Shown: positions 1 to 64,000 of the stretch, in pieces
How the letters are laid out: every line of letters starts with the position of its first letter
Numbering within the stretch: position 1 is the stretch's first letter
Assembly (NCBI RefSeq): GCF_017599345.1
Contig: NZ_JAGFVL010000035.1
Location: 1-64,000, forward strand
Length of the DNA: 64,000 nucleotides
From: Gracilibacillus suaedae
Lineage (GTDB): Bacteria > Bacillota > Bacilli > Bacillales > Amphibacillaceae
Reading direction: 5' to 3'
The notes under the pieces: generated by a model
Told to the model about the DNA's origin: nothing
The model's database searches: none
The model's input: the letters and a program-made list of their open reading frames with translations, nothing else
Position numbers and translations under genes: made by a program

Positions 1-187
1 GTAACGATTCGAAGTAAGCTTCCTCGGTGCAAGGGATCAAGGAAGATATTTCACCGTAGTTCCCTGGCTGAGGCCGTGCCCATGGAAAGCGCAGTGTTCT
101 GCCGGAGCGAATGACAACACTTCTCAAAAAACAGGATGGAACAACGCAAATCCATGTCCAGTTACTGCGCAGTTTATGGATTTTGTG
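1..187 (+). repeat. Structured intergenic repeat, copy A (left part cut by window edge)
   Basis: Right-hand part of the repeat family described in the findings. It holds the conserved block GGCCGTGCCCATGGAAAGCG at 73-92 and the right outer-stem arm GTGTTCTGCC at 94-103. A tail (about 105-187) continues nearly identically to the tails at 4580-4650 and 20947-21033. The inner hairpin here pairs AAGGGA with TCCCT, as in the 20545 copy. The left outer-stem arm is outside the window. Confidence 0.85.
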
Positions 188-201
188 CTTTCTTTTCATA
201 C

Positions 202-255
202 AAAAAGTATACACTCACTCGTTTCCTTTGAATCGAAACGGGGTGTATACTTTTC
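202..255 (-). terminator. Terminator downstream of rbgA
   Basis: Inverted repeat AAAAGTATACAC / GTGTATACTTTT with an inner CGTTTC/GAAACG stem. On the minus strand it is followed by a T-run. It lies 34 bp after the rbgA stop codon. Confidence 0.75.
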
Positions 256-288
256 TGACGGCTGTGTACGTCTGGCATATGCCTGTCG

Positions 289-1134
289 CTACTCCGGCTG
301 TTCAAGTGTTATGCTTCCTAATCTTCCGGATCGCAAGTCTTGGAGGATGATGTCTGCTGTTTTCTCAAAATTCACTCTGCCACCTGCCTCCAGACAACCT
401 CTCCCTCTACCGATGTGTTCAAATATTTCGTTCATATCTTCATTATCCTCTGTTATTTGATAACGTTCCTTTAACACAGAAGGATAATTGGATTGTAAAT
501 ACTGAATCACAAACGCTGCAATATCTTCTATTGGCAACAACTGATCCTTAATTGTACCTATAGCTGCCAGTCGATAACCAACAACTTGCTCCTCAAATTT
601 TGGCCAAAGTATTCCAGGCGTGTCTAATAACTCAAAATCCTTTTTTACTTTGATCCACTGTTGGCTTTTGGTCACACCTGGTTTATCTCCCGTCTTGGCT
701 ATCTTCTTATGAACTAATCGATTGATCAATGTGGATTTGCCTACATTCGGTATGCCAATAATCATTGCACGAGCAGGTCTTGGACGAACCCCTTTTTTCT
801 TTAACCGATCCATTTTCTCTTTAGCCATATCCTTTGCTGTCTGAATAACATGTTGGATATCTTTCCGTTCATTTACATTCACCGCAATGGCAACCATGCC
901 TTCTGCTGAAAAATGGTTAAGCCAAACTTTTGTCAACCCTGGATCTGCCAAGTCATCCTTCATTAACACTACCATTTTTGGTTTTTGATTTAAAATTTGC
1001 TGTAAAAGGGGGTTTTGAGAAGATGCAGGCGCCCTGGCATCTACTAATTCAATCACAAAATCAACCAATTTTAATTTTTCTTGTACTTCTCTTTTTGCTT
1101 TGGCCATATGTCCAGGAAACCATTGAATTGTCAT
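289..1134 (-). CDS. rbgA: Ribosome biogenesis GTPase A
   Basis: Circularly permuted GTPase needed for late assembly of the 50S subunit in Bacillus (YlqF/RbgA). The permuted order is visible: the G4 region at about 57-61, then G1 GIPNVGKS (127-134), then G3 DTPG (171-174), and the C-terminal RNA-binding region. The length of 281 aa is usual for the family. Odd point: the G4 NKxD motif reads M-K-D-D, with Met58 (codon ATG at 961-963 on the complement) where the family has Asn, the guanine-specificity residue. It lies 24 bp after lepB. The B. subtilis neighbour rnhB is not present downstream; repeat copy A is there instead. Confidence 0.95.
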   Translation of the reverse strand: MTIQWFPGHMAKAKREVQEKLKLVDFVIELVDARAPASSQNPLLQQILNQKPKMVVLMKDDLADPGLTKVWLNHFSAEGMVAIAVNVNERKDIQHVIQTAKDMAKEKMDRLKKKGVRPRPARAMIIGIPNVGKSTLINRLVHKKIAKTGDKPGVTKSQQWIKVKKDFELLDTPGILWPKFEEQVVGYRLAAIGTIKDQLLPIEDIAAFVIQYLQSNYPSVLKERYQITEDNEDMNEIFEHIGRGRGCLEAGGRVNFEKTADIILQDLRSGRLGSITLEQPE

Positions 1135-1158
1135 GTGTTCACCTCAATTTCTGCTATG

Positions 1159-1710
1159 TTAATCTACGAAGCCGATCTTATCTACAGGCCAATACGTTAC
1201 ACCAGCAATTCCTACTACTTGATCCATCGGGATGAATCCCAAATGTCTACTATCTGTTGAATTTGGTCTATTATCTCCTAAAACAAACACATGTCCTTCC
1301 GGAACTTCTTCAGCATCACCCGGAATATCCCGCAAAGAAAAATTAGTTGTATAATTCGATTGGTCTTTGTTTATTTCCTCATCAATAAACGGTTCTTCCA
1401 CTCGTTGTCCATTAATATATAACTGGTCATCTTTATAGACAATGGAATCACCTGGTAAACCAATCACCCTTTTTATGTAATCCTTCTTCGCCGTAGCATG
1501 AAAAACAACAACATCAAAACGATCTGGCTCACCAAACATTAAACCTATCTTATTTACGATAATTCGATCTTTATTCTCTAGTGTTGGTAACATGGATGGA
1601 CCATCAACTACAATCGGTACTGCAATAAACATGCGAAATAATATTACGATCAATCCTGTAATAATAATGGTTTTGATCCATTCAACCCAGTCAACATTTT
1701 TTTTAGCCAT
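1159..1710 (-). CDS. lepB: Type I signal peptidase
   Basis: Membrane serine/lysine protease that removes signal peptides from secreted precursors. One N-terminal membrane segment (about residues 12-31) precedes the catalytic serine in GPSM (Ser39). The general-base lysine is in YIKRVIGLPGDS (Lys80), and the C-terminal box GDNRPNSTDSR is present. The chosen start MAKKN gives 183 aa and has GAAAGG about 8 nt upstream. An in-frame ATG 24 nt earlier is possible but less well spaced. It lies between rplS and rbgA, an arrangement known in several Bacillaceae. A terminator separates it from rplS. Confidence 0.93.
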   Translation of the reverse strand: MAKKNVDWVEWIKTIIITGLIVILFRMFIAVPIVVDGPSMLPTLENKDRIIVNKIGLMFGEPDRFDVVVFHATAKKDYIKRVIGLPGDSIVYKDDQLYINGQRVEEPFIDEEINKDQSNYTTNFSLRDIPGDAEEVPEGHVFVLGDNRPNSTDSRHLGFIPMDQVVGIAGVTYWPVDKIGFVD

Positions 1711-1764
1711 GAAAGATCCCTTTCCTTCATACACTCCAAGTGCTTCTAGATTATTATATAGAAG

Positions 1765-1796
1765 AAAAAGGAGCCTGACAATGCAAGCTCCTTTTT
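1765..1796 (-). terminator. Terminator between rplS and lepB
   Basis: Stem AAAAAGGAGC / GCTCCTTTTT with a 12-nt loop, followed by a T-run. It starts 13 bp after the rplS stop on the minus strand. Confidence 0.85.
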
Positions 1797-1808
1797 ACAC
1801 GATACTCA

Positions 1809-2153
1809 TTAGCGAATTTCTTTAATACGCGCAGCTTTACCACGTAGGTTACGTAGATAATAAAGCTTAGCACGACGAACTTTACCACGACGAGTTACTT
1901 CAATTTTATCAATTCGTGGTGAATGCACAGGGAATGTACGTTCAACCCCTACACCGTAAGAAATTTTACGAACTGTAAATGTTTCACTAATACCACCGTT
2001 TTGGCGTTTAATGACAACACCTTCGAATACCTGAATACGTTCACGGTTACCCTCAACAACTTTCACGTGAACTTTCACTGTATCACCAGCACGGAACTCA
2101 GGTAAGTCAGTTTTTAATTGATCTTTTGTAATTTCTTCGATTAAATTTTGCAT
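1809..2153 (-). CDS. rplS: 50S ribosomal protein L19
   Basis: L19 lies at the subunit interface of the ribosome. The protein is 114 aa from [12 protein letters not shown] and carries the typical [16 protein letters not shown] and [13 protein letters not shown] segments. The basic C-terminus includes [25 protein letters not shown]. The start was chosen because GGAAGGAGTG lies about 8 nt upstream, which drops 8 residues of the longer frame. The gene has its own promoter and a structured leader between trmD and itself, and a terminator follows it. Confidence 0.97.
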
Positions 2154-2246
2154 TCTGTTACACTCCTTCCAAACCAATGCTCTTAACGAATTAGACGGCA
2201 GCGGAACATCGTTTATTCACCTTAAGCGTTCACTTAAGCACAACTA
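2154..2246 (-). promoter_or_regulatory. Likely L19 leader RNA of rplS
   Basis: Untranslated leader between the promoter and the rplS ribosome binding site. It contains a CTTAAG/CTTAAG hairpin and the block ATGTTCCGCTGCCG. This resembles the L19 autoregulatory leader I recall from Firmicutes. A covariance search for the L19 leader would settle it. Confidence 0.5.
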
Positions 2247-2248
2247 TC

Positions 2249-2277
2249 AATATAGCATATCAATCCAGGGAATTCAA
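2249..2277 (-). promoter_or_regulatory. Sigma-A promoter of rplS
   Basis: -35 TTGAAT (complement of 2272-2277), 17-bp spacer, -10 TATATT (complement of 2249-2254). The -35 overlaps the trmD stop codon, so rplS can be transcribed apart from the upstream operon. Confidence 0.7.
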
Positions 2278-3017
2278 CTATTTTCTTGTGAAGTTTCCCA
2301 TTCTTTTATCCACTTTTCTTCTTTTTCAGTTAATTGCAGATTTTGCAATAAATCTTGTCTTCTAACATAAGTCCTTTTTAACGCTTCTTTTCTGCGCCAT
2401 TCTTCAATATGGGAATGATTTCCTGATAACAATACATCAGGTACTTTTAAACCACGGAAATCAGCGGGTCTTGTATAATGAGGGTGCTCTAATAACCCCG
2501 TAGAAAACGAATCCTGAACTGCTGAATCTTCGTTACCTAATACGTCTGGTAACAAACGGACAACACTGTCAATTACGACCATTGCTCCTAATTCTCCACC
2601 TGTAAGCACATAGTCTCCAATCGAGATCTCATCGGTTACGAGCTCTGTTCTAATTCGCTCATCATAGCCTTCATAATGTCCACATATAAAGATTAAATGC
2701 TCTTCTTTTGCAAGTTCTTCTGCTTTTTTTTGTGAGTATGTTTCTCCTTGAGGACACATTAAAATAATACGGGGTTTCTCAGACGTTTTTTTTTCGATCG
2801 CCTCTACCGCATCAAAAATTGGTTGAGGCTTTAATACCATCCCAGCACCTCCACCATAAGGGTAATCATCTACTTTATTGTGTTTATTATCCGTATAATC
2901 ACGGAAATTCACATAGTTATACTGAAAAGCTCCTGACTCCTGTGCCTTTTTTAAAATGGAAGATTGAAAAACACCATTAAACATTTCTGGAAACAATGAG
3001 AGTATATCTATTTTCAT
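2274..3017 (-). CDS. trmD: tRNA (guanine-N1-)-methyltransferase TrmD
   Basis: Methylates G37 of tRNAs with a G36-G37 sequence, which prevents +1 frameshifting. The SPOUT trefoil-knot region is clear: [14 protein letters not shown] followed by [14 protein letters not shown]. The 247-aa length is typical. It overlaps the last base of rimM, so the two are translationally coupled in the ylqD-rimM-trmD operon. Confidence 0.97.
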
Positions 3018-3526
3018 CAGTCTAATAATCCTTCCATTGGTTCAATTTTAATAAGTTGCTGGTTCGTATCAACTTCTTTCACTACTTGTTCAATATAAGG
3101 GATTAAATATTCCTTTCCCTTCTGCTTAACAACCCATACATCATTTGCACCAGGTGAAAGAATTTCTGTAACCTTACCTATAAGTTCACCATCGGTTGTT
3201 TCGACTTCGCAGCCTATAATTTCATGATAATAAAACTCGTTCTCTTCTAACTCTGAAACTTCGCTTGTTTTAATAACTAACAATGATTCTTTAAAATGTT
3301 CTATATCATTGATATTGTTAAATCCTTCAAAATGTAATAGATCAAAATTTTTGTGTACACGATGACCATCAATAGTAACTGGTTTTAATTCTTGGTTATC
3401 CTTTTCTTTAATCCATAAGGTAGAACCAATTTCGAAACGTTCGTCGAAATCGGTAATACGAACTACTTTTACTTCTCCTTTTATACCATGCGTATTGACA
3501 ATTTTCCCTACTTTTAAATGATCCAT
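3017..3526 (-). CDS. rimM: 16S rRNA processing protein RimM
   Basis: 30S maturation factor that binds S19. It has the N-terminal RimM domain ([16 protein letters not shown], residues 6-21) and a C-terminal PRC-barrel ([17 protein letters not shown] and [15 protein letters not shown]). The length of 169 aa is usual. It lies 18 bp downstream of ylqD and overlaps trmD by one base. Confidence 0.95.
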
Positions 3527-3544
3527 CTTAGCTCATACCACCTG

Positions 3545-3931
3545 TTATGTAATTTTCGTAATCATGCCATCTTTTATAATAATGGATTTTTGTTCTGTTA
3601 AGTCATCCCAGTTCATACCTTCTTCAAGATCGATAACTGCTTCGACTTCTCCATCATTAATTTCACTCCCAATTGGTAATATTTCCAACTGTTCGAGTTT
3701 GTATTTATACCAATTAATATGGTCCTTGCGATTAGATAACTCTTTCTTGAATTTGGCTGCGATATCTGCTTTTTTGTTAGCAGAGCGTTGTTCCAATTTT
3801 TTCTGCTCAAATTTTAATTGTTCACATTCCTGCTCAAGTTTAAAAATTTTGAATTGATATCCTTCTTTCAATTGTTCTTTACTTTGGTCTGTTACTATTT
3901 TTTTGACGGCTACTTTTTTAATAATTTTCAT
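3545..3931 (-). CDS. ylqD: YlqD family protein
   Basis: Small conserved Firmicute protein of unknown function, always near rimM/trmD. The start MKIIKKVAVKK gives 128 aa, the length of B. subtilis YlqD, with GAGAGAGG about 8 nt upstream. The longer frame would add 30 residues that do not look family-like. The centre (about residues 28-75) is charged and predicted coiled coil. In B. subtilis it follows khpA (ylqC) directly. Here about 790 bp with a repeat pair lies between them, so it needs its own promoter. Confidence 0.85.
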   Translation of the reverse strand: MKIIKKVAVKKIVTDQSKEQLKEGYQFKIFKLEQECEQLKFEQKKLEQRSANKKADIAAKFKKELSNRKDHINWYKYKLEQLEILPIGSEINDGEVEAVIDLEEGMNWDDLTEQKSIIIKDGMITKIT

Positions 3932-4012
3932 TGCTTCAGCCTCTCTCTCATCCCTATTAAAGAGCATAGAAACACCTAACAAAAGAATAGCACGCCACCA
4001 AACCAAAGCGCA

Positions 4013-4040
4013 AGTATACACTAGAAAACCCGCACACTAA
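4013..4040 (-). promoter_or_regulatory. Possible promoter for ylqD-rimM-trmD
   Basis: -35 TTAGTG (complement of 4035-4040), 16-bp spacer, -10 TATACT (complement of 4013-4018), about 80 bp upstream of ylqD. It was sought because a repeat pair and a terminator separate ylqD from khpA. The -35 is weak. Confidence 0.35.
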
Positions 4041-4158
4041 TCTCCCCTCACCTGATTCGTAATAGATATATACTGCGAAGTAATGAAAATACTGTTTGTT
4101 CGAAACTAAATGCACAGTCAACTACGAAGTAATTTTGACATATATCGTGATCATAACC

Positions 4159-4288
4159 GCCACTCCGGCTGCCCACTTCCCTTTCCGTGGGGTTTGCCCT
4201 TCAGCTAACTTTTTCGAGCAAAAACCGCTCAAAAAAGTGGATCTTCAGGTCAAACAATTCCCACAGGAGTGGAAGTGGGCGGCTTTCG
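4159..4288 (-). repeat. Structured repeat core, copy B (reversed)
   Basis: Read on the minus strand, the outer stem pairs GCCCACTTCC with GGAAGTGGGC. A CTCCTGTGGGA block follows, then GATCCACTTTTTTGAGCG pairing with CGCTCAAAAAAG-like bases across the inner hairpin, then AGTTAGCTGAAGG and CCACGGAAAG. It is closely similar to the forward core at 59401-59531. Confidence 0.85.
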
Positions 4289-4458
4289 TTAAGATATGCT
4301 CCACAACACTAACCCGAAATCAACCAATCGATTTCTCCACCATATGTAGCATAGGTTCGACTATGCTCAAGGGGAGTACAGTCGATTAGCACTGTAATAA
4401 AACAGAAAAGTTTAGTTCCATGAGTTCATTTCTTTCTATAATCAGAATAACAAAAATA

Positions 4459-4586
4459 GCGGAGGCAGAATACGGAGACTCCTATGGGAACTCACGCGAG
4501 CCGAAGACCCCGCAGGAAAGCGATTTTTGCTTTCCGAGGAGGCTAAGGCCGTGCCCATGGAAAGCGCAGTATTCTGCCGGAGCGAA
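4459..4586 (+). repeat. Structured repeat core, copy B2 (forward)
   Basis: Outer stem GGCAGAATAC (4464-4473) / GTATTCTGCC (4569-4578). The inner hairpin is GGAAAGC / GCTTTCC, followed by GAGGAGGCTAAGGCCGTGCC. The tail after 4580 is nearly identical to those at 105 and 20947. Confidence 0.85.
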
Positions 4587-4686
4587 TGACAACACTTCTC
4601 AAAAAACAGGATAGAACAACGCAAATCCATGTCAAGTTACTGCGTAGTATATGTTTATGGCGCTCTATTTATTTAACCGTTCTGCT

Positions 4687-4719
4687 AAAAAAAGAGGGGG
4701 CTATTAGCCTCCCTCTTTT
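4687..4719 (-). terminator. Terminator after khpA
   Basis: Hairpin AAAAAGAGGGGGCT / AGCCTCCCTCTTTT with a T-run on the minus strand, directly at the khpA stop codon. Confidence 0.85.
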
Positions 4720-4946
4720 CACATAATATCTAAATAGATTTTTTTATTAGATTTCATTCCAGCTGCATAAACAACTGTTCGTATTGATTTGGCAATGCGA
4801 CCATTTTTGCCGATCACTTTCCCTACATCATTTTCATGAACTTGCAGGTGATACACAACTTTGTTTTCCTCTTCTTTTTCGGTAACAACGATGTGCTCAG
4901 GATGATCGACTAATGGCTCTACAATGGTTGCAATCAAAGATTTCAT
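4719..4946 (-). CDS. khpA: KH-domain RNA-binding protein KhpA (YlqC)
   Basis: Single type II KH domain filling the 75 residues. The GxxG loop is seen in GKVIGKNGRIAKSIRTVV. In other Firmicutes KhpA pairs with KhpB/Jag in RNA binding and affects cell elongation; that role here is inference. It lies 17 bp after rpsP and is followed at once by a terminator, so this operon ends here instead of continuing into ylqD. Confidence 0.93.
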   Translation of the reverse strand: MKSLIATIVEPLVDHPEHIVVTEKEEENKVVYHLQVHENDVGKVIGKNGRIAKSIRTVVYAAGMKSNKKIYLDIM

Positions 4947-4963
4947 CGAATCACATCACTTTA

Positions 4964-5233
4964 TTATTGATTTTTTGATTCGTGGAATTTCTTCATGATG
5001 CCTTCATTTGAGAATAAGTTACGTACCGTATCACTTGGTTTTGCACCTTTAGTCATCCAATCAAGTGCTTTATCTTCATCTAATTTCACTTCAACCGGGT
5101 TAACTACCGGGTTATATGTTCCAATTTGCTCGATAATACGTCCATCACGTGGAGAACGAGAATCAGCAACTACGATACGATAGAATGGATTTCTTTTAGA
5201 TCCCATACGCTTTAAGCGAATTTTTACTGCCAT
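4964..5233 (-). CDS. rpsP: 30S ribosomal protein S16
   Basis: S16, a 30S assembly protein. From [20 protein letters not shown] it is 89 aa, the usual length, with the conserved [21 protein letters not shown]. The start was chosen for GGAGGTG 7 nt upstream; the frame can be read 30 nt earlier. It lies between ffh and khpA, as in B. subtilis. Confidence 0.97.
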
Positions 5234-5311
5234 GTTTAACACCTCCAAATAAATATCTAACACAAGATAGAATTGTATCAGATTTATTTCAGTCTGTAAA
5301 GGGTTTTTACC

Positions 5312-6673
5312 TTACATGAATGGAAAATTAAATCCTTTCGGTTTTTTTCCTTTTTTCCCTTTCTTTCCTTGCTGTGAATTTGTCATTTGCTTCATCATTT
5401 TCTTCATTTCTTCAAACTGTTTCAACAAACGGTTTACCTCTGAAACAGAACGACCTGCTCCTCGCGCTATACGCTTACGGCGACTTGCATTAATTACACT
5501 TGGATCCTGCCGTTCTTTTGCAGTCATCGATTGGATGATTGCTTCCACATGAGCAATTTGCTTTTCATCAAAATCAACATTTTTAAGGCCTTTCATTTTA
5601 TTAGCACCAGGTATCATGTCTATTAATTCATCCAGTGGTCCCATGTTTTTCACTTGACCCATTTGTTCTAGAAAATCATCTAGTGTGAACGAAGCAGAAC
5701 GCATTTTTTCTTCTAATTCTTTTGCTCTTTTTTCATCAACATTTTCTTGAGCTTTCTCAATTAGTGAGAGAACATCCCCCATTCCTAAAATCCGAGATGC
5801 CATTCGTTCTGGGTGGAACACTTCCAGTTCATCTAACTTTTCACCCATACCTGCAAATTTAATCGGCTTTTCTGTAACAGCTTTAATAGATAGTGCTGCA
5901 CCACCACGAGTATCTCCATCAAGCTTCGTTAAAACAACACCGGAAACATCTAATTGTTCGTTAAAGCTCTCTGCCACATTCACTGCATCTTGACCAGTCA
6001 TTGAGTCAACCACTAAAAAGACTTCATCCGGATTAACATTTTGTTTAATTTGAATCAATTCATCCATTAATTCATTGTCCACATGAAGACGACCAGCAGT
6101 ATCAATGATGACATAATCCAAATGTTCCTCTTTAGCACGTTCCATGGCTTTTTTGGCAATATCCACTGGGTTTGCATCAGTTCCCTCTGAGTAAACTGGC
6201 ATATTTAATTGTTTACCTAACGTTTCTAGTTGATCAATCGCTGCAGGACGGTAAACATCCGCTGCAACCAATAATGGCTTACGATTGTACTTTTTACGTA
6301 ATAAATTAGCTAATTTACCTGTTGTAGTTGTTTTACCGGCACCTTGTAAACCAACCATCATGATCACAGTAGGTGGCTTATCTGCCACTGCTATTTTACT
6401 TTCATCACCACCCATTAATTCTGTTAATTCTTCTTTTACCACTTTGATGACCTGTTGACCTGGTGTTAAACTTTCCATTACTTCCTGGCCAACTGCACGT
6501 TCTTTCACTTTTTTAATAAAATCTTTCACGACTTTAAAGTTTACGTCCGCTTCTAGTAAAGCTAAACGAACTTCTCTCGTCATTTCTTTGACATCTTGTT
6601 CGGTTACTTTACCTTTTCCCTTAATTTTCTGAATGGTATTCTGCAGGCGGTCGGCTAAACCTTCAAATGCCAT
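5312..6673 (-). CDS. ffh: Signal recognition particle protein Ffh
   Basis: SRP54 GTPase that binds signal sequences and SRP RNA and docks on FtsY at the membrane. Three parts are visible: an N-terminal helical bundle; the G domain with GLQGAGKTTTTGKLA (about 108-122), DTAGR and TKLDGD; and a methionine-rich M domain from about 300 (RRKRIARGAGRSVSEVNRLL, MMKQM). It is 453 aa with a basic GKKGKKGKK tail before FNFPFM. It follows ylxM by 12 bp. Confidence 0.97.
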   Translation of the reverse strand: MAFEGLADRLQNTIQKIKGKGKVTEQDVKEMTREVRLALLEADVNFKVVKDFIKKVKERAVGQEVMESLTPGQQVIKVVKEELTELMGGDESKIAVADKPPTVIMMVGLQGAGKTTTTGKLANLLRKKYNRKPLLVAADVYRPAAIDQLETLGKQLNMPVYSEGTDANPVDIAKKAMERAKEEHLDYVIIDTAGRLHVDNELMDELIQIKQNVNPDEVFLVVDSMTGQDAVNVAESFNEQLDVSGVVLTKLDGDTRGGAALSIKAVTEKPIKFAGMGEKLDELEVFHPERMASRILGMGDVLSLIEKAQENVDEKRAKELEEKMRSASFTLDDFLEQMGQVKNMGPLDELIDMIPGANKMKGLKNVDFDEKQIAHVEAIIQSMTAKERQDPSVINASRRKRIARGAGRSVSEVNRLLKQFEEMKKMMKQMTNSQQGKKGKKGKKPKGFNFPFM

Positions 6674-6685
6674 ACTATACGCCCC

Positions 6686-7012
6686 CTATTCGATTTCAAT
6701 AATCTGTTCTACTTTTTCTTTCCATACTTGGTCATTGTTCTCTTCTGCCAATGCAAGCAATTCCTGAAGCAGACTTTGTCGCTTTAAAAATTTCTGATAG
6801 AGACCAAGCTTTTGCTCATATTCCTCTAACATTTGTTCTGTTCTGCGAATGTTATCATAAATTGCTTGTCTTGATACATTAGATGTCTCAGAAATTTCCC
6901 CTAATGAGAAATCTTCTACATAATACATCTCCATATAATTTCGTTGCTTGTCAGTCAGCAATTGTTGATAAAAATCATAAAGAGCGTTAATCCTTGTCGT
7001 TTTTTCTAACAT
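6686..7012 (-). CDS. ylxM: Putative DNA-binding protein YlxM (SRP-associated)
   Basis: 108-aa UPF0122 family protein with a sigma-70 region 4-like helix-turn-helix ([23 protein letters not shown]-type segment, residues about 31-53). In B. subtilis and Streptococcus it lies with ffh/ftsY and has been linked to SRP. The start has AGGTG 8 nt upstream. Its place between ftsY and ffh supports the call. Confidence 0.92.
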
Positions 7013-7090
7013 AATAAGGACACCTCGTTAAGTAAAATACCTTTACACTTCAGTCTAATCATCTTAAAGCAACACTGTCAAGTCTCGAGA

Positions 7091-8086
7091 CTATTCTTCT
7101 TCTAACAAATCTGCAAATAAGCCATACACAAATGCATGCGGATCAAAAGTTTGCAAGTCTGTTACTTTTTCCCCAAGTCCTACTAACTTTACTGGGGTTC
7201 CTAGCTCATTTCGGATTGCCAAAACGATACCACCCTTAGCTGTACCATCTAATTTTGTTAATACAATCCCGGAAACATCTGTTGCTTCTGAGAATGTCTT
7301 CGCTTGGCTTAAAGCATTTTGTCCTGTTGTTGCATCGAGTACAAGTAACACTTCATGAGGTGCATTTGGAACTTCACGCTCGATTACTCGTTTTACTTTT
7401 GCTAATTCATTCATTAAATTAACCTTATTCTGCAAACGACCTGCTGTATCACAAAGTAATACATCGGCATTACGGGATTTTGCTGCTTGAATACCATCGT
7501 AAATAACGGCTGCTGGGTCACTGCCTTCATTATGTTTAATAACATCAACACCAACACGTTTTCCCCATTCATTTAACTGTTCGATAGCACCAGCACGGAA
7601 CGTATCACCAGCAGTTAATAGTACTTCTTTTCCTTCTGATTTCAATTGATGCGCTAATTTACCAATCGTTGTTGTTTTTCCAACTCCATTAACTCCAACA
7701 AAAAGGATAACGGTTAAGTCATCTTGCTGCATATTTAATGAAGTATCTTCTGATTCGTCATCATCCCCCTGGTAAATTTCGACCAGTTTTTCGGAGATCA
7801 CTTGCTTTACTTCATTGGTATCTTTAATATTTTGTCTTTTCACTTCCATTTCAAGTTCTTCAATTAAATCCATCACGGTTGTCACACCGACATCAGCTGC
7901 GATCAACACTTCTTCGAGATCTTCGAAAAAGTCTTCATCCACTTTTCGATAGCGAGCAACTAAATCATTGATTTTTTCGGAGAAAGACTTCCTTGTTTTG
8001 CTCAAGCCATCTTTATACTTATCTGACACTTCTACTTGCTTATCTGTTGCTTGAAATTTATCCTTCAGCTTTTTCAGGAAACTCAT
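7091..8086 (-). CDS. ftsY: Signal recognition particle receptor FtsY
   Basis: SRP receptor GTPase at the membrane. It has an NG domain with GVNGVGKTTTIGKLA (about 131-145), DTAGRLQNK and TKLDGTAKGG. The short acidic/basic N-terminus replaces the long A domain of enterobacteria. The length of 331 aa matches Bacillus FtsY. GGAGG lies 8 nt before the start, 18 bp after smc. Confidence 0.96.
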   Translation of the reverse strand: MSFLKKLKDKFQATDKQVEVSDKYKDGLSKTRKSFSEKINDLVARYRKVDEDFFEDLEEVLIAADVGVTTVMDLIEELEMEVKRQNIKDTNEVKQVISEKLVEIYQGDDDESEDTSLNMQQDDLTVILFVGVNGVGKTTTIGKLAHQLKSEGKEVLLTAGDTFRAGAIEQLNEWGKRVGVDVIKHNEGSDPAAVIYDGIQAAKSRNADVLLCDTAGRLQNKVNLMNELAKVKRVIEREVPNAPHEVLLVLDATTGQNALSQAKTFSEATDVSGIVLTKLDGTAKGGIVLAIRNELGTPVKLVGLGEKVTDLQTFDPHAFVYGLFADLLEEE

Positions 8087-8104
8087 TTTTCTACCTCCTC
8101 ACAC

Positions 8105-11100
8105 TTAGGCTTCTAAAAGCTCTGGTGCTTCTTCTAATTTAACAGAAACTAAACGTGATACACCTGATTCTTGCATGGTAACACCATATAATACATCTGC
8201 TTCTTCCATTGTACCTTTTCTATGTGTAATCACAATAAATTGCGTGTGCTTACTATAATGTTTCAAATACTGGGCAAAGCGAGTCACATTTGCTTCATCC
8301 AGAGCAGCTTCCACTTCATCCAGTACACAGAACGGAACAGGACGTACTCGTAAAATCGCAAACAATAATGCGATAGCAGTTAATGCCCTTTCTCCACCGG
8401 ATAATAAACCTAATTGTTGTAATTTTTTACCTGGCGGCTGTGCAATAATATCTACACCAGTTTCTAGTAATTGATCCGGATCAGTTAATTTTAATTCAGC
8501 ATGGCCCCCACCAAATAAACGTTGGAAGACTACTGTAAATTCTTCTTTTATTTGCGAAAAAGTTTCATTAAATCTTCTGGTCATTTCTTCATCCATTTCC
8601 GCAATAATTTCATATAATGTCCGTTTGGCTTCCACTAAGTCTGTTTGTTGACTGGTTAGAAATTGATGTCGTTCTTTAATCCTATCATACTCATCAATAG
8701 CACCAATATTTACTGTTCCTAATTCTTCAATCGATTTCTTAATTAATTTGACTTGTTCTTTCGCATCCTCGAGATTGTCTGGCTGAGGGTAGTCAGCTTT
8801 CGCCTTTTCAAAAGTCATAAAGTATTCACTCTCCAGTAGTTGAAGACGATTTTCCAACTCCAGATCTAATCGATTTCGTTCAATTTCAACCGCTTGGATC
8901 TCCTGTTGTAACTGATACTCCTCTTTTTTGGCTTGTTTAAGTGAGCCGTCTAAAGTAGTAACTTTTTGCTGTGTTTCGGATCGTTGTTCACGTAATTGTT
9001 GCAACTCTTGCTGCAATGCTGTTTTTTCTTGTGTTTTTAGATGAATCTCTTCGTCAATTTCTTCTGGTGTCTGTTGGCTATTTTTAACATCAATTAATTG
9101 CTGTAGCTGTTTTTGCTTTCCTACAATCGTCTCAGAAACCTCAGATAAATCGTTTTTCGAATTTGCAATCTTCTCTTTTTGGTTGGACAGCTTACTTCTT
9201 AGTTCTGCTTGCTCGACATGCAGTGTTTGTAATTCCTGTTTAAGTTGTTCTTCTTTTGCTTCAAAATTTTGATGCTGATCTGTCAATTCTTCAATTTCGT
9301 TATCTAGTTTACTCAATTTTTCTTGTGTTTTTTCTAGATCTTGTTCAATTTGTTCCAATTGCTGTAACAAGAGTTTTCGATCTTCTTCTTGTTGTAATTT
9401 GTCCTGATCATAAATCGACAACTGATCATTTAAATGCTCTAAAGACAATTTCCATTCTTTAAAATTGCTTTGGTGATCTTGATATGTTTTACGAATTTCA
9501 TCTAGTTGTCGATAACAATTATCTTTTTCTGCTTGCAAATTCGCTAATGCGTCTTTTTGTTCGCTAATTTGCCTCTCATAGTCTGTTACTCGAGTTTGGT
9601 ATTCTTTATATTTACTCGTTAATGTTTTTAGTTCACGGTCTCTCGTAAATAATGATTGATTATTTTTCTTTTTGGCTCCACCAGACATGGAACCACCAGG
9701 GTTCACCACATCTCCATCAAGTGTCACGATGCGGAATCTTCGACCTGTATGCTGTGCAAATCGATTTGCTGCACTAAGTGATCTAGCAATAATAACATTA
9801 CCTAACAATGCTTGCATAACTGGTTGATATCTGGATTCATAACGAATTAAATCCGCAGCTACTCCGACAAACTCTTCTTCCTGTTCAAGCATTTGAACCA
9901 TATTTGTTGGTATCTGTTTTGGTTTCATTGCGTTTATTGGTAAAAAAGTAGCTCTACCCTTATTTGTTTTTTTCAGCCATTGAATGGCCTCTCGTGCCGA
10001 TTTCTCAGAATCAACTACAATATGTTGGGCTTGAGCGCCAAGAGCAGTTTCCATTGCATCCACTAATTGATCATCAAATTCTATTAATTCCGGTATTGCA
10101 CCGTGAATACCGGTTAACTTCTGTTGTACCCTTGCTTTTAGCACTTCTTTTACACCAAAATAGAAACCTTGAAAATCTTCTTTTAAGTCCTCCAGCATTT
10201 CCTTTTTGGATTTAAGGTTTTCAACCATTTGATAGCCTTTATATAATTTTTGCTGCATATCTTCTAATAGCTTCGACTCTACCGTTACTTTTCTCTCTAA
10301 CTGTTCGTACTCCGATTGGCAGGTATGTAATTGTTCCTCATCTTGTTTACATTTTTCTTCTGCTTCTTGAACAGCTTGCTTTAACTGAAGACGTTCTTCA
10401 TGGAGGTTTTCCCATTTAGAAGATTTGACATGTTGTTTCCCTTCCATCTTCTCCAATTGCTGCTCAATTGAGTTTTTCTCGTTTCGTTTAGCTGCTTGTT
10501 CATTTAACCATTCAATATAATCACTTTTAAGTGTCTCGATATCTTCTTCTATCGTATTTTTACCTTTTTCTAATTGTTCTTGGATAACGGTTATTTGTTC
10601 TGTTAACTGTTTATTTTTTTCCTTGTAGTCACTCAGTCTAGTTTGCTCATCTTCTAAGCTGTTTAAAAGTATAGCTTTTTTGTTTTCCGACTCTTCTATT
10701 TCCTGTTCCAGTTTTTCTTTATTTTCTTGGAAATGTTGAAGTCGTTCATGAAATATCTTTTTATTTCCTTCAAGACTTTCTAACTTTTGGGTGTCAACAA
10801 GTAGTTTTTCCTGTAAACTTGTGATTTTCTCATCCATTTCTTGTATCTGTGCTTTTAGTTGATCACTTTCTGCCTCTCTTGTCTCAACCCATTGCTGTTT
10901 TTCTTTTAGTGCATGATGTTTACCTTTTATTTGTTTTTCTGATGCTTCCCATTTCTCATTTAATTGTTCAATTTCTTTAGCCAACAAACCAACTTCCACA
11001 TTAGTCAATCGTTCTTTTTGATCTAAGTACTCCTTAGCAATTGAAGCTTGCTGTTCAAGCGGTCCTAGTTGCCCGTCTATTTCATATATAATATCTTCGA

Positions 11101-11671
11101 CACGATTTAAATTCTCTTGTGTTTCTGCTAATTTATATTCGGCTTGTTTCTTTCTGTTTTTATATTTCAAAACGCCTGCCGCTTCTTCAAATATAACGCG
11201 ACGTTCTTCTGATTTTGAACTTAAAATTTCTTCAACTTTCCCTTGACTTATAATAGAAAACGCTTCTTTACCCATACCTGAATCCATAAATAGCTCTGTA
11301 ATATCTTTCAAACGGCATGGTTGCTTGTTCATTAAATATTCACTTTCGCCAGAGCGATATACTCGACGCGTTACACTAACCTCGTGATAATCAACAGGTA
11401 ATGCATTGTCTGAGTTATCTAACACGAGTGTTACTTCAGCAACATTTAACGCATTACGTGTATCACTACCTTGAAAAATGATATCTTCCATTTTGGCACC
11501 ACGTAATGATTTTGCTGATTGTTCGCCAAGTACCCAACGGATTGCATCTGTAATATTACTTTTTCCACTACCGTTAGGCCCTACAACAGCTGTAACGCCT
11601 GGTACAAATTCTATTTTTACTCTTTCAGCGAAAGATTTAAAACCAATTGTATCTAATTGTTTTAAATACAT
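8105..11671 (-). CDS. smc: Chromosome segregation protein SMC
   Basis: ATPase of the SMC-ScpAB condensin that organises and segregates the chromosome. It has Walker A GPNGSGKSN (about 32-40), long coiled coils (about 165-500 and 680-1000) and a hinge around 520-640. The signature LLSGGERALTAIALLFA and Walker B FCVLDEVEAALDEAN lie near the C-terminus. It is 1188 aa, typical. It normally follows rnc; here DUF1128, an IS256 element and noncoding DNA (about 2.1 kb) intervene. Confidence 0.97.
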   Translation of the reverse strand: MYLKQLDTIGFKSFAERVKIEFVPGVTAVVGPNGSGKSNITDAIRWVLGEQSAKSLRGAKMEDIIFQGSDTRNALNVAEVTLVLDNSDNALPVDYHEVSVTRRVYRSGESEYLMNKQPCRLKDITELFMDSGMGKEAFSIISQGKVEEILSSKSEERRVIFEEAAGVLKYKNRKKQAEYKLAETQENLNRVEDIIYEIDGQLGPLEQQASIAKEYLDQKERLTNVEVGLLAKEIEQLNEKWEASEKQIKGKHHALKEKQQWVETREAESDQLKAQIQEMDEKITSLQEKLLVDTQKLESLEGNKKIFHERLQHFQENKEKLEQEIEESENKKAILLNSLEDEQTRLSDYKEKNKQLTEQITVIQEQLEKGKNTIEEDIETLKSDYIEWLNEQAAKRNEKNSIEQQLEKMEGKQHVKSSKWENLHEERLQLKQAVQEAEEKCKQDEEQLHTCQSEYEQLERKVTVESKLLEDMQQKLYKGYQMVENLKSKKEMLEDLKEDFQGFYFGVKEVLKARVQQKLTGIHGAIPELIEFDDQLVDAMETALGAQAQHIVVDSEKSAREAIQWLKKTNKGRATFLPINAMKPKQIPTNMVQMLEQEEEFVGVAADLIRYESRYQPVMQALLGNVIIARSLSAANRFAQHTGRRFRIVTLDGDVVNPGGSMSGGAKKKNNQSLFTRDRELKTLTSKYKEYQTRVTDYERQISEQKDALANLQAEKDNCYRQLDEIRKTYQDHQSNFKEWKLSLEHLNDQLSIYDQDKLQQEEDRKLLLQQLEQIEQDLEKTQEKLSKLDNEIEELTDQHQNFEAKEEQLKQELQTLHVEQAELRSKLSNQKEKIANSKNDLSEVSETIVGKQKQLQQLIDVKNSQQTPEEIDEEIHLKTQEKTALQQELQQLREQRSETQQKVTTLDGSLKQAKKEEYQLQQEIQAVEIERNRLDLELENRLQLLESEYFMTFEKAKADYPQPDNLEDAKEQVKLIKKSIEELGTVNIGAIDEYDRIKERHQFLTSQQTDLVEAKRTLYEIIAEMDEEMTRRFNETFSQIKEEFTVVFQRLFGGGHAELKLTDPDQLLETGVDIIAQPPGKKLQQLGLLSGGERALTAIALLFAILRVRPVPFCVLDEVEAALDEANVTRFAQYLKHYSKHTQFIVITHRKGTMEEADVLYGVTMQESGVSRLVSVKLEEAPELLEA

Positions 11672-11819
11672 GTTTAAAACCCCTATTTATTATCATCTAA
11701 CAACATAACTTGTATGTTGATGTTAATTTATCCTTTGCATTTCAACTTATTTATTTTATCATAAAGAATAGAGTAAGAGAAGGAAGTTTCATAAAATACC
11801 GAAATAGGAGTGAATTGAT

Positions 11820-12041
11820 TTGAATTTGGAAGAGAAATCCGAGGAAAATTTAGCACATATCATTCATGAGATGGGTAGAATGTTGCAAGTAGTTAATGAT
11901 TCTATAATGAATCCTAAAGATTATGACCTTGATAATTACGAAGAATTAAAATCCTTACATGATCTTTTGCAACAGAAAGGAAAACTAACGGTTGCCGAAA
12001 CCCAAGCATTTATCGCAGAGCTGAGAGAATACCGAAAATAA
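11820..12041 (+). CDS. DUF1128 family protein (YfkK/UPF0435-like)
   Basis: 73-aa acidic helical protein. It matches the DUF1128 pattern I recall: EKSEENLAHIIHEMGRMLQVVN, a central YEELKSLHDLL, and a C-terminal TVAETQAFIAELREYRK. Function unknown. It starts at TTG with AGGAGTG 7 nt upstream, and no ATG fits. It is divergent from smc; a candidate promoter (TTGCAT, 16 bp, TATCAT) lies in the intergenic gap. The gene ended in a 15-bp terminator stem that the IS256 element has split. Confidence 0.85.
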   Translation: MNLEEKSEENLAHIIHEMGRMLQVVNDSIMNPKDYDLDNYEELKSLHDLLQQKGKLTVAETQAFIAELREYRK

Positions 12042-12044
12042 TAG

Positions 12045-12059
12045 AGAAAGTCTTAGGAG
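12045..12059 (+). terminator. Left arm of a terminator split by the IS
   Basis: AGAAAGTCTTAGGAG (12045-12059) is the exact complement of CTCCTAAGACTTTCT at 13451-13465. With the IS and one target copy removed, the two form a 15-bp stem with a 14-nt loop 3 bp downstream of the DUF1128 stop. This would be its terminator. Confidence 0.75.
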
Positions 12060-13428
12060 GGGCTTGTCAAGAAAAGTGTGTAAGTTATTCTAAATACTTT
12101 AACACACGTTCATTGAGGTGATCATGAATTAACAGCTGATTCATGACCATTGCCCATTGTTGAATATGGCCACCTTCCCACTTATTTTCAAGTTCTTTGG
12201 TTCGTAAATACAAAACTTTTAGAAGGGCGTTCTCGTTTGGGAATGCTCCTTTTTTTGTCACTTTTCTAAAGCTGGAATGTATACTTTCTACGGCATTCGT
12301 AGTGTACATAATTTTGCGTATCGCACTTCCATAATCAAATAGTTGTTCCACATGGGAGAAATTCCGTTTCCAAACGTCAATAGCTCCAGGATAAGCAGAC
12401 CATTGTTGTTGAAAGGTTTCAAATGCACTATGACATGCTTTAAGGCTTGGTGCTGCGTAAACCTTTTTTAATGCAGCAGTAAAAGCTTTATAGTCTTTAC
12501 TTGGAACATACTTAATCGAATTTCTAATGAGATGAACCATACAGCGTTGTACGACAACTTGTGGGAAAATGGCACGAGCTCCATCTTCTAATCCACTTAC
12601 TCCATCCATAGAAATAAAGAAAATATCTTCTACACCACGAGCTTTTATTTCATCAAAGATTTGCATCCATTTATGCTTACTTTCCGTTTCATTTAACCAT
12701 AAACCAAGAATGTCTTTCTTTCCTTCCATGGTATAGCCTAACATGGTATAAACAGCGTATTTCTTGGTTTCGTAGTCGTTACGTACGGTCGTATAAAGAC
12801 AATCTACGAACACAAAAGGATAACAGTTGCTTAAAGGGCGACTTTGCCACTCTTCTAAATCAGGAAGCACTGTATCCGTAATATCGGATATCATTTCATG
12901 AGACACGGAGAATCCATAGATATCTTCAATCGTGGATGAAATATCTCGCTGAGACATTCCTCTTGCATACATGGAGATGACTTTATCCTCGATGGCAGAA
13001 ACATCTCTTTTACGCTTGGGAATGAGGTGTGGTTCAAATGAACCGTCACGATCACGAGGTACAGCAATATCCACTTCGCCATCTGTCGTTTTGACTGTCT
13101 TTTTTCCGTAACCGTTCCGTCTATTGTTTGTTTCCTTTTCTCCCTTATCATTGGATTCATAGCCCAAATGATGATTCATTTCACCTTTTAACATCGATTC
13201 AAACATCGGTCCGAATATGTCCTTTAATGCATGTTGCATATCTTCTACAGACTTTGGTTGATACTGTTCAATAATCTTGTTAGCTAATTCTACGGAGTTA
13301 GGATCTCTTTTGGGTTTGCCCATTTAAAACACTCCTTTAGCTTTATAGTTATTATTCTACCAAATAAAAAACTGTGTGAGTAAGAAACCGTACGCATTTC
13401 TTACTTACACAGTTAATATTACACTCCC
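12060..13428 (-). mobile_element. IS256-family insertion sequence, 1369 bp
   Basis: The ends GGGCTTGTCAAG... and, inverted, GGGAGTGTAATA... share an internal TGTGTAAGT, typical of IS256 terminal repeats. The flanks carry a perfect 8-bp duplication CTTAGGAG (12052-12059 and 13429-13436), matching the family's target-duplication size. It carries one intact transposase gene, so it looks recent and possibly active. Confidence 0.93.
12085..13323 (-). CDS. IS256-family transposase
   Basis: 412-aa mutator-type DDE transposase, complete. The catalytic acidic residues are placed in FVDCLY, SMDGVSGLEDG and TTNAVESIHSSFRK. The family CxxH pattern is seen in QRCMVHLIRNS. The N-terminal region includes MLKGEMNHHLGYESND, characteristic of the family. 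There is no frameshift or stop. It fills almost the whole element between its terminal repeats. Confidence 0.97.
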   Translation of the reverse strand: MGKPKRDPNSVELANKIIEQYQPKSVEDMQHALKDIFGPMFESMLKGEMNHHLGYESNDKGEKETNNRRNGYGKKTVKTTDGEVDIAVPRDRDGSFEPHLIPKRKRDVSAIEDKVISMYARGMSQRDISSTIEDIYGFSVSHEMISDITDTVLPDLEEWQSRPLSNCYPFVFVDCLYTTVRNDYETKKYAVYTMLGYTMEGKKDILGLWLNETESKHKWMQIFDEIKARGVEDIFFISMDGVSGLEDGARAIFPQVVVQRCMVHLIRNSIKYVPSKDYKAFTAALKKVYAAPSLKACHSAFETFQQQWSAYPGAIDVWKRNFSHVEQLFDYGSAIRKIMYTTNAVESIHSSFRKVTKKGAFPNENALLKVLYLRTKELENKWEGGHIQQWAMVMNQLLIHDHLNERVLKYLE

Positions 13429-13469
13429 CTTAGGAGATTATTTAAGAAAACTCCTAAGACTTTCTAATT

Positions 13470-13742
13470 CTTACCTTCCCCTTCCAAATAAAAAGACTGT
13501 TCAATCTTAAGAACATCTATATGACGAATAGTAACATTTTATCTAGTTCTATTGCACTATTTGTTGGAGACGTTGTCTATTGTGGTATCCACTGGCAATT
13601 TGAGGATGACTTTGTCCAAAAGTAATATTTCGAGTACCATATTCCTTTATTGCGATATCTGCATGGTTTATTGCGAAATGTAGTTTCTTTATTGCGAAAT
13701 ACTGCTTCTTTAATCATATATGCTTAAATTTTCTTTTTTGAT
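13470..13742. repeat. Noncoding gap with a 21-bp tandem repeat
   Basis: No gene seen between the IS and rnc. TTTATTGCGA occurs at 13646, 13667 and 13688, exactly 21 bp apart, with a degenerate fourth unit TTTAATCATA at 13709. The rest has no recognisable signal. Confidence 0.6.
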
Positions 13743-13784
13743 AAAAAACCCCTCGCTTCAACCTTAATTGAAACAGGGGGTTCA
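13743..13784 (-). terminator. Terminator after rnc
   Basis: Hairpin with arms AACCCCT...TTCAA and TTGAA...GGGGGTT, ending in a T-run on the minus strand, about 30 bp after the rnc stop. Confidence 0.8.
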
Positions 13785-13812
13785 CCTTTTCAGACTATTT
13801 TATGAAAAATTT

Positions 13813-14508
13813 TTAATGAGGCAGAGCGTCTAATGCTTGTTTTGCCGCACGTTGTTCTGCTTCTTTTTTCGTCCGACCTACCCCTTTTCCTGCTGTCTTA
13901 CCATTAATCGTAACAACAGCGAAAAATTCACGGTCATGTGCAGGGCCTTTCTCGTCTACAATACTGTATTCCACTAATCTATTCTTATGTTGCTGTACTG
14001 TTTCCTGCAATTGACTTTTGTAATCCATCGTATGCGAAAAAGCACCGGTTGTAATCTCAGGGTACACATACTTCCTTAAGAAGGTAATAACTTGATCATA
14101 TCCTTGATCTAAGTATAATGCTCCAATGAAGGCTTCAAAGACATCTGCTAGTAATGCAGGGCGATTACGACCACCCGTCATTTCCTCACCCTTACCTAAT
14201 AAAACGTATTTGCTAAAATCGAGTGTCTCAGCAAAGCGAACTAGAGCTGGTTCACACACGATCGAAGCTCTCATCTTGGTTAAATCACCTTCCTCTAATT
14301 CATTATATTCCCGATAGAGGTATTGAGAGACTCCCAGTTCTAGAACCGCATCACCCAAAAATTCTAACCTTTCATTATCTACTAGATTCTTTTTCCGGTG
14401 CTCATTCACATAAGATGAATGAGTAAAGGCTTGTTTTAACAATGTTTCATTTTCAAAATAAATCCCTAATTTTTCTTGAAGCTCTTTAAAATCAGACACA
14501 ATCCTCAC
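13813..14508 (-). CDS. rnc: Ribonuclease III
   Basis: Double-strand-specific endoribonuclease for rRNA and mRNA processing. It has the catalytic signature [14 protein letters not shown] (about residues 42-55), the second acidic cluster [16 protein letters not shown], and a C-terminal dsRNA-binding domain ending [23 protein letters not shown]. It is 231 aa. The start is GTG; another in-frame GTG three codons later is possible. In B. subtilis rnc is directly followed by smc; here they are separated by about 2.1 kb. Confidence 0.95.
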
Positions 14509-14660
14509 CTACCAACATGAAATCAATCATTGTCATTATTATAAAGGATACATAGCTTATCGCCAACCCTAAATTGTAAAGGTTTTTAATAGTTTTGGTT
14601 TTGTCTTACTGGATTAGAAACACACCACTAATTCAAGAATTTTGGTTTTCATAAAGGACA

Positions 14661-14689
14661 AACCCGTTTCATGTTGATTGAAACGGGTT
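14661..14689 (-). terminator. Terminator after acpP
   Basis: AACCCGTTTC / GAAACGGGTT, a 10-bp perfect stem with a 9-nt loop, 57 bp after the acpP stop. The T-run is weak. Confidence 0.65.
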
Positions 14690-14745
14690 AATCTGTACAG
14701 ACTGTACTCTTAGACAGCCGAAACTTATTACTTGATTGAACAGTT

Positions 14746-14979
14746 CTATTGGTTGCTGTCTATGTAATTTACAGCATCACCTACTGTAGCAATTTTTTCC
14801 GCATCTTCATCAGCAATTTCCATGTCGAACTCGTCTTCTAATTCCATTACAAGTTCTACAACATCAAGAGAATCAGCTTCCAAATCATCTTTAAATGATG
14901 CTTCAAGCGTAACTTTATCTTCGTCTACATCAAGACGATCGACAACGATTTGCTTTACTTTCTCAAAAGTCTCTGACAT
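14746..14979 (-). CDS. acpP: Acyl carrier protein
   Basis: Carrier of the growing acyl chain in type II fatty acid synthesis. It is 77 aa from MSETFEKV, the standard length. Ser37 in ADSLDVVEL is the 4'-phosphopantetheine site. It is strongly acidic. The start was chosen for AGGAGGTGA 8 nt upstream; the longer frame adds 7 residues. It is the last gene of fapR-plsX-fabD-fabG-acpP and so probably under FapR control. Confidence 0.97.
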
Positions 14980-15015
14980 TTTCACGTCACCTCCTTTCAA
15001 AGTATATGTACCTTC

Positions 15016-15756
15016 CTACATAACCATACCTCCATCAACCGGTATAGTTTGTCCGGTAACATAATTAGCTTGTTCAGAAGCTAAGAATAAAGCAACATTC
15101 GCTACATCTTTCGCTTCTCCTAATTTATTTAATGGAATTAATGCAAGCATTTGCTCTTTCTGTTCTTCTGTGAGTTGATCAGTCATATCTGTTGCAATAA
15201 AGCCAGGTGCAATAGCATTGACTAATATATTTCTAGCTGCTAATTCCTTCGCAGTTGTTTTCGTTAAACCAATAACACCCGCCTTAGCAGAGACATAATT
15301 TGCCTGACCAGGGTTGCCGCTTATACCAACAACAGAGGATACATTAATAATTCGACCACTTTTTTGTTTCATCATTTGACGTGTCACTGCTTTGGTACAT
15401 AGGAATACCCCTTTTAAGTTTATGTCAATGACATCATCAAAGTCAGCTTCACTCATGCGCATCAATAAATTATCTTTTGTAATACCTGCATTATTCACTA
15501 AAATATCGAGACTGCCAAACGTTTTCGTCGTTTCTTTCACCATTGCTTTGACGTCATTTTCATCACTGACATTTGCTTTGATCTTAATTGCTTCTCCTCC
15601 GTCAGCAATGATTTGATCTACTACTTCTTGAGCTTTATTTTCACTTCCAGAGTAGTTTACCACTACTTTTGCACCTTTACTAGCAAAAGTTAAAGCAATT
15701 TCTCGTCCGATTCCTCTTGAGGCACCTGTTATTAGTGCGACTTGATCCTTTAACAT
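15016..15756 (-). CDS. fabG: 3-oxoacyl-[acyl-carrier-protein] reductase
   Basis: NADPH-dependent reduction of 3-oxoacyl-ACP. It is a short-chain dehydrogenase of 246 aa with TGASRGIG (about 9-16), NNAG, the catalytic Ser in SSVVGISG and the YxxxK motif in NYVSAKAGV. It ends DGGMVM. The start [11 protein letters not shown] has GGAGG 7 nt upstream. The gap to fabD is only 2 bp. Confidence 0.96.
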
Positions 15757-15758
15757 GG

Positions 15759-16703
15759 TTAATCCTCCTTCATCCATTCGATAAATTCAAATAATGTTGC
15801 TTTGTCTTGGACAGTAAAAGTTTTCGCGCGACGATTCACTTTTTTTACGAGACCTGTTAACACTTTGCCACTGCCTACTTCGACAATCGCATCGAGTGGC
15901 TCCTCCAATAGTTTTTCGATAATTTCTTCAAAACGTACTGGCGAATATAATTGTTCTACTAGTAATTGCTGAATTTGTTCTTTTTCAGTGACTTTATCAG
16001 CGGTAACATTTGCATAAACAGGTATTTCTGCATCAGACCAATTAATATTATGTACTAATTGTTGAAACTCCTTAGCTGCTGACTTCATTAGACTTGAGTG
16101 AAATGGCCCACTCACAGGTAAAGGTAATACACGTTTTGCACCTGCTGCTTTTAAATGGTGAGCTGCTTCATCAATTGCTGATTTCGTTCCAGATACAACG
16201 ATTTGTCCTGGACAATTGAGGTTAGCAATCTCGATAACACCATCCACTTGTTCACTAATTTTTTGCAGTTCATTACCTAAGGTTTCTTGATCCATTCCTA
16301 AAACAGCCGCCATAGAGCCTTTTCCTTCAGGATAGGCATTTTCCATTAGCTTACCTCTTTGATGTACTAAAGAAACAGCATCAGAGTAGGAAATAGCATT
16401 CGCTGCAACAAGTGCACTATATTCCCCAAGACTGTGACCACTTGTAACAGATGGTGTAATACTATTTTCCGCTAAGATTTTTGTAATGGCTGTACTAACT
16501 GATAACAATGCTGGTTGAGTATTTTCCGTTTTTGTCAATACCTCTTTAGGACCTTCAAACATAATCGACGTTAAGTCATAACCTAAACGTTCATTAGCAG
16601 TATCAAAGAGCTCTCTTACTTGTGGATACTCCTCATATAAGTCTTTCCCCATTTCGACTACTTGTGATCCTTGACCAGGATAAACAAAAGCGATCTTTTT
16701 CAC
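15759..16703 (-). CDS. fabD: Malonyl CoA-acyl carrier protein transacylase
   Basis: Transfers malonyl from CoA to ACP. The 314-aa protein opens [13 protein letters not shown]. The nucleophile elbow [12 protein letters not shown] holds the catalytic Ser, and GPFHSSLM holds the catalytic His region. It lies between plsX and fabG with 2-3 bp gaps, in the FapR-regulated operon. Confidence 0.96.
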
Positions 16704-16706
16704 GAT

Positions 16707-17711
16707 TTATTCCTCCTCAGTAGCAGCTTGCAACGTTTTTACGTCAGCTTCTATCTTTCCGATTACATCTTTTTCTACAATGTTTATTGTTTGTTGGATA
16801 GCACTGAAAATGGCTTGTTGATTGGATGACCCGTGCGCTTTGATCACTGGAGCAGCGAGGCCAAATAATGCAGCACCACCGTACTCTGAATAATCTAATT
16901 GCTCTTTTAAGCCTTTTAGATCTTTTTTCACAAGTGCGGCAGCGAGTTTGGTTTTGGTATTGCTCATAAATGTGTCTTTAATCATCGAAAACATCGTCAA
17001 AGCGGTACCTTCCACTGTTTTCAAGGCAACATTTCCACTAAATCCATCGGTAACAACAACATCCGCCACACCATTTAACAGATCTCTCGCCTCGACATTA
17101 CCAACAAAATTAATCGGCAGTTGTTGCAACAGCTCAAATGCTTTTTTTGTTAATTCATTTCCTTTGCCATCCTCTGTTCCAACGTTCAAAAGTCCAATAC
17201 GCGGATTCTTTACTTGACGAACTTTTTCCATATAAATAGATCCCATTAGACCATATTGCTGCAGGTGTTGTGCTTTGGCATCAACATTTGCTCCCACATC
17301 TAGCAATAAGAAGCCATTACCATTAACGGTTGGAAGTGTCGGGCTTAAAGCCGGGCGGTCTATCCCTTTGATTCTACCGACAACAAACAACCCAGCACTC
17401 ATTAAAGCACCCGTGTTTCCTGCAGAAATACAAGCATCTGCACGTCCAGCTTTTACTTCGTTTGCCATGAGCACTAAGGAGGCATTCTTTTTACGGCGAA
17501 CTGCTTTTACAGGTTCATCATCACTAGTAATCTCCTCTTCCGTATGAATAACTTCAATTGCAGCATGTTTCTCCAGATATGGAGTTATCATATTTTCATC
17601 ACCAATTAACGTAATTTCCAGATCACTAAAGTGGTTCACAGCTTTTAATGCGCCTAATACAATTTCCTTTGGTGCATGGTCGCCGCCCATAGCATCGATT
17701 GCGATTTTCAT
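16707..17711 (-). CDS. plsX: Phosphate acyltransferase PlsX
   Basis: Makes acyl-phosphate from acyl-ACP for phospholipid synthesis through PlsY. The 334-aa protein begins [18 protein letters not shown], the family hallmark, and has [13 protein letters not shown] and [15 protein letters not shown]. It overlaps fapR by 4 bp and precedes fabD. Confidence 0.96.
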
Positions 17712-18289
17712 GATTCGTTCCCTTCCTTCTCTTGAGTCGATCGAAACATTTCAAAAACTCCCGAAAAAACCGTTTCGTTATCCACATAGCTAAGCACTTC
17801 TACTACAGTCCGATTGTTTTTCTCTAGACCTACTACTCGTGCTTTTGCAATGACCCGTTCTCCCTGTACGACTTGACGGGTAAATTTGATATTTGCATTT
17901 GTTGTTAGTGCTAATTCATCATTGATAACGGCAACAGCAAGGGAGTTAGCCTGCGCAAATAAATGGTGGCCACGCGCAATTTTATTTCGTGAAAAAACAT
18001 GTTCCCCAGTAATATCCATAATTGAAATAGCACGTTTATCTAATTCTAAATCAATAATTTCACCAATAACCTCATCGATCGGAAGTGCCTTAACCGTTTC
18101 ATTCCAATTATTCGTTGCAACAGATTTGATCCGTTCACGTAACTCTGGAATATTTAACTCCATCCGATCTAAACGAATTGTCTGAATGCTAACATCAAAT
18201 AATTTCGCTAGTGCTTCATCCGTAATAAAGGGCTTTGCTTCAATCGTTTCTTTTAACAAAGACTGCCGTTCTTTTTTACTTCTTTTCAT
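17708..18289 (-). CDS. fapR: Transcription factor FapR, fatty acid and phospholipid repressor
   Basis: Represses fatty acid synthesis genes and is released by malonyl-CoA. The 193-aa protein has an N-terminal DeoR-like helix-turn-helix ([24 protein letters not shown], in part, residues about 19-43) and a C-terminal hot-dog ligand domain. Its own operator overlaps the start of transcription just upstream, so it is autoregulated along with plsX-fabD-fabG-acpP. Confidence 0.95.
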
Positions 18290-18333
18290 GAATTACACCG
18301 TCCATCTGCAAGTCATCATTCATTCCAACGAAA

Positions 18334-18353
18334 AATTATGACTAGGTACTAAT
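18334..18353 (-). promoter_or_regulatory. FapR operator
   Basis: ATTAGTACCTAGTCATAATT on the minus strand. It closely resembles the B. subtilis FapR site (TTAGTACCTAGTCTTAAT-type). It lies immediately downstream of the -10 box, a position that blocks initiation. Confidence 0.85.
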
Positions 18354-18356
18354 AGT

Positions 18357-18385
18357 AATATATAATACCATTAAAAAATATGCAA
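18357..18385 (-). promoter_or_regulatory. Sigma-A promoter of fapR operon
   Basis: -35 TTGCAT (complement of 18380-18385), 17-bp spacer, -10 TATATT (complement of 18357-18362). The -35 is just before the recG stop codon. Confidence 0.8.
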
Positions 18386-18391
18386 GTGAAT

Positions 18392-20425
18392 CTAATTTAA
18401 TAATTGCTGATCTATTTCAATTTGAGAAAGTAAATACTCCATTAATGCTTGGAATTCAGGATTTCTCCACCATTCATTTTCGACAATATCGACTGCATCT
18501 GCTCTTGCTGTTTCCAATGCTCGATAATCGTGAACTAAATCTGCTAATTTAAATTCTGGTAACCCGCTTTGTTTGACACCAAATATATCACCAGGACCGC
18601 GCAGTTCTAAATCTCGTTCTGCCAAAACAAAGCCATCAATTGTTTCCGTCATAATTCGCATACGTTCTTTCCCTGTTTCACCTTTAGGATCAGCTACTAA
18701 AATACAATAGCTTTGCTTATCTCCTCTCCCGACACGTCCTCTTAATTGATGTAATTGTGATAAACCAAAGCGATCTGCGTCCTGGATCATCATCACCGTG
18801 GCATTCGGGACATTGACCCCTACTTCTACTACTGTAGTTGAAACTAGTACTTGAACTTTGTTCGCAGCAAAGTCATTCATCACCTGTTCTTTTTCCTCGG
18901 TCGTTAATCTTCCATGCATAAGTCCTACTGTTGCCTTATCTTGTAAAATGGTTTGTAATTGATGATATAAATCCAATGCATTCTGAATATCTAATTTATC
19001 TGATTCTTCAATTAAGGGACAAATAATATATGCTTGAGAACCTTTCTTTATTTCCTTATATACAAAATTAACGGTTCTTTCAAACATGTTATGCTTGACC
19101 CAATAAGTTTCAATTGGCTTTCTGCCCTTAGGCATTTCATCAATTTTGGAAACATCCATATCTCCAAATGCAGTAATAGATAAAGTTCTTGGTATAGGTG
19201 TAGCGGTCATAAATAAAATATCTGCTAAAATACCTTTTTCACGTAATATATTACGTTGTTGAACACCAAATCGATGTTGTTCATCGATAATGACATACCC
19301 TAAGTTGTCAAAATTTACATCGTCCTGAATGAGTGCGTGTGTACCTATTACGACATTACATGAACCATTTTCAATTTCTGTTAGCATTTCTTTTCGCTTT
19401 TTGCCCTTTATTGATCCAGTTAACCGATGTACACTAACATCATCTGGTAATAACTGTTTTAAAGACTCTTCATGTTGTTCCGCTAAAATTTCTGTTGGAA
19501 CCATTAAAGCAACTTGCTTACCTGCTGTAACAACTCCATAAAGACTAATAACAGCTACAGCAGTCTTACCTGAACCAACATCGCCCTGTAATAATCGATT
19601 CATCCGGTAAGGTGATTGCAGATCCTTAAAAATTTCTGCTAAGGCGTTTTTCTGAGCAGAAGTTAAAATAAAAGGTAATTGTTCGATCAACTGTTTTACT
19701 TTTTCCATATTAATCTCTTTGGCATTACCTTTTGTAGCTTCCCGGTTTCTCTTTCGGTAGAGTTGCATTTTTATTTGAAACAGCAATAATTCTTCATAAA
19801 TAAACCGCCTCTTGGCGTGTTTTAACTGTTGAAAGGATGGAGGAAAATGAATATTCCCCAAGCCATCGGCCCGATTTGGTAATTTGTACTTATCTAAATA
19901 AGAAGTCGGGAGAATTTCGGTAATTTGATCACGGAAGGTAGCCAATGCACTCTCCATTATTTTTTGGAATTGAGCATTTTTAATGTCTCCTTTGGAAGAG
20001 TAAATCGGGGTAATAGGACTTGAGCCTTCTATTGCGCCCTTTTTATAATTATCAATCGTTATTTGCAGCCGGTGTTGATCCCATTTTCCATTTACCGATA
20101 CTTCTTCACCTGGAATAAAATGCTTTTTGGCAAAGGCACGGTTAAAGAGGACACCCTTTACAACTGCTCCATTAACACGTAAAGAAACAACCATCCTGGA
20201 TTTTTTTCTTTGATAAAATTGTACGGTTGGCTCGTGGATAACTTCACCAACTATCGTCACTTTTTCATTATGTATCAGTTCATGAAGTGGTTTTTGTTCA
20301 TAATGATCATATCGGTTTGGAAAGTAATATAGCAGATCTTCAATTGTATGGATGCCAATTTGTTCGAGCGTTTCAGCAAGCTTTGGCCCGACCCCTTTCA
20401 CTTCTTGAACAGAAATATTATTCAT
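18392..20425 (-). CDS. recG: ATP-dependent DNA helicase RecG
   Basis: Branch-migration helicase for stalled forks and recombination intermediates. It has an N-terminal wedge/OB region (VTIVGEVIHEPTVQFYQR) and Walker A GDVGSGKTAVA. The DEQHRFG box, motif TATPIPRTL and the C-terminal QLHQLRGRVGRGDKQSYC follow. It is 677 aa from MNNISVQEVKGVGPK. An upstream in-frame GTG is only 1 nt from the purine-rich site, so the ATG with AGAGAGTG about 8 nt before it is preferred. Confidence 0.95.
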   Translation of the reverse strand: MNNISVQEVKGVGPKLAETLEQIGIHTIEDLLYYFPNRYDHYEQKPLHELIHNEKVTIVGEVIHEPTVQFYQRKKSRMVVSLRVNGAVVKGVLFNRAFAKKHFIPGEEVSVNGKWDQHRLQITIDNYKKGAIEGSSPITPIYSSKGDIKNAQFQKIMESALATFRDQITEILPTSYLDKYKLPNRADGLGNIHFPPSFQQLKHAKRRFIYEELLLFQIKMQLYRKRNREATKGNAKEINMEKVKQLIEQLPFILTSAQKNALAEIFKDLQSPYRMNRLLQGDVGSGKTAVAVISLYGVVTAGKQVALMVPTEILAEQHEESLKQLLPDDVSVHRLTGSIKGKKRKEMLTEIENGSCNVVIGTHALIQDDVNFDNLGYVIIDEQHRFGVQQRNILREKGILADILFMTATPIPRTLSITAFGDMDVSKIDEMPKGRKPIETYWVKHNMFERTVNFVYKEIKKGSQAYIICPLIEESDKLDIQNALDLYHQLQTILQDKATVGLMHGRLTTEEKEQVMNDFAANKVQVLVSTTVVEVGVNVPNATVMMIQDADRFGLSQLHQLRGRVGRGDKQSYCILVADPKGETGKERMRIMTETIDGFVLAERDLELRGPGDIFGVKQSGLPEFKLADLVHDYRALETARADAVDIVENEWWRNPEFQALMEYLLSQIEIDQQLLN

Positions 20426-20544
20426 TTTACTCACACTCTCTTAATTCAATTATATAATACAACCCACCAGGTTCTCAGTAGATATATACTGCGAAGTAAT
20501 GAAAGGTGAAAAAGTAAGGCTTTCTCCCATTCTGGATAATGATG

Positions 20545-20745
20545 AGTGCTGAAACGACGCTGCGGAAAAAATACTCACTTTCCGTGGGGAACGCTTCAGC
20601 CAGGGAACTTCTTGATTTAAACATATTTGTTCCCTTGCACCGAGGAAGCCTACTTCGAAGCTTTACTAGGAGACGCAGGTGCATCACGCGGGGTATTCAG
20701 ACTGTTCCTTTCCCACAGGAGTCTCGCATTTTTTCCGCAGCTTAG
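20545..20745 (-). repeat. Structured repeat core, copy C (reversed)
   Basis: Outer stem GCTGCGGAAAAAAT (20559-20572) / ATTTTTTCCGCAGC (20728-20741), a perfect 14-bp inverted repeat. On the minus strand it holds GACTCCTGTGGGAAAGG, the inner hairpin GGGAAC/GTTCCC and CCCCACGGAAAG. The interior resembles copy A (GGCTTCCTCGGTGCAAGGGA). Confidence 0.85.
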
Positions 20746-20829
20746 TGTAGTGTTCTGATGAAATAACAGGAAATCCTAAGAATATAGTTCCCTAAGTTCC
20801 ATTCTTACAATATCAGAACACTAAAATTA

Positions 20830-20953
20830 GCGGAGGCAGAATACGGAGACTCCTGTGGGACTCACGAGAACTGAAGATCCACTTGGCAAAGTGTTTTTCT
20901 TTGCCAAGTTAGCTAAAAACCGCCCACGGAAAGCGCAGTATTCTGCCGGAGCG
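20830..20953 (+). repeat. Structured repeat core, copy C2 (forward)
   Basis: Outer stem GGCAGAATAC (20835-20844) / GTATTCTGCC (20938-20947). Inner hairpin CTTGGCAAAG (20882-20891) / CTTTGCCAAG (20899-20908) framed by GATCCA and TTAGCTAAA, then CCCACGGAAAGCG. Confidence 0.87.
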
Positions 20954-21044
20954 TATGGCAGCACTTATCAAAATGCAGAATGGAAGAGAGCAAATCCATG
21001 TCCAGTTACTGCGCAGTATATGGATTTTGTGCTCAAATTGGATA

Positions 21045-21074
21045 AAAAGCTCTATCACCTGGGATAGAGCTTTT
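21045..21074 (-). terminator. Terminator after fakA
   Basis: AAAAGCTCTATC / GATAGAGCTTTT hairpin with a T-run on the minus strand, 5 bp past the fakA stop. Confidence 0.85.
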
Positions 21075-21078
21075 GTTT

Positions 21079-22743
21079 TTATTCGATAGAAAATATATAA
21101 GAATAGATCGGTTGGTTACCTTGATGAACTTCCACTTCTATATCTTCAAAATTATCCTCGATAAATGCAATAATTTCATTTTCTTCATGATCAGTTGTTT
21201 CTTCTCCCCGAATAACAGTAACAATCTCATCTTCATCTGCCTCGATCATTTCAGTTAACAATTCCTTGATAACAGTCATTTGATCAGCGTTTGTTACTTT
21301 AATTTTTCCATCAGCAAGCCCCATATAATGACCATTTTCAATCGTCATGCCTTCTATCTGTGTATCACGAACGGCATAGGTTATCTGACCAGTTTTTACT
21401 TCCTTGCTTGCATCAGTCATTGTTTCTTTATTTTCATCCAAACTAAGCTCAGGATTATACGTTAACATAGCAGACATGCCTTGTGGGATTGTTTTCGTCG
21501 GCACTACTGCTACATTAACTTCAGCTAGTTCGGCAGCCTGTTCAGCAGCCATCACAATATTTTTATTATTAGGCAATATAATAATATTTTCAGCATTTGC
21601 CTCTTCAATAGCATTTGTTAAATCCTGTGTACTCGGATTCATGGTTTGACCACCTTGAATCACAACTGTTGCTCCTAAGCTTTTAAATAATTCTGTCAGG
21701 CCATCTCCCATTGCAACTGTTACTACTCCGAAAGGTTGCTTTGCTTTAGGCTTCTCTTTTTTCTGATCGACAATGCTGGAATGTTGTTCTCTCATATTTT
21801 CTGCTTTTAAATGAATAAAGCTACCAAACCGTTGTCCTAAATTGAAAACATCACCAGGGTATTCCGCATGAATATGAACTTTGACAATTTCATCATCTGA
21901 TACAACTAATAATGAATCACCATGCTCGCTTAATTCTTCTCTAAAAGCAGCCTCATCATATGGATGTTCTTTTAGTTTATCTTCTTCGAAACGAACCATA
22001 AATTCTGTACAATAACCATACTCAATTTCGTCAGTACTCATATAGTCTTGTGCCAGTTTGTGATGCTCTGCACTGACTAGATCATCTAAATCCATTGTGT
22101 CATCTTGAGAGGACTCCGGTACTTCTTCACCTTTTAATACTGCTAAAAATCCTTCATAAATCACGACTAATCCTTGTCCACCACTGTCTACTACTCCTAC
22201 TTCTTTTAGCACAGGTAAAAGTTCTGGTGTTCTCTTCAAAGATTGTTTCGCAGCTTGAACAACTTGTTCCATAAAAGCAACAATATCCTGTTCCTCTTCT
22301 GCAATTTTCTTTGCTTCAGCAGCTGTGTCTTTTGCAACGGTAAGAATCGTTCCTTCTACCGGTTTCATCACTGCTTTATAGGCAGTATTCACACCACTCT
22401 CAAGTGCTGTAACAAAGCTCTCAATATCCAATTTAACTGTTCCTTCTAATCCTTTGGCAAAACCTCTGAATAATTGTGATAAGATAACACCTGAATTACC
22501 TCTAGCTCCCATTAGTAATCCTTTGGCAAATGCATTAGCTACTTCTGAGACACTATCATGATTTGCTTTTTTCACCTCGTTTGCCCCGGAGGTAATAGAT
22601 AAATTCATATTTGTTCCAGTGTCGCCATCTGGTACTGGAAATACATTTAAAGCATCTATTTTCTCAGCATTATTTGCTAAACTGCGCGCACCAGCTAACA
22701 CCATATTGGCAAACAATGCCCCATCTATATTTTTTTGCGTCAC
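21079..22743 (-). CDS. fakA: Fatty acid kinase subunit FakA (YloV, DAK domain)
   Basis: ATP-binding subunit of fatty acid kinase, which phosphorylates FakB-bound fatty acids. The N-terminal DhaL-type domain has NVFPVPDGDTGTNM and GARGNSGVILSQLFRG (residues about 33-115). A central DAK1-like region and a C-terminal domain complete the 554 aa. The start is GTG with GGAGG about 9 nt upstream. It lies 69 bp from yloU, as in B. subtilis. The sda genes that follow in B. subtilis are missing. Confidence 0.92.
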   Translation of the reverse strand: MTQKNIDGALFANMVLAGARSLANNAEKIDALNVFPVPDGDTGTNMNLSITSGANEVKKANHDSVSEVANAFAKGLLMGARGNSGVILSQLFRGFAKGLEGTVKLDIESFVTALESGVNTAYKAVMKPVEGTILTVAKDTAAEAKKIAEEEQDIVAFMEQVVQAAKQSLKRTPELLPVLKEVGVVDSGGQGLVVIYEGFLAVLKGEEVPESSQDDTMDLDDLVSAEHHKLAQDYMSTDEIEYGYCTEFMVRFEEDKLKEHPYDEAAFREELSEHGDSLLVVSDDEIVKVHIHAEYPGDVFNLGQRFGSFIHLKAENMREQHSSIVDQKKEKPKAKQPFGVVTVAMGDGLTELFKSLGATVVIQGGQTMNPSTQDLTNAIEEANAENIIILPNNKNIVMAAEQAAELAEVNVAVVPTKTIPQGMSAMLTYNPELSLDENKETMTDASKEVKTGQITYAVRDTQIEGMTIENGHYMGLADGKIKVTNADQMTVIKELLTEMIEADEDEIVTVIRGEETTDHEENEIIAFIEDNFEDIEVEVHQGNQPIYSYIFSIE

Positions 22744-22812
22744 TTGCGTGTTCCTCCCTCTGCTCCTATTTCCGAAATAACGAATTTTGCACGAAATAGT
22801 AGATAATCGTAA

Positions 22813-23175
22813 TTAATCTTGAATCACACGTACGCCTTGAATATAAATATTGATTGAATTAATTTTTAAACCGAGCGTTTTTTCAAGATTATATTTTACC
22901 TGTGATTGAACGTTATGTGCAACTTCAGAAATTTTTGTACCATAGCTTACAATGATATACATATCAATGTGCACATCTTCATCATCTTGTCGAACGACAA
23001 CACCTTTGGCAAAGTTTTCTTTTCTTAAAATTTCTGCAATACCATCACGTAGTTGTTTTTTCGAAGCCATACCAACAATACCATAACATTCTATGGCAGC
23101 ACCACCAGCGATAGTTGCTATTACTTCATTTGTAATCGTTACATGGCCATCTTCTGTTTTTAGTTCTATTGACAT
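22813..23175 (-). CDS. yloU: Asp23/Gls24 family envelope stress protein YloU
   Basis: 120-aa Asp23-family protein with the typical GHVTITNEVIATIAGGAAIECYGIVGM near the N-terminus, written here in part, and VHIDMYIIVSYGTKISEVAHNVQ. Members lie at the membrane in cell-wall homeostasis; the exact role here is unknown. GGAGG precedes the start. It is co-oriented with fakA. Confidence 0.9.
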   Translation of the reverse strand: MSIELKTEDGHVTITNEVIATIAGGAAIECYGIVGMASKKQLRDGIAEILRKENFAKGVVVRQDDEDVHIDMYIIVSYGTKISEVAHNVQSQVKYNLEKTLGLKINSINIYIQGVRVIQD

Positions 23176-23555
23176 ATTTTATCCTCCTTCTTAAATAAAT
23201 AAAAGAAAAAGTTCCATCAGTGTCTACACCATTTTATATTTGCGTTTTAATTTATTATTAGAAAAAAATGGCTTATCACCAAGTACTAGCGAAGTCTTTG
23301 TTTATCTTATAATTTGTTTATCTTATAATATGTAGAGTTTTATTTTTCACTATATCAAAAGACTTCACTGCCAAAATTTTTAGGTCCTAAAGTGCTATAA
23401 AATATAAGGGTATTCCATTATAGAATGTATGAAAATCACGTCTATGTCAAGCAATTATAAGAAATGCTACATGCAACCTCTAAAAAAGCGAATTGACCAA
23501 ACCAAAACATACAAAAACCTACCCTACATTAATTCCTAAATACTTTTCTAATTTG
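23176..23555. other. AT-rich gap between yloU and rpmB
   Basis: No gene seen. It contains a perfect tandem duplication of TTTGTTTATCTTATAA at 23297-23312 and 23313-23328. A weak minus-strand promoter for yloU (TTGGTG, 16 bp, TAATAA) lies near 23250-23277. Confidence 0.5.
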
Positions 23556-23587
23556 AAATTGCAAAATCATAAAAACTATGATAAATT
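23553..23587 (+). promoter_or_regulatory. Promoter of rpmB
   Basis: Two overlapping readings: TTGCAA (23559-23564), 17 bp, TAAATT (23582-23587); or TTGAAA (23553-23558), 18 bp, TATGAT (23577-23582). Either places the start of transcription about 30-45 bp before rpmB. Confidence 0.65.
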
Positions 23588-23627
23588 ATATAAGTATGGA
23601 TTGAGTTAGGTAGGAGGGAACAAAGTA

Positions 23628-23816
23628 ATGGGACGTAAATGTGTAGTAACTGGTCGTAAAACGACTTCAGGAAATAAGCGTTCACACGCTATGAATGCAA
23701 ATAAGCGTAATTGGAAAGCAAACGTACAAAAAGTTAGAATCATGGTTGACGGCAAACCAAAACGTGTGTATGTTTCTGCTCGTGCGCTTAAATCAGGCAA
23801 AGTAGAACGCGTTTAA
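23628..23816 (+). CDS. rpmB: 50S ribosomal protein L28
   Basis: 62-aa L28 with the conserved [20 protein letters not shown] start and the [16 protein letters not shown] end. Only one Cys (Cys5) is present, so this is the zinc-free form. GGAGGG lies 9 nt before the ATG. It is alone on the plus strand, with its own promoter and terminator. Confidence 0.97.
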
Positions 23817-23846
23817 TTTTATAATCAACTCTTAAAAGTAGAGAAG

Positions 23847-23880
23847 AAAAAAGGCTCCTGTTGACAAGGAGCCTTTTTTC
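23847..23880 (+). terminator. Terminator after rpmB (works in both directions)
   Basis: AAAAAAGGCTCCT / AGGAGCCTTTTTT hairpin. It lies 30 bp past rpmB and 2 bp past the spoVM stop on the other strand, and T-runs flank it on both strands. Confidence 0.9.
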
Positions 23881-23881
23881 T

Positions 23882-23959
23882 TTATTTTTTCCCTGAACCT
23901 AACAATGCTCGAATGAAACCACCGATAAACCGCGGGAGCTTAATTGTATAAAATTTCAT
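23882..23959 (-). CDS. spoVM: Stage V sporulation protein M
   Basis: 25-aa amphipathic peptide that marks the convex forespore membrane and anchors SpoIVA for coat and cortex assembly. It reads MKFYTIKLPRFIGGFIRALL then GSGKK, matching B. subtilis SpoVM closely, including Pro9, which is known to matter for its membrane localisation. GGAGG is 6 nt before the ATG. It sits between rpmB and thiN as in B. subtilis. It is the clearest sign that the host forms endospores. Confidence 0.95.
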   Translation of the reverse strand: MKFYTIKLPRFIGGFIRALLGSGKK

Positions 23960-24092
23960 CATACCCCTCCTCTTCACCATGAAGACATAACCTCATCATT
24001 ATCATTACAACATCTGATTCTTATACAGCTTATGAGGATACATGACTATAATTGCATACCTTTCCATATTTTCATAAGATTTTACGGATTGC

Positions 24093-24731
24093 TTATTCCG
24101 TACTCTTTATCATTATTAATATGCCATCATTAAATAAAAAAGTACCTTGTTCGTTAATTAATTGATTTGATATACAACGAGTACTTCCCCATGTAACTGT
24201 ATAATTATCTAAAGGATAATAGAATCCATCTAAGGTCAGCCCTTCTACAGTAGGGGTTAGCGGTATAAATGATATTAGTTCAGAACTATTCGCCTGGACA
24301 CTATAATAACCTGGCTTATAAATAGATAAGATATTTTTATGATCAATTATTTTTGCACTAACGTTTTTTTCTAATAGGCGATAAAGCAGCTGGATATTCG
24401 CTAATTCATGATCCAGCCTGCCAGCAGTAACACCAAACAAAAAAATGGAAGCAGGCTGATAAGAAAGAGCTGCTGCAACCGCTAATTCTAAGTCTGTTTC
24501 ATTTTTTTCTGGAGGAAACTCACGAAAGTTATTTGCCTGTTTTTTAATAACTTGTTTTTCTTCGTTGTCAAGTGAGTCAAAATCACCTATTGCAATATCA
24601 ATAGGTAATTGATTTCTTAAAAGATAGGAAGCACCTAAGTCTGCTCCTATCCAAATATCAATATCATCCCGATAGGAAAGTAAGGAGGCAAGTGCTTTTT
24701 CAGGTCCTCCCGCGACGATTCCAATATTCAC
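24093..24731 (-). CDS. thiN: Thiamine pyrophosphokinase
   Basis: Transfers pyrophosphate from ATP to thiamine to make TPP. It has VAGGP near the N-terminus, IGDFDSL, KNETDLELAVAAAL and a GVTAGRLDHELANIQLL segment, all family motifs. The start is GTG (MNIGIVAGG) with GAGGAAGGG 9 nt upstream, giving 212 aa. A TTG three codons earlier abuts the purine run and is less likely. It lies 48 bp from rpe. Confidence 0.93.
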   Translation of the reverse strand: MNIGIVAGGPEKALASLLSYRDDIDIWIGADLGASYLLRNQLPIDIAIGDFDSLDNEEKQVIKKQANNFREFPPEKNETDLELAVAAALSYQPASIFLFGVTAGRLDHELANIQLLYRLLEKNVSAKIIDHKNILSIYKPGYYSVQANSSELISFIPLTPTVEGLTLDGFYYPLDNYTVTWGSTRCISNQLINEQGTFLFNDGILIMIKSTE

Positions 24732-24779
24732 GTCAAACAACCCTTCCTCATTTTAAAAATAACCGACTCTGAACAGGGT

Positions 24780-25427
24780 CTAATTTCTAATTTTTTGAAT
24801 AGCTGACGCCCGATCTTTTTCATTAAATATTGCACTTCCAGCTACTAGAACATCAACACCTGCTTCTATACATTGTTGCGCTGTTTCTTCGTTTACTCCT
24901 CCATCTACCTCAATTTCAAATGATAAACCTAATTCTTCTCGCCATTGTACAGCTTGTCTTACTTTATCTAACACTTCAGGGATGAAAGTTTGTCCACCAA
25001 AGCCAGGGTTAACGGTCATAAATAGAACAAGTTCGACATCTTTAATAATCGGTTTAATCATTTCTACTGGTGTTGCCGGATTAATAACAACCCCAGGTTT
25101 AACACCCGCATCCTTAATCATATGTATAGTCCGGTGTAAATGGGTACAAGCTTCAACATGAACAGTTAAGATATCTGCACCAGCATCAATAAAGTCTTGT
25201 ATGTAACGATCAGGTTTTTCAATCATGAGATGTACATCAAGGATTGCATCTGTTACAGGTCGAATAGCAGATAAAACTAACGGTCCTATCGTAATGTTTG
25301 GTACAAAATGTCCATCCATCACATCAACATGTATATAGTCTGCTCCTCCCTCTAATACATCTTCAATTTCTTCTTTTAAAATGGAGAAATCAGCTGATAA
25401 AATCGATGGTGCTATTTTCGTACGCAT
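24780..25427 (-). CDS. rpe: Ribulose-phosphate 3-epimerase
   Basis: Interconverts ribulose-5-P and xylulose-5-P in the pentose phosphate pathway. It is a 215-aa TIM barrel with IAPSILSADF, the metal-ligand segments HVDVMDGHFVPN and VHLMIE, then MTVNPGFGGQ and EVDGGVN. It is 1 bp from rsgA. Confidence 0.96.
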   Translation of the reverse strand: MRTKIAPSILSADFSILKEEIEDVLEGGADYIHVDVMDGHFVPNITIGPLVLSAIRPVTDAILDVHLMIEKPDRYIQDFIDAGADILTVHVEACTHLHRTIHMIKDAGVKPGVVINPATPVEMIKPIIKDVELVLFMTVNPGFGGQTFIPEVLDKVRQAVQWREELGLSFEIEVDGGVNEETAQQCIEAGVDVLVAGSAIFNEKDRASAIQKIRN

Positions 25428-25428
25428 G

Positions 25429-26310
25429 TTAATACCTCGGCTTTCTATTTTTAATTTCTTCTACAAATTGCAAATAGTTTTGATAACGATCTTCTAAGAT
25501 TTCTTGTTGATCTAAAGCTGCTTTAACTGCACATTTAGGCTCTTTAATATGCATACATCCTCTAAATTTACACTGACCTTGTAAATCAACGAATTCCGGA
25601 AAACAGCCTGGTAATTCTTCTAACTCAATTTCTTTAAAATCTAAGGCACTGAATCCAGGTGTATCAGCAATTAATCCTTGTTCAAATGGAATAAGCTCCA
25701 CATGTCGAGTTGTATGCTTACCTCTACCTAAACTTTCTGAGATGTAGTCTGTTTCTAACTGTAAACCAGGTATAATTCGGTTCAGAAGTGATGTTTTTCC
25801 GACACCAGATTGCCCGGCAAAAACAGAAACATTATTATTTAGGTAAACAGATAATTGTTGGTTTACTTCCTTATCTTTCGTAGAGAGAAACTCCACTGTA
25901 TAGCCGATCTTTTTATAATAAGCGAGCTTATCTTTAATAAGCACAGCTTCCTGATCCGTAAGCAAATCCATTTTAGTAAAAAACAATAATGGTCTAATGA
26001 CTTTTGACTCAACCAATACGAGAAATTTATCTAAAAGATTAAGGCTTAAATCCGGTTCTTTAACAGAGGCGACAATAATAGCCTGATCCACATTAGCTAC
26101 CGGTGGACGTGTTAATTGATTATCACGTCCATCGATAGAAAGAATATAACCCTCTTTTTTATCGCGGTATTCAAATTCGACAAAGTCACCAACAAGAGGC
26201 GTAATCTTTTTTTGGCGAAAAACCCCTCTTCCACGGCATTGGACAAGACCACCTTCATATTGCACATAATAAAAGCCACTCAGTGCCTTGACAATTTTAC
26301 CTTTTGGCAT
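25429..26310 (-). CDS. rsgA: Small ribosomal subunit biogenesis GTPase RsgA
   Basis: Circularly permuted GTPase acting in 30S maturation. It has an N-terminal OB fold; G4 TKMD appears before G1 GQSGVGKTSLLN, then G3 DTPGF. The C-terminal zinc motif is FRGCMHIKEPKCAVKAAL with upstream Cys in QCKF. It is 293 aa. It directly abuts prkC, an association kept across Firmicutes; RsgA is a known PrkC substrate in B. subtilis. Confidence 0.95.
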   Translation of the reverse strand: MPKGKIVKALSGFYYVQYEGGLVQCRGRGVFRQKKITPLVGDFVEFEYRDKKEGYILSIDGRDNQLTRPPVANVDQAIIVASVKEPDLSLNLLDKFLVLVESKVIRPLLFFTKMDLLTDQEAVLIKDKLAYYKKIGYTVEFLSTKDKEVNQQLSVYLNNNVSVFAGQSGVGKTSLLNRIIPGLQLETDYISESLGRGKHTTRHVELIPFEQGLIADTPGFSALDFKEIELEELPGCFPEFVDLQGQCKFRGCMHIKEPKCAVKAALDQQEILEDRYQNYLQFVEEIKNRKPRY

Positions 26311-28305
26311 TTACTCACCCTCTACATCTTCATACGTTAACGTTTTTTCTATGATGATTTCGTCATCTTTAATCACTTTATAAGTTCCTTCCTCATCAGG
26401 TTCAATCGTTAATTCAATCGTAAATGTTGTATCTTCTGTAATCATCTCTACATCCTGATATAGTTCCGAAACCTCGTTATTCATATCTCCTACATAAATA
26501 CTGATTTCTTGAGGCTCTGGTTCATCTGTTTCCTCATTATTCTCACCAGTATATGGTACGGTGAATGATTCCGTATGAGTAATAGGTTCTTTTGGCTCAG
26601 GCCCTTTTGACACTGTTAGTTCGACGACTTCTCCCTTTTCAACCTCTTCATTTGCAGACGGGTTCTGCTCAATGACATGACCTTCTTCCACTTCATCATG
26701 ATGTACCTCTTTAACATCAGCTGAAAGGTCCCTATCTTTTAAATAATCTGTTGCTTCATCCACATGTAATCCAACCAATCTGTTTAATGTTATTTTTTCT
26801 GGACCTTTACTAATTTCAAAAATAACATTTGTATCTCGTGGTACAACTTCATCACCTGGAGAAGGTTGATATTGAGCAATAATTTCACCTACTGGTCGAT
26901 CCGAGAATTCCTCGTAAAACTTAACATCATTAAACCCTTCATCAAGAAGGATCCCTTCAATGCGTTCATAGTTATTGCCGACATAATCATCGAAAACAAC
27001 CGCCTCAGGTCCTAAACTGACATAGACCGTAATATCTTTCCCTTCTTTCACCGTGTCATTGGAGCGTGGATAAGTTTCGATCACGTGGTTTTCTTCTACT
27101 TCTTCATCGTGGTCTTCTTCCTTCAACACATTCAATTTTAAATCTTCTAATTCTTGAAGTGCTTCTTCATAACTTAATCCAGTTACATCAGGAACTTGTA
27201 CATCTTTCGGTTGAAATAAACTAGGCAACACGAACAATGCTAACAAAATTGCGCCGAACAAGATCACAAATAAACTCGTAACCAAAATAAACGTTTTTTT
27301 ACGCTTCTTCTTTTTCTTTTCCTTCGGTTTATCCTGTTCTTCATTATTAATACCTTTCGTAACGATCGTTGTCTCTTCGTCAACCAGAGTGTTATTTACA
27401 TTTTCATCATCCTTCACAATCGGTATAGCTTTTGTAATCGTATCGTCGGATTCCGGTGGCACGAATTTAGCTACATGTAATTGGCTTGGATCGAGCGCAT
27501 GTGTTAACTCCGCTTCCATTTCGAAAACTTCCTGATAGCGATGAAACGGATCTTTAGCTGTTGACTTTAAGACAATATTTTCTACAGATTGAGGCACTCT
27601 CGGGTTAAATTCTTTTACTGACGGTGTTTCAGATTGTAAATGTTTGAGTGCAATCGAAACGGCTGATTGTCCTGAAAATGGCAATTGACCTGTTAATAAT
27701 TCAAATAAAACAATTCCTAAAGAATAGATATCTGATTTGCGATTAGCTTTACCGCCTCGTGCTTGTTCCGGTGACAAATAATGCACGGATCCCAACATTG
27801 AATTGGTTTGTGTTAAAGCCGTTGCACTTAATGCTATCGCAATACCAAAATCAGTTACTTTAATTTGACCATAAGGGTCAATTAATATATTTTGCGGCTT
27901 GATATCTCGATGAATTAAGCCATTATCATGGGCATGTGAAATAGCAGAAGTAATTTGCGTCATAATTTCTATGACTTCCTCTACTTCTATCGGTGCATGC
28001 AATTGTATGTATTGCTTTAACGTCATCCCATCCACGTATTCCATTACCATATAGTATATTTGATTTTCTTCCCCAACATCAAAGATATTAACGATATTTG
28101 GATGTGATAAGCTCGTAGCTGCTTGTGCTTCTCGGTGAAATCTTGTAATAAACTCTTCATCATTGGCATATTCTAAACGTAATACTTTAATAGCTACTTG
28201 TCTTTCCAGAATAGTATCATTTCCCAGATAGACATTGGCCATTCCACCGCCACCAATTAATTTAATGATCTCGTATCGTTCATTTAATACTTTTCCTTCT
28301 AGCAT
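26311..28305 (-). CDS. prkC: Membrane Ser/Thr protein kinase PrkC with PASTA repeats
   Basis: Senses muropeptides/lipid II outside and phosphorylates cytoplasmic targets. Kinase domain about residues 11-270: GGGGMANVYLG, the lysine of VAIKVLR, catalytic HRDIKPQN and DFGIA. A basic KKKKRKK run precedes the transmembrane helix (about 336-358). Three PASTA domains follow (starting near VPDVTGLSYEEALQEL), then an acidic C-terminal domain. It is 664 aa. Its start overlaps the end of prpC, its cognate phosphatase. Confidence 0.96.
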   Translation of the reverse strand: MLEGKVLNERYEIIKLIGGGGMANVYLGNDTILERQVAIKVLRLEYANDEEFITRFHREAQAATSLSHPNIVNIFDVGEENQIYYMVMEYVDGMTLKQYIQLHAPIEVEEVIEIMTQITSAISHAHDNGLIHRDIKPQNILIDPYGQIKVTDFGIAIALSATALTQTNSMLGSVHYLSPEQARGGKANRKSDIYSLGIVLFELLTGQLPFSGQSAVSIALKHLQSETPSVKEFNPRVPQSVENIVLKSTAKDPFHRYQEVFEMEAELTHALDPSQLHVAKFVPPESDDTITKAIPIVKDDENVNNTLVDEETTIVTKGINNEEQDKPKEKKKKKRKKTFILVTSLFVILFGAILLALFVLPSLFQPKDVQVPDVTGLSYEEALQELEDLKLNVLKEEDHDEEVEENHVIETYPRSNDTVKEGKDITVYVSLGPEAVVFDDYVGNNYERIEGILLDEGFNDVKFYEEFSDRPVGEIIAQYQPSPGDEVVPRDTNVIFEISKGPEKITLNRLVGLHVDEATDYLKDRDLSADVKEVHHDEVEEGHVIEQNPSANEEVEKGEVVELTVSKGPEPKEPITHTESFTVPYTGENNEETDEPEPQEISIYVGDMNNEVSELYQDVEMITEDTTFTIELTIEPDEEGTYKVIKDDEIIIEKTLTYEDVEGE

Positions 28306-29048
28306 GGTGGCTCACCAACTTCTTCGTTCTGATTAATAATCGCAAGCGTTATGTTGTCTTCTCCGCCGCGTTCATTAGCCAAATCAATTAATGTTTGGGT
28401 TAACTTGTCATCCTCTGTTTGCATAATAATGTGATGTAGTTCCTCATCTGTAATTTTATTGGTTAACCCATCGGAACAAATTAGTAATCGTTCATATTTA
28501 TCCCACTTAGCATGAAAAATATCTGGTTCTAATTCTCTCTCTGTACCTAAGGCCTTTAAAATAACATTCCTTTTTGGGTGTACTTGTGCATCTTCTTCTG
28601 ATAATTGTCCAGTACGGACCAGCTCACCTACTAAGGAATGGTCAGCTGTTACTTGTTTCCAAGTTGATGGATTAAATAAGTAGGCACGGCTATCTCCAAT
28701 ATGGCCAATTACCAGCTCTTGCGCAGTACAAATTGCAACCACAATGGTAGTTCCCATCCCTTGACAAGCACTGTCCGATTGAGCTTTTTCGTATACCACG
28801 TTATTTACTTTCTTAATAGCATCTGCTAACCAGCTTTCTAAATCTAGATGTTCCAAAGGTTCATCCAGTTCCGACCACATTTTTTCTATTTGTTCAATAG
28901 TAAGTTTACTAGCCACATCTCCTGCTTGGTGTCCGCCCATACCATCAGCTACCACTGCAAGTAACGCATTTTCTCTAGGGAAAACAGCTACAGCATCTTC
29001 ATTTAATTTACGGACCTTACCTTTGTCGGATTGATATACGTATTTCAT
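28299..29048 (-). CDS. prpC: PP2C-type protein phosphatase PrpC
   Basis: Reverses PrkC phosphorylation. PP2C metal motifs: VADGMGGHQAGDVAS, GDSRAYLF and GGEDNITLAI. It is 249 aa from MKYVYQSDKGKVRKLNED, with AGAGGTG 6 nt upstream. The longer frame starts 24 nt earlier. It overlaps prkC by 7 bp. In B. subtilis rlmN lies between rsmB and prpC; here the gap is 20 bp. Confidence 0.95.
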   Translation of the reverse strand: MKYVYQSDKGKVRKLNEDAVAVFPRENALLAVVADGMGGHQAGDVASKLTIEQIEKMWSELDEPLEHLDLESWLADAIKKVNNVVYEKAQSDSACQGMGTTIVVAICTAQELVIGHIGDSRAYLFNPSTWKQVTADHSLVGELVRTGQLSEEDAQVHPKRNVILKALGTERELEPDIFHAKWDKYERLLICSDGLTNKITDEELHHIIMQTEDDKLTQTLIDLANERGGEDNITLAIINQNEEVGEPPC

Positions 29049-29068
29049 TTCAACACCTCTTCTCCCAG

Positions 29069-30424
29069 TCAACTATCCCTAACTAGTCTTGTCATGAAAA
29101 AGCCATCACTATTAATATCTTGAGGGAAAATCTGAATTCCAAATTGACTACGACCTTTACTGTTCTGCAATACTTCCGGTAGTTCAGCAAAAAATGCCGG
29201 ATCCACTCGGTAAGCTGGATGTTTTACAAGGAAATCCTTGATAACTTCTTCATTTTCCTCTTGATCAACGGTACAAGTGCTATACATTAATTTACCTTCA
29301 TTTTTTAATAATGGTTCGACATGATGTAAAATTTCTTTTTGAATCGTTGCTAGCTTGTCGATGTCTTCACTTGTCTTATTATATTTTATATCAGGCTTAC
29401 TTCGAAGTACACCAAGACCTGAACAAGGTGCATCAATTAGAATTCGATCAAATGTATGATTAACATGCTTTTCTTGTAGCTTTCGTGCATCTGATTGCGC
29501 TGCCTGAATGGATGTAAGCCCTAATTCTCTTGCCTTTTTGCTAACTAATTCTGCCTTTTTTTCGTGCAAATCATACGCATACACTGCCCCACTATCATTC
29601 AATTTTTCAGCAATATGTGTAGCTTTTCCTCCAGGTGCACTACATGCATCAAGCACGGTCATTCCTTCTTTTAAGTCCATCAATTCTGAAACCAACATCG
29701 AACTTTCATCTTGAATAGTAAATAAAGCTTCATGGAACGTTTCATCTTTCAAAATATTGCCTTCTTCAATTACTAAACCTTGATCTGAAAAAGTAGATAC
29801 TCTAGCCTTTATATGACTGTCTTCCAATCTGGAAAGTAATTGCTTCCTTGATATTCGAAGCGGTTGTACACGAATAGAAATTTTCTTATGCGTAATATTG
29901 GTTTGACACATTTGTTCGGTAGTTTCGATTCCGTATTGCTGATTCCATCGCTTTACTAACCAGTGTGGATGACTTGTTTCAATACTGATTCGTTTCACCG
30001 GATCATTTATATTCTGATAATTAGGAAAACCCTCCCGCTGTGCCGAACGTAAAATACCATTGACAAAGTTAGCAATTCCTTTATGCCCTTTTCGCTTTGC
30101 AATTTCAACAGACTCATGAATCACGGCATGATCTGGTACTTTATCCAAATATTTCATTTGGTAAAAGGATAAATAAAGTAACCATTTCACCCATTTATCA
30201 ATTTTTTTGTTCGATTTAATAAACGTGTTCAAGTCGTAATCAAGTGTTAGCTTTCTTTGCAGTGTACCATAGACGATTTCTGTCAATAATCCTCCGTCTC
30301 TTGGTTCAAGTTGATGTTTTTTAAGCATTTGATCAATCACTAAGTGACTATAGCCACCTTGATCACTTATGCGGATTAATAGGTCGAGTGCTATGTTCCT
30401 AATATTGTATGATTGTTTTGTCAT
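29069..30424 (-). CDS. rsmB: 16S rRNA (cytosine-967-C5)-methyltransferase RsmB
   Basis: SAM-dependent rRNA m5C methyltransferase. It has an N-terminal NusB-like domain (about 1-140) and the SAM site LDACSAPGGKATHIAE. Motif IV DAPCSGLGVLRSKPD and the second cysteine in YSTCTVDQEENEEV follow. It is 451 aa. It overlaps fmt by 4 bp. Confidence 0.95.
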   Translation of the reverse strand: MTKQSYNIRNIALDLLIRISDQGGYSHLVIDQMLKKHQLEPRDGGLLTEIVYGTLQRKLTLDYDLNTFIKSNKKIDKWVKWLLYLSFYQMKYLDKVPDHAVIHESVEIAKRKGHKGIANFVNGILRSAQREGFPNYQNINDPVKRISIETSHPHWLVKRWNQQYGIETTEQMCQTNITHKKISIRVQPLRISRKQLLSRLEDSHIKARVSTFSDQGLVIEEGNILKDETFHEALFTIQDESSMLVSELMDLKEGMTVLDACSAPGGKATHIAEKLNDSGAVYAYDLHEKKAELVSKKARELGLTSIQAAQSDARKLQEKHVNHTFDRILIDAPCSGLGVLRSKPDIKYNKTSEDIDKLATIQKEILHHVEPLLKNEGKLMYSTCTVDQEENEEVIKDFLVKHPAYRVDPAFFAELPEVLQNSKGRSQFGIQIFPQDINSDGFFMTRLVRDS

Positions 30425-31359
30425 TCGCCTAGTTTCTCTCCTACTGTCATATTGCTTCCTACACCTCTAAGAAAATCTGCTGTCGTCATTTTTTTCTTTC
30501 CTGCTGGTTGTACTACTGTTAATTGTATTGCCTTGTGATCACCAGTTGCAACTAGAAGGCCATCTTCACTAATATCAATCACGCTACCAGCTTGCTCATT
30601 AGTGTTTTTGTTTACCTTGGATGCTTGATATACTTTCAATACTTTACCTTTCCATGTTGTAAATGCAACCGGCCATGGATGTAATCCTCGAATACGATTA
30701 TAAACATCTTGTTGTGGTTGCGTCCAATCAATTTTCTCTTGATCTCGTGTAATGTTTGGAGCAAATGTTGCTTGATTGTCATCTTGCGGCTTTCGATTTG
30801 CCTCACCTGAAAATATCGCAGGAACCGTTTCTAGTAATAAATCTGCTCCCACTTCTGATAATTTGTCATGTAATGTTGCTACGTCATCATTGTCTTCGAT
30901 TATAACTTCGTTCTGACTAATGATATCACCTGCATCTAACTTTTCTGCCATATACATAATCGAGATTCCTGTCTTATCATGCCCTTCGAGAATTGCATAA
31001 TGAATCGGCGCCCCACCTCTTAGCTTTGGTAATAATGATGCATGAACATTAATACAGCCAAACTTCGGGATTTCTAATAACCCTTTTGGAAGTAATTGAC
31101 CAAATGCAGCAGTAACAATAAGATCAGGGTTTCTTTTCTTAATTTCTTCATAGTCGTCTTTTATTTTTTCCGGTTGAAATACTGGAATATTATGCTTTTC
31201 GGCAGCCACTTTCACTGGTGGAGGTGTTAGGATTTTTTTTCTTCCACGAGGACGATCAGGCTGTGTAACGACTAAATCAATGTGGTAGTCTTCCTTGATC
31301 AATCCATCCAGTACAGGGACAGCAAAATCTGGCGTTCCCATAAAAATGATTTTCTTCAT
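30421..31359 (-). CDS. fmt: Methionyl-tRNA formyltransferase
   Basis: Formylates initiator Met-tRNA. The catalytic segment INVHASLLPKLRGGAPIHYAILEG, given here in part, is present with an MYMAEKLDAGDI region and a C-terminal tRNA-binding domain. It is 312 aa. It lies 14 bp from priA with no def gene between, unlike B. subtilis. The deformylase needed for the same pathway must be encoded elsewhere. Confidence 0.96.
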   Translation of the reverse strand: MKKIIFMGTPDFAVPVLDGLIKEDYHIDLVVTQPDRPRGRKKILTPPPVKVAAEKHNIPVFQPEKIKDDYEEIKKRNPDLIVTAAFGQLLPKGLLEIPKFGCINVHASLLPKLRGGAPIHYAILEGHDKTGISIMYMAEKLDAGDIISQNEVIIEDNDDVATLHDKLSEVGADLLLETVPAIFSGEANRKPQDDNQATFAPNITRDQEKIDWTQPQQDVYNRIRGLHPWPVAFTTWKGKVLKVYQASKVNKNTNEQAGSVIDISEDGLLVATGDHKAIQLTVVQPAGKKKMTTADFLRGVGSNMTVGEKLGE

Positions 31360-31373
31360 TTAAAAAACTCCTC

Positions 31374-33782
31374 TTACATTAATGAATATGGTTCAAAATC
31401 GACTTGTATCGTTAAATCATGTCGTTGAATGTCATCATAATAATGTTCTTGAACTTTGCGAATAATTTCTCTTTGATTCGGTTCATCCTTATATTTTACC
31501 ATGCACTGGTAGCGATATCTATTATTTATACGAACCATTGGTGAAGGGGTAGGTCCTAAAATAGTAGCTTGATCTGACAGATATTTATATAACAACTTAC
31601 AAATTGTTTTGGTTACTTCTTGTGCCTTCCATTGATTTGGATGTGATACCGTAATTAATGTCAAAAAATAATAAGGTGGATAATGAAAGCTTTTGCGCAT
31701 CTCCATTTCCTGCAGGAAGAACCTTTCATAATCGTATTGACTGGCTAACTGTACACTATAATGTTCAGGAGTATACGTTTGAATAATAACTTCTCCAGGT
31801 AAACGATGTCTCCCTGCTCGTCCACTAACTTGTGTCATCAGTTGGAATGTTTTTTCAGCTGATCTGAAATCGGGCAAATGTAACATCGCATCGACTGCTA
31901 AAACACCTACAAGTGTAACATTTTCAAAGTCTAGTCCCTTGGCAATCATTTGAGTACCTAACAAAATATTGGCTTGTCCATTCCCAAACTTCTCTAACAG
32001 CTTTTTATGCGATCCCTTTCGCCTCGTTGTATCAACATCCATTCGAATTACGCTAGCCTCAGGAATATGTTCTTTTAAGGCTTCTTCGACTTTTTGCGTA
32101 CCTGTTCCAAAATAACGGATCGTTTTACTTCCACACGCTCCACATTCTTTTACCATCGGTATCTGATAATCACAATAATGGCATTTTAATTGGTGAGAGC
32201 TTTTATGGAACGTTAAAGCAATATCACAATTCGGACATTTCATCACATCTCCACATTCACGGCACATCACAAAGGTAGAATATCCTCTTCTATTTAAAAA
32301 TAAAACAACTTGCTGGTTCTGATCAATTCTCTCTTTAATTGCATCCAATAATTTTCGTGAAAACATGGTACGATTTCCTGCATACAATTCGTCACGCATA
32401 TCCACAATATCGACAGGCGGCATCGTTCCTTCATTCATACGATCAGGCATCTCTAGTAAATGATATACACCTTTTTTTGCTCTGGCATATGATTCCAACA
32501 TTGGTGTCGCACTCCCTAAGACTACAGGACATTTATGATAAACACCTCGTTTTTTGGCTACTTCTCGTGCGTGATATCGTGGTTGTTCATCTTGCTTATA
32601 ACTCGTTTCATGCTCTTCATCAATGATGATAATACCAATATTCTCAAATGGTGCAAAAATTGCCGATCTCGCTCCTACAACAACTTTCACTTCTTGTTTA
32701 TGAATTTTCGTCCACTCATCAAATTTCTCACCAGGTGATAATGCACTATGTAAAACTGCCACTTCTGATCCAAATCTACCTTTAAAACGTTGCACCATCT
32801 GTGGTGTAAGTGCAATTTCAGGAACTAATACAATGGCTTCTTTTCCTTGATTTAAAACTTTCTCGATCGCTTGTAAATACACTTCTGTTTTCCCGCTACC
32901 TGTTACACCATGTAATAAAAACACTTGGTTCTGTTTTTCTTCAATTGCTTGCCAAATGGGTTCAATCGCTTGTTGTTGCTGCTTACTTAATGGTAATGGT
33001 TGTGTTCTTTCAAATTCACTGCCTTGAAAGGGATCACGGTAAACCTTCTTTTCTATTTTCTTTAGCAGCTTTTTCTCTACTAATTGATTAATGGTAGCTG
33101 TCGTAGTGTTGAAATCATTTAATAGTTCTTTTTGTTCGATCGGATCAGGATGCTGAATAAAATAGTCAATAATCTGCTTTTGTTTTTTCGCTCTGTTGGA
33201 TATATCTTCTAATGCTTCCTCTAATAAGTATGTCTCTTTATTCGGTGCAATAAACAGTTTTGTTTTCTTGGTTTCTTTAGATTTAACGATATAATTGATT
33301 TGAACATGACCATTACGTACTTCTTTTAATAATAGATTATAGTTACCATTTCTTTCAATAAATTCATCGTAATCGATAACTGCTCTGCCTGCGAAAAGCT
33401 TTTGTAACTCATCAGGTAATTCGTAATCTGTTAGTGCTTCTATTTCTTTTTTATATTTTGCCTTCAGGATCTGCGGCAACATCGCCTGAAATGTTTGGAT
33501 ATAGAAACTAACCGTTTGCTCACTAATCCATTTCCCCAGTTGTAATAGCTCCCCCGTTAAAACCGGGGTAAGATCCATCACTTCTTCAATAAGTTTAAGT
33601 TTATCAAAATCAGAGTGATCGACAACGTCTAATACAAATCCCATCACTTTACGTGGACCAAATGGAAGCGATACACGCATACCTTTTTGCACTAGATTCT
33701 CTAGGTTCTCCGGTATCAAATAATCAAAGGTATGATTTGTCTGGTTTGATGGGACATCCACAATAACTTTTGCTACTCGCAT
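31374..33782 (-). CDS. priA: Primosomal replication restart helicase PriA
   Basis: 3'-5' helicase that restarts replication forks. It has an N-terminal DNA-binding domain, Walker A GVTGSGKTEVY and a DEEH box. The zinc module has eight cysteines (CRECGDVMKCPNC and CHYCDYQIPMVKECGAC), followed by the helicase C lobe with GTQMIAKGLDF. It is 802 aa. It is 2 bp from coaBC. Confidence 0.96.
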   Translation of the reverse strand: MRVAKVIVDVPSNQTNHTFDYLIPENLENLVQKGMRVSLPFGPRKVMGFVLDVVDHSDFDKLKLIEEVMDLTPVLTGELLQLGKWISEQTVSFYIQTFQAMLPQILKAKYKKEIEALTDYELPDELQKLFAGRAVIDYDEFIERNGNYNLLLKEVRNGHVQINYIVKSKETKKTKLFIAPNKETYLLEEALEDISNRAKKQKQIIDYFIQHPDPIEQKELLNDFNTTTATINQLVEKKLLKKIEKKVYRDPFQGSEFERTQPLPLSKQQQQAIEPIWQAIEEKQNQVFLLHGVTGSGKTEVYLQAIEKVLNQGKEAIVLVPEIALTPQMVQRFKGRFGSEVAVLHSALSPGEKFDEWTKIHKQEVKVVVGARSAIFAPFENIGIIIIDEEHETSYKQDEQPRYHAREVAKKRGVYHKCPVVLGSATPMLESYARAKKGVYHLLEMPDRMNEGTMPPVDIVDMRDELYAGNRTMFSRKLLDAIKERIDQNQQVVLFLNRRGYSTFVMCRECGDVMKCPNCDIALTFHKSSHQLKCHYCDYQIPMVKECGACGSKTIRYFGTGTQKVEEALKEHIPEASVIRMDVDTTRRKGSHKKLLEKFGNGQANILLGTQMIAKGLDFENVTLVGVLAVDAMLHLPDFRSAEKTFQLMTQVSGRAGRHRLPGEVIIQTYTPEHYSVQLASQYDYERFFLQEMEMRKSFHYPPYYFLTLITVSHPNQWKAQEVTKTICKLLYKYLSDQATILGPTPSPMVRINNRYRYQCMVKYKDEPNQREIIRKVQEHYYDDIQRHDLTIQVDFEPYSLM

Positions 33783-33784
33783 AC

Positions 33785-34984
33785 TTAAACCTTCCTTAGT
33801 TCAGAATCTATTAATTGAATAATCTGTTTAGCAATATTCTTTTTGCTGTTCTGTTCGATTGCCTGTTCTTCCCCATCTCTAGTCATAAATAAAACTTCAT
33901 TTCGATCAGAAGCGAATCCGATATCTTTACGGCTAATATCATTGAGTACAATGGCATCTAGGTTTTTCTTTTCAAGCTTTTTCCTTCCGTACTTCTCAAT
34001 ATCCTGTGTTTCCGCCCCAAATCCAACTAAAAATTGCTTTGTTTTGTGTTGACCAAGATAATGAAGAATGTCTGTCGTTCTTTCCATTTCCAGTGTTAAT
34101 GGTCCATCTTGCTTTTTCATTTTCTGTTCATTTCTTATTGCGGGGCGGTAATCTGCTACCGCCGCAGCTTTAATAATAATATCCATATTCTCATAGTTCC
34201 TCTTCACTTGTTCAAACATCTCATCCGCACTTGTTACTTCTATCGTTGTGACGTTTACCGGAGGGGTTAATCTTGTAGGACCTGTTATTAAAATGACTTC
34301 CGCTCCGTTTTCCATTGCTGCTTGTGCTAGTGCATATCCCATTTTTCCAGATGAATAATTGGTAAAAAAACGAACCGGATCTAAAGCTTCTCGAGTCGGA
34401 CCCGCTGTAATTAATACTTTCTTCCCCTTCCAGTTATTTGTTCGATTTGTTTCTATTTCCAATAACTCGACGATATTTTCCGGTTCTTCCAAACGACCTT
34501 TTCCAATATAACCACAAGCCAGATAACCATCACCTGGTTCGATAAAGCGGTAGCCCCAATTCTCCAGTCTGTAGAGATTTTGAATTACTGCTGGATGTTG
34601 ATACATATGAACGTTCATAGCAGGTGCGATATAAACAGGTGCTTGTGTAGCTAAAAGGGTAGTGGTTAACATATCATCCGCAATCCCGTTTGCTATTTTG
34701 CCGATTATATTTGCCGTAGCAGGAGCTAACAACACTAAATCAGCCCAATCTGCCAAGTCGATATGTGCTATTTTTGCAGGATCCTTTTCATCAAATGTAT
34801 CGGTATAAACCGGATTTCTTGATATTGCTTGAAAAGTAAGAGGTGTCACAAATTCTGTTGCGTGCTCTGTCATCATCACTCTTACATCTACACCAGCCTG
34901 TGTCAATTTACTTGTTAATGCAACTGCTTTGTAAACAGCGATACCACCAGAAACCCCCAAAAGCACTTTCTTTCCTTTTAACAT
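33785..34984 (-). CDS. coaBC: Bifunctional phosphopantothenoylcysteine decarboxylase/synthetase
   Basis: Two steps of coenzyme A synthesis. The N-terminal flavoprotein decarboxylase has GVSGGIAVYKA and the APAMNVHMY motif. The C-terminal synthetase from about residue 185 has ITAGPTREALDPVRF, NYSSGKMG and KAAAVADYRP. It is 399 aa. It is co-oriented with rpoZ, with a weak hairpin between. Confidence 0.96.
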   Translation of the reverse strand: MLKGKKVLLGVSGGIAVYKAVALTSKLTQAGVDVRVMMTEHATEFVTPLTFQAISRNPVYTDTFDEKDPAKIAHIDLADWADLVLLAPATANIIGKIANGIADDMLTTTLLATQAPVYIAPAMNVHMYQHPAVIQNLYRLENWGYRFIEPGDGYLACGYIGKGRLEEPENIVELLEIETNRTNNWKGKKVLITAGPTREALDPVRFFTNYSSGKMGYALAQAAMENGAEVILITGPTRLTPPVNVTTIEVTSADEMFEQVKRNYENMDIIIKAAAVADYRPAIRNEQKMKKQDGPLTLEMERTTDILHYLGQHKTKQFLVGFGAETQDIEKYGRKKLEKKNLDAIVLNDISRKDIGFASDRNEVLFMTRDGEEQAIEQNSKKNIAKQIIQLIDSELRKV

Positions 34985-35007
34985 ATCGGTAACCCCTTTC
35001 CTGATAT

Positions 35008-35053
35008 AGAAGAAACCCCCGCAAGCAGAAGCAATGCGAGGGAGTCTCTTCTA
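35008..35053 (-). terminator. Hairpin between rpoZ and coaBC
   Basis: Interrupted stem AGAAGAAACCCCCGCA / TGCGAGGGAGTCTCTTCT. On the minus strand a short T-poor tail follows, so it may attenuate but not fully stop transcription. Confidence 0.45.
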
Positions 35054-35066
35054 TTCAACATCGATA

Positions 35067-36174
<1,108 letters not shown>

Positions 36175-36206
36175 CTCGAGCTCCCCCTTAAATTGTAAAG
36201 AACAAG

Positions 36207-37085
36207 TTATTCTACATTTTGTATTTGTTCTTTCATTTTTTCTGCTTCACTTTTTAAATAAACAATTTGCTCGCTGATCCACACATCATTTGACTTAGAA
36301 CCTATTGTGTTTAACTCTCTGTTTAGTTCTTGAACAATAAAATCTAATTTTCTACCAATCAGATCAGTCTCCTCCATCATTTGCTGAAATTGCTTAATAT
36401 GACTATTTATTCTTGTTAGCTCTTCGGAAATATCGCCTTTTTCTGCAAGCAGGGCAACTTCCTGATAGAGTCTTGAATCATCAGAAACAGGCGTATCTTC
36501 AAGATATCTGTTCATACGCTCAAGTATTCGCTCTTGATACTCTATTATAACAATTTTTCGTCTTTCACCCAACTGTTTTATATTATGAAGTATATTTTCT
36601 GTTCTCATCAGGAGATCTTTTCTTAATTCTGCTCCCTCGATTGTTCTCATTTGATTAGCTTTGGTGACCGCTTTTTCCAATGTGTTTTTTACATGTGTTT
36701 CTAAATCAGAACTTATTTGTTCTTTTTCTTCAATGTGAAACACATCAGGAAACTGACTAATCATTTCCACTGAGATTTCCCCTGCCAGCTGGTACTTGGT
36801 TTGTATTTGTTTTACATGTGCAACGTATTGTTCTACTAAATCCCAATCTGTCTTTAATTGTTTACGGTGTGTATAGGTACCAGAAATATAGATAGAAACG
36901 CTGATTTTTCCACGTTTCATCTTATTTTGAATGATTTTTTTCAATTGATCTTCAATAGGTAATAAAAAATGAGGCATATGAAAAGTAATGTCGAGATAAC
37001 GATGGTTAACCGCTTTAATTTCTGCATTAATTTCCAACTGTTCATTCCGAAACTCTGCTCTACCAAAACCAGTCATGCTTAACAT
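36207..37085 (-). CDS. yloC: YicC/YloC family endoribonuclease
   Basis: 292-aa YicC family protein. Members are endoribonucleases linked to sRNA turnover in E. coli; the role in Bacillus is less clear. It opens [12 protein letters not shown], has the family NHRYLDI segment, and ends [15 protein letters not shown], followed by a short helix. It heads the minus-strand block, divergent from rqcH. Confidence 0.92.
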
Positions 37086-37202
37086 ATTTCATATCCCTTC
37101 CATTTAACAGTATAAACACTTGTTTCTAACCATAATCATCATATCAAACATTCTATTCAATAGACAAATAATTCTTCGATTCTTTTTGCCTATAAAATTC
37201 GT

Positions 37203-37406
37203 GTTCAAAAAGTTGCCAAATTAGAAGTAAGAAAGATCAAGGCGGTGTAGTTTTGAGTAGCGGAACGTTTGCTTTTAGATACGTGAGCACAAAGGAAAGC
37301 TCCATAGAACTACATCGCACGCCGGAAAAGTGTTCATCTTTTCCAAGGAACGGAGAAACAAGCCAACAAAGAGATTCGCCGCTTATCATTTGGTAACTTT
37401 TTGAAC
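37203..37406. repeat. MITE-like element with 19-bp terminal inverted repeats
   Basis: GTTCAAAAAGTTGCCAAAT (37203-37221) and ATTTGGTAACTTTTTGAAC (37388-37406) are complementary at 18 of 19 positions. The 204-bp unit has no coding capacity. It has an internal hairpin GGAAAAG...CTTTTCC and a longer fold-back GTGTAGTT / AACTACAT. Its right end supplies the -35 box of rqcH. No second copy is in the window. Confidence 0.8.
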
Positions 37407-37430
37407 AACTTCTATAAGAAATGGTATAAT
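37401..37430 (+). promoter_or_regulatory. Extended -10 promoter of rqcH
   Basis: -35 TTGAAC (37401-37406), 18-bp spacer, TGG then TATAAT (37425-37430), 20 bp before the start codon. The -35 lies in the terminal repeat of the MITE-like element. Confidence 0.8.
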
Positions 37431-37450
37431 GAAATAATGAGGTGATTTTA

Positions 37451-39163
37451 ATGGTATTTGATGGAATTGTTACCCGCGCAATAACACACGAGCTTCATCA
37501 TGAAATGGCATCAGGACGTGTATTAAAAATATATCAACCTACAGATACCGAATTGTTATTTACAATTAGAAAGTTCGGTACCAATAAACAGCTTTTGATT
37601 AGTGCTCATTCAAGTTATGCCAGAATTCATTTTACAACAGATACGTACGAAAATCCTACAGAACCTTCGATGTACTGTATGATGCTTCGCAAGTATTTAA
37701 ATGGAAGCTTTATTGAATCGGTTGAGCAGATGAAAAATGAGCGAATTATTCATATTCATTTTCAAACAAAAAATGAAATCGGGGACCAAAGCGTTAAAAC
37801 ATTAATAGTGGAATTGATGGGAAAGCATAGTAATATTATTTTAGTTGACCAAGAACGTCAGGTGATACTTGAAAGCATTAAGCATGTATCAAGTGCTCAT
37901 AATCGACATCGAGCTATTTTACCTGGCAACACGTATGTACAACCACCTAATCAAGGTAAATACAATCCGTTAACCATTGATGGGGATGCATTTATTCGAA
38001 AGCTGGATTTTAATGCAGGTAAACTTGATCAACAAATCGTCAATACCTATATGGGGATTTCTCCTGTTTTAGCAAAGGAAATAGTAGTACAAGCTGGTCT
38101 TGGTAAAACAGATGCATTTAAAGACGCATTTACAAAGATTCAACAGCAAATACTAGAACATCAATATGAGCCTTTTATAACTAGGAATAAAAAAGAAGGG
38201 TTTTATGTTTTACCTTTATCGTCCAAAGATGGTGAAAAAGAGTGTTTTAATTCCGTAAGCAGTATGTTAGATACATTTTATTCCGGCAAAGCTGAGCGTG
38301 ACCGAGTAAAGCAAAAAGCTGGTGATTTATTACGCTTTTTAACCAATGAACAAAAGAAAAACAAACGAAAGTTAGTGAAATTAGACAAAACATTGGAACA
38401 AGCGAAAAATGCAGATCGCTACCAACGAGACGGAGAATTATTAACGGCTCACATGCATTTAGTGGAAAAAGGCGATAAAGAAGTCGAAGTGATCGATTAT
38501 TATGACCCTGATCAAGCGAAAAGAACGATTACGTTAAACGAGAATAAAACACCTAGCGAAAATGCGCAGGCTCTTTTCAAAAAATATCACAAATTAAAAA
38601 CGTCGAAACAAATGGTTGAAGAAGAGAAAAAGAAAACCTATCAAGAAATGGAATATTTAGACCAGGTAATCGAACAAATTGATACGGCTAGGGAGCAGGA
38701 TATCGAGGAAATACGCGAGGAATTACAAGAACAGGGATATTTAAAGAAAAGACAAGCAAAAACAAAGGCAAAAAAGAAAGTGACGAAACCAGTTCCAGAA
38801 ACATTCTACGCTTCAGATGGAACCGAAATTTTAGTTGGTAAAAACAATAAACAAAATGAATATTTGACTAATCGTCTAGCACGCAAGGATGAAGTCTGGT
38901 TGCATACGAAAGATATTCCTGGTTCACATGTTGTGATTCGGTCAACAAACCCTAGTGAAGATACATTATTGGAAGCAGCACAGTTAGCCGCTAATTTCAG
39001 TAAATCAAAACATTCTTCCTCTGTTCCGGTTGACTATACGTTAATCAGGCATGTAAAAAAACCAAATGGTGCGAAACCAGGCTTTGTCACCTATGACAAC
39101 CAAAAAACATTGTTTGTAACACCTGATCAAAGCTATTTGACAAAGTTAAAAGCTAAACCATAA
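37451..39163 (+). CDS. rqcH: Ribosome quality control factor RqcH (NFACT family)
   Basis: Binds stalled 50S subunits with peptidyl-tRNA and recruits tRNA-Ala to add alanine tails that mark chains for decay. It has an NFACT-N domain (about 1-200), helix-hairpin-helix, long coiled coil (about 270-430) and a C-terminal NFACT-R domain (HTKDIPGSHVVIRS). It is 570 aa. The start ATG has GAGGTG 7 nt upstream; the GTG three codons earlier lies inside that site. The pair D97/R98 of B. subtilis RqcH is E97/R98 here. It is plus strand, divergent from yloC. Confidence 0.94.
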   Translation: MVFDGIVTRAITHELHHEMASGRVLKIYQPTDTELLFTIRKFGTNKQLLISAHSSYARIHFTTDTYENPTEPSMYCMMLRKYLNGSFIESVEQMKNERIIHIHFQTKNEIGDQSVKTLIVELMGKHSNIILVDQERQVILESIKHVSSAHNRHRAILPGNTYVQPPNQGKYNPLTIDGDAFIRKLDFNAGKLDQQIVNTYMGISPVLAKEIVVQAGLGKTDAFKDAFTKIQQQILEHQYEPFITRNKKEGFYVLPLSSKDGEKECFNSVSSMLDTFYSGKAERDRVKQKAGDLLRFLTNEQKKNKRKLVKLDKTLEQAKNADRYQRDGELLTAHMHLVEKGDKEVEVIDYYDPDQAKRTITLNENKTPSENAQALFKKYHKLKTSKQMVEEEKKKTYQEMEYLDQVIEQIDTAREQDIEEIREELQEQGYLKKRQAKTKAKKKVTKPVPETFYASDGTEILVGKNNKQNEYLTNRLARKDEVWLHTKDIPGSHVVIRSTNPSEDTLLEAAQLAANFSKSKHSSSVPVDYTLIRHVKKPNGAKPGFVTYDNQKTLFVTPDQSYLTKLKAKP

Positions 39164-39193
39164 AGCTAAACGCTCAGTCGGTCTAATATACTT

Positions 39194-39258
39194 ATACTCC
39201 CCTTAAAGGTAAACAGATTAATGAATAAAATCTGTTTTCATCTTACGGGGAGTTTTTA
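39194..39258 (+). terminator. Terminator after rqcH
   Basis: ACTCCCC / GGGGAGT closing an inner AAACAGATT / AATCTGTTT stem, then TTTTTA. It lies 30 bp past the rqcH stop. Confidence 0.8.
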
Positions 39259-39276
39259 TACCGGCAATCTAGTAGT

Positions 39277-39975
39277 TTACAATTCTTGTAATTCATTGAC
39301 CGTGATAAACTGATAATCTCTCTCAGATAACGTTTCTAAAATACCTTCGATGGCCTTGAGTTCTTTTCCTTTATCGTCATACATCGGATGCATCAAGATA
39401 ATGGATCCCGGTTCGATATTTTCTACCACGTAATTAACTTTATCAGCAGCCTGAACATAAAAACTATCTGGTTCCAGATTCCACATAATTGTTTCCATAT
39501 TATTTTGCTGTAAATACCATGGTAAAGCAATGATCTTTTTTCCATTCGGTGGGCGAAAATCAATTTGCCCCTCATAACCAATTTCTCTAATTAATTGGTC
39601 TGTTTTTTCAATTTCGTTTTTAATAAACGATGGAGATTTGAAAATCATTCGGTTATGAGAATAAGTATGGTTTGCAACCTGGTGCCCAGCTTGTACGATT
39701 GCTTCAGCCTCTTCTGGAAAGTTTTCTATAGATTCTCCAATCAGAAAAAACGTTGCCTTAGCATTATATGTTTCTAACAACGATAGAATCTCGTGAACGT
39801 TTTTAGTAGGACCGTCATCAAAGGTAAGTGCTACAACTTTTTCTTTCGTTTCAACTTTGGCAGTTAAATCACCAAATAATTGAAAGGTTCTAGAATTCAT
39901 TAGCTTATAGCCACTAAATAATATGGATACGAAACAAATAACAATAATAGTAATTAAAACGATTGGTTTTCTCAT
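39277..39975 (-). CDS. Polysaccharide deacetylase family protein
   Basis: NodB-homology carbohydrate esterase, probably acting on peptidoglycan or another envelope polysaccharide. An N-terminal hydrophobic segment (about 5-23) suggests a membrane anchor or signal. Motif 1 TFDDGPT gives the catalytic base and metal Asp, motif 2 is HTYSH, and RPPNGK follows. It is 232 aa from MRKPIVLI; the ATG is 8 nt after GAGAAGG, while an upstream TTG is too close. The substrate is unknown. Confidence 0.88.
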   Translation of the reverse strand: MRKPIVLITIIVICFVSILFSGYKLMNSRTFQLFGDLTAKVETKEKVVALTFDDGPTKNVHEILSLLETYNAKATFFLIGESIENFPEEAEAIVQAGHQVANHTYSHNRMIFKSPSFIKNEIEKTDQLIREIGYEGQIDFRPPNGKKIIALPWYLQQNNMETIMWNLEPDSFYVQAADKVNYVVENIEPGSIILMHPMYDDKGKELKAIEGILETLSERDYQFITVNELQEL

Positions 39976-40102
39976 AGCCAATACCTTCTCTTCATCATAT
40001 TATCAATAACTTGAATAACTGATACTCCATTAATATAACACAGAACATCATCTAGGTGTATGGAAGATAGCAAGACTCTCATTCACAATATAGTAGAGTC
40101 AT

Positions 40103-40148
40103 AAAAAAATAACAGCCTATAAATCATATGATTAACAAGCTGTTTTTA
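40103..40148 (-). terminator. Probable terminator downstream of citA
   Basis: AACAGC / GCTGTT with an inner AATCATATGATT palindrome, flanked by A- and T-runs on both sides. It is about 100 bp past the citA stop and could also serve the opposite strand. Confidence 0.55.
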
Positions 40149-40246
40149 ATTCATTCTTATCTCCTTTTGCTATATCAACCTCGAACGACACCGCAGAGAA
40201 ATATCCTTAAAATATAGTTGTGGACTAGCTTTTACTTCCTTGTTTA

Positions 40247-41347
40247 TTATCTCTCATCCTTCTCGATTATCTTTCCAATATAACGGGATTGTGGTCGATA
40301 AATCGCATTATTATCAGCTTGTTCAAGTACATGAGCAGTCCAGCCAACCACCCTACTCGCAGTAAATGTCGGTGTAAAAAGTTGTGGATCTAGGTTAATA
40401 GACTTCATAATTGCCGCTGCATAAAATTCTACATTTGTATATAAAGAACGACCTGGCTTTAATTCATTTAATACTTTAACAGCTACATCCTCCACATGAA
40501 TGGCAAGATCTAACCAGGCATCTGAATCTTTCGATTGAAGCAAGGTCTCTCGTAATGCAATTGCTCGAGGATCATGTGTTTTATATACACGGTGTCCAAA
40601 TCCCATTAACTTTTCACCGTTGTTCAGCTTATTTCTGATCACTTTTTCTGTATTTTCTTTTATGGCTATTTCCTCCAATAATTGGATCACCCCTGAAGGA
40701 GCTCCACCATGTAAAGGTCCTTTCATCGTTCCGATTGCAGCAGTTATACTCGATACTAGATCAGACTCTGTTGAAGCGGTAACTCTAGCAGAGAAAGTGG
40801 ACGCATTCATACCATGCTCCATGGTCAAAATCATGTATGTTTCTAATCCATCCACTTGAGCTTTAGTTGGCTTTTTTCCATTTAGCATGAATAAGTAGTT
40901 TTCAACGTGACCGTAAGCATCATTTAGTTCATTAGCACCATTCCCGTTTATTTTATTGTACCAATAAGCGATAATAGTAGGAATTAATGCTGTTAATCTT
41001 ATAGCATGAGTAATCGAAGGCTTCCATTGGTAATCTGTAGTTCCTTCTGCTGATATAACCGTCCTGATTACGCTCATCACATCCATATTTTGCGGTAGAT
41101 GCTCCATTATGGATTTGATTGTTGCTGTTAAATGTCGCTTTTTGATTAGTTCATTCTTTAGATTTTCTAATTCATCTGCAGTTGGTAAATAGCCATACCA
41201 AAGCAAATAGGCAACCTCTTCAAACGAATTGGCTTTTGCCAATTGTTTTGCTTCATATCCTCTATAAATTAATTGAGCCTTTTCACCGTCAATGTGACTA
41301 ATATATGTTTCTGCAGCGACAACTCCTTTAAGTCCTTGGTTAACCAT
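40247..41347 (-). CDS. citA: Citrate synthase (CitA type)
   Basis: Condenses acetyl-CoA and oxaloacetate. It is 366 aa from MVNQGLKGVVAAETYISHID, the same length as B. subtilis CitA and similar to it throughout. Catalytic region: EHGMNASTFSARV, MKGPLHGGAPSGV and GFGHRVYK. The start follows AGGAAGAGGAGA; the frame runs 13 codons further but has no ribosome site there. The divergent LysR gene matches CitR, so this is the minor citA/citR pair rather than the major citZ enzyme. Confidence 0.92.
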   Translation of the reverse strand: MVNQGLKGVVAAETYISHIDGEKAQLIYRGYEAKQLAKANSFEEVAYLLWYGYLPTADELENLKNELIKKRHLTATIKSIMEHLPQNMDVMSVIRTVISAEGTTDYQWKPSITHAIRLTALIPTIIAYWYNKINGNGANELNDAYGHVENYLFMLNGKKPTKAQVDGLETYMILTMEHGMNASTFSARVTASTESDLVSSITAAIGTMKGPLHGGAPSGVIQLLEEIAIKENTEKVIRNKLNNGEKLMGFGHRVYKTHDPRAIALRETLLQSKDSDAWLDLAIHVEDVAVKVLNELKPGRSLYTNVEFYAAAIMKSINLDPQLFTPTFTASRVVGWTAHVLEQADNNAIYRPQSRYIGKIIEKDER

Positions 41348-41463
41348 TCTCCTCTTCCTTTCTGTTAGAACTTCCTTTATAAACATTGTATAATAGTAAT
41401 TTAATTATAAAAATTAAATATTTTTAAAATTATTAATTAATATATTTAATAAGGAAGATATAC
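41348..41463. promoter_or_regulatory. citA/citR divergent promoter region
   Basis: 116-bp, very AT-rich intergenic region with AATTAAATATTTTTAA- and TTAATTAATATATTTAA-type palindromic stretches. Divergent LysR-type genes are usually controlled by regulator binding here. I cannot assign the exact operator. Confidence 0.5.
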
Positions 41464-42342
41464 ATGGAGTTAAGTTGGATTCGTACATTTATTACTGCAG
41501 CTAAAACAGGCAATTTCCGAAAAACTGCTGATTATTTATTTATTTCGCAGCCTTCTGTAACTGTACATATTAAACAATTGGAAAAAGAGCTTGGAATTCA
41601 GTTATTTCAAAGAGATGGCAAACGTGTAAAATTAACAGAAGCTGGTAGGAGGTATTTAAACCATGCCATTCATTTGACAGAGGTATATGAAGCAGGAATG
41701 GAGGATATCAAAACCTTTAGCCAAGGATACACAACAAAATTAACCCTTGCTATCTCTCCTCTCATTGCAGATACGATCATGCCCTTTGTACTTAAGCAAT
41801 ATATCAAAAAACACCCAGAAGTAGAGATTACGATAGAAATTGTGGAATCAAAAGATATTGAGAAAGCGGTTAGTAATGAAACGGTGGATATTGGTCTATC
41901 ATGTCTTCCAAGTTTCCATCCTGACCTTGAGAGCCAATTACTATATAACGATCAAGTTGTTTTGGTTGCACCTCATGATGGAATAGATTTTGAAGCTGCA
42001 CTCCCATTGGATGAAGCAGAGATATTATCCGCCAATCGCTTATTGACACATAATCATCCTGGCTACTGGGATGACTTAATTCAAAATGTAAAGTTATTTT
42101 ATCCAGGTATTCAAATGATGAAAGTCTCACAAACTCATATTACAAAGCGTTTTATTGTAGAAGGGCTAGGGGTCTCATTTCTTCCTTTCTCAACAGTAAG
42201 AAGGGAGCTGCTTGAAGGTAAAATGATTGAGGTTGATATTCAGTCTTTTCCACCACCCCAAGCAAATACTTATGCAATCTATAAATTTGATCATAATAAG
42301 CAAATGGAGCTTTTGGAATTTATTGGCCAGTATCATTTATAA
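41464..42342 (+). CDS. citR: LysR-family regulator CitR
   Basis: LysR regulator of the divergent citA. It has an N-terminal winged helix (FRKTADYLFISQPSVTVHIK, about residues 19-38) and a periplasmic-binding-like effector domain from about 90. The C-terminal half TLTHNHPGYWDD-like and VSQTHITKRFIVEGLGVSFLP resembles B. subtilis CitR closely. It is 292 aa. In B. subtilis CitR represses citA. Confidence 0.88.
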   Translation: MELSWIRTFITAAKTGNFRKTADYLFISQPSVTVHIKQLEKELGIQLFQRDGKRVKLTEAGRRYLNHAIHLTEVYEAGMEDIKTFSQGYTTKLTLAISPLIADTIMPFVLKQYIKKHPEVEITIEIVESKDIEKAVSNETVDIGLSCLPSFHPDLESQLLYNDQVVLVAPHDGIDFEAALPLDEAEILSANRLLTHNHPGYWDDLIQNVKLFYPGIQMMKVSQTHITKRFIVEGLGVSFLPFSTVRRELLEGKMIEVDIQSFPPPQANTYAIYKFDHNKQMELLEFIGQYHL

Positions 42343-42367
42343 CAAAAAGTTTTCGAATAACTATTCT

Positions 42368-42381
42368 GGACTGATTATTCC
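42368..42381. promoter_or_regulatory. TetR operator 1
   Basis: GGACTGATTATTCC, an imperfect palindrome just upstream of the TetR gene. It is shared with the site at 43015-43028, which suggests autoregulation. Confidence 0.65.
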
Positions 42382-42417
42382 GAAAATGATAATATGTTCA
42401 AAAGGAGGTGTGCCATC

Positions 42418-42999
42418 ATCGCAAGAATTAAAGAATTTCATAAGGAACAAGCATTACATCAAGCCATGCTGTTGTTTTGGAAAAATGGGTATGAAGCCAC
42501 AAGTATACCAGAGTTATTAAATGTCATGGGTATTAGCCGTTCAAGTCTTTATGACACTTTCACTGATAAACAAACCTTATATATATCTGCCTTAGAACAT
42601 TATAAAGCTATTTATTCGAGAAAAAGAGATATTCTTGACAAAGCGACAAATGTGAAGGATGGAATTGATCGATTTTTTAAGATTCATATTTCGAGCGCTT
42701 ATGACCCAAGACTTCCTGGTGGTTGTTTTATAACGAATGCAGCTATATCGCTAGAATCATCTGAAGATAAACAAGTAAACCAATTGATAAAAGATAGTCT
42801 TAGTAAACTGGAACAGTCTTTTTTCACACTATTGGAGAAAGGGAAAAATTCTGGAGAAATTAACAGGAATGTTGACATAAAGGCATTAACCTCTCTACTG
42901 TTAAATCTGAATCACAGTATAAATGTAATGGCCAAAGCAGGTAAAGATAAACAAGAAGTAGAAGCAATGATTTCTTTTGTTATCCATACTTATTTATAA
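42418..42999 (+). CDS. TetR-family regulator, probably with ATC start
   Basis: TetR repressor with helix-turn-helix YEATSIPELLNVMGISRSSLYDTF (in part, residues about 22-45) and a C-terminal ligand domain containing PRLPGGCFITNAA. A strong AGGAGGTG lies 7 nt before the second of two ATC codons (42418), giving MARIKEFHKEQALHQAM, the usual opening for this subfamily. The ATG at 42394 has no ribosome site and would translate through the AGGAGGT. So an ATC start or a mutated ATG is likely. Two copies of a palindrome flank the gene. Confidence 0.82.
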   Translation: MARIKEFHKEQALHQAMLLFWKNGYEATSIPELLNVMGISRSSLYDTFTDKQTLYISALEHYKAIYSRKRDILDKATNVKDGIDRFFKIHISSAYDPRLPGGCFITNAAISLESSEDKQVNQLIKDSLSKLEQSFFTLLEKGKNSGEINRNVDIKALTSLLLNLNHSINVMAKAGKDKQEVEAMISFVIHTYL

Positions 43000-43014
43000 T
43001 TTTTTGCCTATTTT

Positions 43015-43028
43015 GGACTGATCATTCC
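43015..43028. promoter_or_regulatory. TetR operator 2, upstream of the dehydrogenase
   Basis: GGACTGATCATTCC, a 14-bp near-perfect palindrome (centre TGATCA) within TTTTGGACTGATCATTCCGT. It lies 48 bp before the dehydrogenase gene and matches operator 1 in 13 of 14 bases. Confidence 0.7.
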
Positions 43029-43075
43029 GTAAACAGTAATCCTATTAACTAAATTAATTCTAGAAAAGGGGATCC

Positions 43076-43963
43076 ATGATGAAAATATCTTTTGTTGGAC
43101 TCGGAAATATGGGAATACCTATGGCTGAAAATCTTTTAAATGCAGGCCATGAATTAACACTATACAATCGTACATACAAAGAGATCGAGTCTTTCGATAA
43201 CCAGCAAGTGACATATGCTAAGACTCCACTTGAAGCCGCACGAGAAAGTGATATTACCATTACGATGCTTTCTGATGATAAGGTAATAGAAGAAGTTGCA
43301 CTGGGTAAAAACGGCATTTTACATGGCTTACCTAGTAATGGTATTCATATTTCAGCAAGTACGATTAGTATCGAGATGTCCAAAAAGTTGACTGAAGCCC
43401 ATCAATCAAAATCACAATACTTTTTATCTGCAACAGTACTCGGACGCCCTGATGCTGCAAAGGCAGCTAAACTGCGAGTACTTTTAGCAGGACCTAAAGA
43501 AGCTCGAGATCAATCCATTCCTGTTTTAGAAGCTTTAAGCCAAGAAATATTTATAATGGGCGATGACCCAGCAACAGGTAATGCTACCAAACTTGGTGTT
43601 AACTTTTTAATCGCTTCTATGATAGAATCTTTGGCCGAATCACAATTGCTTGTTGAAAAATATGGTGTAACCTCTAAAAATTTTATGGAAGTAGTCAATG
43701 CTCTCTTTCAGTCACCTATATATCAACATTACGGTTCCATGATGGTGAAAAAGCAATTTGAACCAGCAGGTTTTAAAATGAACTTAGGTAGAAAAGATGT
43801 CCAACTAGCTATTGATGCTGCTAGCTCTGTCCAATCCCCTCTTCCTTTAGCTGAATTAATTCATGGTCATTTTAGCAAAGGAATTAATCAAGGATATGGT
43901 GAATTAGATTGGACGGCTTTAATAAAGTGTTTAAAGGATAGCCCAAATATAGATAAAGTATGA
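43076..43963 (+). CDS. NAD(P)-dependent oxidoreductase, 3-hydroxyisobutyrate dehydrogenase family
   Basis: Beta-hydroxyacid dehydrogenase fold. The N-terminal Rossmann motif is FVGLGNMGIPMAENLL (GxGxxG). The C-terminal helical domain contains KLGVNFLIASMIESLAESQ, in which the lysine sits in the usual catalytic helix. It is 295 aa. Two adjacent ATGs; the first is used here. The substrate cannot be told; related enzymes reduce small semialdehydes or imines. It is probably the target of the adjacent TetR repressor. Confidence 0.85.
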   Translation: MMKISFVGLGNMGIPMAENLLNAGHELTLYNRTYKEIESFDNQQVTYAKTPLEAARESDITITMLSDDKVIEEVALGKNGILHGLPSNGIHISASTISIEMSKKLTEAHQSKSQYFLSATVLGRPDAAKAAKLRVLLAGPKEARDQSIPVLEALSQEIFIMGDDPATGNATKLGVNFLIASMIESLAESQLLVEKYGVTSKNFMEVVNALFQSPIYQHYGSMMVKKQFEPAGFKMNLGRKDVQLAIDAASSVQSPLPLAELIHGHFSKGINQGYGELDWTALIKCLKDSPNIDKV

Positions 43964-44127
43964 AAAATAGCGAAAAAACAATTAATACTCCTAGTAGCTT
44001 TAAATTTTTATTGAATTCTGTAAGACATTAATAAAACAGAACAAGAGGCTAGGACAGAAGCGTTTTATAATTAGTGAAATCCAATAGTCTGGGACATAAC
44101 TAAATAGGTAGAACGAGAATCCGAACT

Positions 44128-44256
44128 AAGCGTAGGCAAAATACACAGACTCCTCATGACGAGCACGCGAGCCGAAGATCCACTGTGTGAAGTGTTTTTC
44201 TTCACACAGTTAGCTAAAGATCGCCCACGGAAAGCGAAGTATTTTTATCGAAGCGG
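44128..44256 (+). repeat. Structured repeat core, copy E (forward, single)
   Basis: Outer stem GGCAAAATAC (44135-44144) / GTATTTTTATC. Inner hairpin CTGTGTGAAG (44183-44192) / CTTCACACAG (44200-44209) between GATCCA and TTAGCTAAA, then CGCCCACGGAAAGCG. No opposed partner is seen nearby. It lies in the 505-bp gap between the dehydrogenase and the catalase; the rest of the gap holds nothing I recognise. Confidence 0.85.
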
Positions 44257-44468
44257 TATGTGTACTCAGACTTTAATGTTCTCATTTTTCTTAATCTAAT
44301 TACTCTTTTTCCCAGCCTTGTTTTTTTCATGCATAGTATTTGAATATTTGTATGAACTGTTTTTTTATCCAAGTGGTAATATGGAATTTTGTTGTTTCAC
44401 CACTATTGACTAATTCATAAAAGATCAGCAACCAAAAACCACCAGTGCAGTACTTTGAACGGTTATTT

Positions 44469-45338
44469 TTATTGTTGATTATTAGGATCCATTTTTCCTG
44501 CACCTCGTTGGATTCTCATTTCTAAAGGAGGTGTACCATGAATGTATGTTGGCCCTGGTTGTAAATTAGGTTTTTGTCCCATCGCTTTTGGATTTTGAAT
44601 ATATTCAAAATTAGCCTGACCATCAAAAGATGGTCCATTTGCCCATCTCCCTGTACTGCTTTCTTCTCCTTCAGAATAATTCATAAACGAATATGAAACT
44701 TCTTGTTTTTCATACTCTTGGTTAAATGTACTTGGAACTACAGCTCCTTGAGATTGTTCTAACTCTTCAATCGCAGCCATCCATTGATTTTGATGCATTG
44801 TATCACGCGCAATTAGGAAGGAAAGCATATCTCTAACTCCTGGGTCCGTTGTCATCTCATACAATCGAACTACCTGAAGTCGCCCTTGAGATTCTGCATT
44901 GAGATTCGCCCTAAAATCTGCTAGCAAGTTTCCACTCGCTATTGTATAACGAGCAGTCCAAGGAAAACCTACACTATCATTAGGCTGTGCACCTAGTCCA
45001 TTAACAATTGCGTGTTGAGGGTTCATACCGCCAAGAACAGCTTCAACCGCTGGATCTTTAGCTACTTGTTCTTGATCATGAGCAGGCGCTCCATCTAATA
45101 GTTGAGCAATCATTGTTGCAATCATTTCCACATGTGCTATTTCTTCTGTTGCAATATCGAGAATCATATCTCGGTATTTACCTTCAGCACGACAATTCCA
45201 TCCTTGAAATAGATATTGCATCATAACAGACATTTCGCCATATTGTCCACCTAGGATTTCTTGTAATTTTTTCGCATATACTGGGTCTGGCTGACTTGGT
45301 TTGGCATCATATTGTAACTCCTTAACATGATAAAACAT
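44469..45338 (-). CDS. Manganese catalase family protein
   Basis: Ferritin-like di-manganese catalase that breaks down H2O2. First-half ligands are Glu35 (GEMSVMMQYL), Glu66 and His69 (ATEEIAHVEM). The second-half set is around ESQGRLQVVRLYE and ARDTMHQNQW. It is 289 aa. It is similar to B. subtilis YjqC/YdbD and to spore-coat CotJC. Two GerP-type spore genes lie next to it on the other strand, which fits a spore or stationary-phase role (inference). Confidence 0.92.
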   Translation of the reverse strand: MFYHVKELQYDAKPSQPDPVYAKKLQEILGGQYGEMSVMMQYLFQGWNCRAEGKYRDMILDIATEEIAHVEMIATMIAQLLDGAPAHDQEQVAKDPAVEAVLGGMNPQHAIVNGLGAQPNDSVGFPWTARYTIASGNLLADFRANLNAESQGRLQVVRLYEMTTDPGVRDMLSFLIARDTMHQNQWMAAIEELEQSQGAVVPSTFNQEYEKQEVSYSFMNYSEGEESSTGRWANGPSFDGQANFEYIQNPKAMGQKPNLQPGPTYIHGTPPLEMRIQRGAGKMDPNNQQ

Positions 45339-45647
45339 TTACTAACCTCTCCTTTTTGCTAGGTATAATACTACTCAAGATTAGGTTTAGTAACATATAT
45401 GATTTATATTAGATGAAATAAATTCCATTCATTAGGTTATAGGAAGAGCTTGACCATTCAATATAAAAAGAAATAACAATAACATATTCTAAAGAATCTG
45501 CTGTTTCACACTATTAATAGGTTTATTTATTATTCTACTTATTTATAGTTGGTTATCCATTCCGATGATTGAGTTATAACATAACATTATTTTATATAAC
45601 GAAAGACAAGAGGGTATTAAAGTTAAAGATTTAGAAAGGAAGTGCAT
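45339..45647. other. Gap between catalase and spore germination genes
   Basis: AT-rich and noncoding. CATAACATT near 45577-45585 loosely fits a sigma-K -10 pattern (CATANNNTA), but I cannot assign a matching -35. A divergent promoter pair is expected here. Confidence 0.35.
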
Positions 45648-45863
45648 ATGATGACAATTATATTAGGACCAGTAATTATAAATAGTAATGAAGGTATATT
45701 ATCAAATAACATCTTTATTGCTTCTCCAACATCAACAAGTAAAGTCGTTGCCGGTGCTGGAAGTTTTAACACAGGCGATTGGATAACAACCAATAATTTC
45801 TTTAATAGTTCTTCAGCTGTTGATCCAGATGCAATTGACTCGAACATTGATGATAGGATTTAA
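45648..45863 (+). CDS. GerPA/GerPF-type spore germination protein
   Basis: 71-aa small protein of the GerPA/GerPF family, which in Bacillus helps germinants pass the spore coat. Family features: IILGPVIINSNEGIL, ASPTSTSKVVAGAGSFNTGD and AVDPDAIDSN near the end. AAGGAAG precedes two adjacent ATGs; the first is used. It is followed 35 bp later by a second family member. Confidence 0.82.
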   Translation: MMTIILGPVIINSNEGILSNNIFIASPTSTSKVVAGAGSFNTGDWITTNNFFNSSSAVDPDAIDSNIDDRI

Positions 45864-45898
45864 ATTGAAATGTAATATTTAACTTAGGGGGTTCTAGA

Positions 45899-46135
45899 AT
45901 GTCGGGTTCTTTCTTTAGATCAGTCACTATTAATAGTAATGAAGGATTTATTTTTAAAAATGCATTAAATGTATCTCCACCTTCTACAAGTAAAGTAGTG
46001 ACTGGATCAGGAAGCTTTAATACGGGCTTTTTTACTTTCAGTAATAATGGAATTAATACGAGTAGTGCAATTGATCCTGATGCAGATGATTCAAATATTG
46101 TAGATCCGATAGGTAGGGATGTCGGCGAGATTTAA
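45899..46135 (+). CDS. GerPA/GerPF-type spore germination protein
   Basis: 78-aa paralogue of the preceding gene: VTINSNEGFIFKNALNVSP, STSKVVTGSGSFNTG and SAIDPDADDSNIVDP. TTAGGGGG lies 6 nt before the ATG. The two make a tandem pair rather than a full six-gene gerP operon. Confidence 0.82.
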   Translation: MSGSFFRSVTINSNEGFIFKNALNVSPPSTSKVVTGSGSFNTGFFTFSNNGINTSSAIDPDADDSNIVDPIGRDVGEI

Positions 46136-46209
46136 ATAATGTTCTTTTATAAGTGTACCAACTAGAATGAACGCTTACCATACAGTCTAATCAAGCACCA
46201 CTTCAAACA

Positions 46210-46803
46210 TTAACTATTATTTTTTAAATTCCAAGTACACAGGCTGGTAATTATTCCGACGCAAATAATGGCTATAGTCGATAATAGCAAGGTTTCTGTT
46301 GATATGAATATTCCACCAATCATTATAATTAAGGCATCCATCATAAAAATAATAACACCAACATTCAACCTAGTTATTCTAGAAAGCAGTTGTGCCAGTA
46401 AATCAGTTCCACCTGTACTTGTTCTAAAACGGAGCATGATCCCTGTTCCAACTCCAATAAATACACCTCCAAGCATAGAACTAATTACAGAAGGCAATTG
46501 CAATATGGTTAAAAAAGAATGCTGTAATGGAGCAAGGTAATCGATAGCAAATGAAGAAACCAGCATTCCATGTAGACTGTTATAAAAATAATCTCTTTGA
46601 TGAATCCAGGCTAATATAAAAACAGGAACACTTAAGAAGATGATGACTAAGCCAGCTTGTATACCGGCTAAGTATTTAACAATTAAGCCTAAGCCAATCA
46701 TTCCTCCATCCAATAGTTTAAAAGGAATTAAGAAAAAGTTTACACCAATCGCTAACAAGATACTGCCAATTATTATCGTATATATTTTTTTAATTATAAA
46801 CAT
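46210..46803 (-). CDS. YitT/YczE-like DUF161 membrane protein
   Basis: 197-aa integral membrane protein with about five hydrophobic segments. The family signature NFFLIPFKLLDGGMIGLGLI (about residues 22-41) and a conserved MLRFRTSTGGTDLLAQLL are present. Function unknown for the family. The start ATG follows GGTGAT by 6 nt; in-frame TTG and ATG codons lie 9-15 nt upstream. It is convergent with the GerP pair. The C-terminal DUF2179 domain of longer YitT members is absent. Confidence 0.8.
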   Translation of the reverse strand: MFIIKKIYTIIIGSILLAIGVNFFLIPFKLLDGGMIGLGLIVKYLAGIQAGLVIIFLSVPVFILAWIHQRDYFYNSLHGMLVSSFAIDYLAPLQHSFLTILQLPSVISSMLGGVFIGVGTGIMLRFRTSTGGTDLLAQLLSRITRLNVGVIIFMMDALIIMIGGIFISTETLLLSTIAIICVGIITSLCTWNLKNNS

Positions 46804-47203
46804 ATCGATCATCACCAAATCTCACTCGATTTAAGACATGTTTATTTATATGAAAGTAGTGCTTTTGTTTAGACTAAAAAAAGACTGTAACTATAAATAC
46901 TCAATGTATGAACACTAGTACTCAGCTGATATTGCTCTTACTGTAGACACTTAATCATTCCACTTTCCAGTACAAATCTTCCACAAATTGGTGTGTAAAA
47001 TACCAGAATTAGAGACAGCATACCTTGTTGTTGGTGAGATTGAAATAAAACTACCGGTTTATACATTATCACTCTAAATATTCCATATTTCCTGAAAGGT
47101 TTCTTCTAGGATCAATTTTATTCAAGAATATACAGCTTGAAATAATTTAGCTACAATTTATAGAAGTTTGTTTCAAAAATTCTCTTGCTCTTACCCACCT
47201 TCA
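46804..47203. other. Noncoding gap
   Basis: About 400 bp between the YitT-like gene and the exchanger gene, both minus strand. No ORF with a ribosome site and no hairpin with a T-run were recognised. Confidence 0.4.
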
Positions 47204-48160
47204 TTAATTTCTTAAAATGATAAAGATCATATAAAGAATATATGCAATAACTAGAATGCCACCTTCAATTTTTCCAACCTTAAAGTTTGTTCTTGAGAAG
47301 ATTAGTAAGACTCCTGTTAGTGCAATCATAATGAGTATATCGAGAATGATTTTGCTGTTCACTACCAGCGGATGAATGACAGCGGTAGTTCCTAAGACGA
47401 ACAAAATATTAAAGATGTTGCTACCCACTATGTTTCCTAAAGCAATTTCACTTTCTTTTTTTATTGCCGCAGTAATAGAGGTTATTAATTCTGGTAGTGA
47501 TGTACCAATTGCCACTATGGTTAAACCAACCAACGTTTCACTCATTCCAAATGAAAGAGCGATATCGGTAGCATTCCTTACCACTAATTCTCCACCAAAA
47601 ATGATTCCTAGCAGTCCACCAATCGTAAGTAATATATATTTTCCCCATGAGACAGACTCTTGCTCCTTCTTCTCCTTCTTCATCTTATCCCGACTATTTT
47701 TAGCAACCTCAACGATATAGTACAAGAATATCGAAAAAAGCAGTAATATGATCAATCCGTCGCCTCTTGTAATAAGGTTTTCATTAACCGCTTGGAGTTG
47801 TACATCACTAATCAAAATCAGTAATGCTACACTTGCTAATAACGTAAAGGGGATTTCTTTTCTTATCGTTTCACTTTCTACTTTTAACGGATAAATGAAC
47901 GCAGCTACTCCAACTACTAATGAGATATTCAATATATTACTTCCTACAACATTTCCAATGGCAACTCCAGCATTTTCTTCCAATGCAGCAATAATACTAA
48001 CCGTCGCCTCTGGGGAGCTTGTTCCAAACGCGACAATGGTTAGACCTATTAGTAACGGTGAAACATGAAATGCTCGTGCAATTTTTGAAGCACCGTCAAC
48101 AAATAAATCAGCACCTTTAATTAATAATACAAAGCCTAGAATTAGTAAAATATAAGCCAC
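47204..48160 (-). CDS. Na+/Ca2+ exchanger family antiporter (CaCA, YrbG-like)
   Basis: Cation/calcium exchanger with two inverted alpha repeats. The first has GASKIARAFHVSPLLIGL then GTSSPEATVS; the second has MSETLVGLTIVAIGTSLPELITS then IALGNIVGSNIFN (written here in parts). Acidic PE residues in both repeats bind the cation. About ten membrane segments, with a charged loop RDKMKKEKKEQE in the middle. The start is GTG (VAYILLILG) with AGAGGT 6 nt upstream, giving 318 aa. Ion specificity cannot be read from sequence alone. Confidence 0.88.
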   Translation of the reverse strand: MAYILLILGFVLLIKGADLFVDGASKIARAFHVSPLLIGLTIVAFGTSSPEATVSIIAALEENAGVAIGNVVGSNILNISLVVGVAAFIYPLKVESETIRKEIPFTLLASVALLILISDVQLQAVNENLITRGDGLIILLLFSIFLYYIVEVAKNSRDKMKKEKKEQESVSWGKYILLTIGGLLGIIFGGELVVRNATDIALSFGMSETLVGLTIVAIGTSLPELITSITAAIKKESEIALGNIVGSNIFNILFVLGTTAVIHPLVVNSKIILDILIMIALTGVLLIFSRTNFKVGKIEGGILVIAYILYMIFIILRN

Positions 48161-48481
48161 TTTATTACCTCTTTCTAATGAAAAACTAATATTATTTTGC
48201 ACTAAATCAAAAATGATACTCAATTTGGGTAAAACTCAAAAATTAAAATAACCGTATATTGAACACCTCATCCTGTCAGCTTCTTTAATAGGCGACAATA
48301 CTCCATCACTATTTATGATGATACTAAAAATGTCCTTACTTAAATGTAACACACATATTCTTTTCAGACATAGGTTAAATAAGGAATGGTCCAATTCCAA
48401 TCATCAGAACGGTTTGTGCTAAAGACAGTTGCTATCTAAAAGCTGTAATACCAATCGTTATATGCTTTCCGCCCTTATTAA

Positions 48482-48526
48482 AAAATCATCTAAACTCCTT
48501 CCATATGAAGGAGTTTAGATGATTTT
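48482..48526. terminator. Perfect 20-bp stem, terminator of the siderophore operon
   Basis: AAAATCATCTAAACTCCTTC (48482-48501) and its exact complement (48507-48526) around CATAT. T-runs occur on both strands. It lies about 195 bp after the FhuF-type gene stop; the other side is the untranscribed 5' side of the exchanger gene. No gene is seen elsewhere in 48161-48720. Confidence 0.75.
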
Positions 48527-48720
48527 CCTGTGTAGTTCTACGATGATAATATTGTATTCAACGCAGATTTAGTAATTGACTAATCAAGTGAGTATATATT
48601 CAAGATTAATGTGGTTTGTCATGTTGTCACAGCAATATTTGTATGTGCTCCATTATCAACCCATCACATATTGATCATCAAAAGTATAAACATAAGATAG
48701 CCAAAGGTAGCTAGTAGCTA

Positions 48721-49428
48721 TCATATTAATGGACAATTTACACAGTAGTTACCTTTACCTCTATTTTTATCTAAAAGATGATACAGACAGCAAGTTTTTC
48801 TCTGAGGGTTTTCCTTCAACTCTTCGCCAATCTTAAGAAACCGCTCTAGCGGATTATTTCCTATGCCAAATAGATCGGCATCTCCCTGACTAAGAAAGTT
48901 AAAGTCTTTATAAATATTAGTAATCATTTGTTCGGCAGGATTCGTTTCTAACAGTTTACGATAGACTGAATTTACTCTCACAGCAATATTCTCCCACAGC
49001 ACATTCTCCTTAACACCTGTACTTCTCGACAATGTTAATACTAAAGGTGTAAGGTGTTCGGCAAATAGTTGACGTAAGTAGCTCTTCCGTATTGCATTTC
49101 TATCTGCTTCGTTTAATGTAATATAGTTCACTTCTGCCTCCTTAAGACTGAGAGAACCGTTTTTAGACCATGTCAAATTAGCAGGATGAAGGGGCAAAAT
49201 TGTTTGATGAACAATCATACTATACAATGTAGATGAGACAGTAATTACTGCATACCTTTTTATAAACATGGAAGCGGCAGTGACTAAATTTGGTGCTCCC
49301 CAAATTTTACTTTGTTCTTTTAACATATGCTTACATATCTCATCATCCAGTAAATCTTGTACTATTACCCCTTCTTTTGGATTAATGTAAAGATGATAGT
49401 TTTCTAGATCAGATAATAATTCATTCAT
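48721..49428 (-). CDS. FhuF-type ferric siderophore reductase
   Basis: Probable [2Fe-2S] protein that reduces Fe(III)-siderophore after uptake. The C-terminal cluster motif has Cys213-Cys214, Cys229 and Cys232 (TCCLYHLL and NYCVNCP), like the CC-x(n)-C-xx-C of E. coli FhuF but with a longer spacer. It is 235 aa. It is the last gene of the operon with a binding protein and two permeases, a context that supports the function. Confidence 0.82.
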   Translation of the reverse strand: MNELLSDLENYHLYINPKEGVIVQDLLDDEICKHMLKEQSKIWGAPNLVTAASMFIKRYAVITVSSTLYSMIVHQTILPLHPANLTWSKNGSLSLKEAEVNYITLNEADRNAIRKSYLRQLFAEHLTPLVLTLSRSTGVKENVLWENIAVRVNSVYRKLLETNPAEQMITNIYKDFNFLSQGDADLFGIGNNPLERFLKIGEELKENPQRKTCCLYHLLDKNRGKGNYCVNCPLI

Positions 49429-49443
49429 GGCAAAACTTCCCTT

Positions 49444-50457
49444 TTAATTGTGATATCTGTTTCGATACAATAAATAGATAAAAAACGGTGCTCCAATAGC
49501 AGCAGTGAACACGCCCGCTGGAATGTCTAACGGATAAAAAGCTGTCCGTGCTACAAGGTCAGATGCAGCAACCATTATGGCACCGATCAAAGCTGTTATT
49601 GGTACAAGATGGACAAAGGAATAAGAAATTAATTTCTTTGCAATATGGGGCGCAATTAATCCAATAAACCCGATTCCACCTGCAAATGCAACAGCAGAAC
49701 CAGCCAACATAACACTAAGAACTAGTAATGAAAACCTAATTAATTGCACACGTACACCCAAGCTAGTTGCTAATTCATCTCCTAATTCCAACGTACTAAC
49801 CGTTCTTGCTAACATGATAGTCATCAAGATACCTATTACTGCCCAAGGTAAAAGCTGATATACATCCTTCATAACAGCACCGTAAATACTGCCTGTCATC
49901 CAAATATATGCCTTTGTTGTAACATTTGTATCACTAAAAACAATCATAAATGATACAAGGCCCTGCATTGCTGCGGCTATTCCAATACCAATTAAAACTA
50001 AACGATTGGGCGTTACTCCGTTTTTCCATGATAATCCATAAATAAGAAACATAACAATGGCAGCGCCTGATATTGCAAATAATGGTAACCAAATGATGTT
50101 TATTGTTCCCATAAATAAGACAAGGAAAACCATTGCACCAACAGAGCCTCCAGCTGTCACACCAATAATATCTGGGGAAGCCAACGGATTACGAATAATC
50201 GATTGTAATATAAGACCGGCAACGGCTAGACAGCCTCCAACTAATATCGCTAATAAGACTCTAGGTAATCGCAACATAGAGATAGTGAAATCGTATTCTC
50301 CTGCTGTTTGTCCCGTAATATAACGCCATAACTCAAAAGGAGAGATCCACTCAGCACCCATTGATAGACTAAGAATTACCACTCCAATAAAAATAAGGAT
50401 TAAAACGGGATATATATATAATAATGTTCTTCCGTTTTTGGTTTGAGCTGCATCCAT
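49444..50457 (-). CDS. Iron-siderophore ABC transporter permease (FecCD family)
   Basis: 337-aa inner-membrane permease with about nine or ten segments. FecCD landmarks: RLPRVLLAILVGGCLAVAG, NPLASPDIIGVTAGGSVGA and FAGGIGFIGLIAPHIAK (each under 20). It partners the preceding permease, with 1 bp between the genes. It resembles B. subtilis YfhA in the yfiY-yfiZ-yfhA system. The ATPase must come from elsewhere. Confidence 0.92.
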   Translation of the reverse strand: MDAAQTKNGRTLLYIYPVLILIFIGVVILSLSMGAEWISPFELWRYITGQTAGEYDFTISMLRLPRVLLAILVGGCLAVAGLILQSIIRNPLASPDIIGVTAGGSVGAMVFLVLFMGTINIIWLPLFAISGAAIVMFLIYGLSWKNGVTPNRLVLIGIGIAAAMQGLVSFMIVFSDTNVTTKAYIWMTGSIYGAVMKDVYQLLPWAVIGILMTIMLARTVSTLELGDELATSLGVRVQLIRFSLLVLSVMLAGSAVAFAGGIGFIGLIAPHIAKKLISYSFVHLVPITALIGAIMVAASDLVARTAFYPLDIPAGVFTAAIGAPFFIYLLYRNRYHN

Positions 50458-50458
50458 A

Positions 50459-51463
50459 TTATGATAACCTCCGTCTAGCGATGTAAATAAAAAATGGTGT
50501 GCCTATAAATGCTGTCATGACACCAATTGGTACTTCCTGTGGCATAATAATCAATCTAGCAGCTACGTCAGCCAATAATAACAGACATGCTCCTGTAATT
50601 CCGCATAATGGTAGTACCAAACGATAATCTGGACCAACCATGCCTCGTACCATATGAGGCACTATTAACCCAAGAAAACCGATGGAACCACCAATAGCAA
50701 CAGAACCACCTGCTAAAAAAACCACAACGATCGCAATACCTATCTTAATCCATATCGTCTGTTGCCCTAACCCTTTTGCTACATCTTCACCTGACAGCAA
50801 TATATTAATCGAATGACCCATTAGAAGTGCTATCACTATCCCTGATGCAATAAAAGGTAATACGGGTAATAACATATCCATACTTCTTCCTGCTACTGAA
50901 CCAGTCATCCAAAATAAAACCGTTTGAATTCGTTGTTCATCTATTACCAATAACCCTTGTGTAAAAGACATAAATAATGCTGAAATTGCTGCACCAGATA
51001 ATACTATTTTTAATGGTGACACTCCTTGTGAACCAGAGCTTCCTAAAACATAGACACATATGGCCGCTACTCCTGCTCCCAAAAAAGCAATCCACATATA
51101 TTGCGTCAAAGATTCCATAGAAAAAAAGGTAATACCAACTACAATGAAAAATATAGCTCCGGCATTAATACCAAAAATACTTGGTGAAGCCAATGGATTT
51201 CGTGTTAATGCTTGCATCATAGCACCAGCTATCGCAAGGCTCGCACCAATAACACAAGCAATCAAAGTTCTAGTCAGACGGGAAGTTACAACAATAATAT
51301 GTTCTGTGTTATTAGGATCAAAATGTAGAATTGCATGAAGCGTCGTAGAAATAGAAATATTTGTTTGACCGAGTGTAAGACTAGCAAAAAAGGATAGAAT
51401 TAATAGGATAACAGCTACGATAAAGGTTAATATCCTTTTTTTTACTCTAGATTTAGTTTTCAT
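50459..51463 (-). CDS. Iron-siderophore ABC transporter permease (FecCD family)
   Basis: 334-aa permease with RLTRTLIACVIGASLAIAG, NPLASPSIFGINAGAIFF and IGGSIGFLGLIVPHMVRG. It is a YfiZ-like partner of the following gene. GAGGTG precedes the ATG. A hairpin separates it from the binding-protein gene, which may lower permease expression relative to the lipoprotein. Confidence 0.92.
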   Translation of the reverse strand: MKTKSRVKKRILTFIVAVILLILSFFASLTLGQTNISISTTLHAILHFDPNNTEHIIVVTSRLTRTLIACVIGASLAIAGAMMQALTRNPLASPSIFGINAGAIFFIVVGITFFSMESLTQYMWIAFLGAGVAAICVYVLGSSGSQGVSPLKIVLSGAAISALFMSFTQGLLVIDEQRIQTVLFWMTGSVAGRSMDMLLPVLPFIASGIVIALLMGHSINILLSGEDVAKGLGQQTIWIKIGIAIVVVFLAGGSVAIGGSIGFLGLIVPHMVRGMVGPDYRLVLPLCGITGACLLLLADVAARLIIMPQEVPIGVMTAFIGTPFFIYIARRRLS

Positions 51464-51505
51464 CTAACACACCTCATTGTATTCTAGAGAATACTGACAA
51501 AAATC

Positions 51506-51533
51506 AACAGGTAGGAAGCTGCTCCTACCTGTT
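51506..51533 (-). terminator. Intercistronic hairpin after the binding-protein gene
   Basis: AACAGGTAGGA / TCCTACCTGTT with a 6-nt loop, 6 bp past the stop codon, with a loose T-rich tail. It probably acts as a partial terminator or as an mRNA 3'-end stabiliser. Confidence 0.65.
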
Positions 51534-51538
51534 TTTCA

Positions 51539-52507
51539 TCACTTCTCTAAGTCGAATCGATCGTAGATATCATCGAGCATTAAATTTGCCGCAATGATAC
51601 CCCCACCCATATTCCATATCACTTCATCAACTCGATTGACTTGATCTGCTTGAACTGCGTCAAGTTCTTCCCATAAAGGATGTGAGGTCCAATCTTGATA
51701 CGTTTGTTCAACTGCAGGATCATCATCCATAAACAAGTAAAATACATCAGCATTCATCTCTGTAATACTTTCCTTATCTGTTAGCTTAAGCACAGCTTGT
51801 GACTTATCAGTTATATTTTTTGGTCCCTTGAAACCTAACTCATCTAGAATAGAACCTGCAAATCCTGTTACATATATACGAGCATGATCTGCTCTAAAAT
51901 TAAGAACAGCTGCATGTAATGGCCATTCTCCTTCATATTCTTTTGTAACCTTCTCTTGGAAATCTGTCACTCTATTATCCCATTCTTCCAATAGCTTGGT
52001 CGCTTGTTCTCCTTTACCAGTGGACTCTCCAACTAATTCAAGTGTTTCCTTAAAAGCAAATACAGTTTCATGTGCAACAGTTGGCGCAATAGCACTTAAT
52101 TGATCATATATCTCTTCATGTCTTATCTTGGAGGCTATAATTACATCAGGCTCAAGTGCTGCGATCTCTTCTAAATTAGGTTGTGTTTCTTGACCAACAT
52201 ATGTAACTTCTCCTAAATCATCTTTTAGATAATCATACATCGGAGCCTGACGCCACGATTCTACCACACCGACTGGTTTAATTCCTAAAGCAACCGCTGC
52301 ATCTGTTGCCCCTTGATAAAGCGTAACTACCCGCTCCGGTTCTCCATCAATTGTGCTTGTTCCTAAGGCATGATCAATTTCTATCAAACTCGTTTTTGAT
52401 TCTGCTTTATCAGAATTTTCCTCCTGGTTAGCACTATCTGACTGGCCACAGGCAGTCAAAAACATAAAAAATAAACATATAAAAGAAATAATTACTCCTT
52501 TTTTCAT
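51539..52507 (-). CDS. Iron-siderophore ABC transporter substrate-binding lipoprotein
   Basis: 322-aa type III binding protein. Signal peptide MKKGVIISFICLFFMFLTAC with lipobox LTAC-G. The mature part has PERVVTLYQGATDAAVALG and EEIAALEPDVIIASK. It is YfiY-like, probably for a hydroxamate siderophore (inference). The start was chosen for GGAGGG 8 nt upstream; the frame extends 29 codons into the promoter and Fur box. It heads a four-gene Fur-controlled operon. Confidence 0.93.
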   Translation of the reverse strand: MKKGVIISFICLFFMFLTACGQSDSANQEENSDKAESKTSLIEIDHALGTSTIDGEPERVVTLYQGATDAAVALGIKPVGVVESWRQAPMYDYLKDDLGEVTYVGQETQPNLEEIAALEPDVIIASKIRHEEIYDQLSAIAPTVAHETVFAFKETLELVGESTGKGEQATKLLEEWDNRVTDFQEKVTKEYEGEWPLHAAVLNFRADHARIYVTGFAGSILDELGFKGPKNITDKSQAVLKLTDKESITEMNADVFYLFMDDDPAVEQTYQDWTSHPLWEELDAVQADQVNRVDEVIWNMGGGIIAANLMLDDIYDRFDLEK

Positions 52508-52527
52508 TTGTATTTCCCTCCTGTTGT

Positions 52528-52546
52528 GATAATGAGAATCATTTTC
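52528..52546 (-). promoter_or_regulatory. Fur box
   Basis: GATAATGAGAATCATTTTC on the plus strand, close to the 19-bp consensus GATAATGATAATCATTATC. It is 20 bp upstream of the lipoprotein start codon, so iron should repress this operon. Confidence 0.88.
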
Positions 52547-52565
52547 GTTTGAAAATATCGTTATT

Positions 52566-52594
52566 AGTGTACAGTAATATGAATCAGATAGCAA
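52566..52594 (-). promoter_or_regulatory. Promoter of the siderophore operon
   Basis: -35 TTGCTA (complement of 52589-52594), 17-bp spacer, -10 TACACT (complement of 52566-52571). The Fur box lies at about +13 to +31. Confidence 0.65.
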
Positions 52595-52639
52595 TAGGTG
52601 ATTCTATTTTTTTTAGAAGAATTAAATTATTTGCTGCTT

Positions 52640-52800
52640 ATCTACAATGCTTTACATGTGAAATATGTCTGCCTAGTGAATTGATATCAGCAACATTATT
52701 GGATCTGGTTAGAAGAGATGCCATAAGAGATAGCTTTTATCTCATACAATTCAATAATTATAAAAAAAGAAAAGCATTCTCACTAAGAATGCCTCTCAAA
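52640..52800 (+). pseudogene. Fragment of a DUF2207 gene
   Basis: A short frame reads SELISATLLDLVRRDAI, matching SELVSAALLDLVRKGYV in the complete DUF2207 gene at 57286-58986. DNA is also alike: GAAATATGT, AGTGAATTG and CATTATTGGATCTGGTTAGAA are shared in order. Only about 50 codons remain, with no start, no membrane parts and degenerate flanks. It is a remnant of a paralogue or of a partial duplication. Confidence 0.75.
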
Positions 52801-52902
52801 GAATTGATGCTCTCTTAATTAAATTCTATTTAATTATCTTGAAGAAGTCTCTTCCACTGTTTCGCCCAGTTGTACTTACTTATCTCAAGGATAATATATA
52901 TG

Positions 52903-53127
52903 TTAAAACTGTGGCAAATTATCTAAGTTATTGCTTGGATCACCATCTGCATCACTACGCAAATGCTTATCGCCATCCCGTCCTTTAAATGTATTGACAT
53001 GTTCAATCTCACCGTTATCTGCCATTTGTTGTGCTTGTTTATAATCGACGACTTGTCCAGAAGATAATTTCATTTTCACAATATCTCCATCTTGATTTTT
53101 TTGAACAGCTACAATTTGTTCAGCCAT
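52903..53127 (-). CDS. DUF3892 domain protein
   Basis: 74-aa small soluble protein, mostly the DUF3892 domain (IVAVQKNQDGDIVKMKLSSG, then VDYKQAQQMADNGEIEHVN). The tail GRDGDKHLRSDADGDPSNNL is polar. Function unknown. GGAGGCG lies 7-8 nt before the ATG. It is monocistronic. Confidence 0.85.
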   Translation of the reverse strand: MAEQIVAVQKNQDGDIVKMKLSSGQVVDYKQAQQMADNGEIEHVNTFKGRDGDKHLRSDADGDPSNNLDNLPQF

Positions 53128-53278
53128 TATATCGCCTCCTTTATTTCCTATTTTGCCTATTTCTTAAAAATTTATTACGATTTCAACGGATCAATTAGTT
53201 ACAAGAATACAAATTGACCAAATTTAACAAGTAATTTGGTGGATATTATCTGTATCTAAATGTTTTTTTCATCCCTAA

Positions 53279-54505
53279 TTAACTAACTTGATATCGTCCG
53301 CTCTTTGATGGGGATAAACTTACTGTCAATAAGATTAGTGATAGCAACATCATTACTAATGATCCTAGAATTACTGTTATTTGAATTGAAATAACTTGAG
53401 CAGCAGCTCCCATGATACTTGTTGTCACTATTATTAACATTGCTTCCACTAAGCTATAGAAACTACCAACTCTCCCCATCACGTCCGTAGGAATATTTGA
53501 TTGGTAAAATGTTAGAAATCCTGTATTAGCATAGGAAATAAAAAAGGCAAGAATAAAAAATCCTATTCCGGCAATAAGGAATGTATTGGAAAAAGCATAT
53601 ATAATATAACCAAATGAGACTAAAACCGTACCTAATCCAATTAAGATAGAATTTGTTATCCATTTTACTAAAAATGAATTTATAACTGCTCCTGCCACGA
53701 TTCCTGCACCTGCAATGGATACAAGTAGCCCATATTCGCTATCCGATAAAGATAAAACTTCTTTAGCAAAGGCTGCTTCCAGTGAATCAATTGAACCAGC
53801 CAATACAATCATTACAAAACTAAACAAAACGTAAACCACCATTATATATTTCTTTTCACGGCTGAATTTCAGTACTACGGTCCAATCTTTTATAAATTGC
53901 TGAATTGAGATATTGTGGCCTCCTGAGGAAGGAATACTCTTCTTTTCTAAGTTCGGCATCAAACAGGTGAGCAATCCAGAAAAGAATAAAGCTATTGCAT
54001 TTATATAAATTGCAATTGTAGGATTGCTAATCAAAAACAATAAACCTGCAATAGCTGGGCCAATTAAAAATGCCCCCGAAGTAACTAAACTATGAAGTGA
54101 ATTGAACCTTTTTCTATCTTTGGCAGGTATCAGTTTTGTGATATACGTCATAGATGTTGGTTCAAACATTGAACTCGCCATGTTTATAATAAAAATAACT
54201 AGGTATATTAGAAGAACGGATGACATCATAGGCAACAAAGCTATAAATATAGATCGTATCAAATCAAGAAATATCATTATATTTCGCTGGTTTATACGAT
54301 CTATAAGACTTCCAGCCCAAAAATTTGTAAATAAAGTAGCTAAAGGTTTAATAATATACAGTCCTGATACAGCAAGAGGCGATCCAGTCATATCTAAGAC
54401 GATTAAGTTTAGTGCTATAAAGTAAATCCATTCCCCTACATTTGAAACACCAATACCCAGTAATAAGATGGACGGGTATTTCCAAGACATAATAATATTC
54501 TTCAT
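53279..54505 (-). CDS. MFS transporter, T-box controlled
   Basis: 408-aa major facilitator with about 12 membrane segments. It resembles the MFS-3 / macrolide-efflux-like group (MTGSPLAVSGLYIIKPLATL, FWAGSLIDRINQRNIMIF). The cytoplasmic loop after segment 6 is about residues 188-215. The substrate is unknown. It lies about 50 bp downstream of a complete T-box leader, so it is probably turned on when one aminoacyl-tRNA is short of charge. That points to amino acid or peptide transport rather than drug export (inference). Confidence 0.85.
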   Translation of the reverse strand: MKNIIMSWKYPSILLLGIGVSNVGEWIYFIALNLIVLDMTGSPLAVSGLYIIKPLATLFTNFWAGSLIDRINQRNIMIFLDLIRSIFIALLPMMSSVLLIYLVIFIINMASSMFEPTSMTYITKLIPAKDRKRFNSLHSLVTSGAFLIGPAIAGLLFLISNPTIAIYINAIALFFSGLLTCLMPNLEKKSIPSSGGHNISIQQFIKDWTVVLKFSREKKYIMVVYVLFSFVMIVLAGSIDSLEAAFAKEVLSLSDSEYGLLVSIAGAGIVAGAVINSFLVKWITNSILIGLGTVLVSFGYIIYAFSNTFLIAGIGFFILAFFISYANTGFLTFYQSNIPTDVMGRVGSFYSLVEAMLIIVTTSIMGAAAQVISIQITVILGSLVMMLLSLILLTVSLSPSKSGRYQVS

Positions 54506-54555
54506 TCATACGCCCCCATTATATACTTGAAGCATTGTCAAATTCATTAAAATTG

Positions 54556-54835
54556 CAAAAAAAATCCCACCCCCAAGACCTTAGTCTTGGGGGCGAGATT
54601 TACGCGGTGCCACCCCAGTTTATTAATATGTCACCATATTAACCTCTTCAAGTACGACAAAATATAATTTTGCTTATACTTTAGCCCTATAACAGGAGCC
54701 CCTGTCACGCCATCATTTTATAAATCCAACGTGATACTCTGAGGTTTGTTTCAACAAAATAATTCATACTCCTTTTCACCAGCTGGAGCTCTCTGATATA
54801 AATTCATTTTGTTTACTCTTCTCGTCATCGTATGT
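54556..54835 (-). ncRNA. T-box leader upstream of the MFS gene
   Basis: On the minus strand: AGTA box in GACGAGAAGAGTA (near 54805), AGAGAGC (near 54790), GGTGAAAA in the stem I loop, stem III AATATG/CATATT, and the T-box GGGTGGCACCGCG at about 54603-54615. The terminator CCCCCAAGAC / GTCTTGGGGG with eight Ts follows at 54560-54592. The specifier region reads GAGTATCACG. Reading TCA (Ser) fits the TGGC bulge, which needs a G discriminator base; ATC (Ile) is the alternative. Confidence 0.92.
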
Positions 54836-54949
54836 TGTATTTGAATGTATAATTTCATTTATGTTAACATTTGGTAGCTAAATTTTCAATATTTTTATTA
54901 AACATTCTCCCTGTTAGTGCAATTCATGCTAAAGAATAGCATCTATTAT

Positions 54950-55357
54950 CTATTTAAGATAAGACCTATTCATTAACACTATTCGCCAACCGTCAGGATC
55001 TTCTACGGTAATCCCCTGTTCTTTCCAGTAGCCATTCTCTGGTTCAACTTCTGGATAACCCATTTGCTTTAACCGTTCCGATACTATATTGATTTCATTT
55101 TTATCGGTTATATAAAATACTAAAAGGTTATCTTTTGTAGGAGCAGGACAAGGGCTTCCATCAATATGGCGGATGAATTCTAAATGATAATGAACATCTG
55201 GCAATCCAAATATAACTCCTTCATATCCCCTATGTCCTTTAAATTGTTGAATTTGCTTAAGACCTAAGCCATTTTGATAAAAATCAATGATTTCTTCAAA
55301 TTTGTCAGTAGGCCTAGCTATTCTTACTTGAGCTGCTGTGAAGTTCTTAAATTCCAT
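54950..55357 (-). CDS. VOC family (glyoxalase/bleomycin resistance-like) protein
   Basis: 135-aa vicinal-oxygen-chelate fold protein from MEFKNFTAAQVRIARPTD. It has two beta-alpha-beta repeats, FYQNGLGLKQIQQF with HYHLEFI, and GITVEDPDGWRIVLMN near the end. Specific reaction unknown. The start was chosen by family alignment; AGGTTGG is about 10 nt upstream. The open frame extends 53 codons more but that part looks noncoding. Confidence 0.82.
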   Translation of the reverse strand: MEFKNFTAAQVRIARPTDKFEEIIDFYQNGLGLKQIQQFKGHRGYEGVIFGLPDVHYHLEFIRHIDGSPCPAPTKDNLLVFYITDKNEINIVSERLKQMGYPEVEPENGYWKEQGITVEDPDGWRIVLMNRSYLK

Positions 55358-55531
55358 ATTTTTAAACCAACCTTTCTTCCTATAGTCATTTGTCAATACA
55401 ATGTCTAAATATAACAAAAATTCACTACCAGTTAGTGCAATTCTGCTCCTACCATATAAACATAATCTGGTCTTTTTAGTCATTCCCTTTACATATATCC
55501 AAAAGATTAAAATCATCGCCTGCCTTATTGT

Positions 55532-55828
55532 TTATTTTCTATAACCACAATTCGGACATGATTTAAGTGTGTGATCAAATTCATTATTACAATTTGGACA
55601 TTTCTCATTTGTTTTGTAAAGTTGATTCATGAATTTATTTTGCTGTTGTAATTGAAATAATATATTTTCTTGTTTGTCCATAATATGACTTAATGCAAAA
55701 AATATCATTGCTGATAATACCCCACCAATTAAACTAAACAATAAACCAAAGAAAGTTCCATTCATCAATCCTAGTACTATACTAATAATGATTGCCACTA
55801 TACCAGATATAACAAGTGCTAAACTCAT
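55532..55828 (-). CDS. Small membrane protein with C-terminal zinc ribbon
   Basis: 98 aa. Two hydrophobic segments (about 4-22 and 26-47) are followed by a short coiled region and a C-terminal zinc ribbon with CPNC and CPNC pairs (KCPNCNNEFDHTLKSCPNCG). GGGGGTAG precedes the ATG. Function unknown; the ribbon may bind nucleic acid or protein on the cytoplasmic side. Confidence 0.78.
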   Translation of the reverse strand: MSLALVISGIVAIIISIVLGLMNGTFFGLLFSLIGGVLSAMIFFALSHIMDKQENILFQLQQQNKFMNQLYKTNEKCPNCNNEFDHTLKSCPNCGYRK

Positions 55829-55857
55829 AGATTTCTACCCCCTTTTTACCTCTTTCT

Positions 55858-56327
55858 TTAGTTAAGCGCTTTAATCATTATCATAAATTCAGTGGATTTA
55901 TTGGTAAAAGCAATATCCTTAACAAAGCCAAATTTTTCGTGCAAATGAATAGCTCTTTGATTGAATTTGGCTACAGACAGACGAAGTGATGTAATATTAT
56001 TGTTTTCAATACGATGAAGAACAAATGAGAAAAAGAGGAGCCATTTCCTCTACCTGTCAATTCAGGTTTCATACCAATTCCAATATCTACGAATCCTTCT
56101 TGGTACGCTCCGACTTTGAATCCAGCTGGGACTTGTGCAGGCTTGCCAATACAAAAGAATCCAACTAAACCATTGTTTTTATCAACCACAGCATAATATT
56201 CATTCTCCAGCAACTCTTTTATGAAGTCTTCATCAACATTATAGAGATCATATGGAGCATCATACTTCCAAGTTACTGTTTCTTTTGCAAAAGCTTCATC
56301 GATATCTCTTAATGATAAACCTTTCGT
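55858..56327 (-). pseudogene. GNAT acetyltransferase, frameshifted and without a normal start
   Basis: Two frames together give a complete GNAT protein. The first opens KGLSLRDIDEAFAKETVTWK and ends at the acetyl-CoA motif LTGRGNGSS. The second continues SFVLHRIENNNITSLRLSV to HLHEKFGFVKDIAF and MIMIKALN. They are joined by one missing T in a T-run (A-run 56030-56034 on the plus strand). The first codon after GGAGGG is ACG (56325-56327) where ATG is expected. Both lesions suggest an inactive gene, or a base error plus a mutated start. Confidence 0.85.
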
Positions 56328-56599
56328 CTTATGCCCTCCTTCAAGGAGAAAATTAAACGAAAATAAATAATGGCGAAAGATAATCTATTTGGGTTCGGAA
56401 CGATAAAGTTAGCCTATGATCTGTGGAATTTTTGATCCCCACTGATCATTAGCGAAACGTAGCGTCCTTATCCCTAAACATACAGACGTATCGCGCCGTA
56501 ATATAACATATTTATTTGAGCAATATGTTATGTCCTAGCTTATCCCCTGTTCACATTACCATAAAATAAAGGGATTTTACTCTATGTCTAAAGTAATTG

Positions 56600-56902
56600 T
56601 TAATTGGAAAACTGCTTCATGACATTCAATAATTCCTCAATGGTTTCTTGACCCTCACCTTGCTTGATCGCTTCACTGACACAATGTTTGATATGTCGTT
56701 CTGTGACTGAAAACCCTACATTTTTAAGTGCTGATTGAATGGCACTTATTTGAACTAATACATCTACACAATATCGATCATCTTCCACCATTTTTTGTAT
56801 TCCTCGAACCTGACCTTCTATACGCTTTAAGCGGTTAATGACTTTTTGTTTTTCATCATTGGTTCTTGGCTTAATTGGTTGGTCGTGTAAAAATTCATCC
56901 AC
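56600..56902 (-). CDS. csoR: Copper-sensing transcriptional repressor CsoR
   Basis: 100-aa all-helical metal-sensing repressor. Copper ligands Cys45 (DRYCVDVL), His70 and Cys74 (ERHIKHCVSE) match the B. subtilis CsoR numbering. The RLKRIEGQVRGIQKMVEDD core is conserved. The start is GTG with GAGGAAG 7 nt upstream. CsoR normally controls copZA, which is not nearby, so it must act in trans. The His distinguishes it from the sulfur sensor CstR. Confidence 0.9.
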   Translation of the reverse strand: MDEFLHDQPIKPRTNDEKQKVINRLKRIEGQVRGIQKMVEDDRYCVDVLVQISAIQSALKNVGFSVTERHIKHCVSEAIKQGEGQETIEELLNVMKQFSN

Positions 56903-56990
56903 AAAAACACTTCCTCTCTTTGTACTTACGTCATATCCATTATGGGTTGGGTATTTGTATTTTTTGCAAGCGAACTGATAAAGTAAAGCT

Positions 56991-56999
56991 ATTATACCA
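56991..56999 (-). promoter_or_regulatory. Extended -10 of csoR
   Basis: TGG TATAAT on the minus strand (complement of 56991-56999), about 90 bp upstream of the start codon. The -35 is weak (TAACTG, 17 bp). The rest of 56903-57285 shows no gene. Confidence 0.55.
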
Positions 57000-57285
57000 T
57001 ATCAACGAATTATCAGTTATCGTTCAATTACTACGCATTATATAAGTATACTTGGATAATCGCTAATCCCTTAGTTAACCATAGTTGTTCCATAATAGTA
57101 CTTATCTATCTAGCTAATGAGATAGCTTCGGCGGGTTACACAATCTTACTTTTAATAAGCTCCATACAACATTTGCAACACGAGGTTAATATAAGATATT
57201 AGTCGCTGAGATAATCTTATCACAATGAATGAAACCTTTTATACATCCAGGTCGTATCTAAATTAGAGAGGAGCTTGAAAACAAT

Positions 57286-58986
57286 ATGAAGAAGAACCTA
57301 ATACTGCTTGCCTTTGTTTTTTCAATTTTCTTACTACCTCAACAAGTCTTTGCAGTTGATTTTTCCATTACGAACACAGAAATTAATGCATATTTACAGG
57401 AAGATGGTGATGTGCAAGTTAAAGAGCAACACACCTATCAATTTGATAGTGACTTTGATGGAATCACCCGTACACTGATACCGAAAGAACAGACAGAAAT
57501 AAATGACTTTCAAGCATTTGAAAATAACAAATCTTTAGATGTTGAACAAGACGAGAATCTTTATAAAATTTACCGAAATGGTTCAGATCAGAAGATCCAA
57601 ATTGACCTCTCATACACCATTACCAATGGAGTGGAAGTATACACAGACTTGGGGCAATTTTACTGGCCTTTCTTTGACACCAGTAACGAATCCACGTATC
57701 AAAATATGGATATTTTTATCCACCCACCTCAGGCAACTGGAGATGTGCTGACATTGGGGTATGATGAAGCTTATGAGACTTCGAGTATAGCTTCAGATGG
57801 CATTGTGCATTTTGCCATGGGTGAAGTTGAAAGTGGGACAAATGGAGACATCCGTGTAGCTTATGATGCTTCTCTTTTCCCCGCCGCGAATCTTAAAGAA
57901 AACAAGACAATTCGTGAAGATATTCTAGCAGATAAGGCTGAATTAAAGACAAAACAAGTGGCTTATGAGAATAGACAATATCTATTAAGCCATATCTCCC
58001 CTTATATTGTTAGTGGGTTATTTACATATTTAATAGCACTAGTTATGGTGGGATGGAGAAAAAAGAACAGCAGATTAAGGGAAGTAGAACGTAGCTCGAT
58101 CCAATCATTATACTTACCAAATCAAGAGATGAGTTTACCTGCTACTATCCTTTATATGAGAAATATGTATGTGAGTAGTGAATTGGTTTCGGCAGCATTA
58201 TTGGATCTGGTTAGAAAAGGGTATGTTAAACGAGAGGGTGAAAGTAAATTTGTTGTCGTAAGTTCGAACACAGACTTTCATCATGAGAACATATTAATCG
58301 AATGGTTATTCCATAAAATAGGTAAAAATGGCACATTCTCCTTATCAGATCTTGAAGCCTATACAAAGAATAAAGATAATCATTCGACATATCATAGTGA
58401 CTTTGGCAAATGGAGGGAAGCTGTAAAAGCAGAGGTAAAACAGAACCACCTGTTTGAAAAGAAAAAAGGAGTTCGTTGGACAGCAGGTATTGTCAGTCTT
58501 TTAATAATTCCCTTTATTATCATACTAGGTGTACATTCTCTTTTTATGTGGATGATTTTCTCTATCTTTCTAAGTTTCTCCTTATTGCTATTCGCTATAT
58601 TCTACCAACCCAAAACTATTCAAGGGGTTAGGATCAGACAACAATGCAAACAACTCAGCTCCAGTTACGAGAATATCAGTGAAAACGATTGGAATGACTC
58701 GATGAGTGATGAACAAATGCAAACATATATTTATGCAATCGGTACAGGTAATAAGTCGATGCAGAAGAAATTCGAACAACTTAGTCATAACTTGTCCCCA
58801 ACCTCTACAGCTGATAATAATTTGCAAACAAATGACTTAGTGATGTTGATGCTTATTGCAAGTGCGGTGACTAACCAATTTGACAATGCTGATTCGACGG
58901 TGTCCGCTACTACTAGTAATAGTGGAAGTGTTTCTGGCGGTGGAACAGGAGTCGGTGGCGGCGGTGGTGGCTCAGGTGCTTTCTAA
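57286..58986 (+). CDS. DUF2207 family membrane protein
   Basis: 566 aa. Signal peptide 1-23 (ends VFA), then an extracytoplasmic beta-rich DUF2207 domain to about 230. One membrane segment follows (SGLFTYLIALVMVGW), a cytoplasmic winged-helix-like region (SSELVSAALLDLVRKGYVKR) and two more segments near 395-440. The C-terminal tail ends in Gly runs (GGGTGVGGGGGGSGAF), a feature known in this family. Function unknown. A degenerate fragment of the same family lies at 52640-52800. Confidence 0.87.
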   Translation: MKKNLILLAFVFSIFLLPQQVFAVDFSITNTEINAYLQEDGDVQVKEQHTYQFDSDFDGITRTLIPKEQTEINDFQAFENNKSLDVEQDENLYKIYRNGSDQKIQIDLSYTITNGVEVYTDLGQFYWPFFDTSNESTYQNMDIFIHPPQATGDVLTLGYDEAYETSSIASDGIVHFAMGEVESGTNGDIRVAYDASLFPAANLKENKTIREDILADKAELKTKQVAYENRQYLLSHISPYIVSGLFTYLIALVMVGWRKKNSRLREVERSSIQSLYLPNQEMSLPATILYMRNMYVSSELVSAALLDLVRKGYVKREGESKFVVVSSNTDFHHENILIEWLFHKIGKNGTFSLSDLEAYTKNKDNHSTYHSDFGKWREAVKAEVKQNHLFEKKKGVRWTAGIVSLLIIPFIIILGVHSLFMWMIFSIFLSFSLLLFAIFYQPKTIQGVRIRQQCKQLSSSYENISENDWNDSMSDEQMQTYIYAIGTGNKSMQKKFEQLSHNLSPTSTADNNLQTNDLVMLMLIASAVTNQFDNADSTVSATTSNSGSVSGGGTGVGGGGGGSGAF

Positions 58987-59134
58987 TATGGAAAGAAAGC
59001 ATATAACCATTGATATCACAACTTTTGTAAGCAAGTATGTATAGGAAAAGGTGATTTAAAACATATATTTTAAGAAGCAAGAATAGCTATACAGATGGGG
59101 TTGCCATTTTGAAAGCCAGCTAGTGCCAGTCAAC

Positions 59135-59262
59135 CGCTATGGCTGACCGTTTCACTTTCCAAGGGGCCTGCTCTTTTAGCTAACTTTTGCAGGAGTACTC
59201 CTGCAAAAGTGGATGTTCAGATCATGCTAACGCTAAAGGAGTCGAAACGGTCGGCCTTCGCT
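59135..59262 (-). repeat. Structured repeat core, copy F (reversed)
   Basis: Outer stem GGCTGACCGTTTC (59141-59153) / GAAACGGTCGGCC (59243-59255). The inner hairpin is a perfect 28-bp palindrome at 59183-59210 (arms ACTTTTGCAGGAGT). On the minus strand it is framed by CATCC and TAGCTAAAAGAG, then CCTTGGAAAG. Confidence 0.85.
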
Positions 59263-59400
59263 ATCCTTTTTTCTACAACGAATAACAGAAAAAGCATATG
59301 GTTTTATAACCCCTATTAGTATTTCCTATGCCATACCTTACACTTTCACAGGGATAATAACCCAATTACCTGGTCTGACAAATGTTGTAGCACATGGACA

Positions 59401-59531
59401 AAGCGTAGGCCGCCCATTTCCACTCCTGTGGGAATTGTTTGACCTGAAGATCCACTTTTTCGAGCGTTTTTTGCTCGAAAAAGTTAGCTGAAGGACAAAC
59501 TCCACGGAAAGGGAAGTGGGCAGCCGAAGCG
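59401..59531 (+). repeat. Structured repeat core, copy G (forward)
   Basis: Outer stem GGCCGCCCATTTCC (59408-59421) / GGGAAGTGGGCAGCC (59511-59525). Inner hairpin CTTTTTCGAGC (59455-59465) / GCTCGAAAAAG (59473-59483) between GATCCA and TTAGCTGAAGG, then CCACGGAAAG. It pairs with copy F in opposed orientation. The 58987-59804 gap holds no other feature I recognise. Confidence 0.87.
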
Positions 59532-59804
59532 GTGGTCAAGCTGTTCAAGTATTTCATAATGGATGCTAGAGAAAAGTCATAAGGACTGAGCGGGTTTTTG
59601 CTTGTTTAGTTAAAGAAGTAACCATTTAAATGCTAATCTGTTCCAATGCGCTTTGAATATTGTCGGTCAAACCTTATACCTTTTGTCAAAAAGATTAAAG
59701 CCTTCGTATAATTTAGCCGGAATCAGAGAAAATAAAAAGTAAGTATCGTTCAATCTTTGTAACAATACTCATACAAATAACAGAGTCACATGGAGGTGTT
59801 TTAC

Positions 59805-60047
59805 TTGAATCAGCCTTACCGGTGTCCTAAATGTAAAACAAACCGTTCACGTTTTAATGTAATTGAACAAGTTGCTAAACCAGTGAAATTAAACGCAGCT
59901 ACTGGCGAAGTGATCAATAATTACGAGCAGGAACCGTTAGAAGCTTTTCATGTCGCCTACAACGGCCCTACCAGGAGAATACAATGCGGTATATGTGGCT
60001 TAATCGAAGATGAAAACACCTTTATTAAGTATGCGCAAACAACATAA
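59805..60047 (+). CDS. Small zinc-ribbon protein of unknown function
   Basis: 80 aa with two CxxC pairs far apart: [20 protein letters not shown] at the N-terminus and [13 protein letters not shown] at the C-terminus, probably one zinc site. It starts at TTG, 6 nt after GGAGGTG; the upstream in-frame ATG lies within that site. I recognise it as a conserved Bacillaceae hypothetical but not its function. It precedes sspP by 23 bp, so the two may be cotranscribed. Confidence 0.75.
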
Positions 60048-60070
60048 ATAATCATGGAGGATGAATAAAT

Positions 60071-60223
60071 ATGACCAAAAACCGCAAAGGACCGAAACAG
60101 CAAGAACAACCCGATTTACCCAAAAGCGTACAACAGCCCTACGGTGAACCTTTAGCAGGATCGCATAAAGTAAAAAATAAAAACCATTCCCGACAAAAAC
60201 ATGGTGCATCACATGACATGTGA
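60071..60223 (+). CDS. sspP: Small acid-soluble spore protein P
   Basis: 50-aa minor spore protein. The C-terminal half, [19 protein letters not shown] then GASHDM, matches B. subtilis SspP, while the N-terminus is Gln/Lys-rich. It is polar with no Cys. GGAGG is 10 nt before the ATG. It was found by reading the gap; it probably needs a sporulation sigma factor but I cannot place the promoter. Confidence 0.88.
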
Positions 60224-60395
60224 GAAGACTGTTCAATACGAGGTACTGAGGTAGGAGTTATTCTACAATCTGAACCGATCACGAAACAAAAAAATACTGC
60301 ATGTCAATACAGGCTTATTTATCAAAATTTTTACACTAATCTTCAAAAGTCCTGTTTGACTTTCCCACTATGACTAAAACCGCTTTCCATACAAA

Positions 60396-60437
60396 AAATC
60401 GCCTACTCCCATTAGTATTAATGGAAATAGGCGATTT
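60396..60437 (-). terminator. Terminator of the pyr operon (also faces sspP)
   Basis: AAATCGCCTA / TAGGCGATTT with inner CATTA/TAATG pairs. The T-run lies on the minus-strand side. It is 129 bp past the pyrE stop; the rest of 60224-60565 shows no gene. Confidence 0.8.
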
Positions 60438-60565
60438 ACTATTAAATCTACTAAGATGAAAAACGTATATAAACTAACGTTTCATTATATAGCATTTTTC
60501 CACATGATCTCGTCGAACAACATCGAATAAATACATTTCCTGCGGTTTCCCAGGAAATATTAATA

Positions 60566-61189
60566 TTAATTATTTCCTAGTTCATCCCGCCATTGTAATA
60601 AGTCTGTTTTTTCTACATCTGTAATTTCATTATTTTCAACTAATGCTTTAGCTAAAATATCAAAATTAGTAATCGTTGTAAAAGGTATATTAGCTTCTTT
60701 AAATTGTTGATCCGCCTTTTTCAAACCATAACTAAAGATTGCTAACACACTTAAAACTTCAGCACCTGCTTCTCGTAATACAAGTGCACTTTCGATAGAT
60801 GATCCTCCCGTAGATATAAGGTCCTCAATTACGATGACTTTATCTCCTTGTTCTACCTTACCTTCTATCTGATTTTGCTTGCCATGTCCTTTTGGCTTTG
60901 ATCGTACATAAACCATTGGAAGATTTAAATAATCCGCTAGCCATGCAGCATGAGGTATACCTGCTGTGGCACAGCCTGCAATCACATCTGGCTTTTCTGT
61001 TAACTGATCAATTATTTCCGCGAATTGTTTTACGATTTGTTTTCGTACATCTGGATAAGACATCGTTAATCGATTATCACAATAGATGGGAGAATGAATG
61101 CCAGATGTCCATACGAATGATCGATCTGGACGAATTTGAATGGCATCTATCTCATATAGCGCATTGGCAATTTCTTTAGATTTAAGCAT
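60566..61189 (-). CDS. pyrE: Orotate phosphoribosyltransferase
   Basis: Orotate plus PRPP to OMP. It is 207 aa with the PRPP loop VIVIEDLISTGGSSIESA and CATAGIPHAAWLAD. It overlaps pyrF by 8 bp and is the last gene of the pyr operon. Confidence 0.96.
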   Translation of the reverse strand: MLKSKEIANALYEIDAIQIRPDRSFVWTSGIHSPIYCDNRLTMSYPDVRKQIVKQFAEIIDQLTEKPDVIAGCATAGIPHAAWLADYLNLPMVYVRSKPKGHGKQNQIEGKVEQGDKVIVIEDLISTGGSSIESALVLREAGAEVLSVLAIFSYGLKKADQQFKEANIPFTTITNFDILAKALVENNEITDVEKTDLLQWRDELGNN

Positions 61190-61885
61190 TTGCCCACTCC
61201 TCTACTACTCGGCTATAATTAGCTTTTGGATTTTCTGCCTGTGTAATACTTCTTCCTATAACTAAATAATCCGCTCCATTTTGCTTCGCAAGTTGAGGGG
61301 TTGCTACTCGTTTTTGATCATTCTGATTAGACTCAGTCAATCTAATTCCTGGTGTTACGGTTAAGAAGGCATCACCACAGGCTTGTTTAATAATTGGTAC
61401 TTCATGTGCCGAACATACAACACCATCTGCACCACTGTTTTTCGTTAATAATGCTAGTCGTTTAACGGCATCGTCTACTGATTGATTGATATATAATTCC
61501 TCTTTTAATGTTGACTGATCCAGTGATGTCAGAACAGTTACCGCAATTAGTTTAGGAACTTTACCATCCGCTCCAGCTTCAAGCCCTCTTTTGGCTGCTT
61601 TGATCATATCAGAGCCTCCCGAAGCATGGACGTTGACAATATCAACCCCTAAGGTAGCTAAATTAAACATGGCTTTTTCCACCGTTGTCGGAATATCATG
61701 AAGTTTCAAGTCTAAGAAAATCGGATGTTTATGTTCTTTTAGCCAATCAATCATTTCCCTACCTTCACGATAAAATAATTCCATCCCTACTTTTACAGGT
61801 ACTCCATATAAGTCATGCTTCTCGATAAATGCTTTCACATCATCTGCTGTACGAAAATCTAAGGCGAGGAAAAATGGTTGCTTCA

Positions 61886-61886
<1 letters not shown>
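61182..61886 (-). CDS. pyrF: Orotidine 5'-phosphate decarboxylase
   Basis: OMP to UMP. It is a 234-aa TIM barrel with the catalytic DLKLHDIPTTVEKA (D-K-x2-D type) near residue 60, TPGIRL, and YLVIGRSITQA for phosphate binding. It overlaps pyrD by 1 bp. Confidence 0.96.
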
Positions 61887-63548
<1,662 letters not shown>

Positions 63549-63552
<4 letters not shown>

Positions 63553-64000
63553 AGTACAATCGCCTTCCCTTCTACTGCTGGCTTCGCAGTAAATGTTGTC
63601 GAATCAATTACATTCACGATTGCTTCCGCTGTATCTAAGCTAGTTAAACATGGGATACCATGTTCTACTGATTCACGACGAATTCTAAAACCATCAGAAC
63701 GAGGTTTCTTGCCAGAAGTAAGAGTATTAATCACAACTTGAACTTCTCCTTGTTCAATGATGGAGATTACGTTTTTACCTTCTGCTCCTACTTTTCCAAC
63801 CTCTGTTACAGGAATATTTAATTCTCTGATCGTATTTGCTGTACCCTCGGTTGCATAGAGATGAAAACCTAATTCAAAGAATCGTTTCGCTATTTCCGAT
63901 GCTTCTGACTTATCTTTATCAGCTATCGTAATTAGGATGGCACCTTCCATCGGGATTTTTAACCCTGAAGCTGTTAAACCTTTATACAATGCTTTTTCTA
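63549..64000 (-). CDS. carB: Carbamoyl-phosphate synthase large subunit, C-terminal part
   Basis: The last about 150 residues of the large subunit: the junction [11 protein letters not shown], then the MGS-like allosteric domain ([51 protein letters not shown]). The frame is open to the window edge, so the 5' part lies outside. In the pyr operon this would be the pyrimidine-specific copy (pyrAB), with the MGS domain sensing UMP/PRPP in relatives. Confidence 0.95.

Follow-up and report, generated by a model that had tools for sequence, protein, structure and literature searches.

A dispersed, MITE-like repeat family built around one imperfect hairpin in Gracilibacillus suaedae and across Bacillales

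Introduction

The known kinds of repeat closest to the family reported here are REP/REPIN sequences and MITEs. In REPINs, inverted pairs stand in one fixed orientation and are separated by a short spacer, which is also how the present pairs are laid out. MITEs and repeats of the ERIC, BOX and RUP types are small, non-coding and bounded by inverted repeats, occur many times per genome and can fold along their length, and the present family is alike in these respects. REP/REPIN sequences with their RAYT transposases are built on a palindrome of 20-40 nt with a GTAG tag, and GTAG families are named there in Proteobacteria, Cyanobacteria, Chloroflexi and the PVC superphylum (PMC3733652). The bcr1-bcr18 repeats of the Bacillus cereus group are intergenic, some of them MITE-like and some with conserved RNA structure, and about half were transcribed in the study that describes them (PMC3446304). 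Finally, a survey of stem-loop families lists Bhal-1 of Bacillus halodurans, an uncharacterised intergenic family of 74 nt with 36 copies (PMC2267715).

The family described here was met in a 64,000-nt stretch of Gracilibacillus suaedae DNA, called the window below. It resembles REP/REPIN sequences in being dispersed and intergenic and in forming imperfect hairpins with compensated stems. It differs from them in the length of its core (about 100-190 nt, typically about 130 nt) and in its foot, which reads GTAG, GGAG or GAAG. Unlike REP sequences, it also carries outer inverted repeats beyond the hairpin, and several genomes with many copies lack a Y1 gene. Unlike MITEs and ERIC, BOX or RUP repeats, it places a shared core inside several unlike outer repeats, and no target-site duplication was detected. 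The family thus fails the description of REP sequences on size, tag and transposase, and that of classical MITEs on target duplication. The bcr1-bcr18 set is described as repeats of the cereus group, whereas the present family spans an order; the two are set apart by description.

Results

A first-pass annotation of the window had listed eight repeat cores, although its text speaks of seven, and the covariance model R1 recovered all eight at or near the same positions. The features to which we refer are the following.

1..110, plus strand: core whose 5' part is lost at the window edge (R1 24.7 bits)
162-181: inverted-repeat end TTACTGCGCAGTTTATGGAT of the element of this first, cut core (end motif)
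3017-3526: RimM, in the same cluster as the 4064..4656 element (gene-family match)
3545-4021: gene of 158 aa flanking the 4064..4656 element, no NCBIfam match; we take it to be ylqD from its gene order, and the label ylqC is applied in the same way
4064..4656, no strand: complete divergent-pair element with outer inverted repeats at 4064-4083 and 4637-4656 (end motifs, cores, gene families, gene order in relatives)
4160..4291, minus strand: core with type I stem (GCCCACTTCC) (R1 134.6 bits)
4457..4585, plus strand: core with type II stem (GGCAGAATAC) and CCCCGCAGG inner hairpin (R1 109.4 bits)
4719-4946: KH-domain gene on the other flank of the 4064..4656 element (gene-family match)
4964-5263: S16, in the same cluster (gene-family match)
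20480..21025, no strand: complete divergent-pair element between recG (18392-20434) and fakA (21079-22743) (end motifs, gene families, synteny in 16 same-genus genomes)
20557..20743, minus strand: long core with type III stem (CTGCGGAAAAAAT) and enlarged interior (R1 51 bits)
20828..20954, plus strand: core of type II (R1 129.4 bits)
44088..44318, plus strand: single-core element with outer arms TCTGGGACATAAC ... CCCAGCC and convergent genes on either side (sequence and gene context; boundaries by eye)
44128..44256, plus strand: core of E type (GGCAAAATAC) (R1 82.4 bits)
59134..59263, minus strand: core of F type (GACCGTTTC stem, perfect inner hairpin ACTTTTGCAGGAGT) (R1 97.6 bits)
59401..59532, plus strand: core of type I, forming a divergent pair with 59134-59263, 137 nt apart (R1 135.9 bits)
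59583..59609, plus strand: degenerate terminator-like hairpin, intact versions of which end type I single elements elsewhere (sequence, by eye)

The range 59135-59531 holds the repeat as a divergent pair of cores rather than as a single one. The blocks that had been considered fixed are enriched genome-wide, but they are majority features and not universal ones. Exact CTCCTGTGGGA is present in only four of the eight window cores; it is one letter off in a fifth, the cores at 44128 and 59134 have other letters, the cut core is without that part, and GATCCA is absent from the 4457 core. In the G. suaedae genome there are 95 occurrences of CTCCTGTGGGA and 84 of CCCACGGAAAG, whereas their mirror images occur once and not at all, respectively. 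Within the window alone the enrichment of CTCCTGTGGGA is modest, with 13 occurrences at up to two mismatches versus 6.9 expected and one of 100 shuffles as high.

We then asked how the core folds. Alignment A1 comprised 60 cores, that is 57 of 65 extracted cores and three further window cores; three cores longer than 140 nt, one near-duplicate and then L028(-), L042, L068 and L076, which are deleted or perfect-palindrome forms, were left out. A structure of 44 pairs was drawn by hand from the aligned sequences and tested by shuffles and slid registers. It runs from a foot stem through a GNA/GNA mismatch, an outer stem, a CTCCTGTGGG/CCCACGGAAAG stem and a CTGAAG/CTGAAG internal loop to the inner hairpin, and the foot motif beside the stem is G[GTA]AG. 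The single-strand-origin motif CS-6 resembles the foot TAGCG[GTA], a likeness too short to weigh. The proposal that the stems differ from copy to copy and yet stay paired was borne out in A1, where 91.6% of the cells are paired and 26 of the 44 pairs have changed on both sides. The covariation score was 0.304 versus 0.119 after shuffling, each of five measures exceeded all 500 shuffles, and pairing fell to 36-47% when the register was slid.

At positions paired in at least 80% of the rows, G-T mismatches on the given strand exceeded A-C mismatches in three alignments (51:31, 60:21 and 63:31). The counts are of cells in related copies, which do not represent independent changes, and two of these alignments had been fitted to the model. 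Both kinds of mismatch should be equally frequent under a cruciform or under neutral decay, so the given strand is probably the folding one. The excess thus speaks for a single folded strand more than for a symmetrical cruciform; strand-biased mutation could also produce it. Within G. suaedae, unpaired and paired columns are conserved to a similar mean degree (0.83 versus 0.81), with 24 of 42 unpaired and 46 of 86 paired columns at 90% or more. Across genera, the means are 0.70 for unpaired and 0.76 for paired columns, and 12 of 39 versus 25 of 57 reach 90%; the loci of this alignment, A2, came from a pattern containing the two conserved blocks, whose conservation is thus partly by construction, and L201 rows were excluded from the count.

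The stems might instead have arisen by inverted duplication of each arm, the alternative that the first-pass annotation had set against its own reading. Such copying does occur, in about five distinct copies (nine strings with perfect-palindrome inner hairpins, over both strands), as opposed to 113 context strings of the imperfect inner hairpin. Because arm-to-arm copying happens, some of the covariation may come from mutation rather than selection. However, it would erase the mispaired loops, which are mostly kept in the genus, and selection or a copying requirement therefore still seems needed.

The cores are arranged in a strict geometry. As in REPINs, inverted pairs take one fixed orientation: in G. 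suaedae 32 of the 34 core neighbours less than 3 kb apart are divergent (head to head) with gaps of 80-173 nt, the other two being one pair of overlapping hits and one pair 2.5 kb apart, and in a 1.0 Mb part of Gracilibacillus lacisalsi 30 of the 33 neighbours within 400 nt are divergent. A gene inside the G. suaedae element was rejected, as gaps of just 80-173 nt are left in the close divergent pairs. Pair elements are enclosed by outer inverted repeats ATCCATAAACTGCGCAGTAAC ... CATTACTTCGCAGTATATATC, and their end motif, at up to two mismatches, occurs at 104 places versus 0 for the mirror image. Across 152 loci, GGCTGGGACA arms were seen in 11 and GTTGATT in 41, the remaining 100 being unclassed, and type I singles have CTTGTAAGGAAAG-like ends with a terminator-like hairpin. 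As in MITEs, numerous non-coding copies are bounded by terminal inverted repeats, judging from the end motif, the 18 pair elements in which both ends were recognised and the copied units of genome G006 described below. These 18 elements showed no enrichment of target-site duplication: the mean shared run was 4.56 versus 4.23, and runs of 6 or more were found in two of the 18 versus 8.2% of mispaired controls. Classical transposition with target duplication is ruled against by this lack of enrichment. An 8-letter match between the ends of contigs C46 and C25 is suggestive and was not counted as a target duplication. Downstream of the cores, a T-run motif lies 60-150 nt from 28 of 126 core 3' ends, and about 16 of the 28 belong to an AAGGAC-stem-GTTTTTCTTA type, whose stems vary in sequence yet remain complementary; a few of these are weak. 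In Sutcliffiella horikoshii (L218, 3798-6598), three same-orientation cores about 1.3 kb apart lie between tandem genes, a departure from the prevailing divergent layout.

Whole units are copied to new places. In G. suaedae, stretches of 345-512 nt with 99.2-100% identity recur at five contig ends, which indicates recent copying. In the relative G006, nine of 15 sites matching a Y1 transposase were fetched; eight are flanked on both sides by divergent cores, and the ninth has a core on one side and an interrupted second core. The eight aligned units, about 1.0-1.2 kb long, show 87-95% identity (mean 91%) from one outer repeat through to the other and have unrelated flanks, so the whole unit was copied. 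By eye, an 8-letter match suggestive of target duplication was seen in one of the eight units, with no consistent match in the others. A 92-aa open-frame fragment in a G006 unit is assigned to an IS200/IS605 transposase (NCBIfam NF033573, E 3e-20). When an autonomous transposon was sought, the candidates were only these IS200 remnants inside G006 units, possibly nested, and G006 is the one genome in which a Y1 gene flanked by the repeats was seen, as remnants. No PF01797 match was found in G002, G004, G010 or G014 (the last being G. lacisalsi), yet each holds at least 56 cores; G. suaedae has a single 50-aa PF01797 fragment without a core in the fetched stretch; and G023, G038, G047 and G051 have 3-16 PF01797 matches and no core. 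Nine Y1 loci of mixed subfamilies from G011, G001, G012, G013, G021, G031, G023 and G047 likewise had no core in the fetched stretches. With the Y1 loci of eight other genomes and the G. suaedae fragment lacking cores, and four high-copy genomes lacking PF01797, we lean towards the G006 IS200 being a nested passenger in the linker rather than part of the system, its nesting being judged by eye. Mobilisation by a RAYT, made less probable by the Y1-less high-copy genomes and partly revived by G006, was set aside when the IS200 was judged nested.

The interiors of the elements turn over at fixed sites, with their flanks in place. G. suaedae and G. lacisalsi DSM 19029 are about 92% identical in DNA over 200 kb. 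At ten shared pair sites with flanks present in both species, six have other core types and two have a non-core array in G. lacisalsi; of the remaining two, one differs solely in the inner loop and the other is identical in core types and inner loop. The interior thus differs at eight of the ten sites, or nine if inner loops are counted, core types being assigned by motifs with one mismatch, a test in which E and II overlap. The outer end motif (up to four changes) was recognised on both sides in both species at seven sites; it was not so recognised at 82277, 153569 and C60:27387, the first of which is one of the two array sites. The arrays, of CCGGGGATA-type short hairpins, replace core pairs at G. 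lacisalsi C7 about 155,800-156,060 and C4 about 11,711-12,087. Single cores are present in one species and absent from the other at G. lacisalsi C7:230938 and G. suaedae C59:376284. Copies of the two species are largely intermixed, the nearest neighbour being of the same species for 64 of 128 copies versus 52.6 +- 6.9 after shuffling, and by the same figures species-wise concerted evolution is weak.

The elements are unevenly placed with respect to genes. They are depleted between divergent genes (6 of 78, versus 107 of 517 gaps in the background; Fisher p 0.005) and enriched between convergent ones (22 of 78 versus 89 of 517, p 0.028); some orthologous sites enter these counts twice, genes are taken as open reading frames rather than from annotation, and seven elements with far genes and elements lacking a gene on both sides within the stretch are excluded. 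Single cores between tandem genes showed no clear bias (16 in the same orientation, 9 in the opposite one). Occupancy of conserved clusters varies. In 17 genomes of the genus and one of the family, the ylqC-ylqD spacer, or the region upstream of ylqD where ylqC falls outside the stretch, holds a core match in eight; eight others have 63-247 nt and no match, a further one is truncated at a contig end, and the last has none. The fakA-recG spacer holds a match in five of 16 same-genus genomes, a remnant in a sixth and none in ten (spacers of 59-310 nt).

A search of the genome and its relatives with a covariance model, the check that had been suggested for this repeat, was made with a model built from 60 copies. 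It gave 147 matches in G. suaedae (150 candidates scored), and in a sample of 61 genomes of relatives, G. suaedae included, 53 match. The first-pass annotation had placed related repeats in halophilic and alkaliphilic Bacillaceae, which proved too narrow: in a sample of the order Bacillales, 197 of 299 genomes and 88 of 116 genera match, and a pattern scan of named genomes gave at least 118 stretches, 80 of them scored with the model, with genera from Peribacillus and Priestia to Planococcus and Lysinibacillus among the matches listed. In a phylum-wide sample, under stricter filters and with eight candidates scored per genome, three of 398 genomes match, G. suaedae included; among other genomes of the same order in that sample one of six matches. 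A weak core match (L231, E 6e-5) was seen in Pisciglobus halotolerans, which we take to lie outside Bacillales, and is possibly due to horizontal transfer or contamination.

No core of the window or of 18 named loci matched Rfam 15 at gathering score, where the only matches, all off the cores, were T-boxes, one L19 leader and one Bacillaceae-1; under permissive settings the 59 kb pair yielded weak matches only, far below gathering scores. On these scans of the window, the 18 loci and the 59 kb pair, a known RNA family was rejected. Plasmid or phage origin was dropped after one blastn query against each collection gave no match, records near G. suaedae being possibly absent from them. A literature search with the consensus and outer-arm strings, mostly outside subscription journals, returned no relevant paper. 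We found no named counterpart of this order-wide family in Rfam 15 (window and 18 loci) or in the literature searched.

Discussion

The cores thus belong to dispersed, mostly non-coding, inverted-repeat-bounded, MITE-like elements that are built around one imperfect hairpin of about 130 nt and are found across the order. The first-pass annotation had read the compensated stems as selection on a folded nucleic acid, either an RNA or a cruciform recognised by a protein. Selection on a fold is supported by the covarying stems and the G-T bias; the choice between RNA and cruciform, however, is incomplete because the cores are parts of dispersed copied elements, as seen from the outer inverted repeats, the divergent pairing, the contig-end copies and the amplified unit.

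The best explanation as a whole, to which we give about an even chance, is a MITE-like family whose hairpin acts as a folded strand read by a putative trans-acting enzyme. The hairpin would work as a folded single strand, either single-stranded DNA during copying or RNA. What the putative enzyme reads, while copying or swapping the element, may be the mismatches that are kept in Gracilibacillus, GNA/GNA at the foot and CTGAAG/CTGAAG round the inner hairpin. Such an enzyme would need the structure and not the stem sequence, so the stems could drift in compensated steps. In present-day high-copy genomes it is probably not a Y1/RAYT transposase. An enzyme that acts on single-stranded hairpins would agree with the lack of target duplication, the strand bias and the divergent pairing; the explanation also draws support from the copy number, the covariation, the fixed divergent geometry, the copied units, the interior replacement at fixed sites and the presence or absence at single-core sites. 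Against it, no enzyme was found and target-site duplication is not enriched. One transposase that reads the outer ends cannot account for every element, because the repeats there vary with the element type; across genera, conservation is lower for unpaired than for paired letters, which weakens the idea that the loops are read; and end motifs were recognised on both sides in both species at only seven of the ten shared sites. Arm copying, which makes covariation without selection, and the terminator-like hairpins with compensated stems in type I singles, which point to RNA, count against it as well.

These last hairpins belong to an RNA-level reading, which we consider possible but doubtful. 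Cores would be co-transcribed with upstream genes or transcribed from their own promoters and would act in mRNA 3'-end formation, processing, stability or termination, dispersal being secondary and copies being kept for their benefit. The depletion between divergent genes and enrichment between convergent ones speak for it, as do the G-T bias and the roughly 16 core 3' ends followed by AAGGAC-stem-GTTTTTCTTA-like hairpins with complementary, differing stems. However, no RNA rationale is evident for the divergent pairing, in many genomes of the genus the orthologous spacers of the two conserved clusters hold no match, and single cores between tandem genes have no clear orientation bias. Another proposal, in our view an unlikely one, is structure-read cassette exchange, in which fixed intergenic platforms of outer inverted repeats would have their interiors, divergent hairpin pairs with a variety of stem types or the unrelated CCGGGGATA arrays, swapped between sites by a putative enzyme that recognises the folded strand by its mispaired loops and not by stem sequence, amounting to hairpin-read recombination or homing across Bacillales.

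An IS200/IS605-type (Y1) system, whose ends the cores would be and whose TnpA/RAYT-like transposase would mobilise them, with pairs as the non-autonomous, REPIN-like form, draws on the eight of nine G006 Y1 loci flanked by divergent cores and their NF033573 fragment, on the divergent pairs themselves, on a foot motif adjoining the stem and on the lack of target duplication. We nevertheless hold it quite improbable, for the high-copy genomes without PF01797, the mere 50-aa fragment in G. suaedae, the genomes with Y1 matches and no core, the nine coreless Y1 loci of eight other genomes and the nested look of the G006 IS200 all stand against it. Without any recognising protein or function, mutation and recombination alone might maintain the palindromes, breaks or template switching copying arm to arm and gene-converting dispersed copies. 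The five or so perfect-palindrome conversions, the interiors replaced at fixed sites, the intermixing of the two species' copies and the lower conservation of unpaired letters across genera agree with this, but such a process should erase mismatches, whereas non-complementary loop letters are largely fixed within the genome (24 of 42 at 90% or more), and the GACTCCTG and GGAAAGCG blocks are kept across genera, though both are in the search pattern; we regard it as very unlikely.

The model also finds cores in Halalkalibacterium ligniniphilum (L265), a genus that we take to be the present one of B. halodurans. Bhal-1, from the survey by Petrillo and colleagues, may be a glimpse of the present family, the two being compared by description only. 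Present in two thirds of the Bacillales genomes sampled, and at up to about 150 copies a genome, the family leaves its mark on intergenic DNA, on the spacers within operons and on genome assemblies. It offers hundreds of natural variants of a single fold, in which selection on RNA, single-stranded DNA or cruciform is directly testable, and the replacement of interiors at fixed sites, between species whose DNA is about 92% alike, is an unusual form of turnover.

Several other features were noted along the way. In the window, an Rfam scan placed a T-box leader at 54586-54837(-) and a ribosomal protein L19 leader at 2174-2212(-), and a 110-nt direct repeat without a core match lies at 45667-45776 and 45918-46027 (70% identity, starts 251 nt apart). 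The fakA-like gene of L359 (G001 C87:487409-489077) is in two pieces with an internal TAG. Another dispersed repeat, CCTACGATAAAGAAGACTTGC(C/T)GATTGG.GAA, recurs near cores, in L077 downstream of 762 and in L317 (G007, upstream of ylqD). Finally, a different repeat of about 0.2 kb with ends TAGGAAAGTATAAA and TTTTCTTATA is inserted in G. lacisalsi (L373, C7 about 185692-185862) with an apparent 8-letter target duplication, TTATATTC, and its empty site is found in G. suaedae at C32:112344-112354.
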